A DNA stretch of 64,000 nucleotides from contig NZ_QCYG01000008.1 of assembly GCF_003072065.1 (NCBI RefSeq), forward strand, positions 124,001-188,000. The letters run 5' to 3'. Position numbers and translations under genes: made by a program. Shown here piece after piece: positions 1 to 64,000 of this stretch. The stretch's first letter is position 1, and every line of letters begins with the position of its first letter. Under the pieces are notes generated by a model. The model worked only from the letters and a program-made list of their open reading frames with translations. It searched no databases and was not told where the DNA came from. Source of the stretch: Thalassorhabdomicrobium marinisediminis. Its GTDB lineage: Bacteria; Pseudomonadota; Alphaproteobacteria; Rhodobacterales; Rhodobacteraceae.

Positions 1-325
1 GATCGCTGTTGAGGTGGTCCGGCAGCGGCAGTTGCACAAGGATGCCGTGAATTGTCGGGTCGGCGTTGAGCGTTTCGATCACCTCAAGCAGGCCCGCTTC
101 GCTGACCGAGGCGTCCAGCCGGTGCTCCACCGACTTCATGCCCACCTCGCGCGTCATCTTGCCCTTGGATTTGACATAGACCTGGCTGGCCGGATCCTCT
201 CCGACCAGCACCACCGCCAGCCCTGGTGTGATGTCGTGATCCGCCTTGAGCCTTGCGACCCCTTCGGCCACTTGCCCGCGCACCTTCGCCGCGAAGGCTT
301 TTCCGTCAATCACCGTGGCTGTCAT
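1..325 (-). CDS. folD: Bifunctional methylenetetrahydrofolate dehydrogenase/cyclohydrolase FolD, partial
   Basis: Only the N-terminal 108 residues are present; the gene runs off the left edge. FolD interconverts 5,10-methylene-, methenyl- and 10-formyl-tetrahydrofolate with NADP in the cytosol. The visible part has the family signature GEDPAS followed by YVKSK, where K54 is at the usual catalytic lysine position, and the substrate-pocket strand GILVQLPLP near residue 95. The gene follows formate-THF ligase by 47 nt on the same strand, so the two consecutive C1-folate enzymes are probably co-transcribed. The ATG at 325 matches the expected family N-terminus. Confidence 0.93.
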
Positions 326-372
326 GGCTGTCCCTTGTGTCGTAGTGGTCTGAATATCAGGCGTTGCCCCGC

Positions 373-2049
373 CTAGAACAGCCCTTCGATCTGGCCGTCC
401 TCGTTGAGGTGGATATTCTCAGCCGAGGGCACGCGGGGCAAGCCCGGCATCGTCATGATCTCACCGCAGACGACCACAATGAACCCGGCCCCGGCGGACA
501 GGCGCACCTCGCGCACGGGAACGGAATGGCCCGTAGGCGCCCCGCGCAGGGTCGGGTCGGTCGAGAAGGAATACTGCGTCTTGGCCATGCAGACCGGCAG
601 ATGGCCGTAGCCCTGCTCTTCCCAGAGTTTCAGTTGATCGCGGATTTTCTGATCCATCAGCGCCTCATCGGCGTGATAGATGCGTTTGCAGATCGTCTGC
701 ACCTTGTCGGCGAGTGGCATCTCATCGGGGTAAAGCGGGGCAAAGGCGCTGACCCCGCTGTCGGCGATTTCGGCCACGCGGGTGGCGAGCGCTTCGGAGC
801 CTTTCGACCCGTGCTCCCAATGTTGCGAGACGATTGCCTCCGAGCCCTGTGTTGCGACGTAGTCTTTGACGGCCTGCACCTCGGCCTCGGTGTCGGTGAC
901 GAAGTGGTTGATCGCCACCACCACCGGCACGCCGAACGATTTGAGGTTGCTGATGTGCCGGCCCAGGTTGGGGCAGCCCTGATTGACCGCCTCGACGTTT
1001 TCCGCGCCCAGATCGGCCTTGGCGACGCCGCCGTTCATTTTCATCGCCCGCACAGTCGCCACCAGCACCACACAATCCGGGGCAAGTCCGGCTTTACGGC
1101 ACTTGATGTTAAGGAACTTCTCCGCCCCGAGGTCTGCGCCGAAACCCGCTTCGGTGACGACGTAATCGGCGATCTTCAGCGCCGTCGAGGTTGCGATGAC
1201 CGAGTTGCACCCATGGGCGATGTTGGCGAAGGGGCCGCCGTGCACGAATGCGGGGTTGTTTTCCAGCGTCTGCACAAGGTTCGGCTGCATCGCGTCCTTC
1301 AAAAGCACGGTCATCGCGCCGTCGGCCTTGATGTCGCGGCAGAACACGGGGGTGCGGTCGCGGCGATAGGCGACGATCATGTCGCCAAGCCGTTGCTGCA
1401 GGTCCTGCAGGTCCTTGGCGAGACACAGAATCGCCATGACTTCCGAGGCGACGGTGATGTCAAACCCGGCTTCCCGCGGGAAACCGTTGGCCACACCGCC
1501 AAGGGACGCCGTGATCTGGCGCAAAGCGCGGTCGTTCATGTCCACGACGCGGCGCCAGACGACGCGGCGCACGTCGATCTCGAGCTCGTTGCCCCAATAG
1601 ATGTGGTTGTCGATCATCGCGGACAGCAAGGAATGCGCGCTGGTGATCGCGTGAAAGTCACCCGTGAAGTGCAGGTTCATGTCTTCCATCGGGACGATCT
1701 GCGCATAGCCGCCCCCGGCCGCGCCGCCCTTCATGCCGAAGTTCGGCCCGAGCGAGGCTTCGCGAATACAGACGGCGGCCTTCTTGCCAATGCGGTTGAG
1801 GCCGTCCCCCAGCCCGACGGTGGTGGTCGTCTTGCCCTCGCCCGCGGGGGTGGGATTGATCGCGGTCACAAGGATCAACTTGCCGGTCTGGTTGCCCTGC
1901 ACACCGTTGATGAAGGACTGGCTGACCTTCGCCTTGTCATGGCCGTAGGGCAGCAGATCATCGCTGCCGATCCCCAGTTTCGCGCCGATTTCCTGAATGG
2001 GTTTCTTTTGGGCTTCGCGCGCGATCTGGATGTCGGATTTATAGGCCAT
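373..2049 (-). CDS. fhs: Formate--tetrahydrofolate ligase
   Basis: 558 aa, the normal length. The enzyme makes 10-formyl-THF from formate, THF and ATP, feeding the C1 pool that FolD (next gene) interconverts. The nucleotide-binding loop PTPAGEGKT lies at residues 66-74. The glycine-rich stretch [11 protein letters not shown] after residue 105 and the block VATVRAMK in the second half are both family signatures. ATG start. In marine Roseobacters an fhs-folD pair is commonly used to oxidise or assimilate C1 units from methylated compounds; that role is an inference here. Confidence 0.97.
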
Positions 2050-2215
2050 GTAGATTCTCCCTCTCGGGGCCTGTGCCCCGTTTCGTTATCGCCAACAGTA
2101 AGCACGGCCACGCGTGGGGCGCACCGCGATTGCGACACTTCCCTTCCTGAAATCGGCGGCACCGGACTTTCGCGCGGACCGTGCCGCCTGCGCGCGCCGC
2201 TGGCAAGCCTGCGAC

Positions 2216-2250
2216 AAAGAAAAACCCCGCAGGCGTCAGCGCTGCGGGGT
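2216..2250 (-). terminator. Intrinsic terminator after ftsH
   Basis: On the minus strand an 8-bp GC stem (arms at 2242-2249 and 2225-2232) is followed by a T-rich run, 24 nt past the ftsH stop. It separates ftsH from fhs. Confidence 0.75.
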
Positions 2251-2272
2251 CTTCAGTGTCTGGCGTGGGGCC

Positions 2273-4183
<1,911 letters not shown>

Positions 4184-4268
4184 GGCGACACTCCTTCAGT
4201 ATAACGGTTGGAACGTTGCATCGGGATGCGCGTGTCCTGCTCTCTAAATAGAGGCTTGAACCCTGAGT

Positions 4269-5540
4269 TCAACGGGAAAGCAGGAATGAGGCATAATCCG
4301 CGACAATGCGCGCGTCGAACCCGTTCTTGAGTCCGGCGACAGGCGCGGAGATAAGCCAATCGCCCCGAAAAACCGCGGGCGACGCCATGAGCGATGCGCG
4401 CGGCAAGCCAGTCTCGCGCCAGTCGGGGACCTGCGTGATCGCCGCGCCCAAGGCGCGCACTGTGGCCTTTGTCGCAGGTGTTCCAAGAATCTGCCACCGG
4501 TTGTCCCAGACATGACCCAGCGCCACCTCATGCCCCTTCACCGCGTTGAATTCGCGGGCAATCCGCATTTCGTCCCGATCACTGGTCACGAGACAGCCCG
4601 CCAATGTATGGCTCTTGCCCTGCATCAGGGCGGTATCGAGTTCGAGAAGCGCATCGGACCGCGGCGCGTAGGCTCCGCCTCCCACGAACCGAAGTGCCGC
4701 AACCAGCAGGCGGCGCTCAATCTCTTGCGGAACGGGCGGCACGCAACGTGTCTTGATGATTACGTCGCCGCCCTCGAACCGCACGAGGCGACGGCTCTCT
4801 ACTTCGGCGTAATGGTCCAACGCGCTACGGGCGGTCATCATGTTCATCCCCACAGTCTTCAGAGACTCCCGCGTGATGCCGAGGGGGGCGAGTACATCCA
4901 GAGCCTTGCGCGCCTTTGGCCGGTCGTAAGTCTCATCCTCATTGGTTGGATCGTCGACCCAGTCAACCTCGTGCCGCCGCAGATAGTCCCGCAAGTCCGC
5001 ACGTTCCTGCTGCCAAAGCGGGCGGGCCCAACGAATACCCTCGCGCTCGAAATTCACATCCATCATCGAAAGGCCATCGACACCGGATTTGCGGGCCAGC
5101 CGCATCAGGAACGTCTCAGCGATGTCATCAACGGTGTGGCCCAGCAGAACCCCTGTAATCGCTCGCTCCGCCGCCCATGCGCCAATCAGCCGGTATCTTG
5201 CGCTTCGGCCCGCCGCCGCGAGATTTCCTGTCGCGGTCGTCCCGTCCCACTTCAGGGTTGTGTGCGGCACGTGCAGCGTTCTACAATATGCGGCGACCAT
5301 CTGCGCCTCATCGGCAGCGGCAGGTCGCAAGCCGTGATCGACGGTCACGGCCTCGATCTTCACATCTGCGAGCCGCGCCCAGCGCCATGCAAGATGCAGC
5401 AGTGCCATGGAATCACCGCCACCGGACACCGCAACCCCGACCCGTTCAGGTCCCGAACGTCCTTTGAATGCGGTATCGATAAAATGGATCAGGCCGGCGT
5501 CGTCGCCTTCGCCGCTCAGCTTCTCTGGCGTCAGCCGCAA
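4269..5540 (-). CDS. tilS: tRNA(Ile)-lysidine synthase TilS
   Basis: About 423 aa. TilS converts C34 of the CAU-anticodon tRNA(Ile) to lysidine so that it reads AUA codons. The PP-loop ATPase motif SGGGDS is at residues 39-44 from the chosen start; further conserved blocks are VDHGLR and the LGHTVDDIAETFLMR region. The open frame extends upstream to 5624, but that part lies inside cpoB. The best start is TTG at 5540, which overlaps the cpoB stop by 10 nt; this choice is not certain. It sits between cpoB and ftsH in a conserved run. Confidence 0.93.
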   Translation of the reverse strand: MRLTPEKLSGEGDDAGLIHFIDTAFKGRSGPERVGVAVSGGGDSMALLHLAWRWARLADVKIEAVTVDHGLRPAAADEAQMVAAYCRTLHVPHTTLKWDGTTATGNLAAAGRSARYRLIGAWAAERAITGVLLGHTVDDIAETFLMRLARKSGVDGLSMMDVNFEREGIRWARPLWQQERADLRDYLRRHEVDWVDDPTNEDETYDRPKARKALDVLAPLGITRESLKTVGMNMMTARSALDHYAEVESRRLVRFEGGDVIIKTRCVPPVPQEIERRLLVAALRFVGGGAYAPRSDALLELDTALMQGKSHTLAGCLVTSDRDEMRIAREFNAVKGHEVALGHVWDNRWQILGTPATKATVRALGAAITQVPDWRETGLPRASLMASPAVFRGDWLISAPVAGLKNGFDARIVADYASFLLSR

Positions 5541-6352
5541 TTCAACTTGGCCATCTCGTTCGCGGCCTCTTCGACTTCCGGTGCCGTGGGGAAGCGGGTG
5601 GACACCTCGCCCAGCGTCACGCAAGCGTCCTGCTTCTGCCCCAGCGCGCCCAGCGAAATGCCCAGCTTCGTCAGCGCGGCGGGGGCCAGCGGCCCTTCGG
5701 GGTTGCCCGAAAAGGCCGACAGATAGGACCGCGCCGCCTTTGTCACCTCACCCAGATTGTCATAAGCCTGCCCGCGCAGGAAATGCGCGTCGTTGGCTAC
5801 CGGACTTCCGGGGTAGGTCTCATTGAAGGTCGCAAGGAGATCCGCGGCGCCGCGAAAGTCACCGGCGGCGAGCGCCTCCTGCGCCCGCGTGAAGTCTTCC
5901 TGCTCGGCCACCGCCATGGACGGGCCGTTGGTTACGGGGGTTTCCACGGCCGGGGCCACAGGTTCGACGTCAACGCCACCAAGGCTGGGCGTGTCGCCAA
6001 GGCTGCCGATGTCGCATCCCTCTTCCAGCTCACACAGCCGGAACTCAAGGTCGCCGATCCGGTTGGTGCCGTCGCGGGTGATCCGGGTGATCCGGAACTC
6101 GAGGTCTTCGGTCTTCGAGGTCAGCCGCGTCAGCTCTGCCTCAATGGAATTGAGCCGGTCCAGCGGCGTCGCACCGGCCACGCCCTGCCCCGCCGTGCCC
6201 GAGGCCACGAGCTCATTGCGCAGGGCGGTGACGTCGACATAAAGGCGCGTGAGCTCTTGCCGGATGTCGGCGAGGGTCTGGTCACGGTCCTGCGCGAAGG
6301 CCGCCCCTGTGGGGACGGCCAAGGCGACACAAAGTGCGAGCGTTCGAAACAT
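5531..6352 (-). CDS. cpoB: Cell division coordinator CpoB (YbgF, Tol-Pal associated)
   Basis: 273 aa periplasmic protein. Residues 1-20 form a signal peptide ending GAAFA before QDRD. A coiled-coil-like segment follows (about 25-100, heptad-rich around LNSIEAELTRL). The C-terminal half (about 150-270) carries TPR-like repeats such as FRGAADLLATFNETYPGSP. In E. coli CpoB links septal peptidoglycan synthesis to Tol-Pal driven outer-membrane constriction. It lies 18 nt after pal, at the end of the tol-pal set. Confidence 0.93.
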   Translation of the reverse strand: MFRTLALCVALAVPTGAAFAQDRDQTLADIRQELTRLYVDVTALRNELVASGTAGQGVAGATPLDRLNSIEAELTRLTSKTEDLEFRITRITRDGTNRIGDLEFRLCELEEGCDIGSLGDTPSLGGVDVEPVAPAVETPVTNGPSMAVAEQEDFTRAQEALAAGDFRGAADLLATFNETYPGSPVANDAHFLRGQAYDNLGEVTKAARSYLSAFSGNPEGPLAPAALTKLGISLGALGQKQDACVTLGEVSTRFPTAPEVEEAANEMAKLNCG

Positions 6353-6370
6353 GATAGGCCCCCGGCCGGC

Positions 6371-6898
6371 TTAGCTGACTTGCCCGATCGAGATGATCGT
6401 CACCGCGCGGCGGTTCTGGGCGTAGCAGGATTCTTCGGAACAGACCGCAAGGGGGCGTTCCTTGCCATAGGACACCGTGCGGATCCGGCTTGAGGCAACG
6501 CCCTTGGAGATCAGGTATTCCCGCACCGCGTTGGCGCGACGTGCCCCCAGCGCAAGGTTGTATTCCCGCGTGCCCTTTTCGTCGGCGTGGCCTTCGATCA
6601 CCGCAAGGTAATCGGAATTGGTGCCCAGCCATCCGGCCTGACCGTCCAGCGTGGCGCGGCCCTGCGCGGTCAGCAGCGACGAATCGTTCTCGAACAGCAC
6701 GCGGTCGCCGATGGTCTGGCTGAAATACTGCGGGCTGGTCGGGTTCTGCGACGGATCGAGCGCGGACTGGTTGATGCCCCCGGCCCCGGCTTGCGCGTTC
6801 AGGTCAACCGCGTCGGCACTGTCGAAACGGTCGGCGTTGGTACAGGCCCCCAGCGCAAGGGTCCCGATCACCAAAGCGGTCTTGATGAAATATGTCAT
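6371..6898 (-). CDS. pal: Peptidoglycan-associated lipoprotein Pal
   Basis: 175 aa outer-membrane lipoprotein. The lipobox LGAC places the acylated cysteine at residue 19. The C-terminal OmpA-like domain holds the peptidoglycan-binding block EGHADEKGTREYNLALGARR. Pal binds diaminopimelate in the wall and TolB in the periplasm. The frame is open to 7171, but ATG 6898 is chosen because it gives a proper lipoprotein signal. The 100-nt gap to tolB is AT-rich and could hold an internal promoter. Confidence 0.95.
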   Translation of the reverse strand: MTYFIKTALVIGTLALGACTNADRFDSADAVDLNAQAGAGGINQSALDPSQNPTSPQYFSQTIGDRVLFENDSSLLTAQGRATLDGQAGWLGTNSDYLAVIEGHADEKGTREYNLALGARRANAVREYLISKGVASSRIRTVSYGKERPLAVCSEESCYAQNRRAVTIISIGQVS

Positions 6899-6998
6899 GG
6901 TTGTGTCCCGATGTTCTAACATGCTCGTTTGTTGTTCTTGGTTCGATGTTAACACGCCCCCGCGCGATTGAGAAACGCGAATGCGTGATCCCCGCGCG

Positions 6999-8324
6999 TT
7001 AGCGTTGCAAAGGCCCCCACGACGGGTCCGATGCGCCCTGCGGGGTCGGCACGCGGCGCAGGTTGCGGCCGGTGATGTCCACTGAATAGAGCGCGGTGGT
7101 CCCGCCCGCACCTTGGGTTTCGCGGGCGAACATGATGACGCGGCCGTTGGGCGCCCAGGTGGGGCCTTCATCCAGGAAGGAAGAGGTGAGCAACCGCTCT
7201 TCGCTGCCGTCGGTGCGCATCACGCCGATGTGGAAGCGCCCGGCCTCTTGCTTGGTGAAGGCAATCAGATCACCGCGCGGCGACCAGACCGGCGTGCCAT
7301 AGCGCCCGTTTCCAAAGGAAATGCGCTGCGGCTCGCCCCCGTTTGCGGGCATGACATAGAGCTGCTGGGTGCCCGACCGGTCGCTTTCGAACACGATCTG
7401 GCTGCCGTCCGGGCTGAAGCTGGGCGCGGTCTCAATAGCAGGCGTGTTGGTCAGCCGGCTGTGCTGGCCAGTCGCCAGATCGGTGCGGTAGATGTCGGTG
7501 TTGCCGCCGTTGGCCAGACTGTAGATCACCTGCCGCCCGTCCAGGCTGAAGCGGGGCGAGAAGGCCATCTCGCCCTCAACCGTGCCCAACTGCTGGCGCG
7601 TGACCGAGGCCACGTCGAGGATATTGATGCGCGGAAATCCGCTCTCGTAGCTGGTGAACAGGATCCGGTCGCCGTTCGGGCTGAACCGCGGGGCCAGCAC
7701 GATGGTGCTGCTGTCGGTCAGATACTGCACGTTGGCGCCGTCGTAATCCATGATCGCCACGCGCTTGGCGCGGTCGTCCTTGGGGCCGGTCTCGGCCACG
7801 AAGACCACGCGGCTGTCGAAATAGCCCGCCTCCCCGGTGATCCGGCTATAGACCGCGTCGGCTACCTTGTGCGCCATGCGACGCCATCCGTCGGTGGTGC
7901 CCGAGAACTGCAAGCCCTCGCCCATCTCCTGCCCGCTGAACACGTCGTAAAGCCGGAACTTGACCGTCACGGTCGCACCGTTGACCGCCACGGCCCCGGT
8001 CACAAGCGCTTGCGCATTGATCGCGCGCCAGTCGGCAAAGGCGACGGGGCTTGCGAACCCGGACGGCGTCGAGATGAACGAGGTCGCGGGGATCTGCCGG
8101 AACAGCCCCGTCCCGGTGAGGTCTTCGGCCACGACCCGGCTGATGTCGGCGGCCATCTGTTCGGAGCCTGCGACCTCGGCCTCGAACTGCGGCAGGGCGA
8201 AGGGCAAAGCCTCGATCACGCCGTCGCGCAGGGTCAGGCGCAAAGGCTCTTGCGCTGTGGCAGGCCCGGTGAATGCGAAAGCCATCATTGCGGCGGCGAG
8301 AAAGGTCAGGAATCGTATCATCAT
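6999..8324 (-). CDS. tolB: Tol-Pal system translocation protein TolB
   Basis: 441 aa periplasmic protein. Residues 1-25 (MMIRFLTFL...PATA before QEPLRL) form a signal peptide. An N-terminal TolB domain precedes a six-bladed propeller with repeats of the [12 protein letters not shown] or [12 protein letters not shown] type. TolB binds Pal and TolA. The frame is open to ATG 8405, which overlaps the tolA stop as ATGA; that start would put 27 polar residues before the signal peptide, so 8324 (or 8321) is preferred. The overlap may still aid coupling. Confidence 0.94.
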
Positions 8325-8401
8325 AGCGCGTATACTCACTGAATTGTCCCGATCTTCAACGGGAAGAATGGTGTTCGGCGTATCACTGCCTGCCGTTTTC
8401 G

Positions 8402-9529
8402 TCATCTTTGCCGCATCGCGGTGGGGTCCACGGTCAGTTCAACGTATTGCCATAAGTTGTATTGCTCACGTGGAAGATCGTATCCGTCTGATGTGCAGCG
8501 AATTATTGCGCGGCGAGCTGCGTCAAATGCAATTTGTGCATCTGCTGCTGTCCCATCCGTGAAGCTTACGAGATCGAAGGAGTCAGACACTGGTTTGGCG
8601 TCCGGCGTCATACTGAACGACATTACAATGATGGTATTTTGAGCACCCGTGGACGCAGCGCCGAGATTCCAACACCTGCCGATCTGCCGCAGGAAGCCCG
8701 CCTTGTCGCCCTCGGACAACTGCCCGCCCGACACGCCGGGGGTCGGCGTGGGCGCGGGGTCCGGTTCGGACGCGGCCGTGTCGTTCGCCACGGCTTCAGC
8801 CAAAGCGGCGGCGACCGGATCGACCACCTCTTCCGTTGGGGCCTCGACTGCGGGGGCCGGACGGTTGGGCCGCGTCTGCGGCCGGCGCGAGATTTCCGGC
8901 GCGAAAGCGGGGTCCTCCGCTTCGGTCACGATCTCGTCGGCGGCCGCTTCGGGGGCGGTGGTTTCCTCCTCCGGCTCGACAACCTCCTCCTCGACGGGGG
9001 CCTCGGGCTGCTCGGTCGCGGCCTCGGCCACCTCGGGCGCAACGGTCGCGTCCGGCTCAGGGGCTTCGATGATCTCGGGTGCGACGCGCGGGGCCGGGCG
9101 GGGCACGGGGCGCGCGCTCGTGCCCAGCTCGGCCGAGGGCGGCGGGGTGATGATCTGGGGCGTCTGCGGCACGTCTGGCGGCGCATCGGTGACCACCGTC
9201 TCAGGCACGGTCAGATCCGGCGCTTCGGGCGGCGTTTCCGCGACCGGCGCTTCCACCGGCGCGGGCGCCTCGACCACCTGCGGCGGCTCGGCGGCCGGTT
9301 CGGGCGCGGGCGGCGTATCTTCCACGGGGGGCTGCTCGGGGGCCTGCGGCGCGTCGGGCGGCAACTCGGGCTGCACGCCTTGTGTCATCGCGGCGAAATC
9401 CTCACCCGAGACGACCGAGACCTCGGTGATCTCGAAGGGCAAAGGATCAACGGACATGCCCCAGCCCGCGACCATCCAGATCAACAGGGCTGCATGTCCG
9501 ACGCCAGAAAGATAGGTGCCAACGCTCAT
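8402..9529 (-). CDS. tolA: TolA-like energy transducer of the Tol-Pal system
   Basis: 375 aa. One membrane segment at about residues 8-25 is followed by a long proline/glutamate/alanine-rich spacer (about 50-265) and a C-terminal globular domain from about 270 that starts near [12 protein letters not shown], typical of TolA/TonB C-termini. It is assigned as tolA from its place between tolR and tolB. The spacer is acidic and Pro-rich, more like TonB than the Ala/Lys helix of E. coli TolA. It follows tolR by 15 nt. Confidence 0.88.
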
Positions 9530-9544
9530 GCGTGTCTGCCCGCC

Positions 9545-10024
9545 TTAATTGCCCGGCCCGCCGTCCAACGTCGGCCCGCCGATGTCGGTCACAAGGCCGA
9601 TGTTGTTGAAGCCCGCCGCGTTCAGCGCGCCCATGACCTGCGCCACCTCGTTCCAGGCGTTCACACCGTCCGCGCGCAGGAATATCTGATCGCTGTCCCG
9701 CTCTTGCGAGATAGCGCGCAGACGCGTCACCAGTTCGGCGCGCGCGACCTCGGTCTCCTGAATGAAAATCCCGCCCTCGGCGTTCAGCGTCACGGTCAAC
9801 GGCTCTTCCTGCGGGGTCGGCAGCGGGTTCGCCGCGGTCTCGGGCGTTTGCACCGGAACGCCCACCACCGACAGGGGGGCCGCGACCATGAAGATGATCA
9901 ACAGCACCAGCATCACGTCGACAAAGGGGGTGACGTTGATTTCCGCCATGGGACGGCTGCGCCGGGACCGCCGCCGTGCGCGACGTCCGCCCCCTTCGTC
10001 CTTTTGCACCACGCCCGCGCCCAT
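9545..10024 (-). CDS. tolR: Tol-Pal proton channel subunit TolR (ExbD family)
   Basis: 159 aa. A basic N-terminus (GRRARRRSRRSR) precedes one membrane helix, about residues 31-52, that carries the conserved proton-path aspartate D36 in VTPFVDVMLV. A periplasmic domain follows, ending in a Gly/Pro tail. It forms the pmf-driven motor with TolQ. The ATG at 10024 lies one base after the tolQ stop, so the two are coupled; the open frame upstream of it is inside tolQ. Confidence 0.95.
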   Translation of the reverse strand: MGAGVVQKDEGGGRRARRRSRRSRPMAEINVTPFVDVMLVLLIIFMVAAPLSVVGVPVQTPETAANPLPTPQEEPLTVTLNAEGGIFIQETEVARAELVTRLRAISQERDSDQIFLRADGVNAWNEVAQVMGALNAAGFNNIGLVTDIGGPTLDGGPGN

Positions 10025-10025
10025 C

Positions 10026-10694
10026 TCAGCTGTCCAACTGGCGGCTGAGGATGGTGGCGAATTCGTCGGCGAAGGCCTCATAGCCGCTGACGATCCGGTC
10101 CGCGTCGGCGCTCAGCTTGTTGTAATAGATCACCGCCGGAATCGCGGCGAGAAGGCCCAGACCGGTGGCCAGAAGCGCCTCGGCGATGCCCGGGGCCACA
10201 ACGGCAAGGTTGGTGTTCTGCTGCTCGGCGATTTCGATGAATGAATTCATGATGCCGATCACGGTGCCGAAGAGACCAATGAACGGCGCGGAGGAGCCGA
10301 CCGTAGCAAGCACGGTCAATCCGCGTTGCAACCGCTCGGTCTCTTTCGCGATGGCCACGTCCATGCTGCGGTCGATCCGCGCCGTGGCCCCCGCGATCAG
10401 TCCCCCGTCCTGCCGGTGCGAGCGGCGCCACTCCAGCATCCCTGCGGCGAAAATCTTCTCGGACTGGCCCCGCGGCGAGGCGCCGATCCGGTCGAACAGC
10501 TCATCCAGCGGGTTGCCGGACCAGAAAGCCTCATCAAAGACCCGCGCTTCGGCCCGCGCCTTGCGATACTGGATCCACTTGTCGATGATCACGGCCCAAC
10601 TCCACAGCGACGCGATGATCAGGATAATCATGACGATTTTTACGGTGACGGTGGCGCGCGCGAACAGCGCCCACAACGTGAAGTCTTCTACCAT
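10026..10694 (-). CDS. tolQ: Tol-Pal motor subunit TolQ (MotA/TolQ/ExbB family)
   Basis: 222 aa inner-membrane protein. Membrane segments lie at about residues 15-37, 127-150 and 165-190. The cytoplasmic loop between the first two includes GQSEKIFAAGMLEW. The block GLFGTVIGIMNSF, followed by GIAEALLATGLGLLAAIPA, is the family core lining the channel. It is the first gene of the tolQRAB set and starts 116 nt after the ybgC stop, leaving room for a promoter. Confidence 0.96.
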   Translation of the reverse strand: MVEDFTLWALFARATVTVKIVMIILIIASLWSWAVIIDKWIQYRKARAEARVFDEAFWSGNPLDELFDRIGASPRGQSEKIFAAGMLEWRRSHRQDGGLIAGATARIDRSMDVAIAKETERLQRGLTVLATVGSSAPFIGLFGTVIGIMNSFIEIAEQQNTNLAVVAPGIAEALLATGLGLLAAIPAVIYYNKLSADADRIVSGYEAFADEFATILSRQLDS

Positions 10695-10810
10695 CTTTAG
10701 TGCCTGCTCTGCTTTGGGGCCGATTTTGACCTCTGATTGCGATCAGATGTAACGCAGGCTTGGCACAATTGCCAACAAAACGCACATCACAGGGTCCTGA
10801 GGCCGCAGAC

Positions 10811-11200
10811 TCAGTGCAGATTTCGGCGAAATGCCGCCGGAAGGCGGGCGGGCGCGCCGCTCTCGCCGATGGCAACAATGGTCACGGTGGCGCTGAACAA
10901 GACCTCACCGTTCCGCTGCACGGATTGGGTCAGGACCAGCCGCGCGCCGGTCACCGTCTCGACCCCGGTCTCGACCACCAACTCGTCGTCATAGCGGGCA
11001 GGCGCGTGGTAATCCGCCTCCACCCGGCGTACGGCAAACACCACGCCATCGTCGCGCTTCATCGCCGCCTGATCGACGCCCAACTCGCGCACCCATTCGC
11101 TGCGCGCCCGCTCGATGAACTTGAGGTAATTGGCATAGTATACGATCCCCGCAAGGTCCGTATCCTCGTAATAGACCCGCAGGCCGAACCGGTGCGTCAT
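10811..11200 (-). CDS. ybgC: YbgC-type acyl-CoA thioesterase
   Basis: 129 aa hot-dog-fold thioesterase. The motif YEDTDLAGIVYYANYL holds D15 at the usual catalytic aspartate position, and the rest follows the 4-hydroxybenzoyl-CoA thioesterase pattern. YbgC hydrolyses short or medium acyl-CoAs and is classically linked to the tol-pal operon, as here. ATG 11200 overlaps the stop of the upstream unknown gene as ATGA, which favours this start over the longer open frame. Confidence 0.93.
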   Translation of the reverse strand: MTHRFGLRVYYEDTDLAGIVYYANYLKFIERARSEWVRELGVDQAAMKRDDGVVFAVRRVEADYHAPARYDDELVVETGVETVTGARLVLTQSVQRNGEVLFSATVTIVAIGESGAPARLPAAFRRNLH

Positions 11201-11823
11201 GCCCTGCCCCCCAGCCGTGCTGCCAGCCGCAGGGCGTGGCTTGCGTCCTGCGCCACGGCGGGCAACACCGGATCGTAGACCGCGCGGATCACATCGGCGA
11301 CCTCGGGCCGCAGCACTGCCTTGTCTCCGGCCATGGCCAAAGGCGAGGTCTGGTTGAACGCCACGTCGGACCACAGCACGATGGATTGCACCGCCTGCCC
11401 CAGCGCCAAGGCATCGGCGGGCACGGCCTCAAGCGCGGCGTCCATCCGCAGGAAAATGAAACAGGCCTTGATTGCGCCGGACTCATCAAACCGGAAAATC
11501 CGGTATTGGTTGGCATCGGCCCTTATCAACCGCCCGACCAGCTCGGGCAATTCGGGCACCAGCCGGTCAAGGTCCTTCACGGCGGCCAGCTCATCCCAGT
11601 CGCGGCAGAAAAACATCATCACGTTGACGCCCAGCTCCGGGTCGGTCTCGGCCATCTGGTGCCCGGCCAGCAGGCAGACCGCCTCGAACGCGCCCTTGAG
11701 CAGGGCCACAGTGTCATCCTCGACCCCGAAGACGACGGGCACGATGGGGCGCCCCCAACGGGCGCACAGGTAGCTGCCGTCGGCACGGGTGAACAGCGGT
11801 TCGATCTCGGTCACATTCATCAT
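11197..11823 (-). CDS. Conserved-looking protein of unknown function between ruvB and ybgC
   Basis: 208 aa, no family recognised. It is soluble by eye, with no signal peptide or membrane helix. It has a Trp/Arg-containing start (YLCARWGRPIVPVVFGV), a central block FFCRDWDELAAV with RLVPEL, and an alanine-rich helical C-terminus. Codon use and G+C match the neighbours, and it overlaps ybgC by 4 nt, so it is a real translated gene of this operon. Start at 11823 or the adjacent second ATG at 11820. Confidence 0.8.
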   Translation of the reverse strand: MMNVTEIEPLFTRADGSYLCARWGRPIVPVVFGVEDDTVALLKGAFEAVCLLAGHQMAETDPELGVNVMMFFCRDWDELAAVKDLDRLVPELPELVGRLIRADANQYRIFRFDESGAIKACFIFLRMDAALEAVPADALALGQAVQSIVLWSDVAFNQTSPLAMAGDKAVLRPEVADVIRAVYDPVLPAVAQDASHALRLAARLGGRA

Positions 11824-11900
11824 CGCCCCTAGATACCCCGCAAGCCCGCAGGCTCAAGCCCCCTCTTCATCTGACCCCATAAACTCGCCCCGCAGGGCCG

Positions 11901-12929
11901 CTATCGGTCAAAGAGATCGTTTTGCCCCTTGGGCGGTGCCAGTCCCAAATGCGTCCATGCCTTTTGCGCCAACATCCGCCCGCGGGGCGTGCGCTGGATC
12001 AATCCCTGTTGCAGCAGATAGGGTTCGATCACCTCTTCCAGTGCATCGCGGGACTCCGATAGCGCCGCCGACAGCGTTTCGATCCCCACCGGGCCGCCCT
12101 GATAATTCTCGGCGATCAGCCGCAGATAGCGCCGGTCCGCGCCGTCAAGCCCCAGATGATCCACCCCCAACCGGGTCAGGGCGCGATCGGCGATCTCCTG
12201 TGTGACCGTGCCGTCCCCCTCGACGATGGCGAAATCCACCACCCGCCGCAGCAGACGGCCCGCGATGCGCGGCGTGCCGCGAGCGCGTTTGGCGATCTCT
12301 TGCGCGCCGTTCTCGGTTGCCGGCGCCCCCATGAGCCGCGCGCCACGGGTGACGATTTCGTGCAGCTCGGCGGTGGTATAGAACTGCAACCGCGTGGGGA
12401 TGCCGAAACGGTCGCGCAGGGGCGTGGTGAGCAGGCCCATCCGCGTCGTTGCGCCAATCAAGGTGAAAGGCTGCAATTCGATCCGCACGGTCCGCGCCGC
12501 CGGCCCCTCTCCGATCACCAGATCGAGTTCGAAATCCTCCAACGCGGGATAGAGCACCTCCTCGACCGCCGGATTGAGGCGGTGGATCTCGTCGATGAAA
12601 AGCACGTCCCGCGCCTCAAGGTTGGTCAGGATCGCTGCAAGATCCCCCGCTTTCGCCAGCACAGGTCCGGAGGTCATGCGGAACCCGACGCCCAATTCCC
12701 GTGCCATGATCTGCGCCAATGTGGTTTTGCCCAGACCGGGGGGGCCGTGGAACAGGGTGTGGTCCATAGCCTCGCCCCGGCGCTTGGCGCTTTCGATGAA
12801 CACCTTCAGGTTGGCGCGGGCCTCCGCCTGGCCGATGAACTCGTCCAGCACCTGCGGGCGCAGGGCGCGGTCCCCCTCGTGGGTGGCATCCTCGGCCTGA
12901 CGCTGGGGTTGCAAAGACGGCTCATCCAT
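11901..12929 (-). CDS. ruvB: Holliday junction branch migration helicase RuvB
   Basis: 342 aa AAA+ motor that drives branch migration on RuvA-bound Holliday junctions. The Walker A motif GPPGLGKT is at 62-69, followed by Walker [11 protein letters not shown] and sensor block [20 protein letters not shown]-terminal winged helix follows, ending near [17 protein letters not shown] 12929 lies 30 nt after ruvA. Confidence 0.98.
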
Positions 12930-12959
12930 ATCGGTTATCCTTGTGGGGGCCTGTCACCC

Positions 12960-13631
12960 CTACCCCTTGGGCGCCAGCAGCTTCAAGGCCGCGCGGATCA
13001 GCGTCGCCGTATCGGCATCCGGCGCGGCCCCTGCGGCCTGCGCCACGGCGCTTGCGGCATCGGACGGCCCGTAGCCCAGATTGCCCAGCGCCGAGAGCGC
13101 TTCGGATTGCGCGGCACCGTCCGCCGCAGCGGGTGCTGCGACGGTCTCGATCACAGCGTCATCCTGCGCGTCTGCGGGGGCTACGGCCCCGCCGCCCGCC
13201 GCAGGCGCCGTTCCCGCCAGCGCCATGACGCTGTGCGCTTTGTCCTTGAGATCAAGAATGACCTTCTTGGCGGTCTTTGGCCCCACGCCCTTCGCCGTCG
13301 CCACCGCCGCCCAGTCCCCCAAGGCAATCGCGCGGCTCACACCGTCGGCGCCCAAGGCGCCCAGAATGGCCAGCGACGCCTTGGCCCCGATCCCCTGCAC
13401 CGACATCAGCAGGCGGTGCCATTCCTTTTCCACAAGGGTCGAGAAGCCGAAAAGCTGCAACAGATCCTCGCGCACCAGAAGGTCGGTATAAAGCGCTACT
13501 GCCTCGCCCACGCCGGGCAGGGTCGCCATGACCCGGTCGCTGACATAAACGACGTAGCCCACACCCCGCACGTCAATCAGCACGTGATCGGTCGCGCGAT
13601 ATTCCAGCCGTCCGGCGATGCGCCCGATCAT
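12960..13631 (-). CDS. ruvA: Holliday junction DNA-binding protein RuvA
   Basis: 223 aa. The N-terminal OB-fold starts [11 protein letters not shown]. Two helix-hairpin-helix motifs follow ([13 protein letters not shown] and [14 protein letters not shown]). An Ala-rich linker (about 140-170) connects to the C-terminal domain III ([14 protein letters not shown]) that contacts RuvB. ATG 13631 overlaps the ruvC stop as ATGA. Confidence 0.97.
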
Positions 13632-14137
13632 GCGGCACCTGCGCGACGGGCGGCGGCGGTGACGCGGCCCGCGGTCTGGGCGTGATGGGCGTGACAGATG
13701 GCAATCGCCAGGGCATCCGCCGCATCCGGTCCGGCCAGTTCAACCCCCGGCAGTTGCAGCTTCACCATATGCGCGATCTGCGCCTTGTCCGCATGGCCCA
13801 CCCCGACCACGGCCTTTTTCACCGCGTTGGGCGCGTATTCCCCGACGGCGAGCCCCGCCTGCGCCGGAACCAGCATCGCGATCCCCCGCGCCTGCCCCAG
13901 CTTCAGCGTCGCCGCCCCGTTGGTGTTCACGAACGTTTGCTCCACCGCCGCCGCATCGGGCGCATAGGTTGCCACGATATCGGTCAGCGCGACATGCAGG
14001 GCCATCAGGCGGCTGGCAAGCGGCCCCGATCCCGACGTGCAAACGCCATTCGCGACATGGGACAGCCGCGATCCGTCAATGCGAATCACGCCCCAGCCCA
14101 TGCATCGCAACCCCGGATCAATGCCCAAAACCCGCAT
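13628..14137 (-). CDS. ruvC: Crossover junction endodeoxyribonuclease RuvC
   Basis: 169 aa resolvase. The start MRVLGIDPG puts the first catalytic aspartate at D7. VEQTFVNTN supplies the glutamate, and [17 protein letters not shown] supplies the C-terminal acidic residues. The open frame continues 54 nt upstream, but ATG 14137 gives the canonical N-terminus. It is the first gene of ruvC-ruvA-ruvB. No alphaproteobacterial LexA box (GTTC-N7-GTTC or GAAC-N7-GAAC) was seen upstream. Confidence 0.96.
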
Positions 14138-14453
14138 CACTGCCCCTTTTTTCTCAGTCTTGATCACAGGCCTAGCACAAAAGGCGAACACCCGCCTAGC
14201 CCCTTGTCGCAGCCCCCTCGCGCGACAGGCCTCAAAGATGGGTCGTTTCCGACCTCGCCTCGTTCGTTCGCGACACTTTCAGGGCCAAAATTTTAACTTT
14301 TCTTTCAGCCCCTTAGCCCGCCTCACCGTTATGCAGAAACCGCATATCACCCATGCTTAAATTGATCTGGTTCAAACGCGATCTCGGGCCTAACTGCGCC
14401 TCAGAACGACATCCCCTCCACCGGCGCCCGCCCCGTTTTCAGGAGTTATCCCA
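14138..14453. other. Divergent intergenic region between ruvC and the DUF1127 gene
   Basis: 316 nt without a supported gene. The right half is less G+C-rich (14285-14375), contains an FNR-like palindrome at 14362-14375, and ends in an AGGAG ribosome-binding site about 10 nt before the DUF1127 ATG. No clear sigma-70 pair was found for ruvC. Confidence 0.6.
14362..14375 (+). promoter_or_regulatory. Putative FnrL/Dnr (Crp-Fnr family) binding site
   Basis: The 14-mer TTGATCTGGTTCAA matches the family pattern TTGA-N6-TCAA. Its centre lies about 85 nt upstream of the DUF1127 ATG. In Rhodobacteraceae such boxes mark oxygen- or NO-responsive promoters. The assignment rests on one site only. Confidence 0.45.
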
Positions 14454-14651
14454 ATGGCCGCCATCGACATCCGCACCGCAACCGCAAAATCCGGTTTCTC
14501 CCTCTCCAACCTGATCGGCATGATCGCCGCCTGGAACGACGCCCGCCTGACCCGTCGCGCGCTGTCGAGCCTCACGGCCCGCGAGCTCGACGATATCGGC
14601 CTTGTGCGTGCCGACATCGACGCCATTGTGAACGGCCAGCTTATCCGCTGA
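14454..14651 (+). CDS. DUF1127 domain-containing small protein
   Basis: 65 aa. The C-terminal half has the DUF1127 pattern: W-N-D-A-R-x-T-R-R-A-L followed by LTARELDDIGLVRADID. Small Arg-rich DUF1127 proteins in alphaproteobacteria have been linked to phosphate/C1 metabolism and RNA turnover; the role here is unknown. It has a good AGGAG ribosome-binding site, an FNR-like box upstream and its own terminator downstream, so it forms a single-gene transcript. Confidence 0.88.
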   Translation: MAAIDIRTATAKSGFSLSNLIGMIAAWNDARLTRRALSSLTARELDDIGLVRADIDAIVNGQLIR

Positions 14652-14699
14652 CCGATCCGCGGCCGCGCGCCGGCCGCGTGAAACAACAAGATACAACAA

Positions 14700-14727
14700 G
14701 GCCGCGTCCCATCGGGCGCGGCCTTTT
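14700..14727 (+). terminator. Intrinsic terminator after the DUF1127 gene
   Basis: A roughly 10-bp GC stem (arms 14700-14709 and 14714-14723, with one wobble pair) is followed by TTTT. It lies 48 nt past the DUF1127 stop. Confidence 0.8.
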
Positions 14728-14759
14728 CATGTCCGGGATTGTCCGTGCGAGCAAAGGTG

Positions 14760-15110
14760 TCAGGGCCGGAACACCGTCCGCGCCAGATAGGCCCCGACCG
14801 CAACGGTCACCGGGTCTTCCTGCATGACCACGGCGCCGGCCCGCTCAAGCAACATGCCCTCCCGCAGCCCCGCCACGCGGTCGCCGTAAGCCTCGGCCCC
14901 GAGTTCGGCAAACAGCAACGCCTTGAACGCCAGCAGCAGGCCAACCACGATCATGGCCCCTTTGACCGGAAAGCGGGGTCGGATCAGTCGCGGGCGCGAC
15001 CGGATCAACCCGTCACGGCCAACACGGTGGACGACACCATTGCGGCGCATCCGTTCATGGGTCCGCACGACGCGAACCAGTCGTTTGTTGAAAGAAGCAT
15101 CCATCGCCAT
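14760..15110 (-). CDS. Small membrane-anchored protein of unknown function
   Basis: 116 aa. A basic N-terminus rich in Arg/Lys (FNKRLVRVVRTHERMRRNG) precedes one hydrophobic helix at about residues 51-69 (GAMIVVGLLLAFKALLFAEL). A short C-terminal domain follows. No family recognised. Likely start ATG 15110, with AGG 8 nt upstream, or ATG 15104. It lies 117 nt downstream of prmA on the same strand. The positive-inside pattern suggests the N-terminus is cytoplasmic. Confidence 0.65.
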   Translation of the reverse strand: MAMDASFNKRLVRVVRTHERMRRNGVVHRVGRDGLIRSRPRLIRPRFPVKGAMIVVGLLLAFKALLFAELGAEAYGDRVAGLREGMLLERAGAVVMQEDPVTVAVGAYLARTVFRP

Positions 15111-15227
15111 CAAGCAGCCTATTGTCATCCGGCCCCCACCGAACGGGTGCCAGAGTCAGGCCGAAATGTGGCGAAAGTGTGGCGGATCGCTCAAATGCCT
15201 GTAAAAACCGCCTCAAATGTGGTTTCT

Positions 15228-16100
15228 TTATGAAACGCGCCGCAAGGTCAGGGTCGACCAGTCACCAATCCGGTCGTGGTGCAGCAGATTGTATCCAGCT
15301 TCGGCATAAACCGCCACAATCTCCTCGGCCTGTTCGTTCAGAAGACCGGACAGAATCGCGATGCCTTGCGGTTTGGAATGCGCCGCAAGATCAGGGGCAA
15401 GCGTGATCAGCGGCCCTTTGAGGATGTTGGCAAAGATCAGATCAAACGGCGCCGCTTGCGCCAGTGCCGGAGCGTCGAATCCGGCGGCGGTGACACAGGT
15501 GACGGCCCCGGTCATGTCATTCGCCGCCAGATTGGCCAGCGCCACGTCGACAGCCACAGGGTCGATGTCGCTGGCGATCACGTTCGGCGCACCTGCCTTC
15601 GCAGCGGCCATCCCCAGCACCGCCGTGCCACAGCCGATGTCGGCGACGTCGGCAAACTGCGCGCCATCAGCCAGCAGCCGGTCCAGGGCCTTCAGGCAGC
15701 CCAGCGTCGTCCCGTGGTGCCCCGTCCCGAAGGCCATGGCCGCATCGATCAGCAGGCCAATGCGATCGGCGGGCAGTTGCTCGGCATCATGGCTGCCATA
15801 GACAAAGAACCGCCCCGCCTCGACCGGGGGCAATTCGCGCTTCACATGGGCGACCCAGTCGGTCTCGGGCACTTCGCTGACCACGAACGACCGCGCGCCG
15901 AAGGTGGCCGCGAGAAGCGCCAGCGCAACCTCGTCCGGCGCACCTTCGAAATAGCCGCCAACCTCCCACAATCCGCTGTCATCCTCCACCTCGAAGACGC
16001 CGACCCCGGTCGGTGCGGGCTGCATCTCTTCCATGGCGGCGCCCAGCGCATCCGCTGCTGGCTTGCCGGTCAGGGTGGTCAGGGCCGTAAAGGTCGTCAT
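15228..16100 (-). CDS. prmA: Ribosomal protein L11 methyltransferase PrmA
   Basis: 290 aa SAM-dependent enzyme that trimethylates ribosomal protein L11. The SAM-binding motif I, DIGCGTAVLG, is at about 154-163. The block AMAFGTGHHGTT before it and the NIL motif in DLIFANILKGPL are diagnostic of PrmA. It starts 3 nt after the MFS gene stop, so the two are co-transcribed. Confidence 0.95.
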   Translation of the reverse strand: MTTFTALTTLTGKPAADALGAAMEEMQPAPTGVGVFEVEDDSGLWEVGGYFEGAPDEVALALLAATFGARSFVVSEVPETDWVAHVKRELPPVEAGRFFVYGSHDAEQLPADRIGLLIDAAMAFGTGHHGTTLGCLKALDRLLADGAQFADVADIGCGTAVLGMAAAKAGAPNVIASDIDPVAVDVALANLAANDMTGAVTCVTAAGFDAPALAQAAPFDLIFANILKGPLITLAPDLAAHSKPQGIAILSGLLNEQAEEIVAVYAEAGYNLLHHDRIGDWSTLTLRRVS

Positions 16101-16103
16101 GGG

Positions 16104-17336
16104 TTACTCCGCAGGTTGGGCGCGCCGCAGGTGCGCGAATATGGTCTCGTTCCCGGCTTCGGGGTGGCGCGGGATCATCAACGCCAGCGTCAGCGACACC
16201 AGCGCCATGCCCGCCGCCGCCAGAAACACCAACCCCGGAGAGGTCAGCCACAAATACCCCAGCAGCGCCGGCAGAAAGACCGCCGCGATGTGGTTGATCG
16301 TAAAGGCCACCGCCGCCGTGGGCGCGATGTCACCGGGGTCGGCGATTTTCTGGAAATAGGTCTTGAGCGCCAGCGCCAAGCTGAAAAAGATGTGGTTGAA
16401 CACGTAAAGCGCCGCCGCCAGCACCACGCCCCAGCCGAAGTAATACAGCCCGCCATACAGAAAGAAAATCGCCGCCAGCCCGATATATTCGAACACCAGC
16501 GCGTTGCGCTCTCCGAACACGCCGACCGCCCGCCCGACAAGGGGGGCCGAGACCATGTTGGCGATCAGGGTGATCAGGAACAGCGCGGTGATCTCGTGCA
16601 CTGCAAAGCCGAACTTCTCGACCATCATGAAGCCCGCGAAGACCACAAAGATCTGCCGCCGCGCGCCGGACATGAACTGCAAGGCGTAATACAACCAGTA
16701 GCGCCGCCGCAGCACGAAGGATTTCAGCTGCGGATTGGGGCTTTCGAACTGGGGATAGGCAAACAGGCAGAACACCGCGACCGCAGCGGTCAACCCGCCG
16801 GAGACCCAATAAACCACCGAATAGGACAGGCCCAGCGCCTCCCACGTCAGCACGATCAGCACATAGGCCAGAAAGGTCGCCCCCGATCCGGCGGCGATGA
16901 TCCAGCCCAGCGTCTGCGGCGCGCGCTGCTTGTCGAGCCATTGCAGCTGCAGCGACTGGTTCACCGTCTCGTAATAATGGAACCCGATGGAACTGAGCAT
17001 GGTGATCGTAAGGATGCCGCCCAGACTGGGAAACTGCGCGGTCAGCGCGGTCGCAACCCCCAGCAGACACAGGGCCACCAGCCCCAGCACCTGTTCGCGG
17101 AACAGCATCAACAGAACGATGACGCCAATGGCGAAAAAGCCCGGAATCTCGCGCACCGTATGCAGCCAGCCAATGTCGGACCCGTCGAACTCCGCCACTT
17201 CAATCACGAAGTTGTTGAGCAGCGCCGACCATGTGGCAAAGGCCACCGGCATCGCGGCGGCCATCAGAAACAGCAACGCCACGGGGCGGCGCCACCGCGG
17301 CAGGCTCTGCGCCTCGGAAAGGGTCATGGTTTTCAT
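16104..17336 (-). CDS. MFS transporter, substrate unknown
   Basis: 410 aa with about 11-12 hydrophobic segments spread over the whole length and a basic central loop (VLRRRYWLYY), as in major facilitator permeases. The first helix is MAAAMPVAFATWSALL. The classical motif A is not clear, so no substrate is proposed. ATG 17336. It is immediately upstream of prmA and 137 nt downstream of priA, with a hairpin repeat in between. Confidence 0.85.
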   Translation of the reverse strand: MKTMTLSEAQSLPRWRRPVALLFLMAAAMPVAFATWSALLNNFVIEVAEFDGSDIGWLHTVREIPGFFAIGVIVLLMLFREQVLGLVALCLLGVATALTAQFPSLGGILTITMLSSIGFHYYETVNQSLQLQWLDKQRAPQTLGWIIAAGSGATFLAYVLIVLTWEALGLSYSVVYWVSGGLTAAVAVFCLFAYPQFESPNPQLKSFVLRRRYWLYYALQFMSGARRQIFVVFAGFMMVEKFGFAVHEITALFLITLIANMVSAPLVGRAVGVFGERNALVFEYIGLAAIFFLYGGLYYFGWGVVLAAALYVFNHIFFSLALALKTYFQKIADPGDIAPTAAVAFTINHIAAVFLPALLGYLWLTSPGLVFLAAAGMALVSLTLALMIPRHPEAGNETIFAHLRRAQPAE

Positions 17337-17410
17337 GCCATGGCTTTACGCCCGCCCGGCGGATTTGTCGAACCCGCAATTGCCCGTCCGCGCCTCACCC
17401 TTTGCCCGCT

Positions 17411-17462
17411 CATCTTTGCTTCACAAATATCCCGGGGAGTCCGAAGGACGGGGCAGAGCCCC
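17411..17462 (-). repeat. 3' hairpin repeat element, copy 1 (after priA)
   Basis: Read on the minus strand, 11 nt past the priA stop: hairpin GGGGC-tct-GCCCC, a second small hairpin GTCC-ttc-GGAC, then CCCCGGGATATTT and a tail ending AAGCAAAGATG. It shares this plan with three other elements in the window and lies in the same orientation relative to the upstream gene. Confidence 0.8.
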
Positions 17463-17473
17463 ATTTACGTCCG

Positions 17474-19666
17474 TCAATAGAAACTCTGCGGATCAATATC
17501 GATTGCCATCCGCAGATCCCCGCGCAGCTTGAACTGCTTGGCCCAGGCCGCAAGCGCCTGTTGCAGCGGCACGCCTTTCTCGGCCTTCACCAGCAAGCGC
17601 ACCCTGTGCCGCCCCCGAATCCTTGCAATGGGCGCGGGGGCGGGTCCGAAGACCTGCGCGCCAATCTGGCGCAAGGGGCCGTCCTGTCGCGCCATGGCGG
17701 TGCCCAGATCGAAGACCTCTTGCACGTTGGGGCTGCTCAGCACGATCCCCGCCATCCGGCCATAGGGCGGCACGCCCGCGGCCCGACGCTCGCCGGCTTC
17801 GGCGGCCCAGAAAGCCTCTTCATCGCCGCCCAGAATGGCGCGAATGACGGGGTGCTCCGGCTGGAAGGTCTGCAACACAGCCTCGCCCGCCGCTTCGGCC
17901 CGTCCGGCCCGCCCCGCGACCTGCCGCATCAACTGAAACGTGCGCTCGGCTGCGCGCAGGTCCGAGCCCTGCAACCCCAGATCGGCGTCGATCACCCCCA
18001 CAAGCGTCAACTTGGGGAAATTGTGCCCCTTGGCCACCAGCTGGGTGCCGACGATCACATCCGCATCGCCCCGGGCGATCGCCTCGATATGCTCTTTCAA
18101 CGCCCGCGCCGAGCCATAAAGGTCCGACGATAGAACCGCGATCTTCGCCTGCGGAAACAGGGCCTGCGCCTCTTCCGCCATACGCTCGACACCCGGACCC
18201 ACGGGGGCCAGCTTGTCCTCGACCTCGCACGAGGGGCAGACCGTCGGCATCGGTTTCGTCTCGCCGCACTGGTGGCACATCAGACGCTTGAGGAACCGGT
18301 GCTCCACCATCGTCGAATCGCAGTCGTCGCAGCCGATCTGGTGGCCGCAAGCCCGACAGATCGTCACCGGCGCATAGCCGCGCCGATTGAGGAACAGCAG
18401 CGATTGCTCGCCCCGCTCCAGCCGCGCCTGCACCTTGGCCTGCAAACTCGGAGAGACCCAGCGACTGCCCGGCAAATCCTCACTGCGCATGTCGATGGCG
18501 GTCATCTCGGGCAGCACCGCCGCCCCATAGCGCGAGGTGAGCGTCACCCGCCGGTATTTGCCCGCCTCCACATTGGCCCAGCTTTCCAGCGAAGGCGTGG
18601 CGCTGGCCAGCACCACCTGCGCGCTGTTGAGCGAGGCCCGCAACACCGCCATGTCGCGCGCGTTGTAAAGCACGCCGTCCTCTTGCTTGTAAGACGTGTC
18701 GTGTTCTTCATCGACGACGATCAGCCCCAGATCGCGGAACGGCAGGAACAGCGCCGAGCGCGCGCCGACGATCAGCTGCGCCTCGCCCTGCCCCACCATT
18801 TTCCAGCAGCGGCGCCGCTCGGTCATGGTGACACCGCTGTGCCATTCCGCAGGCTTGTGGCCGAAGCGCGCCTCGACCCGTGTGATGAACTCAGAGGTGA
18901 GCGCGATTTCCGGCAAAAGCACCAGCGCCTGCCGCCCTTGGCGCAGACATTCGGCCACCGCTTCAAGATAGACCTCGGTCTTGCCCGACCCGGTGACACC
19001 CTTGAGCAGGGTCGTGCCGTAGCGCCCCGAGCGCACCGCATCGCGCAACACCTGCGCACCGGCCTGCTGATCCTCGGTCAGCTCTTTGCTGCCATACTCC
19101 GGATCAAGGCGGGGATAGGGCAGATCGCGGGGGCTGTCCTCCTCGCTCACCGCGCCAAGCTTCACGAGGCCCTTGACCACTGAAGGCGTCACCCCCGCCA
19201 TCTCGGCCACCTCTTTCAAGGTGAACGCAAGGCCGCCATAGTCGCGCAGCACCTCAAGCACCTTGCGCCGCGCGTCGGTCATTCGCTCGGGCTCGGCGGT
19301 GCCCAGACGGTAAACCTTGCGCATCGACGGGGCGTCGCCCAGCCCCGGCGCACGGGTGGCCAACCGCAGCATCGCAGACATCGGGGTCAGCGTGTAATCG
19401 GCCGCTTTGGTCAGAAACTGGCGCATCTCGTCGGCCATGGGCACCACGTCCAGCACCCGGTTGACCGCGCGCACCTTGGAGATGTCCCAATCCCCCCGGC
19501 CCGGCCCCCAGACCACGCCCAACACCTTGCGCGGCCCCAAGGGAACCTCGACAAACGCCCCAAGCCAGCAGCCACCCTCGGGGGCCTTGTAGTCCAGCAC
19601 CCGGTCCAGCGGCTGGGTGGTCAACACGCCCACCAGTGCGCCTTCGTCGAAAAACTCCTGCGTCAC
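17474..19666 (-). CDS. priA: Primosomal protein N' (replication restart helicase PriA)
   Basis: 730 aa, full length. An N-terminal 3'-DNA-binding domain precedes the helicase core: Walker A GVTGSGKT at 223-230 and a DEEH box in LIVVDEEHDTSYKQ. A zinc cluster of paired cysteines begins at CRACGHQIGCDDC and continues through CHQCGE to CPSC. PriA reloads the replisome at collapsed forks. The start is GTG at 19666; the encoded FFDEGALVGVLT fits family N-termini, but no strong ribosome-binding site is visible. Confidence 0.96.
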   Translation of the reverse strand: MTQEFFDEGALVGVLTTQPLDRVLDYKAPEGGCWLGAFVEVPLGPRKVLGVVWGPGRGDWDISKVRAVNRVLDVVPMADEMRQFLTKAADYTLTPMSAMLRLATRAPGLGDAPSMRKVYRLGTAEPERMTDARRKVLEVLRDYGGLAFTLKEVAEMAGVTPSVVKGLVKLGAVSEEDSPRDLPYPRLDPEYGSKELTEDQQAGAQVLRDAVRSGRYGTTLLKGVTGSGKTEVYLEAVAECLRQGRQALVLLPEIALTSEFITRVEARFGHKPAEWHSGVTMTERRRCWKMVGQGEAQLIVGARSALFLPFRDLGLIVVDEEHDTSYKQEDGVLYNARDMAVLRASLNSAQVVLASATPSLESWANVEAGKYRRVTLTSRYGAAVLPEMTAIDMRSEDLPGSRWVSPSLQAKVQARLERGEQSLLFLNRRGYAPVTICRACGHQIGCDDCDSTMVEHRFLKRLMCHQCGETKPMPTVCPSCEVEDKLAPVGPGVERMAEEAQALFPQAKIAVLSSDLYGSARALKEHIEAIARGDADVIVGTQLVAKGHNFPKLTLVGVIDADLGLQGSDLRAAERTFQLMRQVAGRAGRAEAAGEAVLQTFQPEHPVIRAILGGDEEAFWAAEAGERRAAGVPPYGRMAGIVLSSPNVQEVFDLGTAMARQDGPLRQIGAQVFGPAPAPIARIRGRHRVRLLVKAEKGVPLQQALAAWAKQFKLRGDLRMAIDIDPQSFY

Positions 19667-19888
19667 GCCCGCACCACCCCGGCCGCGCCGCCCGGGCGGG
19701 CCGCCCGCACCGGCTTGAAATCGTCTCTAGACCTGCTGCTCATACCCACAATCATTCCACCGGATCCGCGGCCTCGTTTCTGACCGGCACATTAGACACC
19801 TGCCACGGGCGCGGCACAACCGGCCCTTTCCGCGCCCTCTGCGATAGGATATGGCTACGGCAAACGCATTTAACACCGGAGCGCTGCC

Positions 19889-20542
19889 ATGAAATTCTTC
19901 GTAGATTCCGCCGAAATCGACGCCATCACCGAGCTTAACGAACTGGGCATGGTGGACGGCGTGACAACCAACCCCTCGCTCATCGCCAAGTCCGGCCGTG
20001 ATATTCTTGAGGTCACCAAGGAGATTTGCGATCTCGTCGACGGCCCCGTCTCGGCCGAGGTGATCGCGCTTGAGGCCGACGCCATGATCGAAGAGGGCCG
20101 CAAGCTGGCCAAGATCGCCGACAACATCGCCGTCAAGGTGCCGCTGACCTGGGACGGGCTGAAGGCCTGCAAGGTGCTGTCCAACGACGGGCACATGGTC
20201 AACGTGACGTTGTGTTTCTCGGCCAATCAGGCGCTGCTGGCCGCGAAGGCCGGGGCGACCTTCATTTCGCCCTTCATCGGGCGGCTCGACGATCTCAACC
20301 TCGACGGGCTTGAGGTGATCGAGGATATCCGCACGATCTATGACAACTACGGCTTCGACACGCAGGTTCTTGCCGCCTCGATCCGCAGCGCCAACCACAT
20401 GAGCGAATGTGCCAAGATCGGCGCTGACGTGGCCACCGCGCCGCCCCATGTCATTAAGGCGATGGCCAACCACGTGCTGACCGACAAGGGGCTGGATGCC
20501 TTTGTGAAGGACGCGCAGAAAGCCAACATCAAGATCGTCTGA
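19889..20542 (+). CDS. fsa: Fructose-6-phosphate aldolase / short-form transaldolase
   Basis: 217 aa, the size of the small FSA/TalC class rather than the 315-aa TalB class. The motif [13 protein letters not shown] at residues 24-36 and the Schiff-base lysine K83 in [12 protein letters not shown] are conserved. It acts on C3/C4 sugar-phosphate exchange, as transaldolase or F6P aldolase; sequence alone does not separate the two. CGGAG precedes the ATG by 7 nt. It is divergent from priA. Confidence 0.92.
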
Positions 20543-20553
20543 CCCGATGCGGT

Positions 20554-20617
20554 GGGGGGCCAGCCCCCCCGCCGGATGCCTCCGGCGTCCCCCCGAGGTA
20601 TTTGCGAACCAAAGAAG
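20554..20617 (+). repeat. 3' hairpin repeat element, copy 2 (after fsa)
   Basis: 11 nt past the fsa stop: hairpin GGGGGGC-ca-GCCCCCC, second hairpin GCCGGA-tgcc-TCCGGC, then CCCCCCGAGGTATTTG and tail GAACCAAAGAAG. It has the same plan and the same gene-relative orientation as copies 1, 3 and 4. Confidence 0.85.
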
Positions 20618-20725
20618 CGGGGCGGGGTGCGAAGCGGCAACACTTTGTGATTGCGCCAGATTGCACTGGCCGCACCCGCGCGGGGTCTGTTACACCCTTG
20701 GCCAATCAACAAGAACGAGCCGAGT

Positions 20726-21433
20726 ATGAGTAGTGACGCCCTGTTGACCGAAGCGCTGCGGTCGAAAATCCTGTCCGATCCGGACGCCATTCTTGAAGAT
20801 CAGGACCTGATGCGGGCGCTGGTGGCAGCGAACGAGAAATCGTTGGGCGGCAATATCGTCGATTTGCGTGGCATCGCGATGGAGCGGCTGGAATCCCGGC
20901 TAGACCGGCTTGAGGACACCCATCGCAACGTTATTGCCGCCGCTTACGAGAATCTCGCCGGAACCAATCAAGTTCACCGCGCGATCCTGCGGATGATGGA
21001 TGCGGGCAAGTTCGAGAGCTTCCTGCGCGATCTGCGCGGCGACGTGGCGGATATTCTGCGGGTGGATGCGGTGCGGCTTATTCTGGAATCCTCGAGCGGG
21101 GAGGCCGATCCGGCCATCGCCCGGCTGAGCGACGTGCTGTCGATCGCGGAACCCGGCTTCGTGCGCAACTACATCACCCACGGCCGTTCGGCACCTGCGC
21201 GGCAGGTGACATTGCGTCAGGTCAAGACCGACGACACCGCGATTTTTGGCGAAAAGGCCGCCTATATCCGCTCGGAAGCCTGTTTGCAGCTCAACCTTGG
21301 TGAGGGGCGCCTGCCCGGGATGCTGATCCTTGGCGCCGAAGACCCGCACCAGTTCACCCCGCAACAGGGCACCGATCTTCTGACCTTTTTCGCCGGCGTG
21401 TTCGAACGGGTCATGCGCCACTGGCTGAGCTGA
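20726..21433 (+). CDS. DUF484 family protein
   Basis: 235 aa. An N-terminal helical part contains LSDPDAILEDQDLMRALVAA; a GAF-like C-terminal part follows with LLTFFAGVFERVMRHWL at the end. DUF484 proteins are usually encoded just before xerC, as here, and are otherwise uncharacterised. The open frame begins at 20651, but ATG 20726 (MSSDALL) gives the expected N-terminus. Its TGA shares one base with the xerC ATG. Confidence 0.9.
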   Translation: MSSDALLTEALRSKILSDPDAILEDQDLMRALVAANEKSLGGNIVDLRGIAMERLESRLDRLEDTHRNVIAAAYENLAGTNQVHRAILRMMDAGKFESFLRDLRGDVADILRVDAVRLILESSSGEADPAIARLSDVLSIAEPGFVRNYITHGRSAPARQVTLRQVKTDDTAIFGEKAAYIRSEACLQLNLGEGRLPGMLILGAEDPHQFTPQQGTDLLTFFAGVFERVMRHWLS

Positions 21434-22368
21434 TGGTCTCGGCCGCGCTGAGCGAGGCTTTGGGCGAATGGCTGGAGCAGCAGCGCAGCCTGAACGGTGC
21501 GGCCGAGAACACCCTGAGCGCCTATCAGACGGACGTTCTGGGGTTTCTTGGCTTCATGACGCAGCACAACGGGGCGGCGCAGGGCCTGGGGCCGGTCTCG
21601 CGCATCACGGTGTCGGACATGCGGTCGTGGATGGCCCATGAGCGCGCGCGTGGCGTGGCGGCGCGGTCGCTGGCGCGGTCCCTCTCGGCGGTGAAATCCT
21701 TCTATCGCTGGCTGGCCGAGCGCGAAGGGTTCGAGCCTACGGCGGTCCTCACCACCCGGTCGCCGAAGTTTCAAAAGAAGCTGCCCCGCCCGCTGGCGGT
21801 GGATGCGGCCCGCGCGATGATCGACACGGTCGAGATGCAGGCCCGCGCGCCGTGGATCGCCCTGCGGGATGTGGCGGTCGTGACACTGCTTTATGGCTGC
21901 GGGCTGCGTATCTCCGAAGCGCTGGGCCTGACCGGGGCCGACGTCCCCCTGCCCGAGACCTTGCGGATCCGCGGCAAGGGCGGCAAGGAGCGTTTGGTGC
22001 CGGTGATCCCGGCGGCACGCAGCGCGGTCAGTGCCTATTTGCGGGCCTGTCCCTATCCGGCGGAACCGGAGGCGCCGGTGTTTCGGGGCGCGCGCGGCGG
22101 GCCGCTTTACCCCAAGGCGATCCAGTCGGTCATGGCGCAAGCCCGGATGCAGCTTGGCCTGCCCGCCACCGCCACGCCCCATGCCCTGCGCCACAGTTTC
22201 GCGACCCATCTGCTGAACGCGGGCGGTGATTTGCGTTCGATTCAAGAGCTTCTGGGCCATGCGTCGCTGTCCACCACGCAGGCCTATACGGCTGTGGACA
22301 CCGCACGGCTGATGGAGGTTTACGACAAGGCGCACCCCAAGGCCGCCGGTGCCCGGTCCGATCCGTGA
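21433..22368 (+). CDS. xerC: Site-specific tyrosine recombinase XerC
   Basis: 311 aa. An N-terminal SAM-like core-binding domain (about 10-100) precedes the catalytic domain with R in GCGLRISEALGL, the H-x-x-R in PHALRHSFATHLL, GHASLSTTQ and the nucleophile Y in AYTAVD. It resolves chromosome dimers at dif with XerD. TGATG coupling to DUF484 supports XerC over a phage integrase. Confidence 0.93.
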   Translation: MVSAALSEALGEWLEQQRSLNGAAENTLSAYQTDVLGFLGFMTQHNGAAQGLGPVSRITVSDMRSWMAHERARGVAARSLARSLSAVKSFYRWLAEREGFEPTAVLTTRSPKFQKKLPRPLAVDAARAMIDTVEMQARAPWIALRDVAVVTLLYGCGLRISEALGLTGADVPLPETLRIRGKGGKERLVPVIPAARSAVSAYLRACPYPAEPEAPVFRGARGGPLYPKAIQSVMAQARMQLGLPATATPHALRHSFATHLLNAGGDLRSIQELLGHASLSTTQAYTAVDTARLMEVYDKAHPKAAGARSDP

Positions 22369-22428
22369 ATTTCGCACCCCTGCCTGCTGCGTGTTGCGCC
22401 CTGCCCGCATTTCCGGCATGAGATTGCC

Positions 22429-23148
22429 ATGACACAGACAACCGACCCCCAGAACCGGCTCCGCGCCAAAGCTTTGGCCGTGCATCTGTTCACCGCCACC
22501 GGCGCAGTCTTCGCCATGCTCGCCATGCTCGAGGCGATCCAGCGGGACTGGGACATGATGTTCGTCTGGCTGATCGTCGCCTTTGCAGTGGATGGTGTCG
22601 ACGGGCCTTTGGCGCGGCATTACGACGTCAAGCGCTATGCGCCGCAGTTCGACGGCGTTCTGCTTGATCTGATCATCGACTATCTGACTTATGTCTTTAT
22701 CCCCGCCTATGCGCTTTATGCCTCGGGGATGATGGATGGCTGGTCCGGATGGGTGGCGGTGATCGTCATCACTTATACCTCGGCCCTGTATTTCTGCGAT
22801 ACCCGCATGAAAACCCGCGACAATTCCTTCGCGGGCTTCCCCGGTTGCTGGAACATGCTCGTGTTGGTGCTGTTCGCGCTGACCCCGCCGTGGTGGGTCT
22901 CTTTGGTGCTGGTGGCGGTGCTGTCCGTGGCGATGTTCCTGCCGGTCAAATTCATCCACCCGGTGCGCACGAAGCGGTGGCGGATGGTGTCGCTTCCGGT
23001 GGCGCTGCTCTGGACGGTCTTCGCCGGAATGGCCGCTTGGGAAGGGTTCCGCCCCGATCCAGTCGTCTTCTGGGGGCTAATGATCACCTCGGTCTATCTG
23101 CTGGTTGCAGGGGCAGCTCAACAGGCGGTGCACGGGCCGGACGGCTGA
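22429..23148 (+). CDS. pcs: Phosphatidylcholine synthase
   Basis: 239 aa multi-spanning membrane enzyme that condenses CDP-diacylglycerol with choline. It contains a CDP-alcohol phosphotransferase motif of the D-G-x-D-G-P-x-A-R ... D-G-x-x-x-D type (DGVDGPLAR then QFDGVLLD, about residues 52-80). About seven hydrophobic segments follow. Length and the conserved FCDTRMKTRDNSF block fit Pcs rather than PgsA or PssA. Phosphatidylcholine is common in alphaproteobacterial membranes. Confidence 0.9.
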   Translation: MTQTTDPQNRLRAKALAVHLFTATGAVFAMLAMLEAIQRDWDMMFVWLIVAFAVDGVDGPLARHYDVKRYAPQFDGVLLDLIIDYLTYVFIPAYALYASGMMDGWSGWVAVIVITYTSALYFCDTRMKTRDNSFAGFPGCWNMLVLVLFALTPPWWVSLVLVAVLSVAMFLPVKFIHPVRTKRWRMVSLPVALLWTVFAGMAAWEGFRPDPVVFWGLMITSVYLLVAGAAQQAVHGPDG

Positions 23149-23190
23149 CGCACCGCTAGATCAGGACCCCACCTCAAGCGGTGATCGCGA

Positions 23191-23433
23191 TCAATCCGGA
23201 TCCTGCGCAAGGCTCAGCCGGATCGGCCCCTGCGCGGTGAGCGGATCGACCGGTGCGCCCTGCTGCGTCGCGCGCAGGCGCAGACGCACCGCGCAGGTCC
23301 GCACCCGTGGCATCAAGGGCCGCCAGTCATCGGCTAAGGCCCGCGCCACCTCCGAGGGGCAGAAGCTCTTGTCCGCCCCCCGTGCAATCGCGTGCTGCAT
23401 CAGCGACGCTTCGATATCCGCGTCGCTGACCAA
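23191..23433 (-). CDS. DUF3253 domain-containing protein
   Basis: 80 aa, a single domain with the pattern CPSEVARAL-x3-WRPLMP-x-VR and a C-terminal GAPVDPLTAQGPIRL; predicted wHTH-like fold, function unknown. It begins with TTG at 23433, 4 nt after the ileS stop; a stop codon just upstream in frame rules out a longer form. Likely co-transcribed with ileS. Confidence 0.8.
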   Translation of the reverse strand: MVSDADIEASLMQHAIARGADKSFCPSEVARALADDWRPLMPRVRTCAVRLRLRATQQGAPVDPLTAQGPIRLSLAQDPD

Positions 23434-23437
23434 GCCG

Positions 23438-26400
23438 TCAGCTTAGCGCTTTGTCGCAACGGCCACAGACACCGGCATGGGCGTGGGTGCCCACGTCCGG
23501 CAAGATCTTCCAGCAGCGCGCGCATTTCTGCCCCTCCGCCCGGTCGAACACCACGGCAACGCCTGCAATCTCGTCCGAGGTAAAGGCCCCCTCGGGTGCT
23601 GCCCCTTCGACCAGCTCGATCTGGCTGGTGATACAAAGATCCGCGAAGGTGTCGGGATCGGTGATGATCTGTGCCAGCTCGGGCGACAGATAGACCGTCG
23701 GGTCCGCTTCGAGCGAGGAGCCGATGACCTTGGCCGTGCGCTGCTCTTCCAGCGCGCCTGTCACCACCCGCCGCGCCGCGCGCACCGTCTCCGCCCGTTG
23801 GGCCAGCACATCGTCGCGCCAGTCCGCAGGGGTCTCGGGGAAATCCACCAGATGCACCGAGGTTTCCGGCCCGTTGCGTTCAAGCCAGACTTCTTCCATC
23901 GTGAAGGTCAGGATCGGCGCAAGCCAGGTGGTCAGCCGCTGATAAAGGGCATCCAGCACCGTAAGCGCCGCAAACCGCCGCTGCGTATCCCCGTCGCAAT
24001 AGAGCGCGTCCTTGCGCACGTCGAAATAGAACGACGACAGGTCCAGCGTGGCGAAGTCGAAGATCGCGCGGAACACGCCCTGGAAGTCGTATTTCGCATA
24101 GCCTTCGCGCACGACACCGTCGAGCACCGCCAGCTTGTGCAGGATCAACTGCTCCAACTCGGGCATGTCCTCGCGCGCCACGGCGCGGGCCGGATCGTAG
24201 TCGGCCAGCGAGCCAAGCATGAACCGCATGGTGTTGCGCAAACGGCGGTAGCTGTCGGCAACGTTTTTCAGGATTTCATCCCCAATCCGTTGGTCATTGG
24301 TGAAATCGACCTGCGCCACCCAAAGCCGCAGAATATCCGCGCCATATTGCTGGACGATCTTTTCGGGGACGATGGTATTGCCCAGCGACTTGGACATTTT
24401 CATGCCCTTCTCGTCGAGCGTGAACCCATGGGTCAGCACCCCGCGATAGGGCGCGCGCCCCATGGTGCCGCAGCCCTGCAGCATCGAGGAATGGAACCAG
24501 CCGCGGTGCTGGTCGGTGCCTTCCAGATAAAGATCGGCCAGGCCATCGTCTGAGCCATCCTCACGGTCGCGCAGGGTGAAGGCGTGGGTCGAGCCGGAAT
24601 CGAACCAGACATCAAGAATATCCATCACCTGCTCATAGGCGTCGTGATCGTAATCCGCGCCCAGGAACCGCGCCTTCGCGCCGTCCTTGTACCAGGCGTC
24701 CGCCCCTTCGGCCTCGAAGGCTTCAAGAATGCGGGCGTTCACCCGCTCATCGCGCAGCAGGTAATCGTCATCCGAGGGCTTGGCGCCTTTCTTGACGAAA
24801 CAGGTCAGCGGCACGCCCCAGGCACGTTGGCGGCTCAGCACCCAGTCGGGCCGCGCTTCGATCATGGAATACAGCCGGTTGCGGCCCTTCTGCGGGGTCC
24901 AGGTCACCAACTCGTCGATGCTGGTCAGCGCGCGCTGGCGGATCGTCGTGCCATAGGTGTCCTGTCCGTCGCCCACAGCCTTGTCGATGGCGGCGAACCA
25001 TTGCGGCGTGTTGCGATAGATCACCGGCGCTTTCGAGCGCCACGAATGGGGGTAGGAGTGCTTGATCTTGCCACGTGCCAAAAGCCCGCCAACCTCGGCC
25101 AGCTTGGACATGATTGCCGCGTTGGCATCGCCTTCCCAGTTCCCCTTCTTGGCCTTCTCGCGCAGGATGCGCTTGCCGCCGAAAAAGGGCAGATCTTCGC
25201 GGAAGGTGCCATCATCCATCACGTTATAGGTGATAACCTCCTGCAGCATGCCCAGATCGCGGTAGAGTTCGAATTCCTCCATCCCGTGGGACGGGGCGCA
25301 ATGCACGAAGCCGGTGCCTTCCTCGTCGGTCACGAAGGGGGCGGCGCGGAAATCGCGTGGCGCATCCCATTCGCCCTGCGATCCCTCGACCCCTGCCAAA
25401 GGATGTGCCAGTGTCATCGCCTCAAGCTGCGTGGGCGTGACATCGCGCACCCGCCGCCACTGCCCCTCTTCCAGCCGCGCCTTGGCGAAGACGTCCGCCG
25501 CCAGCTTGTCGGCCAGCAGGAACCGCTCCCCCACCTCGGCCCAGCATTCTTCGGGCGTGTCGGTCACTTCATACAGCCCGTAGGAATAGTCGGCCCCGAA
25601 GACGACCGCCTTGTTGGACGGGATGGTCCAGGGCGTCGTCGTCCAGATCACAACCGAGGCTCCGACGAACTCCTGCGCCACCTGCGCCTCGATCTCGGCC
25701 ACGGATTCGCGGTCTTCGATGGGGGCTTCCTCGCCCGAGATGTCCAGATCGGGCAGGTCGAAACCTGTCACCTTGAACTTCACCCAGACCGTGAAGCTTT
25801 CCTTGTCGTGGTATTCCACCTCCGCCTCGGCCAGCGCAGTCTGCTCCACCGGCGACCACATGACGGGCTTCGAGCCCTGATACAGTGTGCCGTTCATCAA
25901 AAAGGTCTGGAATTCCTCGGCGATCACCCGCTCGGCGTGAAAGTCCATCGTCAGATAGGGATCGTCCCAATTGCCGGTGATCCCGAGTCGTTTGAACTCG
26001 TCACGCTGGATATCGACCCAGCCGGCGGCGAAGTCGCGGCATTCCTGCCGAAACTCGACGACGTCCACGGCGTCTTTATCAAGGCCCTTCTCGCGATACT
26101 TCTCTTCGATCTTCCACTCGATCGGCAGCCCGTGACAGTCCCAGCCGGGGATGTAGCGCGCATCGCGCCCCATCATCTGCTGGCTGCGCACCACCATGTC
26201 TTTCAGGATCTTGTTGAGCGCATGGCCGATGTGGAGGTGCCCATTGGCATAGGGCGGGCCGTCATGCAGCGTGAACGGCTGGCGCGTCTCGGCTTTTGCT
26301 TTCTCGCGCAGCTTTTCATAAACGCCAAGCTCGGCCCAGCGCGCCAGCCAATCGGGCTCGCGCTTGGGCAGGCCGGCCCGCATGGGGAAATCGGTGCGGG

Positions 26401-26452
26401 GCAGATGCAGCGTGTCTTTATAGTCAAGTGTCTCGGGGGTGTCGGCGCACAT
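23438..26452 (-). CDS. ileS: Isoleucine--tRNA ligase
   Basis: 1004 aa class I aminoacyl-tRNA synthetase. The HIGH motif lies at 74-77 in [12 protein letters not shown] and the KMSKS loop in [11 protein letters not shown]. An inserted editing domain separates them, and a C-terminal zinc site has two CxxC pairs (CARC and CGRC), as in the bacterial type that is often mupirocin-sensitive. ATG start. The 328-nt upstream region contains repeat copy 3. Confidence 0.98.
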
Positions 26453-26655
26453 TTCGGGCGTCCTTTTGCAGGGTCAATCTAGGGATATCGGGGGCGGTGC
26501 GCATCACGTCAAACACCTTCGTCCGGCGTGTGGGGGTCACGACGCCGGGGATATAATTCGAATAATCTGGAACGCGCAAAGGCTCATGCAGCGCCTTATA
26601 GGCCCGCCTGCGCCCATGGTAAAGTGCGCCGCGCCCCTCACAGCACGCCGCGCCC

Positions 26656-26700
26656 CATCTTTGCTTTAGAAATATCCCGGGGTCCGGGGCAGCGCCCCGG
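26656..26700 (-). repeat. 3' hairpin repeat element, copy 3 (after ubiK)
   Basis: On the minus strand: hairpin CCGGGGC-gct-GCCCCGG, then CCCCGGGATATTT and tail TAAAGCAAAGATG. The second hairpin of the family is missing. It lies about 80 nt past the ubiK stop, beyond that gene's own terminator. Confidence 0.8.
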
Positions 26701-26725
26701 TCCGCCCGCGCGCGCCTGCCACCAC

Positions 26726-26753
26726 GCAAAAGGGCCACCCCAACGGCGGCCCC
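26726..26753 (-). terminator. Intrinsic terminator after ubiK
   Basis: On the minus strand an 8-bp stem with one mismatch (arms 26745-26752 and 26732-26739) is followed by TTTTGC. It begins 28 nt after the ubiK stop. Confidence 0.65.
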
Positions 26754-26780
26754 GCATCATTCTTCGACCAAAAGCGGTCG

Positions 26781-27029
26781 TCACTTCTCGTGCTTGGCTT
26801 CAAGCGCCTCGATCCGCGCCAGCAGCGACGCATTCTCTTCGCGGGCCTTCTGGGCCATCAGACGCACGGCGTCGAACTCCTCGCGGGTGACGAAATCCCG
26901 CTCCGCCAGCCAGCGGTCCATCATGCCGGACACCGCGTTCGACGCTTCATCCTTCGCGCCTTGCGCCACGCCCATGGCATTGGTCATCAGTTGCGACAAA
27001 TCATCGAATACTTTGTTACGGGTCTGCAT
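26781..27029 (-). CDS. ubiK: Ubiquinone biosynthesis accessory factor UbiK (BMFP family)
   Basis: 82 aa. An N-terminal amphipathic helix (VFDDLSQLMTNAMG) precedes a C-terminal coiled coil with heptads (NASLLARIEALEAKH), typical of BMFP/UbiK proteins. UbiK supports the UbiJ-containing Ubi complex in late ubiquinone synthesis. The open frame extends far upstream, but ATG 27029 has AGGAGA at good spacing and gives the right start (MQTRNKVFDD). It is divergent from lgt. Confidence 0.85.
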   Translation of the reverse strand: MQTRNKVFDDLSQLMTNAMGVAQGAKDEASNAVSGMMDRWLAERDFVTREEFDAVRLMAQKAREENASLLARIEALEAKHEK

Positions 27030-27170
27030 CACTCTCTCCTTGGCTCTGCCCTGATATATGGGAGGGTTCGCCCCCAGAACAACCCAAAGCACCGGTTTTC
27101 GCGCACGCCTTGCGGGCTTGTGACCGTGCATACTGTTGACATCGCCCGCCCCAGTCGCCCTAAGAGGCCC

Positions 27171-28052
27171 ATGACCGGTATCCCTTTTCCCGATATCTCG
27201 CCCGAGATCTTTACCATCTCGCTGTTCGGCTTTTCCTTCGCCCTGCGCTGGTATGCCATGGGGTATATTGTCGGCATCCTCATCGGTTGGTGGATCGCGG
27301 TGCAGGCCAGCAAACGCCCGGCCCTGTGGCGCCACGACACGCCGCCCCTGTCGCGCGAACAGATCGAAGACCTGCTCACCTGGATCATCATCGGTGTGAT
27401 CGCGGGCGGGCGGCTGGGCTACGTGCTGTTCTACGGGGACGGCCAATTTCGCGAGAACCCGTTGCAGATCCTGCGCATCTGGGATGGCGGCATGTCGTTT
27501 CATGGCGGCTTTATCGGCGTCAGCGTCGCGGTCATTCTGTGCGCGCGGCGTTACGGCGCGGCGCTGGGGGATGTGGCCAATATCCTTGCTCTGACGGCGA
27601 CACCGGCAATCTTTCTGGTCCGCATCGCCAACTTCATCAACGCCGAGCTTTGGGGCCGGCCGACGGACCTGCCTTGGGGTGTGATTTTCCCCGGTGAGGC
27701 CGCGCAATTTTGCCCCGACGTGGCCGGCCTTTGCGCGCGCCACCCCAGCCAGCTTTATGAGGCCCTGACCGAAGGCTTGATCCTTGGCGCGGTGATCCTG
27801 TTCCTCGCCTTCCGGCGCGGCTGGCTGAAGCGGCGATGGTCCCTCGTGGCGGTGTTTCTGATCGGCTACGGCGTCGCCCGCTTTCTGGTGGAATTCGTCC
27901 GCCAGCCCGATGCGCAGTTCACCAGCCCGGACAATCCCGTGGGCTGGGCCTATGACTTCGGCACATGGGGGCTGACACAGGGGCAGGCCCTGTCGCTGCC
28001 GATGATTCTGGCGGGGCTGGCGCTCGTGGTCTGGACTCGCAACCGCACATGA
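27171..28052 (+). CDS. lgt: Prolipoprotein diacylglyceryl transferase
   Basis: 293 aa inner-membrane enzyme with about seven hydrophobic segments. It moves diacylglycerol from phosphatidylglycerol to the lipobox cysteine, as needed for Pal. Family blocks: FALRWYAMGYIVG, GGRLGYVLFY, the signature RIANFINAELWGR and HPSQLYEAL. ATG 27171 matches the canonical N-terminus; the longer open frame upstream is ignored. The stop overlaps the next gene as ATGA. Confidence 0.96.
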   Translation: MTGIPFPDISPEIFTISLFGFSFALRWYAMGYIVGILIGWWIAVQASKRPALWRHDTPPLSREQIEDLLTWIIIGVIAGGRLGYVLFYGDGQFRENPLQILRIWDGGMSFHGGFIGVSVAVILCARRYGAALGDVANILALTATPAIFLVRIANFINAELWGRPTDLPWGVIFPGEAAQFCPDVAGLCARHPSQLYEALTEGLILGAVILFLAFRRGWLKRRWSLVAVFLIGYGVARFLVEFVRQPDAQFTSPDNPVGWAYDFGTWGLTQGQALSLPMILAGLALVVWTRNRT

Positions 28053-29110
28053 CGGCGCTGGCGGACATTCTGCGCGCCAGAATCGAAGACAGCGGCCCGA
28101 TCCCGTTGCACGACTTCATGGCCACCGCGCTGGGCCATCCGGAGCATGGCTATTACACCACCCGCGACCCGCTGGGGGCGGCCGGGGATTTCACCACCGC
28201 GCCGGAAATCAGCCAGATGTTCGGCGAGCTTGTGGGCCTGTCTCTGGCGCAGGCCTGGATGGATCAGGGCCGCCCGACCCCTTTCGCGCTGGCCGAACTC
28301 GGCCCTGGACGCGGCACGCTGATGGCCGACATTCTGCGCGCCACCGCCCGGGTGCCGGGTTTTGCCGAAGCCGCCCGGCTCCATCTGGTCGAAACCTCGC
28401 CCGCCCTGCGGGCTGAACAGGCCCGCCGGCTTCCGGGCGGCACCACCTGGCACGACACGGCCTCCGACTTGCCCGATCTGCCGCTGTTCCTTGTCGCGAA
28501 TGAATTCTTCGACGCCCTGCCCGTGCGCCAGTTCCGGCGGGACGGCGATGGCTGGCGCGAGGCGCTGGTGGATCAGGACGGCACGACCTTTATCCGGCGC
28601 TGGTCGCGCCCCCGCGCCGAAGACAGGCTCACCCACCGGCTGGACGACACCCGCGGCGGCGACATCGTCGAGACCTGCCCCGCCCTGCCCGAAATCACCG
28701 CGCAGATCGCCCAGCGGATCGCGGCCCGTGGCGGAGCGGCGCTTATCATCGATTACGGCGACTGGCGTTCTTTGGGGGACACCGTGCAGGCGGTGCAGGA
28801 TCACGCGCCGGTCGATCCTCTCACTGCGCCGGGGCGGGCCGACATCACCGCCCATGTGGACTTCGAAGCCCTTGCCGGGGCCGCCGCCCCGGCCCGCTTC
28901 ACCCGCCTTGCCCCGCAAGGGGTGTTTCTGGAACGGCTCGGCATCACCGATCGGTCGCAAAGACTTGCCGCCGGGCTTGCAGGGGATGCGCTCGAAAACC
29001 TTATCGCCGCACACCGCCGCTTGACGGCCCCGCAAGAAATGGGTTCCCTGTTCAAAGTGATGGGGCTTTATCCCGACGGCGCCCCACCGCCCGCCGGATT
29101 GGAGCCATGA
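28049..29110 (+). CDS. SAM-dependent methyltransferase of the MidA/NDUFAF7 family
   Basis: 353 aa. The family N-terminus HPEHGYYTTRDPLGAAGDFTT and SAM-binding block LAELGPGRGTLMADILR are clear, as is NEFFDALPVRQF. The eukaryotic homologue methylates an arginine of complex I subunit NDUFS2; bacterial targets are unproven. Coupled to lgt and pgeF by ATGA overlaps at both ends, an order often seen in alphaproteobacteria. Confidence 0.92.
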   Translation: MTALADILRARIEDSGPIPLHDFMATALGHPEHGYYTTRDPLGAAGDFTTAPEISQMFGELVGLSLAQAWMDQGRPTPFALAELGPGRGTLMADILRATARVPGFAEAARLHLVETSPALRAEQARRLPGGTTWHDTASDLPDLPLFLVANEFFDALPVRQFRRDGDGWREALVDQDGTTFIRRWSRPRAEDRLTHRLDDTRGGDIVETCPALPEITAQIAQRIAARGGAALIIDYGDWRSLGDTVQAVQDHAPVDPLTAPGRADITAHVDFEALAGAAAPARFTRLAPQGVFLERLGITDRSQRLAAGLAGDALENLIAAHRRLTAPQEMGSLFKVMGLYPDGAPPPAGLEP

Positions 29111-29889
29111 CACTCGATATCATCACCTCGGACAACCTTGCCCCTTGTCGACACGGGTTCTTCACCCGCCGGGGCGGTGCGTCGTCCGGCGTGTTCGAAG
29201 GTCTGAACTGCGGCACCGGAAGCACCGACCAGCACGAAGCGGTGGCGATCAACCGCGCCCGCGTGGCCCAAGCGCTGGGGGTCGAGGCGCCCGACCTCAT
29301 GGGGGTCTATCAGGTGCATTCGGCCGATGTGGTCACCGTTACAGCACCGCTAACCGAACGCCCCAAGGCCGATGCGCTCGTCACCCGCACGCCGGGCATC
29401 GCCCTGAGCGTGCTGAGCGCCGATTGCCAGCCGGTGCTTTTTGCCGACCACAAGGCCCGCGTGATCGGCGCGGCCCATGCGGGGTGGAAGGGCGCGCTGG
29501 GGGGCGTGCTGGAAGCCACCCTTGAGGCTATGGAGGCATTGGGCGCCACGCGCGAGAATATCCACGCGGTGATCGGCCCCTGTATCAGCCAGCGCGCCTA
29601 TGAAGTGGGGCCAGAGTTCTTCGAAGATTTCATCGCCGAGGATCCGGCCTTTGCGCGGTTCTTCGTCAATGGCGCGAATGGCAAATTCCTGTTCGACCTG
29701 CCCGCACTTGGGCTTTACCGGCTGCGCACCGCCGGTGTGGGGGCGGCGGAGTGGACGCGCCACTGCACCTACAGCGATCCGGCGCGATTCTTCAGCTACC
29801 GCCGGGCGACCCATAACAAGGATGCGGACTACGGTCGGATGATGGCTGCAATCACGCTGAACAGCCACGACGACACGCCCGGACTTTGA
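29107..29889 (+). CDS. pgeF: Purine nucleoside phosphorylase/laccase-domain protein (YfiH, PgeF type)
   Basis: 260 aa. It has the multicopper-like catalytic set of the family: HSADVV, SADCQPV, AAHAGWKGALGG and IGPCISQRAYEVG, ending with DPARFFSYRR. Members act as adenosine/inosine phosphorylases or deaminases and edit peptidoglycan precursors in E. coli. It is third in the coupled lgt-midA-pgeF unit. Confidence 0.92.
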   Translation: MTLDIITSDNLAPCRHGFFTRRGGASSGVFEGLNCGTGSTDQHEAVAINRARVAQALGVEAPDLMGVYQVHSADVVTVTAPLTERPKADALVTRTPGIALSVLSADCQPVLFADHKARVIGAAHAGWKGALGGVLEATLEAMEALGATRENIHAVIGPCISQRAYEVGPEFFEDFIAEDPAFARFFVNGANGKFLFDLPALGLYRLRTAGVGAAEWTRHCTYSDPARFFSYRRATHNKDADYGRMMAAITLNSHDDTPGL

Positions 29890-30142
29890 CGGCTTTGCGG
29901 CGGGGCCCGCCACGCGACGGCCCCAGTTTGCGCGAAACAATCACGGGCCCTGCCCCCGCATTGTTGCCGAACCCTTAAAATTTGACCGATTCGCGCGCGA
30001 CCGCTGCTCTGCCCCCGTGCCACATTCCGCCGCCACGCACCTCCGGTGGGGCGCGATTTTCCCGACGCGCGGCCAAATTCATGCCCCTTTGCCCTGCGAG
30101 ATTAACCCTAACACGCAGCAACGAACCCCATGAGGCCCCGCC

Positions 30143-30322
30143 ATGACCAAGTCTCCCCGTTGGATCAAGTCCACCCAGCAAGCCGCCGCCGCCTGCACCG
30201 TGAAGCTCCCCTGGGAACGCGGGTTGCGCCGTGAGGCTTTCATCGCCAGCCGCCGTGCCGCAGCCACGCCCGAGGTAGCCCCCAAGGTAGCCCCTCCGCA
30301 CAACACGCGCCCGGCCGCCTAA
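30143..30322 (+). CDS. Small basic hypothetical protein
   Basis: 59 aa, predicted pI strongly basic: a Lys/Arg-rich start ([10 protein letters not shown]) with an alanine run, then [12 protein letters not shown] and an Ala/Pro tail. No family recognised with certainty. Coding is supported by an ATG, a clean stop, and a strong hairpin 43 nt downstream. The ribosome-binding site is weak, so confidence is moderate. Confidence 0.5.
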
Positions 30323-30632
30323 AGAATTCACGCCCGCTGCCGCCGACCTAGTGCGCAGCCCCGGATCGCCGCCCCTGTTTTGCATTCCGGGGGCGGCGAT
30401 TCTCGTTCTCGACGGCCCTGCCGCCGCCCGACCGGCGCAAATTGTGGCAATCCCGTCACCGCTTCGCGAACAATCCGACGCTGAAGCGGCGATTGACGCC
30501 GACATCCGATAAATTCCGCAAAAAGTTTGACCTTTTCCCATCGGATCGGTCACATTTGGTTCAAAGCAACGTTCCTCAGATGTTGTCGGTGGGGGCCGAC
30601 AGATGATGTGACAACCTAGAACAGGTGATCGC
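30323..30632. other. Intergenic region before the Hint-domain gene
   Basis: 310 nt with no supported gene. It contains the 11-bp hairpin at 30365-30400 and a less G+C-rich stretch (30500-30590) that should hold the promoter of the Hint gene. A short inverted repeat TGTCGG ... CCGACA lies near 30584-30602. Confidence 0.6.
30365..30400 (+). terminator. Strong hairpin, probable terminator of the small ORF
   Basis: Perfect 11-bp stem (arms 30365-30375 and 30390-30400) with a 14-nt loop, followed by TCTCGTTCTC rather than a clean T-run. It lies 43 nt past the small-protein stop. Confidence 0.55.
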
Positions 30633-31436
30633 ATGATGAAGAAAAGCCCCTTTGCCTCCGCAGCCGCGGCGGCGCCTGACACGACCGCACCGGTGGCCTC
30701 CTCAGCCCGGTATGCTCAAACAGACGGACGGCCTCAGCAGACGCAGCGTTTGATGCGCCGGTATGAGGTCGTCCATTTGCTTCCCAACGGAGACATCGAC
30801 GATTTCACGCGGGTCGCGCCCGCCCATGCCGCGTTCGAGGACAGTTTCGCAGCACTTGCGCGGGGTGCGCTTATTAAAACGCGGCGCGGCATCGTCGCCA
30901 TTGAAGACATCTTGCCCGGTGACGAGGTCAACACCGTAACCAATGGCTTTCAGCCCGTGCAGTGGCGCGGCTCGATGACGCTGGTCCCGAACGTGCAGGG
31001 GCAGAACCCGCGGATGGGCCGGTTGATCCGGCTGGCTTCGGACGCATTGGGCATCGGTCGCCCCATGCCCGATCTGTTGCTGGGCCCGTCAGCACGGCTC
31101 TATCACCGCTCGCCCACGTTGGAACGCGTCACGGGCCATCCGGCGGCCTTCGTGCCGGCGGTGGATTTTGTCGATGGAGTGAACGTGGTCGAAGTGACGC
31201 CGCAGACCTCGGTTCAGGTCTTCCAGCTTGGTTTTACTAATCACGAACGGTTTGTCGTGAACGGGGTCGAGGTCGACAGCCACAACCCCGGCGCGCGGCA
31301 TGAATTGAACCTGCGCGGCGAGATGCTGGCGCTTTACCTGTCGTTGTTTCCCCATGTCACCCGGATCGAGGATTTTGGCATGCTCATGCACCCGCGCCTA
31401 TCGCTGCACGACCTTGATTTCGGGGTGGTTGCCTAG
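30633..31436 (+). CDS. Hint (Hedgehog/intein) domain-containing protein
   Basis: 267 aa. A low-complexity Ala-rich start is followed by a Hint-type domain from about residue 70: SFAALARGALIKTRRG then IEDILPGDEV and VQWRGS. Further conserved blocks are LLGPSARLYHRSP, the VTPQTSVQVFQLGFTNHERFVVNGVEVDSHNPG segment and a C-terminal helix. Many Rhodobacteraceae carry several such proteins, often near secreted proteins; function unknown. An AGGTGA site precedes the ATG. It converges with the Lrp gene, 8 nt apart. Confidence 0.88.
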   Translation: MMKKSPFASAAAAAPDTTAPVASSARYAQTDGRPQQTQRLMRRYEVVHLLPNGDIDDFTRVAPAHAAFEDSFAALARGALIKTRRGIVAIEDILPGDEVNTVTNGFQPVQWRGSMTLVPNVQGQNPRMGRLIRLASDALGIGRPMPDLLLGPSARLYHRSPTLERVTGHPAAFVPAVDFVDGVNVVEVTPQTSVQVFQLGFTNHERFVVNGVEVDSHNPGARHELNLRGEMLALYLSLFPHVTRIEDFGMLMHPRLSLHDLDFGVVA

Positions 31437-31444
31437 GGCCAGCT

Positions 31445-31945
31445 TTAGGCGTCTTTCGCCAAACGCTCTTCCAGAACATCGAAGGGCACACCCGGCTCAT
31501 CCTTGGCGCCGCGGATCACCAGCGAGGTTTTCACGCTCGCCACGTTGTCGGCGCTGGTGAGTTGTTCGGTCAGGAAGTTTTGAAAAGTGCGCAGGTCCGG
31601 TGCCACGCATTTGAGCAGGAAATCCACCTCACCGTTGAGCATGTGGCATTCGCGCACAAGCGGCCAGCCCTTGCACTTCTGCTCAAAGGCGCTCAGGTCC
31701 GTTTCCGCCTGCGAGACAAGGCCGACCATCGCGAACACCTGCACCTCGAACCCCAGTTCGCGCGCGTTGACGTCGGCGTGATAGCCGCGGATGAAGCCCT
31801 GCTCCTCCAGCGTGCGCACCCGCCGCAAGCACGGCGGCGCGGAAATCCCGACCCGTTTGGCCAGTTCCACATTCGTCATTCGCCCGTCTGCCTGCAATTG
31901 CGCAAGAATCATCCGGTCGATCTCATCCAGCTTCTGTCCGGGCAT
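31445..31945 (-). CDS. Lrp/AsnC family transcriptional regulator
   Basis: 166 aa. The N-terminal winged-helix domain contains LDEIDRMILAQLQADGR, ELAKRVGISAPPCLRRVRTLEEQG and the wing IRGYHADV. The C-terminal RAM ligand-binding domain starts near VQVFAMVGL, with VRECHMLNGEVDFLLKCVAPD. ATG 31945 gives the typical start MPGQKLDEID, with AGGAG 12 nt upstream; 31957 is the alternative. It is divergent from trxB with an Lrp-like palindrome in the shared region, so it may control itself and trxB. Confidence 0.92.
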   Translation of the reverse strand: MPGQKLDEIDRMILAQLQADGRMTNVELAKRVGISAPPCLRRVRTLEEQGFIRGYHADVNARELGFEVQVFAMVGLVSQAETDLSAFEQKCKGWPLVRECHMLNGEVDFLLKCVAPDLRTFQNFLTEQLTSADNVASVKTSLVIRGAKDEPGVPFDVLEERLAKDA

Positions 31946-31998
31946 AGTTGGGCGCATCTCCTGTTGGCTGTCGTGTTTCATACGCCAGCGCCCCGAAA

Positions 31999-32017
31999 TG
32001 CGCAACAATGTTTCGCA
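31999..32017. promoter_or_regulatory. Imperfect 19-bp palindrome, candidate Lrp-family operator
   Basis: The sequence TGCGCAACAATGTTTCGCA has arms TGCG-x-AAC / GTT-x-CGCA around an AAT centre, a form common for Lrp/AsnC regulators. Its centre lies 63 nt before the Lrp ATG and 107 nt before the trxB ATG. Confidence 0.4.
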
Positions 32018-32114
32018 ATTCCGCAAGAATAATGCGTGCTTTGGTCCGATGCGGTCCCCCTTTTCCCCGCGGCGCTTGCTGACTATATCGGGTCCGAGCA
32101 CAAAGGAGTTCCCC

Positions 32115-33125
32115 ATGGCCGAGACCCGCAAAACCAAAGTTCTGATCATCGGCTCCGGCCCCACGGGCTACACCGCGGGGGTCTATGCCAGCCGCGCGAT
32201 GCTGGAACCGATCCTTGTGCAGGGGATTGAACCGGGCGGCCAGTTGACCACCACGACCGAGGTTGAGAACTGGCCCGGCGACACCGAGGTGCAGGGCCCC
32301 GACCTGATGCTGCGCATGGAGGCCCACGCCCGCGCCATGGGGACCGAGATCATCAGCGACATCATCACCTCGATCGATTTCTCGAAACGGCCCTTCGTCT
32401 GCCAGTCCGACAGCGGCACGCAATACGTGGCCGATGCGATCATCCTCGCCACCGGGGCGCGGGCGAAATGGCTGGGGCTGGACACCGAAGAGAAGTTCAA
32501 GGGCTTCGGCGTCTCCGCCTGCGCCACCTGTGACGGGTTCTTTTACCGCAATCAGGAAATCGTTGTCGTCGGCGGCGGGAACACGGCCGTGGAAGAGGCG
32601 CTGTTCCTGACCAACTTCGCGTCCAAGGTGACGCTGGTGCACCGCCGTGACGAGTTGCGCGCCGAGAAGATTTTGATCGACCGGCTGATGAAGAACCCCA
32701 AGATCGAACCGCTTTGGGATCATCAACTTGAAGAGGTGTACGGCGCCGACAATCCGCTGGGCGTCGAAGGCATCAAGGTCAAACACGTCAAGACCGGTGA
32801 GATCACGGACATCCCCGCCAAGGGCGTGTTCATCGCCATCGGCCACGCCCCCGCGAACGAGCTGGTCAAGGACCACCTCGAGACGCACATGGGCGGCTAT
32901 GTCGTGACCAAGCCCGACAGCACCGAAACCTCGATCCCCGGCGTCTTCGCGGCGGGCGACCTGACGGACTACAAATACCGTCAGGCCGTGACGTCTGCCG
33001 GTATGGGCTGCATGGCCGCGCTTGAGGTTGAGCGCTGGCTGGCCGAACAGGGCGACGATGTCGAGATCGACGGCGGCAAGGACACCTCCCTGCCGCTGGG
33101 CTACGGGGCCAAGGTCGAAGCCTAG
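32115..33125 (+). CDS. trxB: Thioredoxin-disulfide reductase
   Basis: 336 aa FAD/NADPH enzyme that reduces thioredoxin. The FAD loop GSGPTGYTAG is at 13-22, the redox-active pair C136/C139 in SACATCDG, the NADPH loop VVGGGNTAVEEA, and the C-terminal FAD block GVFAAGDLTDYKYRQ. AAAGGAG precedes ATG 32115. Thioredoxin is the electron donor for PAPS reductase, which makes its position just upstream of the sulfate-activation gene meaningful. Confidence 0.97.
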   Translation: MAETRKTKVLIIGSGPTGYTAGVYASRAMLEPILVQGIEPGGQLTTTTEVENWPGDTEVQGPDLMLRMEAHARAMGTEIISDIITSIDFSKRPFVCQSDSGTQYVADAIILATGARAKWLGLDTEEKFKGFGVSACATCDGFFYRNQEIVVVGGGNTAVEEALFLTNFASKVTLVHRRDELRAEKILIDRLMKNPKIEPLWDHQLEEVYGADNPLGVEGIKVKHVKTGEITDIPAKGVFIAIGHAPANELVKDHLETHMGGYVVTKPDSTETSIPGVFAAGDLTDYKYRQAVTSAGMGCMAALEVERWLAEQGDDVEIDGGKDTSLPLGYGAKVEA

Positions 33126-33170
33126 GCCTGCGCCCCTGTAACATAGCCCGGCAAATTGCTGCTGGCGCCA

Positions 33171-33194
33171 AGTTTGTTCTGGCGTGAACAAACT
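33171..33194. promoter_or_regulatory. Palindrome 1 upstream of the wHTH-sat/cysC ORF
   Basis: A perfect 9-bp inverted repeat: AGTTTGTTC, 6-nt spacer, GAACAAACT. It overlaps a possible promoter (TTGTTC at 33174, then TATGTG at 33196, spacing 16). A binding protein here would block transcription of the downstream gene. Confidence 0.7.
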
Positions 33195-33203
33195 TTATGT
33201 GTA

Positions 33204-33219
33204 TGTTCGCGCGTGAACA
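33204..33219. promoter_or_regulatory. Palindrome 2 upstream of the wHTH-sat/cysC ORF
   Basis: TGTTC-GCGCGT-GAACA repeats the core of palindrome 1 (TGTTC-N6-GAACA) exactly 29 nt further on, and ends 18 nt before the ORF start at 33238. Two equally built sites at a regular spacing suggest a dimeric regulator that binds both. Confidence 0.7.
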
Positions 33220-33237
33220 AACGCTGAGTCGCGCGTC

Positions 33238-33603
33238 ATGGGCCTGTCCACGATCAAATCCACCTCCGAGCATGAGGATCAGATGTTCCGCCTGTTGCGT
33301 CAGGTGGACCAGTCGCCCGAGGCGTCGCAACGGGTGATGGCGGCAGCCATTGGTGTGTCGCTGGGGCGGCTCAACGGCCTGTTGAAACAGGCGACCGAAG
33401 GCGGGCTGGTCGAAGTCACCGCCCGCAACGGACCCGACAAGCGCGCGCGCAATGCCTATGCGATCACCCCCCGTGGCCAAGCCGAGAAAGAGCGCCTGAC
33501 CACCCAATTCCTCCACCGGAAATTTGCCGAATACGATGCGCTCCATGCCGAGCTCACCGGGGCGGCCTCCGGTCATACTCCCTTGAACAACAGGACCAAA
33601 TTG
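33238..33603 (+). other. Region encoding the MarR-like winged-helix segment
   Basis: 122 codons in frame with the sat/cysC core and without a stop of their own. The segment resembles the small EPS-associated MarR-type regulators in size and pattern. It may be translated as an N-terminal domain, or serve as a separate product only if processed or re-initiated at 33604. Confidence 0.6.
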
Positions 33604-35316
33604 ATGGAACACAACCTCGCCCCGATCCCCGAGCTCTATGTCTCTTACGACTCTGCGCAAAAGCTGAAAGTCGAAGCAGGCGAGCTGGTCTCCCACGACC
33701 TGACACCGCGACAGATCTGCGATCTGGAACTGCTGATGAACGGCGGCTTCAACCCGCTCAAGGGCTTTCTTAACGAAGAGGATTACAACGGCGTTTTGGA
33801 CAACATGCGTCTGGCCGATGGCACGCTCTGGCCCATGCCGATCAACCTTGACGTCTCCGAAGATTTCGCCGCCTCGCTCGAGATCGGTCAGGACATTGCC
33901 CTGCGCGACCAGGAAGGTGTGATCCTCGCCACCATGACCGTCACCGACCGCTGGGAGCCGAACAAATCCCGCGAAGCCGAAAAGGTTTTCGGTGCGGACG
34001 ATCAGGCCCACCCTGCTGTGAACTACCTGCACAATCAGGCGGGCAAGATCTACCTTGGCGGCCCCGTGACCGGCATCCAGCAGCCCGTGCACTACGATTT
34101 CCGCGCCCGCCGCGACACGCCCAACGAATTGCGCGCCTATTTCCGCAAGATGGGCTGGCGCAAGGTCGTGGCCTTCCAGACCCGCAACCCGCTGCACCGC
34201 GCGCATCAGGAACTGACCTTCCGCGCCGCCCGCGAAGCGCAGGCCAACCTGCTGATCCACCCCGTCGTGGGCCTGACCAAACCGGGCGACGTCGATCATT
34301 TTACCCGCGTGCGGTGTTATGAAGCAGTGCTCGACAAATATCCCCAGTCCACGACGTCCATGTCGCTGCTGAACCTCGCCATGCGCATGGGCGGCCCGCG
34401 TGAAGCTGTTTGGCACGGCCTGATCCGCAAGAACCACGGCTGCACCCATTTCATCGTCGGCCGCGACCACGCGGGCCCCGGCAAGAACTCCAAGGGCGAG
34501 GATTTCTACGGCCCGTACGATGCGCAGGACCTGTTCCGCGAGCACGAGGCCGAGATGGGCATCGAAATGGTCGACTTCAAACACATGGTCTGGGTCGACG
34601 AGCGCGCGCAATACGAAGCGATTGACGAGATCGAGGACAAGGATAACGTCACCATCCTCAACATCTCGGGCACCGAGCTGCGCCGCCGCCTGCAGGAAGG
34701 GTTGGAAATCCCCGAATGGTTCTCGTTCCCCGAGGTGGTGAAAGAGCTGCGCCGCACCCGCCCGCCGCGCTCCAAGCAGGGGTTCACCGTGTTCTTCACC
34801 GGCTTCTCCGGCTCGGGCAAGTCCACCATCGCCAACGCGCTGATGGTCAAGCTGATGGAGATGGGCGGACGTCCGGTGACGTTGCTGGACGGGGACATCG
34901 TGCGCAAGAACCTCAGCTCCGAGCTGGGCTTTTCGAAAGAGCACCGTGACCTGAACATCCGCCGCATCGGCTATGTGGCGTCCGAGATCACCAAGAACGG
35001 AGGCATCGCCATCTGCGCGCCCATCGCGCCCTATGCCACCACCCGCCGCGCGGTGCGTGAGGATGTGGAAAACTTCGGCGCCTTCGTCGAAGTCCATGTC
35101 GCGACCAGCATCGAAGAGTGTGAACGCCGCGACCGCAAGGGGCTCTACAAGCTGGCGCGGGAAGGCAAGATCAAGGAATTCACCGGCATTTCCGACCCTT
35201 ATGACGTGCCCGAGGATCCCGAGCTGCGGGTCGAAACCGAGAATGTGGCCGTCGACAACTGCGCGCATCAGGTGATCCTGAAGCTGGAAAGCATGGGGTT
35301 GATCGCGGCCGAGTGA
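33238..35316 (+). CDS. MarR-like winged-helix domain fused to ATP sulfurylase/APS kinase (bifunctional Sat-CysC)
   Basis: One uninterrupted 692-codon frame. Residues 1-122 look like a MarR-type winged helix: MFRLLRQVDQSPEASQRVMAA, the recognition-helix-like VSLGRLNGLLKQA and the wing NGPDKRARNAYAITPRG. Residues 123-692 are a complete fused sulfate-activating enzyme: the ATP sulfurylase part has H320-x-x-H323 (NPLHRAH) and GRDHAGPG, and the APS kinase part has the P-loop GFSGSGKST at 522-530. A second start is possible at ATG 33604 (MEHNLAP), with AGGA 9 nt upstream, giving the usual 570-aa enzyme. No stop separates the two parts. Twin palindromes lie upstream. The enzyme turns sulfate into APS and PAPS for assimilation. 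Confidence 0.9.
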   Translation: MGLSTIKSTSEHEDQMFRLLRQVDQSPEASQRVMAAAIGVSLGRLNGLLKQATEGGLVEVTARNGPDKRARNAYAITPRGQAEKERLTTQFLHRKFAEYDALHAELTGAASGHTPLNNRTKLMEHNLAPIPELYVSYDSAQKLKVEAGELVSHDLTPRQICDLELLMNGGFNPLKGFLNEEDYNGVLDNMRLADGTLWPMPINLDVSEDFAASLEIGQDIALRDQEGVILATMTVTDRWEPNKSREAEKVFGADDQAHPAVNYLHNQAGKIYLGGPVTGIQQPVHYDFRARRDTPNELRAYFRKMGWRKVVAFQTRNPLHRAHQELTFRAAREAQANLLIHPVVGLTKPGDVDHFTRVRCYEAVLDKYPQSTTSMSLLNLAMRMGGPREAVWHGLIRKNHGCTHFIVGRDHAGPGKNSKGEDFYGPYDAQDLFREHEAEMGIEMVDFKHMVWVDERAQYEAIDEIEDKDNVTILNISGTELRRRLQEGLEIPEWFSFPEVVKELRRTRPPRSKQGFTVFFTGFSGSGKSTIANALMVKLMEMGGRPVTLLDGDIVRKNLSSELGFSKEHRDLNIRRIGYVASEITKNGGIAICAPIAPYATTRRAVREDVENFGAFVEVHVATSIEECERRDRKGLYKLAREGKIKEFTGISDPYDVPEDPELRVETENVAVDNCAHQVILKLESMGLIAAE

Positions 35317-35337
35317 CCTTCGCCCCATACATACAAA

Positions 35338-35368
35338 AGGCGCCATCCCCAGCGGGTGGCGCCTTTTT
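35338..35368 (+). terminator. Intrinsic terminator after sat/cysC
   Basis: Stem of about 11 bp with one G-T type mismatch (arms 35338-35349 and 35354-35364) and loop CAGC, followed by TTTTT. It starts 22 nt past the stop. Confidence 0.85.
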
Positions 35369-35389
35369 CGTGTCGAAACACGCCCCCGC

Positions 35390-36430
35390 CTAGATGATCT
35401 CATCCTCATCGAACAAAGGCGAGTTCTCCAACTGGGTGGCTAGATCCTCGACCGCTTGCGCGGGGTCGTCGTGGCGCACCTCGGCCAGATGGAACACCGC
35501 ATCGCCTTCGTTGACCACGGGCATCACCGCACGGCCGACGATGATTCCGTCCATCGGCGCGATCAGCTCCACCTCGGCCTCGCCAAACGGGTCCGCGACC
35601 GAGGCCAGCACATCGCCCTCCTCCACCACATCCCCGTCGCCGCGATAGGTGCGCAGCAGCCCGCCCGCGGGCGCGCGCAGCCATCGGCTCGACCGGCACA
35701 GCAACGGGGCGACGCGCGCCTTGGCTATGCCCTTAGCGGGCAGCATCTCCATCGCGCGCAGCACGCGGAAAATGCCAGCCACACCGGCCCGCGCCGCCAT
35801 CTCGTCAAACCGCAAGGCCTCGCCCGCTTCATAAAGCAGGACGTCGACGCCAGCGGCCTTCGCCTCGGCCCGCAACGAGCCTTCGCGCAGATCCGAGGTC
35901 AGGATGACCGGCGCACCGAAGGCCTTGGCCAGCGCCATCGTCCGGCCATTACCCTCACTGACGCGCACCTGCGGCAGGTTGGTCCGGTGGATCGCGGCGG
36001 AATGCAGGTCGATCCCCAGATCACAACGCATCACCACCTGTTCCAGAAAAATTCCCGCCAGACGCGACGCCAACGACCCGCCCGCTGAGCCGGGAAACGA
36101 CCGGTTCAGATCGCGGCGGTCCGGCAGGTACCGGCTGCGGTTGTGGAAGCCGAAAGCGTTGACGATGGGCACCACGAGCAAGGCGCCCCGCAGCCCGCCA
36201 AGAAGGTCCGACTGCAGCATCCGCCGGACGATCTCAACGCCCATCACTTCATCCCCGTGCACAGCGGCGCTGACAAAGACCACCGGCCCCGGCTTTTTGC
36301 CGTGGATGACGTGGACCTTGAGGTTGACGGGGGTGTGATCGGACAGGACCGAGACCGGAAGCTCGACCGTCTGGCGGCTCCCCGGCTCAATGTTGTGTCC
36401 GGCGAATTCGAATAGGGAGTGTTTTGGCAT
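35390..36430 (-). CDS. Succinylglutamate desuccinylase/aspartoacylase (M14) family deacylase
   Basis: 346 aa zinc hydrolase. Zinc ligands H58 and E61 lie in AAVHGDEVMG, with the third in GIDLHSAA; DLNRSFPG is also conserved. The C-terminal 80 residues (from about LRAPAGGLLRTYRGDGD) look like a biotinyl/lipoyl-type beta barrel without the modifiable lysine. Substrate unknown. ATG 36430 gives MPKHSLFEF; the open frame upstream is not used. Confidence 0.87.
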   Translation of the reverse strand: MPKHSLFEFAGHNIEPGSRQTVELPVSVLSDHTPVNLKVHVIHGKKPGPVVFVSAAVHGDEVMGVEIVRRMLQSDLLGGLRGALLVVPIVNAFGFHNRSRYLPDRRDLNRSFPGSAGGSLASRLAGIFLEQVVMRCDLGIDLHSAAIHRTNLPQVRVSEGNGRTMALAKAFGAPVILTSDLREGSLRAEAKAAGVDVLLYEAGEALRFDEMAARAGVAGIFRVLRAMEMLPAKGIAKARVAPLLCRSSRWLRAPAGGLLRTYRGDGDVVEEGDVLASVADPFGEAEVELIAPMDGIIVGRAVMPVVNEGDAVFHLAEVRHDDPAQAVEDLATQLENSPLFDEDEII

Positions 36431-36521
36431 CCTGCATCCTGTGCAAACCTTGGCTGACTGCCAAAAACGCCAAAACGCGCGCCCTCGCAAGGGGCGGCCC
36501 ACCGGGCGCCCCCGGCGGGAT

Positions 36522-36758
36522 TTAGTGCACCGTCACCGGCGTCATGTCATGCTGACGGGCCAGCACGAACGCCAGCGTCCGGTCGGCGACCAGCGCCAGT
36601 TGCTGCCCGTCGCTGTCATGCACGGCAAACAGCTGTTCCAGATCGCCGGCCGCCTCGCGCACCTCGTCTGGCAGGCTCGCCACTTCGACGGCCTTGACAT
36701 AGACCAGCCGCTCTTCCGGCTGCGCGCCCAATGTCGTGAAATCAAACTTCGTATCCAT
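36522..36758 (-). CDS. DUF1150 family protein
   Basis: 78 aa. The DUF1150 pattern is visible: VYVKAVEVASLPDEVREAAG followed by LFAVHDSDGQQLALVADR and an ending FVLARQHDMTPVTVH. DUF1150 genes often accompany small heat-shock genes in alphaproteobacteria, and here the ATG follows the hsp20 stop by 3 nt, so both share the heat-shock-type promoter at 37240-37269. Confidence 0.88.
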   Translation of the reverse strand: MDTKFDFTTLGAQPEERLVYVKAVEVASLPDEVREAAGDLEQLFAVHDSDGQQLALVADRTLAFVLARQHDMTPVTVH

Positions 36759-36761
36759 GAC

Positions 36762-37175
36762 TCAACCCTTCCTGATGTTGATTGTCTGCACCACCGATTC
36801 GGGCACCGCCCGCGTCAGATCCACATGCAGCAAACCGTTTTCCATGGTCGCCTCGCCCACATCGACACCCTCGGCCAGCACGAAAGCGCGCTGGAACTGC
36901 CGTGCGGCGATCCCGCGATGCAGGAACACGCGCCCTTCGCTGTCGTCGGACTGCCGCCCGCGGATCACCAACTGGTTGTCCTCGACCGTGATCGACAGGT
37001 CATCCTCAGCGAACCCCGCCACGGCCAGCGTGATCCGGTACGACGTGCCGGATGTCTGTTCGATGTTGTAGGGGGGATAGCCTTCGTTGCCGGACTTGGC
37101 CGTCCGTTCCACAAGGCGCTCAAGCTCTTCAAAGCCCAACAGGAACGGATGCGTTCCCAACGTCAATTTCGTCAT
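36762..37175 (-). CDS. Small heat-shock protein, Hsp20/IbpA family
   Basis: 137 aa alpha-crystallin chaperone. The N-terminal LGTHPFLLGFEELERLVERTA and PPYNIE match IbpA-type proteins; the core block is ITLAVAGFAEDDLSITVEDNQ. The A-F-V-L strand pair and the C-terminal V-x-I-type motif INIRKG are also present. It holds unfolded proteins for ClpB/DnaK. ATG 37175 is chosen; the open frame extends upstream. Confidence 0.93.
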   Translation of the reverse strand: MTKLTLGTHPFLLGFEELERLVERTAKSGNEGYPPYNIEQTSGTSYRITLAVAGFAEDDLSITVEDNQLVIRGRQSDDSEGRVFLHRGIAARQFQRAFVLAEGVDVGEATMENGLLHVDLTRAVPESVVQTINIRKG

Positions 37176-37239
37176 GCGACACGTCCTTTTCGAAGCGACA
37201 GTCAATGTGCGCGGCCCCGTTCGCGGCGACCACATGGAA

Positions 37240-37269
37240 AATATGGGGGCAGACGTCGCGGGTTGCAAG
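37240..37269 (-). promoter_or_regulatory. Putative heat-shock (RpoH, sigma-32) promoter for hsp20-DUF1150
   Basis: On the minus strand CTTGCAA (37269-37263) is followed, after 14 nt, by CCCCATATT (37248-37240), close to the sigma-32 form CTTGAA-N13-17-CCCCATNT. It lies about 65 nt upstream of the hsp20 ATG. Confidence 0.6.
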
Positions 37270-37338
37270 ATGCGCGGGGCCGGTTTCGCTTTGTAAAAAG
37301 GGCCGGAGCGCTTACATTGCAGGTCTCACACACCCCTG

Positions 37339-37572
37339 ATGGACGGAGCCGCCATGAACAGCAGTACCCCGATGGACCAATTGGATGTCCTGCGCATCGA
37401 GCTTGAGGTGCTGCGCCGCGAGCACCGCGACCTGGATGAGGCGATCCACGCCCTGCAAGACACCGGCAAAGCCGACATGCTGACGATCAAACGTCTGAAA
37501 AAGCAAAAGCTCGCCCTGAAAGACAAGATCGCCGTGCTCGAAGACCGCACGACCCCCGACATCATCGCCTGA
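37339..37572 (+). CDS. DUF465 (YdcH) family protein
   Basis: 77 aa. Highly charged coiled-coil of the DUF465 type: LRREHRDLDEAIHALQ followed by LTIKRLKKQKLALKDKIAVLED. Function unknown. Start at ATG 37339, or at the internal ATG 37354 (MNSSTPMD). It is divergent from hsp20 and 76 nt upstream of purE, so it could belong to the purE transcript. Confidence 0.85.
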   Translation: MDGAAMNSSTPMDQLDVLRIELEVLRREHRDLDEAIHALQDTGKADMLTIKRLKKQKLALKDKIAVLEDRTTPDIIA

Positions 37573-37648
37573 GCCAGCGCCGCTTCGCCGATTGCGCCTG
37601 TGCCCGAGCACGTTATAACCGCCGCGAACAGGAAAAAGGGCGCGTTCT

Positions 37649-38134
37649 ATGACACCTCTTGTCGGCCTCATCATGGGCAGCCAGTCCGACTGGGCCACCC
37701 TGCGCGACGCGGCCCAACTGCTTGATGACCTGGCGATCCCCTACGAAGCCAGGATTGTCTCGGCCCATCGCACCCCGGACCGTCTGTGGTCCTACGGGAC
37801 CGAGGCTGCGGGCCGCGGTCTGCAGGTGATCATCGCAGGCGCTGGCGGGGCCGCGCACCTGCCCGGTATGATGGCCAGCAAGACGCGCCTTCCGGTGATC
37901 GGCGTGCCGGTGCAGACCAAAGCGCTCAGCGGCGTCGACAGCCTGTATTCCATCGTGCAGATGCCCAAGGGCTACCCCGTCGCAACCATGGCGATCGGGG
38001 CCGCCGGTGCTGCGAATGCCGCGCTCATGGCGGCCGGCATCCTCGCCCTGCAGGACGCGGAGCTTGCCGGGCGGCTCGACGCCTGGCGCGCGGCCCTTTC
38101 CAACTCGATCCCGCAGGAGCCCTCCGATGACTGA
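37649..38134 (+). CDS. purE: N5-carboxyaminoimidazole ribonucleotide mutase PurE
   Basis: 161 aa. The family start [13 protein letters not shown] and blocks [25 protein letters not shown] and [13 protein letters not shown] are present. It converts N5-CAIR, made by PurK, into CAIR in purine synthesis. The stop overlaps the purK ATG by 8 nt (ATGACTGA). Confidence 0.97.
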
Positions 38135-39200
38135 CCCCCTTCGCCCCGGCGCAACCATCGGCATTCTTGGCGGCGGCCAACTGGGCCGCATGCTTTCGGT
38201 CGCGGCCGCGCGTCTCGGCTTCAAGACCTGCATTTTTGAGCCGCAGGGCGATTGCCCGGCCTCCCATGTGTCGAACTTTCATTACCAGGCGGACTACAGC
38301 GACACCGACGCCCTCACCGCCTTTGCGCAAGCCTGCGACGTGGTGACCTTCGAGTTCGAGAACATCCCCACCGATGCGCTGGACGTGATCGAGGCAATCA
38401 CCCCGATCCACCCCAACCGCAAGGCGCTCGCCACCTCGCAGGACCGTCTGCTGGAAAAGAACTTCCTGACCCGCATCGGCCTCAAGACCGCGCCCTTCAG
38501 CGCGGTGAAAACCGCAAGCGATCTGCAAAGCGCCATCGACCGGATCGGCACGCCCGCCATCCTCAAGACCCGCACGCTGGGTTATGACGGAAAGGGGCAG
38601 GCGCGGCTGCACTCGGACGACGACGCGGAAGCCGCCCTCGCGGCCATGAACGGGGCGCCTGCGGTGCTGGAAGGCTTCATCGACTTCAGCCATGAGATCT
38701 CGGTGATCGGCACCCGCGCCGCGGATGGCGCGATCTCCTGTTTCGATCCCGGTGAAAACCTCCACCGCAACGGCATCCTGCACAGCACCACGGTCCCCGC
38801 GCGCCTGTCACCCGCACAGCGCACCGACGCTGTCCTGCTCACCGCGAATATCCTCAACGCGCTGGAGTATGTGGGCACCATGGGGGTCGAGCTTTTCGTC
38901 ACCGGCTCCGGCCTGATCGTCAACGAGATCGCTCCCCGTGTGCACAACTCCGGCCACTGGACCCAGGCCGGCTGCACCATCGACCAGTTCGAACAGCACA
39001 TCCGCGCCATTGCAGGCTGGCCCTTGGGCGACGGCAGCCGTCATTCCAACGTCGTGATGGAGAACCTGATCGGGGCGGACATCGACCGCGTGCCCGAAAT
39101 TGCGAAGACCAATGCCGCGCTGCATCTCTACGGCAAGGCGGACGCGAAACCGGGCCGCAAAATGGGCCACACCAATACGGTCACCGGCCCCGCAAAATAA
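38127..39200 (+). CDS. purK: N5-carboxyaminoimidazole ribonucleotide synthase PurK
   Basis: 357 aa ATP-grasp enzyme that carboxylates AIR with ATP and bicarbonate. The N-terminal [12 protein letters not shown] is diagnostic; ATP-grasp features include [27 protein letters not shown] and [17 protein letters not shown] 38127 overlaps the purE end. Confidence 0.97.
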
Positions 39201-39207
39201 CCCCGCC

Positions 39208-39262
39208 TTCTCTGGTTCAAAATACCTCGGGGGAGGCGCGCAGCGCCGGGGGCAGCGCCCCC
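39208..39262 (-). repeat. 3' hairpin repeat element, copy 4 (between purK and the hydrolase)
   Basis: On the minus strand, 18 nt past the hydrolase stop: hairpin GGGGGC-gct-GCCCCC, second hairpin GGCGC-tgc-GCGCC, then CCCCCGAGGTATTTTG and tail AACCAGAGAAG. The element also lies 8 nt beyond the convergent purK stop and could end both transcripts. Confidence 0.85.
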
Positions 39263-39280
39263 TCTCTTCCCGTCGCCGCC

Positions 39281-40018
39281 CTACTGCAGCCCCAGCATCA
39301 CGCCAACAAGGCTCAGGGACCGGTCGAACCGCCCCTTGTCCAGAAACTCCATCACCTGCCGCATGACAAGCGGATTGTTCATCATGAAGGTATGCGTCAC
39401 CGGCAGGGTGATATGTTCGGTCATGCCCTCCAGCCGGGTGGAGTCCACGCTGACCTTGCCGTCGTCGGGCCCGTCGATCAGGCTGGAATAATAGGCGTTC
39501 AACGTGCGGTCCCCGGCGATGATTCCCAATTCTCCGCCGAGCCATGGCAGGCTCAGCGGCGCGCCGGTGGTGTCGTCTTCGTGGGTGCCCAACTCCATGC
39601 CCGCAGGCCCGTTCAGCCACTCGAACGGCTCCAGATCCCCCAGTTCGTCCACCAGTTGCGAGCCATCGTTGGGCGGCCCCAGCATCACCACGCGCCCCAG
39701 CCGTTCGGGCTGTTCCGCGGACAGGTAAACCCGCACCAAAATCCCGCCCATGGAGTGGGTGACGAAATGCACTTTGCGGTCGCCGCATTGCGCCACGGCC
39801 TGCGGCACGTTTTCTTCGACCAGCGTGCGGATATCGGCGCTGGTCGAGGGGTAGCCGTCGTTGACCACGTGGTAGCCTTCGAGCTCCAGAAGCTCTTGCA
39901 GCGGCAGGAACGAGGTTTCGGTCCGCGCCAGCCCGTGCAGCAACACAACACAGTCGTCCTGCGCGGCAAAGGCGGGCGGGGCGATCAGCAACAAAAGGGT
40001 GGCGAGGATCTGTTTCAT
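39281..40018 (-). CDS. Secreted alpha/beta hydrolase, lipase-like
   Basis: 245 aa. Residues 1-18 form a signal peptide ([18 protein letters not shown]). [11 protein letters not shown] supplies the oxyanion region and [12 protein letters not shown] holds the nucleophile serine in a GxSxG-like motif whose first glycine is threonine. The order fits an esterase/lipase of the PGAP1/LipA-like type; substrate unknown. ATG 40018 is chosen because only it gives a signal peptide. Confidence 0.85.
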
Positions 40019-40095
40019 CCCCCCAACATAGGCCCAATTCCAGCGAAGGTAAGGTGTCGCTTGCGCGATCATGCGTCCCGCGCCAGTCTGCGCCC

Positions 40096-40560
40096 ATGTC
40101 AGACCTGCCGCCGCGAAAACCCGCCATCCGTCTTGCCACCCGGGGCATCCTTTTGCACGACGACCGGCTGCTGCTGGTGAACGCCTACAAAGGGCGCGAA
40201 GATCTCTGGTGCGCGCCCGGCGGCGGGGCCGATCCACATCAGTGCCTGCCGGACAATCTCGCCCGCGAGATATACGAGGAAACCGGCCTGACCGTGCGCA
40301 TCGGCGCGCCTTGCCTGTTGAACGAGTTCCACGACCCCGAGCGGAGTTATCATCAGGTTGAGGTGTTCTTTCGCTGCACCCTCACCGCAGGGGCGCTGGA
40401 TGCGGGCTGGCAGGACCCCGAGCAGATCGTCACCGCGCGGCGCTGGGTAACGCGCGACGAGATGGAGAGGCTCACCGTGCGGCCCAAATCGCTGGCGGCG
40501 GTGGCCTGGGGCGATCGCGATGCGCCGGTCTATGATCCGTTGGAGTTGATCCTGCGGTAA
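40096..40560 (+). CDS. NUDIX hydrolase
   Basis: 154 aa. The catalytic helix REIYEETGL is intact and preceded by [19 protein letters not shown]. The first glutamate of the classic Nudix box (G-x5-E-x7-RE) is replaced by glutamine (Q in DPHQC). The metal-binding E-E of REIYEE are kept, so hydrolysis is likely. Substrate not predictable. ATG 40096; 77 nt divergent from the hydrolase. Confidence 0.87.
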
Positions 40561-40565
40561 CATCG

Positions 40566-40594
40566 AAAAGGGGCGCTCCTTTCGGAACGCCCCC
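40566..40594 (-). terminator. Intrinsic terminator after groEL
   Basis: GC stem (arms 40570-40579 and 40584-40593, one mismatch); on the minus strand it is followed by TTTTCG. It lies about 40 nt past the groEL stop, and a weaker reading on the plus strand could end the NUDIX transcript. Confidence 0.7.
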
Positions 40595-40633
40595 TGTTGT
40601 CTTTAGCCATTTGGGCAAAGCCCGGGCCGCATC

Positions 40634-42280
<1,647 letters not shown>

Positions 42281-42320
42281 TTAGCTCCTTTGGAATTTCG
42301 TTTGATTGGGGGCGAGGGCC

Positions 42321-42608
42321 TTAGGAGATGATCCCGAGGATGTCGCTCTCTTTCATGATCAACAGCTCTTCGCCGTCGACGGTCACTTCGGTGCCGGACC
42401 ACTTGCCGAACAGGATGCGATCGCCAGCTTTGACAGCCATTGCGACCAGCTCACCGCTGTCCTTGCGCGCGCCTTCGCCACATGCGACGACTTCACCCTC
42501 GGCAGGCTTTTCTTTTGCGGTGTCGGGGATGATCAGGCCGCCAGCGGTCTTTTCTTCGCCTTCGGTGCGACGCACGAGGACGCGGTCGTGAAGCGGTTTA
42601 AAAGCCAT
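42321..42608 (-). CDS. groES: Co-chaperonin GroES
   Basis: 95 aa. The start [12 protein letters not shown], the mobile-loop region [18 protein letters not shown] and the [14 protein letters not shown] block are all present. It forms the lid of GroEL. First gene of groESL. Confidence 0.99.
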
Positions 42609-42660
42609 GTCTATAGCTCCCTAGCTAATGTTTCTGTGCTGATGCCCGTCTTGCGGGCCG

Positions 42661-42687
42661 TTATCACTCACCAAGGGCGAGTGCTAA
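42661..42687. promoter_or_regulatory. CIRCE operator (HrcA binding site)
   Basis: TTATCACTC-N9-GAGTGCTAA matches the CIRCE consensus TTAGCACTC-N9-GAGTGCTAA with one change in one arm. It is 53 nt upstream of groES and just downstream of the predicted -10, the usual position for HrcA repression. Confidence 0.93.
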
Positions 42688-42694
42688 CGGCGGA

Positions 42695-42723
42695 TAGGTA
42701 GGCAACCCGACAGGGCCTGTCAA
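42695..42723 (-). promoter_or_regulatory. Putative sigma-70 promoter of groESL
   Basis: On the minus strand a perfect TTGACA (42723-42718) is followed after 17 nt by TACCTA (42700-42695). The start point would fall at the edge of the CIRCE element. Confidence 0.6.
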
Positions 42724-42803
42724 CGGGCAACTGCGGGGATTTTTTCCAGCGTCGCTGGTGGCCGGTGCGCCAAGCTTGCAAGTGCGCTGCTCGGCGTGAT
42801 GCC

Positions 42804-43460
42804 CTAGACGTCGCCCCAATCAGTCAGCCCTTTGGCGCCCGCCTCGGTCAGCCTGTAAACGCCCCGCTCGACCCGCTCGAACCAGCCGTAATGATCGTTC
42901 GCCATGAGCCGCGTGGCCGTCGGAACCTCGGTCCAGTTTGCCACCGTCGCCCCCTTGCTCGGCCCGTGCACCGCAAGAAACCGGGCGCATTTCAGCGCGT
43001 CCTGCCGGTAGCCGGTGACGATCCCGTGTCGGGTGGCGCCGCCGGCGTTCGGGTCGCCCTCCATCCGGTCAAACGCCCGCAACAGCGCCTTTTTCTTCCT
43101 GGCGATCTTGCGCGCGGCATAGGGGCCCGGATCGGCCAGCGCCTCAACAAAGCCGTCGCGCAGCCGCACGGTCAGCACGCCCAGCCCGAGCCGTCGCGCC
43201 AGTTTCACGTTGGAGCGTAAGGCCTTCGTCCGCCCGCCCGCTGGCACGGCAACATAGACATCGTCGCAAATTGCCAGCCGCTCGACCCCCTGATGGAACA
43301 GCGAGAGCGAAAACCCCAACTTCAGCTCAACGATGACGACATCCGCGCCGCGCCGCCCGACCACATCCGCCGCGCCCACCTCGCCCTTCACGTCATAGCC
43401 CTGCCGCTGAAGATAGGCTTTCACGGGGGCATAAAGATCGGCTTCGCGGGGTTTGCTCAT
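42804..43460 (-). CDS. DUF2161 family protein (predicted PD-(D/E)XK-like)
   Basis: 218 aa. The N-terminal part reads LYAPVKAYLQRQGYDVKGEVGAADVV followed by VVIVELKLGFSLSLFHQG. The E-x-K in VELK after a D/A-rich strand fits a PD-(D/E)XK nuclease-like core. A helical region and a winged-helix-like C-terminus (YGWFERVERGVYRLTEAG) follow. Function unknown. ATG 43460; the longer open frame is not used. Confidence 0.8.
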   Translation of the reverse strand: MSKPREADLYAPVKAYLQRQGYDVKGEVGAADVVGRRGADVVIVELKLGFSLSLFHQGVERLAICDDVYVAVPAGGRTKALRSNVKLARRLGLGVLTVRLRDGFVEALADPGPYAARKIARKKKALLRAFDRMEGDPNAGGATRHGIVTGYRQDALKCARFLAVHGPSKGATVANWTEVPTATRLMANDHYGWFERVERGVYRLTEAGAKGLTDWGDV

Positions 43461-43604
43461 GGCGCGCAACCTATCGCGGTTTCGCGCCCCGCTCCAAGCC
43501 CCAAGCGTTGCGACCGCGGCATGGGCGTGATGCCCCGCGCCGGGGGTGACTCCGGCCCGCGCCACTCCTATAAGGCGGCAAATTCAACCGATAAGGCGTT
43601 TGCT

Positions 43605-44522
43605 ATGACCACCCTCGTTTTCGGCCACAAGGCCCCCGATACGGATTCCACCGGCTCCCCGCTGATCTGGGAATGGTTCCTCAACCACACCGGCACCAAG
43701 GCCGAGGCCCGCCTGCTGGGCGAGCCGAACACCGAAGCGAAATTCGTGGCCGAGCGCTGGGGCTTCGATTTGCCCGCGCTGCTGACGGATATTGACGACG
43801 ACCAGCCCTGCGTCATCGTCGACACCAACAACCCCGCCGAGCTGCCCGCCAACATCAACAACGCGGACATCCGCGGCATCATCGACCACCACAAGCTTGT
43901 CGGCGGGCTTGAGACCAAGGGCCCGATCGATATCACAGTGCGCCCGCTCGCCTGCACCGCGACGATCATGTATGACCTGATGGGCGATCACGCGGCCGAG
44001 ATGCCCGACGCGATCAAGGGCCTGATGCTGTCGTGCATTCTGTCGGACACGCTTGAGTTCCGCTCCCCGACCACCACCGACCGGGATCGCGATCTTGCGG
44101 TGGCTCTGGCCGGACAGCTGGGCATCGCGATCAATGATTACGCGGCGGAAATGTTCGCGGCGAAATCCGACGTCTCCGCCTTCTCGGATGCCGAGCTTTT
44201 GCGCATGGATTCCAAGGAATTCGCCGTCGATGGCACCAAGTTCCGCGTCTCGGTGCTTGAGACGACCGCGCCGGACATCGTGCTGGACCGCAAGGCGTCG
44301 CTCCTGAGCAGCATGGCGGATGTGGCGACCGAGGACGGGGTCGATCAGGTGCTTTTGTTTGTGGTCGACATCCTCAAGGAAGAGGCGACGCTGCTGATCG
44401 CCAACGAGATGTGCAAGACCGTGGCGGAAAAGTCCTTTGGCGTGACCGTCACCGAAGATCACGTCATCCTGCCGGGCATCATGAGCCGCAAGAAACAGAT
44501 CATTCCGGCGCTGAAGATCTGA
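43605..44522 (+). CDS. ppaC: Manganese-dependent inorganic pyrophosphatase (family II)
   Basis: 305 aa DHH-family enzyme. Metal-site motifs: FGHKAPDTDST at 6-16, IVDTNNP, and the signature DHH in GIIDHHKLVG. A DHHA2 C-terminal domain follows. It hydrolyses pyrophosphate released by biosynthesis, for example by ATP sulfurylase. ATG 43605 is canonical (MTTLVFGHK). Confidence 0.95.
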   Translation: MTTLVFGHKAPDTDSTGSPLIWEWFLNHTGTKAEARLLGEPNTEAKFVAERWGFDLPALLTDIDDDQPCVIVDTNNPAELPANINNADIRGIIDHHKLVGGLETKGPIDITVRPLACTATIMYDLMGDHAAEMPDAIKGLMLSCILSDTLEFRSPTTTDRDRDLAVALAGQLGIAINDYAAEMFAAKSDVSAFSDAELLRMDSKEFAVDGTKFRVSVLETTAPDIVLDRKASLLSSMADVATEDGVDQVLLFVVDILKEEATLLIANEMCKTVAEKSFGVTVTEDHVILPGIMSRKKQIIPALKI

Positions 44523-44541
44523 TCCCCCCGAGCTGACACGA

Positions 44542-44577
44542 CCGGGCCGGAGGCTGCACAGGCGTCCGGCCCGCTTT
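44542..44577 (+). terminator. Hairpin after ppaC, probable terminator
   Basis: Perfect 9-bp stem (arms 44543-44551 and 44565-44573) with a 13-nt loop, then CTTTCAT. It lies 20 nt past the stop; the short T-run makes it moderate. Confidence 0.55.
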
Positions 44578-44664
44578 CATCGGATCGACAAATCCCCCCG
44601 GTGGCTTATCCTCATGGGCATCTGCCCGGCGGTCCGGCCCCACCCTTTTGCAAAAGGTTCACCC

Positions 44665-45537
44665 ATGCCCCAGATCATCCCCCGTTTTGCCGAGATTTCC
44701 GACCGCTACGATGTGGCCTTCGTCGACATCTGGGGCTGCATGCACAATGGCATCACCCCGTTTGAAGAGGCCGTCGCCGCGATGCAGGATTTCCGCGCGC
44801 GCGGGGGCAAAGTGGTGCTGGTGACGAACTCGCCCCGCCCCTGGGACAGCGTGGCCCAGCAGTTGCGCGCCATGGGGATGGCCGAATGCTGGGACGCCAT
44901 CGCGACCTCGGGCGACAGCGCCCGCGCGGCGATGTTCCGCGGCGTCGTTGGGTCGAAAGTGTGGTTCATGGGCGAAAGCCCCCGAGACGATGATTTCTTC
45001 AAACCGTTGAAAATCATCAAGGATCCCGTCGATATCCAGACCGTGCCGCTGGAAGAGGCCGAGGGCATCGTCTGTTGCGGTCCGTTCGACCCCTATGCCG
45101 ATCCGGCGGTGAACCGCCCCGAGTTCCTCTATGCCAAGACGCGCGGCCTGAAACTGCTGTGCGCCAATCCCGACATCATCGTCGACCGGGGTGAGCGGCG
45201 CGAATGGTGCGCCGGCGCCCTTGCCGCGCTCTATACCGAGATGGGCGGAGAAAGCCTCTATTTCGGCAAGCCGCATCCGCCGATCTACGACCTTGCCCGC
45301 CGCCGCTACGCCGCATTGGACGGATCGGTTCCCGACCCGCGCGTCATCGCCATAGGCGACGGGATTCGCACTGACGTTCTCGGGGCGCAGCAGGAAGATA
45401 TCGACAGCCTGTTCATCACCGGCGGGCTTGCGGCGGAAGAGACGAAGACCGTCACCGACCCGGATCAGACCTCTCTCACCTCTTACATCGACAGCGAACA
45501 GGTCACCCCAACTTACGCCATCGGGTTCCTGCGCTAG
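44665..45537 (+). CDS. HAD-superfamily subfamily IIA hydrolase
   Basis: 290 aa. Motif I reads VAFVDIWGCMHNG, where the second aspartate of the usual DxD is tryptophan; motif II is VVLVTNSPRP, and the C-terminal motifs YFGKPHPP and IAIGDGIRTDVLGAQ follow. This pattern is typical of the alphaproteobacterial TIGR01459-like group. A sugar- or nucleotide-phosphatase role is possible but unproven. ATG 44665 is used. Confidence 0.85.
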   Translation: MPQIIPRFAEISDRYDVAFVDIWGCMHNGITPFEEAVAAMQDFRARGGKVVLVTNSPRPWDSVAQQLRAMGMAECWDAIATSGDSARAAMFRGVVGSKVWFMGESPRDDDFFKPLKIIKDPVDIQTVPLEEAEGIVCCGPFDPYADPAVNRPEFLYAKTRGLKLLCANPDIIVDRGERREWCAGALAALYTEMGGESLYFGKPHPPIYDLARRRYAALDGSVPDPRVIAIGDGIRTDVLGAQQEDIDSLFITGGLAAEETKTVTDPDQTSLTSYIDSEQVTPTYAIGFLR

Positions 45538-45631
45538 ACCAAAGCAGGCTTGACAGTTTCTGCGACTGCGAAGTAATCTTATTTCACCCGCCCTGCACGG
45601 GTTGAATTATTATTACGGGACGGATCACGCA

Positions 45632-46075
45632 ATGCTCGACAATTTTCCCCGCGGCACGATCTGCATCGAGGACATCGAAATCGGCATGTCGCGGTCACTG
45701 CGCAAGGTGATCACCGACCGGGACATCGAACTCTTCGCCGAAGTCTCGACCGACCACAATCCGGTCCACCTTGACGAGGCCTATGCGCAGGACACGATTT
45801 TCGAGGGGCGCATCGCCCACGGAATGCTCACCGCCGGTCTGATCTCGGCGGTGATCGGGGAACAGCTTCCGGGCCATGGCACGGTCTATCTGGGGCAAAG
45901 CCTGAAATTCCTTGCACCGGTGCGTCCGGGCGACAGCGTGCAGGCGGTCGTCACGGTGACCGACATGGACGTGGGCAAGCGCCGCGTGACCATGGACACC
46001 CATTGCGAGATCGACGGCAAGAAGGTCCTCAAGGGGGAGGCTGTCGTCCTTGCCCCGTCGCGCAAATTCGACTGA
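45632..46075 (+). CDS. MaoC-like (R)-specific enoyl-CoA hydratase
   Basis: 147 aa hot-dog protein. The hydratase motif FAEVSTDHNPVHLDEAYA with catalytic D and H, and GRIAHGMLTAGLIS, are clear. It hydrates 2-enoyl-CoAs, commonly for polyhydroxyalkanoate or fatty-acid metabolism. The frame is open to a TTG at 45602, but ATG 45632 is preferred. It precedes ribF by 45 nt. Confidence 0.88.
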   Translation: MLDNFPRGTICIEDIEIGMSRSLRKVITDRDIELFAEVSTDHNPVHLDEAYAQDTIFEGRIAHGMLTAGLISAVIGEQLPGHGTVYLGQSLKFLAPVRPGDSVQAVVTVTDMDVGKRRVTMDTHCEIDGKKVLKGEAVVLAPSRKFD

Positions 46076-46120
46076 ACAAACCCGTCTTGAACCCCGCGCG
46101 CGGGCGGGCTAGGCAAGCCC

Positions 46121-47053
46121 ATGCGCATCATCCGAGACCCCGCCTTCATTGCCCCTGCCGACCGTGGCGCCGCCGCGGCGATCGGGAATTTCGACGGCGT
46201 GCATCTGGGCCATCAGGCGGTGCTGGACCTGACCGGCAGTGTGGCCGACGGCGCCCCGTTGGGCGTGCTGACCTTCGAGCCCCACCCCCGCGAATATTTC
46301 GCCCCCGACGCTCCGCCCTTCCGCCTGATGAGCCCGACAGCCAAGGCGCACCGTCTGGAAAAGCTCGGCGTGCAGCGGCTTTACGAGGTGCCGTTCAACG
46401 CCGCTTTGGCCGCGCTCACCCCGTGGCAATTTGCCGAAGACATCATCCATGACCGTCTTGGCCTGACCCATGTCGTCGTTGGCGCGGATTTCTGCTTTGG
46501 CAAGGATCGCGCGGGCAATGCGGCCGACCTTGAGGGCTTCGGCGCCAAGCTGGGCTTTGGTGTGACCATCGCACCGATGCTGCAAACCTCCGCGGGTGCC
46601 GTCTCTTCCACCGCGATCCGCCGCGCGCTGAGCGACGGCGCCCCCCGCCGCGCGGCCGAGATGCTGGGCCACCGGCACCGCATCGACGGTCCGGTCATCA
46701 GCGGCGAGCAGCGCGGCCGCGATCTGGGCTATCCCACCGCGAACATGTCCATCGACGGGTTGCATCCGCCGAAATTCGGCGTCTACGCGGTCAAGGTCGA
46801 TGTCCTCGACGGACCGCACAAAGGGGCTTACCACGGTGCCGCCTCAATCGGCGTTCGCCCGATGTTCGGTGAGAACGTGCCGAATTGCGAAACCTATCTG
46901 TTTGATTTCTCAGGTGATCTTTACGGCGCGCAGCTCAGCGTCGGGCTTGTGGACTATCTGCGCGGGGAAGAGACATTCGACAGTCTCGATGCGCTGATCA
47001 CCCAGATGGACGCCGACTGCCGCCAGGCGCGGGATATTCTGGCCGATGACTGA
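46121..47053 (+). CDS. ribF: Bifunctional riboflavin kinase/FAD synthetase RibF
   Basis: 310 aa. The N-terminal adenylyltransferase has AIGNFDGVHLGHQAVL and EPHPREYF; ISGEQRGRDLGYPTANM and the C-terminal kinase block GVYAVKVDV complete the enzyme. It makes FMN and FAD from riboflavin. Its stop overlaps the next ATG by 8 nt. Confidence 0.96.
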   Translation: MRIIRDPAFIAPADRGAAAAIGNFDGVHLGHQAVLDLTGSVADGAPLGVLTFEPHPREYFAPDAPPFRLMSPTAKAHRLEKLGVQRLYEVPFNAALAALTPWQFAEDIIHDRLGLTHVVVGADFCFGKDRAGNAADLEGFGAKLGFGVTIAPMLQTSAGAVSSTAIRRALSDGAPRRAAEMLGHRHRIDGPVISGEQRGRDLGYPTANMSIDGLHPPKFGVYAVKVDVLDGPHKGAYHGAASIGVRPMFGENVPNCETYLFDFSGDLYGAQLSVGLVDYLRGEETFDSLDALITQMDADCRQARDILADD

Positions 47054-47528
47054 GCAATCGTCCGATCCAATCCCCCGCGACGACGTCCGGCCCGCGTTCT
47101 GGGACACCGTTCCTTTGGAAAAGCTCACCCCCACCGAGTGGGAGGCGCTGTGCGACGGCTGTGGCAAGTGCTGCCTCAACAAGCTTGAGGACGAGGCCAC
47201 AGGAGAAGTCGTGCTCACCCGTGTCGCCTGCAAGCTGTTCGACGACAGCACCTGCCGTTGCTCGAACTATCCCACGCGACACAAATACGTCCCCGAGTGC
47301 ATCGTGCTCACGCCGAACACCATTCGTGACAGCCTGTATTGGCTGCCGCAAACCTGCGCCTACCGCCTTGTTTACGAAGGCAAACCCCTGTTCGACTGGC
47401 ACCCGCTCATCTCCGGCACGCCGCAGTCGGTCCATGACGCAGGCGTTTCAGCGCAGGATCTGACCGTTTCGGAAGCCAACACGCCCGAAGACGACTGGGA
47501 AGACCATATAATCGAGGAGCCCCTTTGA
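47046..47528 (+). CDS. YcgN/UPF0260 family cysteine-cluster protein
   Basis: 160 aa. Conserved cysteines lie in CDGCGKCCLNKLEDE, VACKLFDDSTCRCSNYPTR and PECIVLTP, a zinc- or iron-binding-type cluster. Function unknown. It overlaps ribF by 8 nt and ltaE by one base, so it is translated within this operon. Confidence 0.9.
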   Translation: MTEQSSDPIPRDDVRPAFWDTVPLEKLTPTEWEALCDGCGKCCLNKLEDEATGEVVLTRVACKLFDDSTCRCSNYPTRHKYVPECIVLTPNTIRDSLYWLPQTCAYRLVYEGKPLFDWHPLISGTPQSVHDAGVSAQDLTVSEANTPEDDWEDHIIEEPL

Positions 47529-48568
47529 TGTTTTTCGCCTCCGACAACTCCGGCCCTGCCCATCCTTCGGTGCTTGACGCCCTGCACCGCGCCAACGAAG
47601 GCTACCGCTTCGGCTACGGCGCCGACGCGGAAATGGACCGCGTGCGCCAGATGGTGCGCGACCTGTTTGAGGCACCCGAGGCGGCGGTCTATCTGGTGGC
47701 CACGGGCACGGCGGCGAACTCGATTGCGCTGGCGACGCTCGCCCAGCCGTGGGAGACGATCTTTTGCACCAAGCCCAGCCACATTAATGAGGATGAGTGC
47801 AACGCCCCGGAATTCTACAGCGGGGCGAAGCTGACACTGGTGGACGACGTAAACGCGAAGATGACCGCCGAGACCTTGCGCGCGGCGATGGAAGCGGAAG
47901 AGACCCGCGGCGTCCACGGCCCCCAGCGCGGGCCGGTGTCGATCACGCAGGTCACGGAAAAGGGCACGGTCTACACGCTGGACGAGATTGCGGCAGTGAC
48001 AAAGGTTGCGCGGGACTTCGGGGTCAGCACCCATCTGGACGGCGCGCGATTCGCCAATGCCATCGTGACGCTGGGCTGCACCCCGGCGGAGATGACATGG
48101 AAGGCGGGCATCGACTGTGTGTCCTTCGGCGGCACCAAGAACGGCCTGATGGGCGTCGAGGCGGTGATTTTCTTCGACCCCAAACACGCTTGGGAGTTCG
48201 AGCTGCGCCGCAAGCGCGGGGCGCATCTTTTCTCGAAGCACCGCTATCTCTCCGCGCAGATGGAAGCCTATCTGACTGACGACCTCTGGCGCGACCTCGC
48301 CGCGCGGGCGAACGCTGCGGCCCAGCGGCTGGCCGAGGGGCTGCGCGCCACCGGACAGGTCACCTTTACGCACGAGCCCGAGGCCAACCTGATGTTTTTC
48401 AGCGCCCCGCGCCATCTGCACCGAAAACTGCAAGGGGCCGGCGCGCAATATTACGTCATGGACAGCCTTGACGGGGACGCGGATGCGCCGGTGGTGGGGC
48501 GTCTGGTCTGCGATTGGTCCATCGGGGCCGAGGGGGTGGACGCCTTTCTCGACGTGCTCAAGCGCTGA
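47528..48568 (+). CDS. ltaE: Low-specificity L-threonine aldolase
   Basis: 346 aa PLP enzyme that splits threonine to glycine and acetaldehyde. The block GTAANSIALATLA, the HLDGARFANA strand and the PLP lysine in SFGGTKNGLMG are diagnostic. ATG 47528 follows GAGGAG at 7 nt and overlaps the YcgN stop as TGATG. The 3' end overlaps the convergent hydrolase gene by 11 bp. Confidence 0.93.
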   Translation: MFFASDNSGPAHPSVLDALHRANEGYRFGYGADAEMDRVRQMVRDLFEAPEAAVYLVATGTAANSIALATLAQPWETIFCTKPSHINEDECNAPEFYSGAKLTLVDDVNAKMTAETLRAAMEAEETRGVHGPQRGPVSITQVTEKGTVYTLDEIAAVTKVARDFGVSTHLDGARFANAIVTLGCTPAEMTWKAGIDCVSFGGTKNGLMGVEAVIFFDPKHAWEFELRRKRGAHLFSKHRYLSAQMEAYLTDDLWRDLAARANAAAQRLAEGLRATGQVTFTHEPEANLMFFSAPRHLHRKLQGAGAQYYVMDSLDGDADAPVVGRLVCDWSIGAEGVDAFLDVLKR

Positions 48569-49358
48569 TCACAGTACCCCGCCCCGCCATCGCGGCGGCA
48601 ACCTCTTGCGGGTGGGTGACGGCGACCATGTGCCCCGCGCCTTCGATCACGTGGTGGCCCGCCTGCGGCAGGTCCACCGCCAGCGCCGCGACGATCTTCG
48701 ACATCACCGGATCGCTGGCGCCGCCCTCGATCAAGTCCACCGGACAGGTCACGCGATCCAGCCGGTCCAACAGGCCCGGCGCGTCATTCTCAAGCACCGG
48801 CACGGCGGCGGCGATCAGGTGAATCTGCCCCATGATGCGTTCGCGCGTGGCCTGAGACATCGCATCCCACGGCCGGCCCGTGCCCCATTGCGCCAGAAAC
48901 GCCTTCGACGCCGCTTCGAGATCGCCCGCCTCCCAGGCATCGATAAAGGCCGGACTGGCGACCTTGTAGGCTGAATGGGCTTCCGCATCCTCGGCACCAC
49001 GTCTTGCGGCGGCAAAAAACACCGGGTCGATCAGGGTCAGGCGCGACACCAGATCCGGGCGCTCGACCGCCAATCGCAAGGCCACCGTGCCGCCGAAAGA
49101 ATGGCCCACCACATGGGTCGGCCCCTGCAGCAGCGCTTCGGCCACGTCGAAGACGTCCTTGTGCAGATCCTCGCCCCGCCAAGGGCCGCTTTTGCCGTGT
49201 CCGGGCAGGTCGAAAAAGAGGTTGCGCGCAGGCGGCAGCGCCCCGGCAAGACTGAACAGGCTTTCGGACTGCCCCAGCGAGCAATGCAGGAACAGTCGCG
49301 GTGCGCCCTGCCCGTCTTCGGTGGTCCAGATGCGCTGGCCCGCGATTTCTTTCAGCAT
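48558..49358 (-). CDS. Alpha/beta hydrolase
   Basis: 266 aa. The oxyanion region LFLHCSLGQSESLF lacks the usual HG; the nucleophile motif GHSFGG is in THVVGHSFGGTVALRL, with a late acid in VDLIEGGASDP and the catalytic H in VIEGAGHMV. Substrate unknown. It starts directly after the isomerase stop (TAA then ATG), so the two form a pair. Confidence 0.9.
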   Translation of the reverse strand: MLKEIAGQRIWTTEDGQGAPRLFLHCSLGQSESLFSLAGALPPARNLFFDLPGHGKSGPWRGEDLHKDVFDVAEALLQGPTHVVGHSFGGTVALRLAVERPDLVSRLTLIDPVFFAAARRGAEDAEAHSAYKVASPAFIDAWEAGDLEAASKAFLAQWGTGRPWDAMSQATRERIMGQIHLIAAAVPVLENDAPGLLDRLDRVTCPVDLIEGGASDPVMSKIVAALAVDLPQAGHHVIEGAGHMVAVTHPQEVAAAMAGRGTVISA

Positions 49359-49955
49359 TTACAACTCGCCGGACAGGTGTCGGTCCAGATCGTCAAGACG
49401 GTCCTGCCCCCAGAACCTCTCATCCCCGTCGGTGATGAAGAACGGCGCGCCGAACACTCCGTTGGTCACGGCCTCATCGAGATTGCGGGCATAGGTTTCC
49501 GCCCCGGCCAACAGGCCGCTGTCCGCCAGCGACGGATCGAAGCCCGCCTCCTCCAGACAGGCGCGGATCACATCGTCGTCGGCAATGTTACGCTCCTCGG
49601 CCCAACAGGCGCGCGTCACAGCATTGACCAGCTTGCCCACATCGCCGCCCGCCGATTGCGCCGCAATGATCGCATAGGACGACGGCGCCATGTTGGTGGG
49701 CCAGTGCGCGGGCCGCAGGTTGAGCGGCAGCCCCGCGACGATGGCCCGCCGCCGCAGGTCCTGCAAGCGGTAGTCCTGCCGGTTCGGATGCCGGTCCATC
49801 GGCGGCACCCCGCCGGTCCGGGCGAAGAGCGCCATGATGTCGAGCGGCTTGTAGGTCACCGTCGCCCCGTGTTTTGCGACGATCTCCTCGAACCGGGGCC
49901 CGGCGAGGTAGGTGAAGGGCGAAATCGTCGCAAAGTAATAGTCGATATGTGGCAT
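49359..49955 (-). CDS. 2-hydroxychromene-2-carboxylate isomerase family protein (DsbA-like fold)
   Basis: 198 aa kappa-class GST-like protein. The start [16 protein letters not shown] puts the catalytic serine at S12; [13 protein letters not shown] and [10 protein letters not shown] fit the family. In naphthalene pathways it isomerises hydroxychromene carboxylate with glutathione; the native substrate here is unknown. ATG 49955. Upstream of and coupled to the hydrolase. Confidence 0.88.
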
Positions 49956-50052
49956 TTCCGGCTCCTCACCCTGCTTGCTTTCTTGGTGCGACCCTAAGGC
50001 TGTGCTACCTCGTGTCAACGCTGCGAATCTGTCACCTCGGGACCCCCAGACC

Positions 50053-51072
50053 ATGCCAAATCTCATCGAACCGAAACTCATTTCCGGTAACGCCAACATG
50101 CCCTTGGCCCAATCCGTCGCACGGCGCATGTCGATGCACCGCGGCATGAACGTGGGCCTTGTCGACGCACGGGTGGAGCGGTTCAACGACGGCGAAATCT
50201 TCGTCGAAGTTTACGAAAACGTGCGGGGTGAGGATATGTTCGTCATCCAGCCCACGTCGAACCCGGCCAATGATAACCTGATGGAGCTGTTGATCATCGC
50301 CGACGCGCTGCGCCGGTCGTCCGCGTCGCGCATCACCGCCGTGATCCCCTATTTCGGCTACGCCCGGCAGGACCGCCGCTCAAAGGCGCGCACGCCGATC
50401 ACCGCTAAGCTGGTGGCCAACATGCTGGTCGAAGCGGGGGTCGAGCGGATCCTGACGCTCGATCTGCACGCCACGCAGATTCAGGGCTTCTTCGATATTC
50501 CCGTGGACAACCTTTATGCCTCGCCGGTGTTTGCGCTGGACGTGATGCACAATTTCAAGGGCCGGATGGAAGACGTGATGGTGGTGTCCCCCGATGTGGG
50601 CGGCGTGGCCCGGGCGCGGGATCTGGCACAGCGGATCGGTGCGCCCCTGTCCATCGTCGACAAGCGCCGCGGCAAACCCGGTGAAGTGGCCGAGATGACC
50701 GTGATCGGCGATGTGAAGGATCGCACCTGTTTGATCGTGGACGACATCGTCGACACCGCCGGAACCCTGTGCAAGGCCGCCGAAGTCCTGCTTGAGCATG
50801 GCGCAAAGGAAGTGCATTCCTATATCACCCACGGTGTCCTGTCCGGCCCGGCGATTGAGCGGGTTGGCAAATCGGTCATGAAGAACCTTGTGATCACCGA
50901 CACGATCCAGCCCACGGCGGCGGTTAAATCCTGCGAGAATATCCGCATCGTGCCCACCGCGCCGATGTTTGCGCAAGCGATCCTGAATACCTGGAACGGC
51001 ACCTCGGTCTCTTCGCTGTTCGATCACAAGGCGCTGCAGCCGATCTACGAAGGCATGTATTCCAGCATCTGA
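50053..51072 (+). CDS. prs: Ribose-phosphate pyrophosphokinase
   Basis: 339 aa. It makes PRPP from ribose-5-phosphate and ATP for nucleotide, His and Trp synthesis. [17 protein letters not shown], the [12 protein letters not shown] block and the PRPP-binding motif [14 protein letters not shown] are canonical. ATG 50053 gives MPNLIEPK, 97 nt divergent from the isomerase. Confidence 0.97.
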
Positions 51073-51088
51073 CAGTGACAGTGGGGCC

Positions 51089-51439
51089 TTAGTAAAGGTC
51101 CCACTCATCCGCCTGTCGCAACTCACCCATCGCTTGCCACGCCACCCGCACGCGGGCGACCTTGCTGTCGCCCCAGGTGCGAAAGACGATGGCGAACCCT
51201 TCCGGCGTTATGTCCTCGGCCTGCACATCCATCCGCGCGTTCGTCGCGTTGGAGATATCGAACATCGACAGGTTGACCTGCACCACCGGAACCGATCGGA
51301 ACCCTTCGGAAAATTCCACATGGGCGCGGGTCTGGCGCGCGCCCTCTCCGGTCCACATGGCACCGTCATGCTCGAAGTCGGAAAACATGACGACTTCGCC
51401 ATGATCCACGCCGATCAGGTGATTGCGCATTCGCTTCAT
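51089..51439 (-). CDS. H-type lectin domain protein
   Basis: 116 aa. The pattern F-x-D-F-E ... MWTGEGARQTRAHVEFSEGF with VPVVQVNLSMFDISNATNARMDV and an ending WQAMGEL fits the H-type lectin fold, known from snail agglutinin. No signal peptide or membrane helix is visible. Convergent with prs; 82 nt after the MFS stop region. Function in bacteria is unknown. Confidence 0.82.
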   Translation of the reverse strand: MKRMRNHLIGVDHGEVVMFSDFEHDGAMWTGEGARQTRAHVEFSEGFRSVPVVQVNLSMFDISNATNARMDVQAEDITPEGFAIVFRTWGDSKVARVRVAWQAMGELRQADEWDLY

Positions 51440-51521
51440 GTCAGGTCCAACCGGTCTTCGCTGTGTGGGTCATCCGTCAGACATTAACGGGAAATTTGGC
51501 GGGATTAACCCCCCAAACGCG

Positions 51522-52724
51522 TCAGGACTGTGCCAGGGGCCGCATTTTTGCAACCATCGGCAGCAAGGCCAGAACCAGCACCGCCGAGAACAGGAACGGA
51601 GCGCCGGGCAGGTAGGGGCCGGTTTCGTCGACGAAAGCCTCGAACAGTCCGGTGGCCAGCAAGGGCGCCAGAAAGGCCGCGATGGAGGCCAGCGAGGCAA
51701 TGACCCCCTGCACCAGCCCCTGCCGATCCTCGTCCATTACGTTTGAGGCAATCGCCGTCATCATCGGCGGGGACAGGTCGGACAAAGCCGCGAGGATGAT
51801 AAACACGACCAACCCCGTCACCGTCGAGATCAGCCCGAACCCGACGAAACCGGTGATCGCCGCGGCCATGCCGATCTGCAAGGTCCGGTATTCCCCAACG
51901 CGGCGGATCAGGGCCGGCATCAACCCGCCCTGCACGCCCGCAAGCATGATGCCGTAGCCCGCCAGCGATAGGCCGATCCACAGGGTGGACCAGCCGAAAA
52001 GCTCGCGGATGAAGAACGCCCAGAGCGTGGGATAGACCATGTTGGCGAACTCGAACACGAACAGGCAAATCAGCGGCACCGCCAGACCGGGCAGACGGAA
52101 GGCTTGCACGATGGCCGAGAACGGGTTGAGGTCGCGCGCCCCGAACGGGCGGCGCCGTTCCGGCGGCAGGCTTTCAGGCAGGACGAAAAGCCCAAAGGCG
52201 ACGTTTGTGGTGGACAGAGCTGCGGCCAGCCAGAACGGGGCTGACAGGTGATAGGCTGCGGCAACCCCGCCCAACGCGGGCCCCATGACGAAGCCCAGCC
52301 CGAAGGCCGCGCCGATCATCCCGAACCGCGCGGCGCGTTCGCTGCGGCTGGAAATGTCGGCGATATAGGCCGTCGCCGTGGTGTAGGTGGCCCCCGCCAC
52401 CCCGGCGATCACCCGGCCCAGCAGCAACAGCCAGAACACCGTCGCCTGCGCCATGATGACGTAGTCCAACGCCAACACCGCCAACGCCAGCAACAGCACC
52501 GGCTTGCGGCCATAGGCATCCGACAGGCTGCCCACGATGGGCGCAAACAGAAACAGCGCGCCGGCGTAAGACGCCATGAGGATCCCGCCCCAAAAGGCCC
52601 CCTCACCCGTGGTGCCCGCCCCCACCCGCGCCATCAGATCGGGCATGATCGGAAAGACGATCCCGATACCGATGGCGTCGATCATCAAGGTGATGAGGAT
52701 GAACAGATAGGCGCGATTTTTCAT
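51522..52724 (-). CDS. MFS transporter, TCR/Tet-type drug efflux family
   Basis: 400 aa with 12 predicted membrane segments. The start ILITLMIDAIGIGIVFPIMPDL and motif A GSLSDAYGRKPVLL are typical of TetA-class proton antiporters; motif C-like GALLFLFAPIVG-type segments follow. Substrate unknown, and no tetR-type neighbour is present, so tetracycline export should not be assumed. ATG 52724. Confidence 0.9.
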   Translation of the reverse strand: MKNRAYLFILITLMIDAIGIGIVFPIMPDLMARVGAGTTGEGAFWGGILMASYAGALFLFAPIVGSLSDAYGRKPVLLLALAVLALDYVIMAQATVFWLLLLGRVIAGVAGATYTTATAYIADISSRSERAARFGMIGAAFGLGFVMGPALGGVAAAYHLSAPFWLAAALSTTNVAFGLFVLPESLPPERRRPFGARDLNPFSAIVQAFRLPGLAVPLICLFVFEFANMVYPTLWAFFIRELFGWSTLWIGLSLAGYGIMLAGVQGGLMPALIRRVGEYRTLQIGMAAAITGFVGFGLISTVTGLVVFIILAALSDLSPPMMTAIASNVMDEDRQGLVQGVIASLASIAAFLAPLLATGLFEAFVDETGPYLPGAPFLFSAVLVLALLPMVAKMRPLAQS

Positions 52725-52872
52725 GGGCGGACATGAGCCCCTGCGCCGCGCCGAGGCAAGCACAATCTATCTTCATCGCTATCATCGCTTCGACGTCACG
52801 CGTCAGGTATGGCGCGGCCAGAGCGGCTGCGATGAGCGTCCGTCGTCCGAGGTTAACAGTGATCGGCCAAAA

Positions 52873-52903
52873 CGAAAAATGGCGCCCCGTTGCGGGACGC
52901 CAT
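52873..52903 (-). terminator. Intrinsic terminator of the atp operon
   Basis: Stem of about 10 bp with one mismatch (52879-52903), followed on the minus strand by TTTTTCGTTTT. It begins 33 nt past the atpC stop. Confidence 0.8.
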
Positions 52904-52935
52904 TCCTCAAATTCACGCATAGATGGTCGTGGCGC

Positions 52936-53337
52936 TCAGAGCATCACGTGGCTGGCAACCTCGACCATGGCGTTGCGGACCTGATCGGCCTCGTCCACGC
53001 CTTGGCCGGACGCTTTCGCAGCCTCGTGCGCGGCGGTCGCTTCTTCCACCAGCTTGTCCATGCGCTCTTTCGTGGCCTCGCTGCGTGGCAGGGCCTTTTC
53101 GGCAAGGACGGTCACGCTGTTCGCGGTGATTTCGGCAAAGCCACCGGAGACGACGAATTCCTCGGTGCCACCGGAGTGGACCACCTTCAGGATGCCGGGG
53201 CGCAGGGTGGTGATGGTGGGGGCGTGATCGGCCATTGCCGTCATGTCCCCGTCCGCACCCGGGATCTGCACCTCGGTCGCGTCCAGTTCCGCCAGACGGC
53301 GTTCCGGAGAGACGAGATCGAATTTGAAGTCTGCCAT
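52936..53337 (-). CDS. atpC: F1F0 ATP synthase subunit epsilon
   Basis: 133 aa. [30 protein letters not shown] and [22 protein letters not shown] are typical epsilon blocks; a helical C-terminus follows. It forms the central stalk with gamma and regulates ATPase activity. It is last in atpHAGDC, 24 nt after atpD. Confidence 0.97.
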
Positions 53338-53360
53338 GTGATAGGCTCCTGTTCCGAGGT

Positions 53361-54803
<1,443 letters not shown>

Positions 54804-55676
54804 TTACAGCGCTTCAGCGCCGGAAATGATTTCAATCAGCTCGTTGGTGATGACCGCCTGACGCGAGCGGTTGAACTCAATCGTCAGTTTGTCGATCATC
54901 TCGCCCGCGTTGCGGGTCGCGTTGTCCATCGCGGACATCCTAGCGCCTTGCTCGGATGCGCCGTTTTCAAGCAACGCGGCAAAGATTTGCGTCGCCACGC
55001 CACGGGGCAGCAGATCGGCCAGAATGGCTTCTTCGCTGGGCTCGTAGTCATACAGCGTGCTGTCATCCGCCTGAGTGCCTTCTGGCACTTCGAACGGAAT
55101 GATCTGTTGCGCGGTCGGGATCTGGCTGACGACGTTGACGAACTTCGCATAGAAGATCGTCGCCACGTCGAATTCACCGGCATCGAAACGGGCCAGCACA
55201 TCGCGGGCGATGTCCTGCGCGTTGTCGTAGCCGACGCGCTTGACCTCGGACAGGTCCACGTGTCCGACGAAATGGTCACCCAGATCGCGGCGGATCGCGT
55301 CGCGGCCCTTCTTGCCGACCGTGATGATTTTCACGGTCTTGCCCTGCGCCAGAAGATCGGCGGCATGGCTTTTGGCAAGCTTGGCGATGTTGCTGTTGAA
55401 CCCGCCGCACAGACCGCGCTCCGCCGTCATTACGACCAGCAGATGGGTGTCGTCGGAGCCGGTCCCCGCAAGCAGTTTGGGCGCACCCTCACCGCTGGCA
55501 GATGCCGCAAGCCCGGCCATGACCGAGTTGAAACGCTCCGTATAGGGGCGCGCCATCTCGGCCGCTTCCTGTGCCCGCCGCAGTTTTGCGGCGGCCACCA
55601 TCTGCATGGCCTTCGTGATCTTGCGGGTCGATTTGACCGACGAGATCCGGTTCTTAAGGTCCTTAAGGTTAGGCAT
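54804..55676 (-). CDS. atpG: F1F0 ATP synthase subunit gamma
   Basis: 290 aa rotor subunit. The N-terminal coiled-coil [21 protein letters not shown], the [11 protein letters not shown] block and the C-terminal helix with [17 protein letters not shown] are diagnostic. It follows atpA by 18 nt. Confidence 0.98.
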
Positions 55677-55694
55677 CAGCCTGCATCCTTTCCC

Positions 55695-57232
<1,538 letters not shown>

Positions 57233-57233
<1 letters not shown>

Positions 57234-57793
57234 TACCGGGCCTCTTTCATGGTGTTCTGGAGGGCGTTGAGCTTCGATTTGACCGAGGTGTCGATCATCT
57301 TGGAGCCAACTTTAACGACAAGACCGCCGATGAGGCTTTCATCAACGGTCGCATTGATATTCACATCCGAGCCGACGGACGCCTTGAGCGTCTGGGCCAG
57401 CTTGTCGGACTGTTCCTTGGTCAGGGACTTCGCGGATACGACCTCGGCCGTCACCTCACCCTTTTCGGTCGCGATCATGTCGCGCAGGGCGGTCAGCATC
57501 TGCGGCACCGCGAACAGGCGGCGCTTGGATGCCATCAGCGCCAGCGTGTTGGTCATCGTGTCCGACAGGCCCATCTTGCGCGCCACGGCGACGACGGCGT
57601 CGGACTGCTGCGTGCGGCTGTAAAGCGGCGACGACATCAGATCACGCAGATCATCGCTGTCGTCCAGCGCGGCGGAAAGCGTGTTGATGTCGGACTCCAG
57701 CCCCGCAAGACTGTTGGCGTCTTTCGAAAGATCGAAGACAGCAGTGGCATAGCGCTTGGCAATGCCTGAGGAAATCGAAGCTGGTTCGGACAC
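57233..57793 (-). CDS. atpH: F1F0 ATP synthase subunit delta
   Basis: 186 aa peripheral-stalk subunit. The start [16 protein letters not shown] and C-terminal [20 protein letters not shown] are diagnostic. The start is GTG at 57793, with GGAAGGGTGG just upstream; ATG at 57859 would add 22 unusual residues. First gene of atpHAGDC. The F0 genes are not adjacent, as usual in this group. Confidence 0.95.
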
Positions 57794-58125
57794 GTCCACC
57801 CTTCCGATGTCTTGGCCCCGCCCGGCTCCCGGATGGGGCCAGTAACGCGGCATGGTCATGCCTCACGTCCTTGCGAGGCGGCAAAATCAGGGGCGATGTA
57901 GCAGAGGGTTTCGCCCACGGCAACCGCCTAGACATGCCATTGTGCATCCAAGAAAGCCATAAAAGAGAGTGTGCCCCCACCGATCCGCGCCACAGCGCCC
58001 CCGCCTGCCCCCCGTGACGCGACGTTCCATGCGATCTGGCACACAGGTGGACCGGCCAGCGGGGCGATTCTTCGCGCGGGCCCGCGTTGCCCAACGTCAC
58101 CGCTTACGGGGTGCTCGACCGGGGC
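57794..58125. other. Region upstream of the atp operon
   Basis: 332 nt without a supported gene. It must contain the atpHAGDC promoter on the minus strand. A weak pair TTGCCG-N17-TACATC around 57895-57925 is the best sigma-70-like candidate I could find. The right part is very G+C-rich and adjoins the end of the methyltransferase gene. Confidence 0.5.
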
Positions 58126-58872
58126 CTAGACCGGCTTGACCACCGGCCCGCCCATGCCTTCCAGCACGCTCAGCGGGCGTTTCACCGCCTCGGTCAGCCC
58201 CGGGCGCTTGGGTTGCGGCACTTGCTTGGTGGTCTGCACCATCAGCACGCCGCCAGCGGCAAACACCGGAAGGTGCTGACCCGCGCTTTCCATGGTTTTC
58301 GCGAGCCTGCGCCACAGCGGCCGCGCCGAGGGCGGCTGATACAGGGTCGACAGCGTCTTGACCGGAATCAGCCCCACCGACCGCAGCAGGGCCTCCAACT
58401 GCCCCAGCGAATAGGGCCGCCCGTAGCCAAAGGGCGTGCGGTCCGACCGGGACCACAGCCCCGTGCGGTTCGGCACCACGAAGACCGCCCGCCCCCCGGG
58501 TCCCAGCACCCGCCAACATTCGTCGAGCAACGCGAGCGGGCGCTCCGACGTCTCGAGCCCATGCAACAGCACCAACTTGTCCACCGATCCGGTCGCCAGC
58601 GGCCAAAGCGTATCCTCGCACAGCACGCTGACGTTGGGCTCCCCTGCGGGCCAGGGCATCACGCCTTGCGGGCCGGGCATCAGGCCGATCACGCGCCGGG
58701 CATCGCCCAGATAGGGGCGCAGAAGCGGCACCGCAAACCCGAACCCCGCCACCGTCTGGCCCTTCGCTTCGGGCCACAGGCGCACCAGCTCGTCCCGGAT
58801 CACCTTCTGGGCAGCGCGACCCAGCGTGCTGCGGTAGTAGAATTCTCTCAGGTCGTGAACGTCCAGATGCAT
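58126..58872 (-). CDS. SAM-dependent methyltransferase (class I)
   Basis: 248 aa. A degenerate SAM loop ([19 protein letters not shown]) is followed by [21 protein letters not shown], the typical post-motif II region of class I methyltransferases. The first motif lacks the usual GxGxG. It is often found beside gloB in this group; substrate unknown. ATG 58872; divergent from gloB with 62 nt between them. Confidence 0.88.
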
Positions 58873-58934
58873 TGCAGCGGCACCGCCTTTGGGCAACAGT
58901 TGGGGGCACAATACCAATCAGGACCGTCAACGCC

Positions 58935-59696
58935 ATGCCCCTTGAACTGATCACCGTGCCCTGCCTTGAAGACAACTATGCATTCCTGTTGCATAATCCC
59001 GACAGCGAGGAGACGCTGCTTGTGGACGCCCCCGAAGCCGCGCCGATTCAGGCGGCACTGGACGAACGCGGCTGGACACTCACCGACATCCTGCTGACGC
59101 ACCACCACTGGGACCACGTAGACGGACTTGAGCCCTTGCGCGGCACGGCCCGCGTGATCGGGGCCAAGGCTGACGCCCGCCGCCTGCCCGCGCTGGATCT
59201 GCAAGTGTCCGAGGGCGACGACCTGACGCTGTGCGGCGCGCGGGCCGAGGTGTTCGACGTCTCCGGCCATACGGTGGGCCACATCGCGGTCTATATGGCG
59301 GACGCCGGTGCGGTGTTCACCGCCGACAGCCTGATGGCCTTGGGCTGCGGACGGCTGTTCGAGGGCACGCCCGAGATGATGTGGGCCTCATTGCAGAAAC
59401 TGCGCGCCCTGCCGCCCGAAACCCGCGTCTGTTCCGGCCATGAATACACCGCCACCAACGCGGCCTTCGCGGCGACCCTTGAACCGGACAATCCAGACCT
59501 TATCTCTCGCTCAGCCGACATCACCACAGCCCGCGCAGAAGGACGGCCCACCGTCCCGTCGACCCTCGCAGAAGAGTTGCGCACCAACCCCTTCCTTCGG
59601 GCCGATGATCCCGACCTTCAGGCCGCGCTGAACATGACCGGCCGGCCCGCCGCCGAGGTCTTCGCCCATATCCGCAAGAAACGCGATAATTTCTAA
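58935..59696 (+). CDS. gloB: Hydroxyacylglutathione hydrolase (glyoxalase II)
   Basis: 253 aa metallo-beta-lactamase-fold enzyme that hydrolyses S-lactoylglutathione in methylglyoxal detoxification. The metal motif THHHWDH is at 55-61; further ligands lie in VSGHTVGHIAVY and CSGHEYT. The C-terminal RADDPDLQAAL and FAHIRKKRDNF fit the GloB tail. ATG 58935. Confidence 0.96.
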   Translation: MPLELITVPCLEDNYAFLLHNPDSEETLLVDAPEAAPIQAALDERGWTLTDILLTHHHWDHVDGLEPLRGTARVIGAKADARRLPALDLQVSEGDDLTLCGARAEVFDVSGHTVGHIAVYMADAGAVFTADSLMALGCGRLFEGTPEMMWASLQKLRALPPETRVCSGHEYTATNAAFAATLEPDNPDLISRSADITTARAEGRPTVPSTLAEELRTNPFLRADDPDLQAALNMTGRPAAEVFAHIRKKRDNF

Positions 59697-59879
59697 GGCT
59701 TTAGCCCGTAAATCATCGCCCAGCCGTGACAACCCGTCCGCCACACCCGCCGCACCATCACATCTTTGTGGGCATTTTTTCCTTGAAGATGATCGAAATA
59801 AGCCAAAACTTAACTGTAAGAGGCTACCGTCCGACAGGGTGCCAGACCCCGCCGGACCCCGATGAAAAGGAGCACTGAA

Positions 59880-62201
59880 GTGCCATCATTCTCGACAACT
59901 CTTGAGCAGTCCATTCACGCCGCGCTGGCCATCGCCAATGCGCGCAAGCACGAACTTGCCACGCTCGAGCACCTGCTGCTCGCCCTGATTGACGAGCCTG
60001 ACGCCGCCCGCGTCATGAAGGCCTGTTCCGTCGATCTTGATGAGCTGCGCAAGACGCTGGACGATTTCATCGACGACGACCTCAGCACCCTTGTGACCGA
60101 GGTTGAAGGCTCCGAAGCCGTGCCAACGGCCGCGTTCCAGCGCGTGATCCAGCGCGCCGCGATCCACGTGCAAAGCTCGGGCCGCACCGAAGTGACCGGT
60201 GCCAACGTGCTGGTCGCCATCTTTGCCGAGCGCGAAAGCAACGCCGCCTATTTCCTGCAGGATCAGGACATGACCCGTTATGACGCGGTGAACTTCATCG
60301 CCCACGGCGTCGCCAAGGACCCTGCGTTCGGCGAATCCCGCCCCGTGTCCGGCTCTCCGACCCTGGATGAAGAGGCTGACGTGGCCTCGGACACCAGCAA
60401 GGACGAAAGCGCGCTGGCGAAATACTGCGTCGATCTGAACGCCAAAGCCTCGGAAGGGGATGTCGATCCGCTGATTGGCCGCGGGCATGAGGTCGAGCGC
60501 GCCGTGCAGGTGCTCTGCCGCCGCCGCAAGAACAACCCGCTTCTGGTGGGCGATCCCGGTGTGGGCAAAACCGCCATCGCCGAAGGTCTGGCCCGCAAGA
60601 TCGTTGAGGGCGAAGTGCCCGAAGTGCTCTCCGGCACCACGATCTATGCGCTCGACATGGGCGCATTGCTCGCCGGCACCCGCTACCGCGGTGATTTCGA
60701 AGAGCGCCTGAAAGCCGTGATGACCGAGATGGAAGAGCACGACGATGCCGTGCTCTTCATCGACGAAATCCACACGGTGATCGGGGCCGGTGCGACGTCT
60801 GGCGGGGCGATGGATGCCTCGAACCTGCTGAAACCCGCTTTGGCCGGTGGCAAGCTGCGCTGCATGGGCTCCACCACCTACAAGGAATTCCGCCAGCACT
60901 TCGAGAAGGACCGCGCGCTGGCCCGCCGGTTCCAGAAGATCGACGTGAACGAACCTTCGGTCGAGGACAGCATCAAGATTCTCAAGGGCCTCAAGCCCTA
61001 TTTCGAAGATCACCACCAGATCAAATACACCGCCGATGCGATCAAGACCGCCGTGGAACTCTCGGCCCGCTACATCAATGACCGCAAGCTGCCCGACAAG
61101 GCGATCGACGTGATCGACGAAGCCGGCGCGGCACAGCACCTTGTGGCGGAAAGCAAGCGACGCAAGACCATCGGCGCGAAAGAGATTGAGGCCGTGGTCG
61201 CCAAGATCGCCCGCGTCCCGCCGAAGACCGTCACCAAGAGCGACAGCGAAGTCCTCAAAGACCTCGAAGGCAGCCTCAAGCGGGTGGTTTTCGGGCAGGA
61301 CGACGCGATTGTCGCCCTCTCCTCCGCCATCAAACTGGCGCGGGCCGGTCTGCGCGAGCCTGAAAAGCCCATTGGCAACTACCTCTTCGCCGGTCCGACC
61401 GGTGTGGGTAAAACCGAAGTGGCAAAACAGCTGGCCGATACGCTGGGTGTGGAATTGCTGCGGTTCGACATGTCGGAATACATGGAGAAACACGCGGTCT
61501 CGCGTCTGATTGGCGCACCTCCGGGCTATGTCGGGTTCGATCAAGGCGGCATGCTCACCGATGGGGTCGACCAGAACCCCCATTGTGTGCTGCTGCTGGA
61601 CGAGATGGAAAAGGCCCACCCGGACGTCTACAACATCCTGTTGCAGGTGATGGACCACGGCAAGCTGACCGACCACAACGGCCGCACGACGGACTTCCGC
61701 AATGTGATCATCATCATGACATCCAACGCGGGTGCGTCCGAAATGGCGAAAGAAGCCATCGGCTTCGGCCGCGACCGCCGCACCGGTGAGGATACGGCAG
61801 CGATCGAGAAGACGTTCACGCCGGAATTCCGCAACCGTCTGGACGCCGTCGTGTCCTTCGCGCCGCTCAGCAAGGACGTGATCTTGCAAGTGGTCGAGAA
61901 GTTCGTGCTGCAACTGGAAGCGCAGCTGATGGACCGCAACGTCTCGATCGAGCTGAGCCGTCCAGCCGCCGAATGGCTGGCCGAGCGTGGCTACGACGAC
62001 AAGATGGGCGCGCGCCCGCTGGGCCGTGTGATTCAGGAGCACATCAAGAAGCCGCTGGCCGAAGAACTCTTGTTCGGTCAACTGGCGAAGGGTGGTCACG
62101 TCAAGGTGGGCGTCAAGAAGGGTGAGCTTGATCTGCAGATCGACCCGCCCGCCAAGGCCCGCCTGTCGAAGCACACCCCGCCGCTTCTCGCAGCAGATTG
62201 A
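59880..62201 (+). CDS. clpA: ATP-dependent Clp protease ATP-binding subunit ClpA
   Basis: 773 aa AAA+ unfoldase that feeds ClpP. An N-terminal Clp domain (about 1-145) precedes two ATPase modules: Walker A GDPGVGKT at 224-231 and GPTGVGKT at 505-512. No long ClpB-type middle coil is present, so ClpA rather than ClpB. The start is GTG at 59880, with AGGAG 7 nt upstream (59868-59872) and the canonical [19 protein letters not shown] 59862 would add six residues and lacks a site. clpS is not adjacent. The stop overlaps the next ATG. Confidence 0.97.
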
Positions 62202-63157
62202 TGCGCCTTGCAGCGCTGATCATATCCTGCGCCGTGCCCGCCACGGCGCAGGATTTTTTGTTGGACCTGCCCATCGACTGCACCCCGGGCGACGACTGCT
62301 ACATCCAGAACTACGTTGACCACGACCCCAGCGACCGGGCGCAGGATTACCGCTGTGGCCACCTGACCTATGACACCCACAAGGGCACCGATTTCGCCCT
62401 GCCCTCGCGTGCGGCGATGGATGTGGGCGTCGATGTGCTTGCCGCCGCGGCAGGCACGGTGCAGGCCGTCCGCAGCAACATGGCCGACGCCTATTTCACG
62501 CCCGAACGCGCTGCCGAGATCGGCCCGAGGGAATGCGGCAATGGCGTGGTGCTTTTGCACGGGGACGGCTGGGAAACCCAGTATTGCCACATGAAACAAG
62601 GCTCGGTCACCGTCGCCCCGGGGGACGAGGTCGCCGCAGGCGACGTGATCGGCCAGGTTGGCCTGTCGGGACGCACGCAGTTCCCCCACGTCCACCTATC
62701 CCTGCGCCGCAACGGTGAGGTCGTCGATCCTTTCGACCGCGACGGGGAAATCCTGTGCAGCACCCCTGCGGATGAAACCCTGTGGCGCGAGGTGCCCGAC
62801 ACCGCACCGGGCGGGGTGATCGCAGTGGGTTTTGCGGACCATGTGCCCGACTTCGACGCCGTCAAGGCGGGCACGGCCGCCGCCGAAACCCTTGTCGCGG
62901 ATGCGCCCATCGTGTTCTGGGGGCTGGCCTTCGGCGCTGAACCGGGTGACGTGATCGGCATCCGGATCGACGGACCCGAGGGACCGACCTTCGAGACGCA
63001 GGATGTTCTTGACCGCAGGCAGGCGCTTGTCATGCGGGCGGGGGGGCTGAGAGCGCCGAACCGGGGCTGGCCATCAGGCGAATATGTCGGCAGCGTCAGC
63101 CACAGTCGCGACGGGGCGGAGCTCAGCCGACGGACCGCGCGGATCACCCTGCCCTAG
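62201..63157 (+). CDS. M23 family metallopeptidase (LytM type)
   Basis: 318 aa exported protein. Residues 1-17 form a signal peptide (ALIISCAVPATA). The zinc/catalytic set H-x3-D is in THKGTDFAL and H-x-H in FPHVHLSL. Several cysteines near the N-terminus (CTPGDDC) suggest disulfides. It probably trims or cross-cuts peptidoglycan, or acts as a LytM activator. TGATG overlap with clpA. Confidence 0.9.
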   Translation: MRLAALIISCAVPATAQDFLLDLPIDCTPGDDCYIQNYVDHDPSDRAQDYRCGHLTYDTHKGTDFALPSRAAMDVGVDVLAAAAGTVQAVRSNMADAYFTPERAAEIGPRECGNGVVLLHGDGWETQYCHMKQGSVTVAPGDEVAAGDVIGQVGLSGRTQFPHVHLSLRRNGEVVDPFDRDGEILCSTPADETLWREVPDTAPGGVIAVGFADHVPDFDAVKAGTAAAETLVADAPIVFWGLAFGAEPGDVIGIRIDGPEGPTFETQDVLDRRQALVMRAGGLRAPNRGWPSGEYVGSVSHSRDGAELSRRTARITLP

Positions 63158-63162
63158 CCATT

Positions 63163-64000
63163 TCAGCGTTCCGTGAGCTTCAACTCGATCCGCCGGTTCT
63201 GCGCGCGCGCGGCTTCCGTGTCGGCGGGGTTCACGGGCTGGTACTGCCCGAACCCGTTGGCCGACAGCCGGTTCGGCGGAATGCCAAGGGCGTTCACCAT
63301 GTAAAGCACCACCGACAGCGCGCGCGCCTGACTGAGTTCCCAGTTGTTGGCGAATTCGCCGGTCCCCGACAGGGGCACGTCGTCGGTGTGCCCGTCCACA
63401 CGGATCACCCAGTCGATTTCGTCCGGGATCTCGTCGGCCACCTCGCGAAGAATACCGGCGACCTTGGCGATTTCCGCCCGCCCGTCGGGGGACAGCGTGG
63501 CCGACCCCGGCTCGAACAACACCTCGGACGAGAAAACGAAGCGGTCGCCCACGATCCGTACCCCGTCGACGTCTTCCAGAACCTCGCGCAGAAGGCCGAG
63601 GAAGTCCGAACGGAACCGTTCCAATTCAAGCGCTTCCGAGGCCAGCCGTTCGCGCTCCGCCTCTTCCAGTGCCCGCGCACGGCGTTCCGCCAGAAGCGCG
63701 CGGGCCATGGCGGTGTTGAGGTTTTCGGTCAGGCTTTCGATCTGCACATTGGCCGAGGCGTCGGCGTCGTTGGCAAGGTCCAGCAGCCCCTGCAGGCGCG
63801 ACAGCTCATTGCGCAGGGTTGCCACCTGTTCGTTGAGAAGCGCCACCTGCCGCTGGCTTTCGGCAGACAAGGCCTCTTGCTCGGCCAGTGCGGAATTGGC
63901 CTGCGCCAGCAGCGCCGCCTGCCGCGCTTGTTCGCTGGCGCTGCTGTCCGCTTCCGTCTGGGTTCGGGCCAACGCCGCCACCGCTGCGGCCAGTTCATCG
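63163..64000 (-). CDS. OmpA/MotB-like peptidoglycan-binding protein, partial
   Basis: The gene runs off the right edge; its N-terminus is missing. The visible 278 or so residues are a long Ala/Glu/Leu coiled-coil (ASEQARQAALLAQ ... ALEEAERERLASEAL) followed by an OmpA-like domain with VDGHTDDVPL and NNWELSQARALSV. By analogy the missing part should carry one membrane helix, as in MotB-like wall-binding proteins. It converges with the M23 gene, 5 nt apart. Confidence 0.88.
   Translation of the reverse strand, partial: DELAAAVAALARTQTEADSSASEQARQAALLAQANSALAEQEALSAESQRQVALLNEQVATLRNELSRLQGLLDLANDADASANVQIESLTENLNTAMARALLAERRARALEEAERERLASEALELERFRSDFLGLLREVLEDVDGVRIVGDRFVFSSEVLFEPGSATLSPDGRAEIAKVAGILREVADEIPDEIDWVIRVDGHTDDVPLSGTGEFANNWELSQARALSVVLYMVNALGIPPNRLSANGFGQYQPVNPADTEAARAQNRRIELKLTER

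Follow-up and report, generated by a model that had tools for sequence, protein, structure and literature searches.

Organization of the locus

The window, that is, the whole stretch of 64,000 nucleotides of Thalassorhabdomicrobium marinisediminis DNA that was analysed, contains on its forward strand a long reading frame in which an N-terminal winged-helix segment is followed by a bifunctional sulfate-activating enzyme (Table 1). No stop codon lies between the ATG at 33238 and the in-frame ATG at 33604 (open reading frame 33238-35316, plus strand). The first-pass annotation had read this region as a single winged-helix/Sat-CysC frame without a stop, and the open frame of 692 amino acids, together with the profile matches described below, confirms it. 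There is one copy of the fusion in the source genome.

Table 1. Features of the fused gene and of the region upstream of it, in window coordinates
Feature	Positions	Strand	Basis or remark
Operator-like site 1: perfect palindrome GTTTGTTC-TGGCGT-GAACAAAC	33172..33193		Conservation of GTTC-N6-GAAC
Operator-like site 2: near copy GTATGTTC-GCGCGT-GAACAAAC, 29 bp from site 1	33201..33222		
Possible weak promoter: TTGTTC, 16 bp, TATGTG	33174..33201	+	By eye; overlaps site 1 and reaches site 2
Full-length frame, 692 aa: winged helix, linker, ATP sulfurylase, APS kinase	33238..35316	+	Open reading frame list and profile matches
MarR-type winged-helix domain, residues 12-107	33271..33558	+	TIGR04176 match, AF2 model, Foldseek
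Internal ribosome-binding sequence AGGA; its AGG encodes Arg119	33592..33595	+	Conservation of AGG
Internal start codon ATG	33604..33606	+	Conserved start codons
Predicted short product Sat-CysC, 570 aa, from the internal start	33604..35316	+	

Residues 12-107 resemble the family TIGR04176 (MarR_EPS), with 86.5 bits for the segment alone and 81.9 bits for the whole protein; the segment score lies just below the curated cut-off of 88, which means that the domain is related to this family and is not filed as a member. A match to TIGR04176 was found in 24 of the 24 members scanned. The Pfam MarR_2 match of the segment (26.2 bits) is also under its cut-off of 27. In the AF2 model of the first 122 residues (mean pLDDT of 82.7), the secondary structure elements follow the order helix-helix-helix-strand-strand-helix, which is that of a winged helix. 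The best Foldseek matches of the modelled domain are to the MarR family (E-value of 1.7e-4), with TM-scores by query length of 0.46-0.60. A predicted structure of the full-length protein was set aside, as its mean pLDDT was 49.6. Residues 121-690 correspond to the bifunctional Sat/APS kinase NF004040, with 1040.9 bits against a cut-off of 669, and cover positions 4-571 of the 572 in the profile. At the level of the reading frame, a complete enzyme and a predicted DNA-binding domain are placed in one polypeptide.

Directly upstream is a trxB-like gene in the same orientation, and an Lrp-type gene lies on the other strand (31445-33125). Matches to these two genes were found in 76 and 70, respectively, of 80 named relatives (the best 80 of 326 by helix match). 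It should be mentioned that the complete fusion gene is also spanned, on the antisense side, by an open frame of 847 codons (32866-35409, minus strand). Long frames are often met opposite coding DNA that is rich in G+C.

Distribution and conservation of the fusion

The search for the fusion in related genomes, proposed with the first reading, was carried out, and the frame link recurs. The helix segment is in frame with Sat in 90 of 394 Rhodobacteraceae genomes (393 genera), with E-values of 2.6e-31 or better. Each of the 90 junctions was read, and all of them are open; 88 lie in frames of at least 690 amino acids, and the two shorter ones (601 and 267 amino acids) are close to contig ends. 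All of the 80 named relatives examined, which are those with the best helix match out of 326, also carry helix and Sat in frame, and in 77 of these the frame is open to the kinase end within the stretch examined. Roseovarius, Sulfitobacter, Shimia, Leisingera, Tateyamaria, and Planktotalea are among these best 80 of 326. A class-wide sample of 385 genomes contained no such frame outside the organism's own family; the only two found were both from within it.

Within the same genus, the segment lies in an unbroken frame in 15 of 19 genomes, is broken in two, and has no match in the other two. One of the 15 (G009) has a shorter frame of 318 amino acids on a short contig. In L016 (G007) and L017 (G014), the helix part is out of frame and Sat is open; since both come from same-genus draft assemblies, they are compatible with either error or real loss. 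A stop codon found consistently between the two parts would have spoken against the first reading, and this was not observed: among 106 loci with a helix segment near Sat, only these two drafts are broken.

Some match to Sat/CysC, in part weak, was found in 372 of the 394 family genomes, as against 90 with the fusion. Sat/CysC thus occurs unaccompanied by the helix in most relatives. As roughly three in four genomes of the family sample do without the fusion, it is dispensable.

For comparison of the junctions, 147 distinct loci with a readable Sat start were collected after removal of same-place duplicates, and comprised 104 fused and 43 unfused loci. The broken copies L016 and L017 are among the 43 and were left out of the unfused counts, which are thus based on 41 genes. 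These 41 are mostly the genes closest to the Sat of the window, together with several picked for long upstream frames, and do not constitute a random sample. Some of the 80 named loci are also among the 104 fused loci, and the loci share ancestry. One fused locus of the family sample, L086 (G313), comes in addition to the 90 and stands apart. It has a divergent helix (43% identity), a frame of 713 amino acids, another linker, and two palindromes upstream; its junction differs, with AGGA placed 7 nt before the internal ATG. It is possibly a separate fusion event.

The median dN/dS was 0.16 for the helix part (155 computable pairs from 19 chosen loci) and 0.09 for the first 100 codons of Sat (159 pairs from the same 19 loci). 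These values were obtained from 19 of the 104 loci without realignment, so that an insert in one row could inflate dN. Judged from these ratios, the helix part is under purifying selection.

In the helix tree, all fused helices are on one side of a branch, with a support of only 47. In the Sat trees, fused and unfused genes are scattered, with 29 changes, of which at least six are supported on the DNA tree and one on the protein tree. The low support of the helix branch and the scatter in the Sat trees mean that the distribution is compatible both with one gain followed by many losses and with transfer.

Palindromes upstream of the fused genes

In the window, both 22-nt palindromes lie 16-66 nt before the first start codon. 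The extended palindrome with at most one mismatch occurs in the source genome at the two promoter sites only, and two further matches with two mismatches are equal to the control count. A consensus promoter scan of positions 33000-35500 found no sigma-70 site.

The core GTTC-N6-GAAC is present upstream of 103 of 103 fused loci and of none of the 41 unfused sat genes; L122 was left out of this count because of its short upstream region, which leaves 103 of the 104 fused loci. When GTTC and GAAC were allowed at spacings of 4-8, the counts were the same (103 of 103 and 0 of 41), with 1.1 expected from shuffles. With spacers of 2-10 allowed, the spacer was exactly 6 in 136 of 138 sites, and the consensus of these 136 is approximately ATgyGTTCAnnnnTGAACamAC. 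Furthermore, the Sat DNA tree has six supported independent pairs, and in all six a difference in the helix is accompanied by a difference in the palindrome; the best such tree contains 29 independent pairs, supported or not. The first-pass annotation had offered a regulator-enzyme fusion as one of two readings. The frame kept open across genera and the palindrome tied to the helix both support it.

The same core was found in another gene setting. Twelve stand-alone MarR_EPS plasmid loci (L304-L315) were taken from 20 plasmid records found, and GTTC-N6-GAAC is upstream in 10 of them (0.02 expected), 80-215 nt before the matched segment; nine of the 12 have the full GTTCA-N4-TGAAC. The core in stand-alone MarR_EPS loci is often flanked as GCGTTCA..TGAACGC. 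In another stand-alone set it is present in five of nine loci (L084, L085, L087, L088, and L092) and absent in four. It is also absent in two of the 12 plasmid loci and in all 26 more distant stand-alone relatives. From these counts, GTTC-N6-GAAC is predicted to be the operator of stand-alone MarR_EPS regulators. The supposition that the helix binds the core is founded chiefly on this occurrence of the core with MarR_EPS helices in two gene settings unrelated to each other.

Inspection by eye showed that many fused loci have a TTGAGTC-like element in the interval from the palindrome to the first start; in the window it reads CTGAGTC, at approximately 33224-33230. This element may be the weak ribosome-binding sequence of the first start or a transcription start element.

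The internal start

At the junction, 102 of the 104 fused loci have an AGG codon in frame at a distance of exactly 12 nt from the start codon that follows it; the AGG is extended to AGGA in 101. The start codon in these 102 loci is ATG in 96, GTG in four, TTG in one, and ATA in one. The two exceptions are L118, in which the codon is CGG and the ATG is kept, and L086 with its other junction. In the named relatives (the best 80 of 326), the AGG is found at this distance in 80 of 80 (AGGA in 79), and the start codon is ATG in 67, GTG in 11, TTG in one, and ATA in one.

The conservation seems to be that of nucleotides. Elsewhere in the examined parts of the fused genes, only 25 of 2217 arginine codons (1.1%) are AGG, and in ten other conserved arginine columns AGG occurs in at most one of the 104 loci. 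In 101 of 102 loci an A follows the AGG, even though the encoded residue may be T, S, N, M, or I. Where methionine is replaced in other columns, the codons found are ATC, ATT, ATA, CTG, CTC, CTT, and once TTG. When valine takes the place of the internal start, it is always encoded by GTG; GTG, however, accounts for 667 of the 1767 valine codons in the fused genes overall (GTC for 764), and is therefore weaker evidence than the AGG. In a tree of 160 rows, 13 of them with GTG, from which duplicates and L194 were left out, the alternation between GTG and the other codons requires nine changes, at least four of them on supported branches.

The median energy of pairing with the anti-Shine-Dalgarno sequence was -4.0 kcal/mol at the internal start and -2.2 kcal/mol at the first start, as compared with -2.7 kcal/mol for ATG codons inside Sat and -3.0 kcal/mol for the starts of unfused sat genes. 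This strongest pairing, taken with the conserved AGG and start codon, suggests that the internal start has most likely been selected as a start signal and that more of the predicted short enzyme than of the long form is probably made. With its weak ribosome-binding sequence, the first start may in turn yield little of the long form. A second start at 33604 giving two products had originally been put forward as an alternative to the fusion. The ribosome-binding sequence and start codon, conserved as nucleotides and not as residues (102 of 104 loci), speak for this second start, and conservation supports a self-repressing fusion and two predicted products together instead of one or the other.

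A term search of a proteomics paper (PMC3305630) returned nothing on the fused gene. A passage of another paper (PMC4103551) gives 64.39 kDa for a Sat/kinase protein of Roseobacter litoralis, which may be a calculated value and may refer to either form.

The enzyme half

By score, the 570-residue part is a member of NF004040, and its alignment with the enzymes of Aquifex (2GKS) and Penicillium (1I2D) spans almost all of it. Unlike the protein described here, the aligned Aquifex and Penicillium chains have Sat at their N-terminus and lack a preceding winged helix. The ATP sulfurylase motif QTRNPLHRAH and the kinase motif GFSGSGKST both occur in the gene of the window; in 32 aligned fusions the former is invariant, and the latter is invariant except for F523. 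The P-loop is of the working type known from the Aquifex enzyme; the kinase-like domain of the Penicillium chain, by contrast, has none. Judging from these motifs, ATP sulfurylase and APS kinase activities are likely both present. A passage in PMC3779200 describes the kinase domain as active in Aquifex and, for filamentous fungi, as the part that binds PAPS, an allosteric inhibitor.

Proposed mechanism and alternative explanations

The fusion and its conservation, the palindromes with their tie to the helix, the conserved internal start signal, and the catalytic motifs, all of them read from the sequences, fit a self-regulating sulfate-activation gene that gives two proteins, and we regard this as probable. 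Translation from 33238 would give a long form with the N-terminal MarR-type winged helix, which would bind, as a dimer, to the palindromes of the GTTCAnnnnTGAAC type that overlie the promoter, and would repress transcription of its own gene. Translation from the AGGA and the ATG at 33604 would give the plain bifunctional enzyme, probably in larger amount. The enzyme half of the long form may assemble with short subunits and might pass a metabolite signal to the helix; we infer that PAPS or APS is the most likely signal. Repression is preferred to activation because of the position of the sites before the first start codon only. To a more specific proposal we give about even chances: that the gene meters itself by producing the enzyme and, in a set ratio to it, a repressor that is tethered to the enzyme and acts on the gene's own promoter, so that mixed assemblies of long and short subunits would couple sulfate activation (either the PAPS/APS level or the amount of enzyme) to transcription with no separate regulator.

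Feedback by dosage, in which no metabolite is sensed, is possible and is judged the lesser chance. The long form would then simply be a repressor whose amount stands in constant proportion to that of the enzyme, with Sat-CysC as its dimerisation scaffold; short subunits would dilute the pairs of helices, so that the loop would read the amount of enzyme and not PAPS. The conserved layout of two starts, with the stronger signal at the internal one, is consistent with this, as is the confinement of the extended palindrome (at most one mismatch) to the gene's own promoter in the source genome. However, fusion of the helix to this enzyme, and not to any dimer, suggests coupling to a signal, and the closest solved relatives include the fungal ATP sulfurylase, from a group with a PAPS-binding kinase-like domain in the account given in a passage of PMC3779200.

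It is rather unlikely that the long form is an activator or that the helix acts also or mainly on other genes. This explanation draws on a search of 16 genomes with the wide palindrome pattern. The pattern gave 94 strand-matches (2-14 per genome) and its reversed control 16; on a reading of the matches, 22 of the 94 are at fusion promoters and 72 elsewhere. The 72 exceed the control count of 16 in all, yet by the same reading only three of them contain the full GTTCA-N4-TGAAC core, so that local control is favoured and more targets are possible. In the source genome the two-mismatch matches elsewhere do not rise above the control, and the sites of the window lie 16-66 nt before the first start codon, the expected place for a promoter.

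That only the full-length protein is made, and that AGGA and ATG coincide with the protein sequence by chance, is very improbable. Arginine and methionine are indeed the usual junction residues in the listed loci, but the AGG codon at 102 of 104 junctions compared with 1.1% elsewhere, the replacement of the methionine by GTG, TTG, or ATA alone where other methionine columns change more widely, and the fixed base after the AGG (101 of 102) despite the varying residue all argue against a coincidence. Slightly less probable still is a gene that makes the 570-residue enzyme alone behind a relic or untranslated helix frame, as the weak ribosome-binding sequence at the first start might suggest, since only two of the 106 loci that have a helix segment close to Sat show a broken frame, the helix dN/dS is 0.16, and the palindrome is tied to the helix.

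Relation to known systems

Enzymes with DNA-binding domains that act as transcription factors have been termed trigger enzymes, and BirA, NadR, and PutA are named as examples in a passage of PMC8249747. The fused gene resembles these three in that a metabolic enzyme bears a DNA-binding domain, here a predicted one; it differs from them in its pathway, which is sulfate activation, in its MarR-type helix, and in the conserved internal start, which should give a helix-free enzyme from the same frame. The layout nearest to the present one is that of NadR, in which a helix-turn-helix is followed by a nucleotidyltransferase and a kinase.

Among the open-licence papers listed by the literature searches, one of which listed 20 of 207 matches, none describes in its title or abstract an enzyme of sulfate activation that bears a DNA-binding domain. 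The first impression, of an unusual architecture not known to be described, holds for the sulfate-activation case and not for enzyme-repressor fusions in general, which, as the passage of PMC8249747 shows, are an established class.

Rhodobacter capsulatus belongs to the same family as the source organism. Its AerR is the nearest parallel to the predicted pair of isoforms: in a passage of PMC6199135, an internal start with an upstream ribosome-binding site gives a short isoform with another regulatory effect, and a long and a short isoform made in this manner are predicted here. Unlike the protein described here, AerR is a cobalamin photoreceptor that acts through CrtJ and is not an enzyme, and two offset promoters are involved (PMC6199135, same passage).

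The 12 stand-alone MarR_EPS genes encode proteins of 112-123 amino acids and are mostly located beside polysaccharide genes. They are unfused, unlike the helix described here. The fused gene is not in an exopolysaccharide locus; its nearest genes are the trxB-like and Lrp-type genes, named from their sequences.

Implications for sulfate activation

Sulfate activation is the ATP-consuming entry to sulfur assimilation. In Rhodobacter capsulatus, the usual regulator CysB is not annotated and a candidate has been named, as stated in a passage of PMC9552610. In Ruegeria pomeroyi supplied with DMSP, SAT drops less than cysH and cysJI according to a passage of PMC9769926; its gene may be fused or unfused.

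If the proposed mechanism is true, many marine roseobacters would control sulfate activation by a regulator built into the enzyme itself, and sulfate activation would join the short list of processes known to involve trigger enzymes. The second product of such a two-start gene would escape annotation. The gene would also offer a natural system for how the ratio of isoforms sets a feedback loop, and the predicted operator core (GTTCAnnnnTGAAC) would be provided for a regulator family on which the literature search listed two papers.
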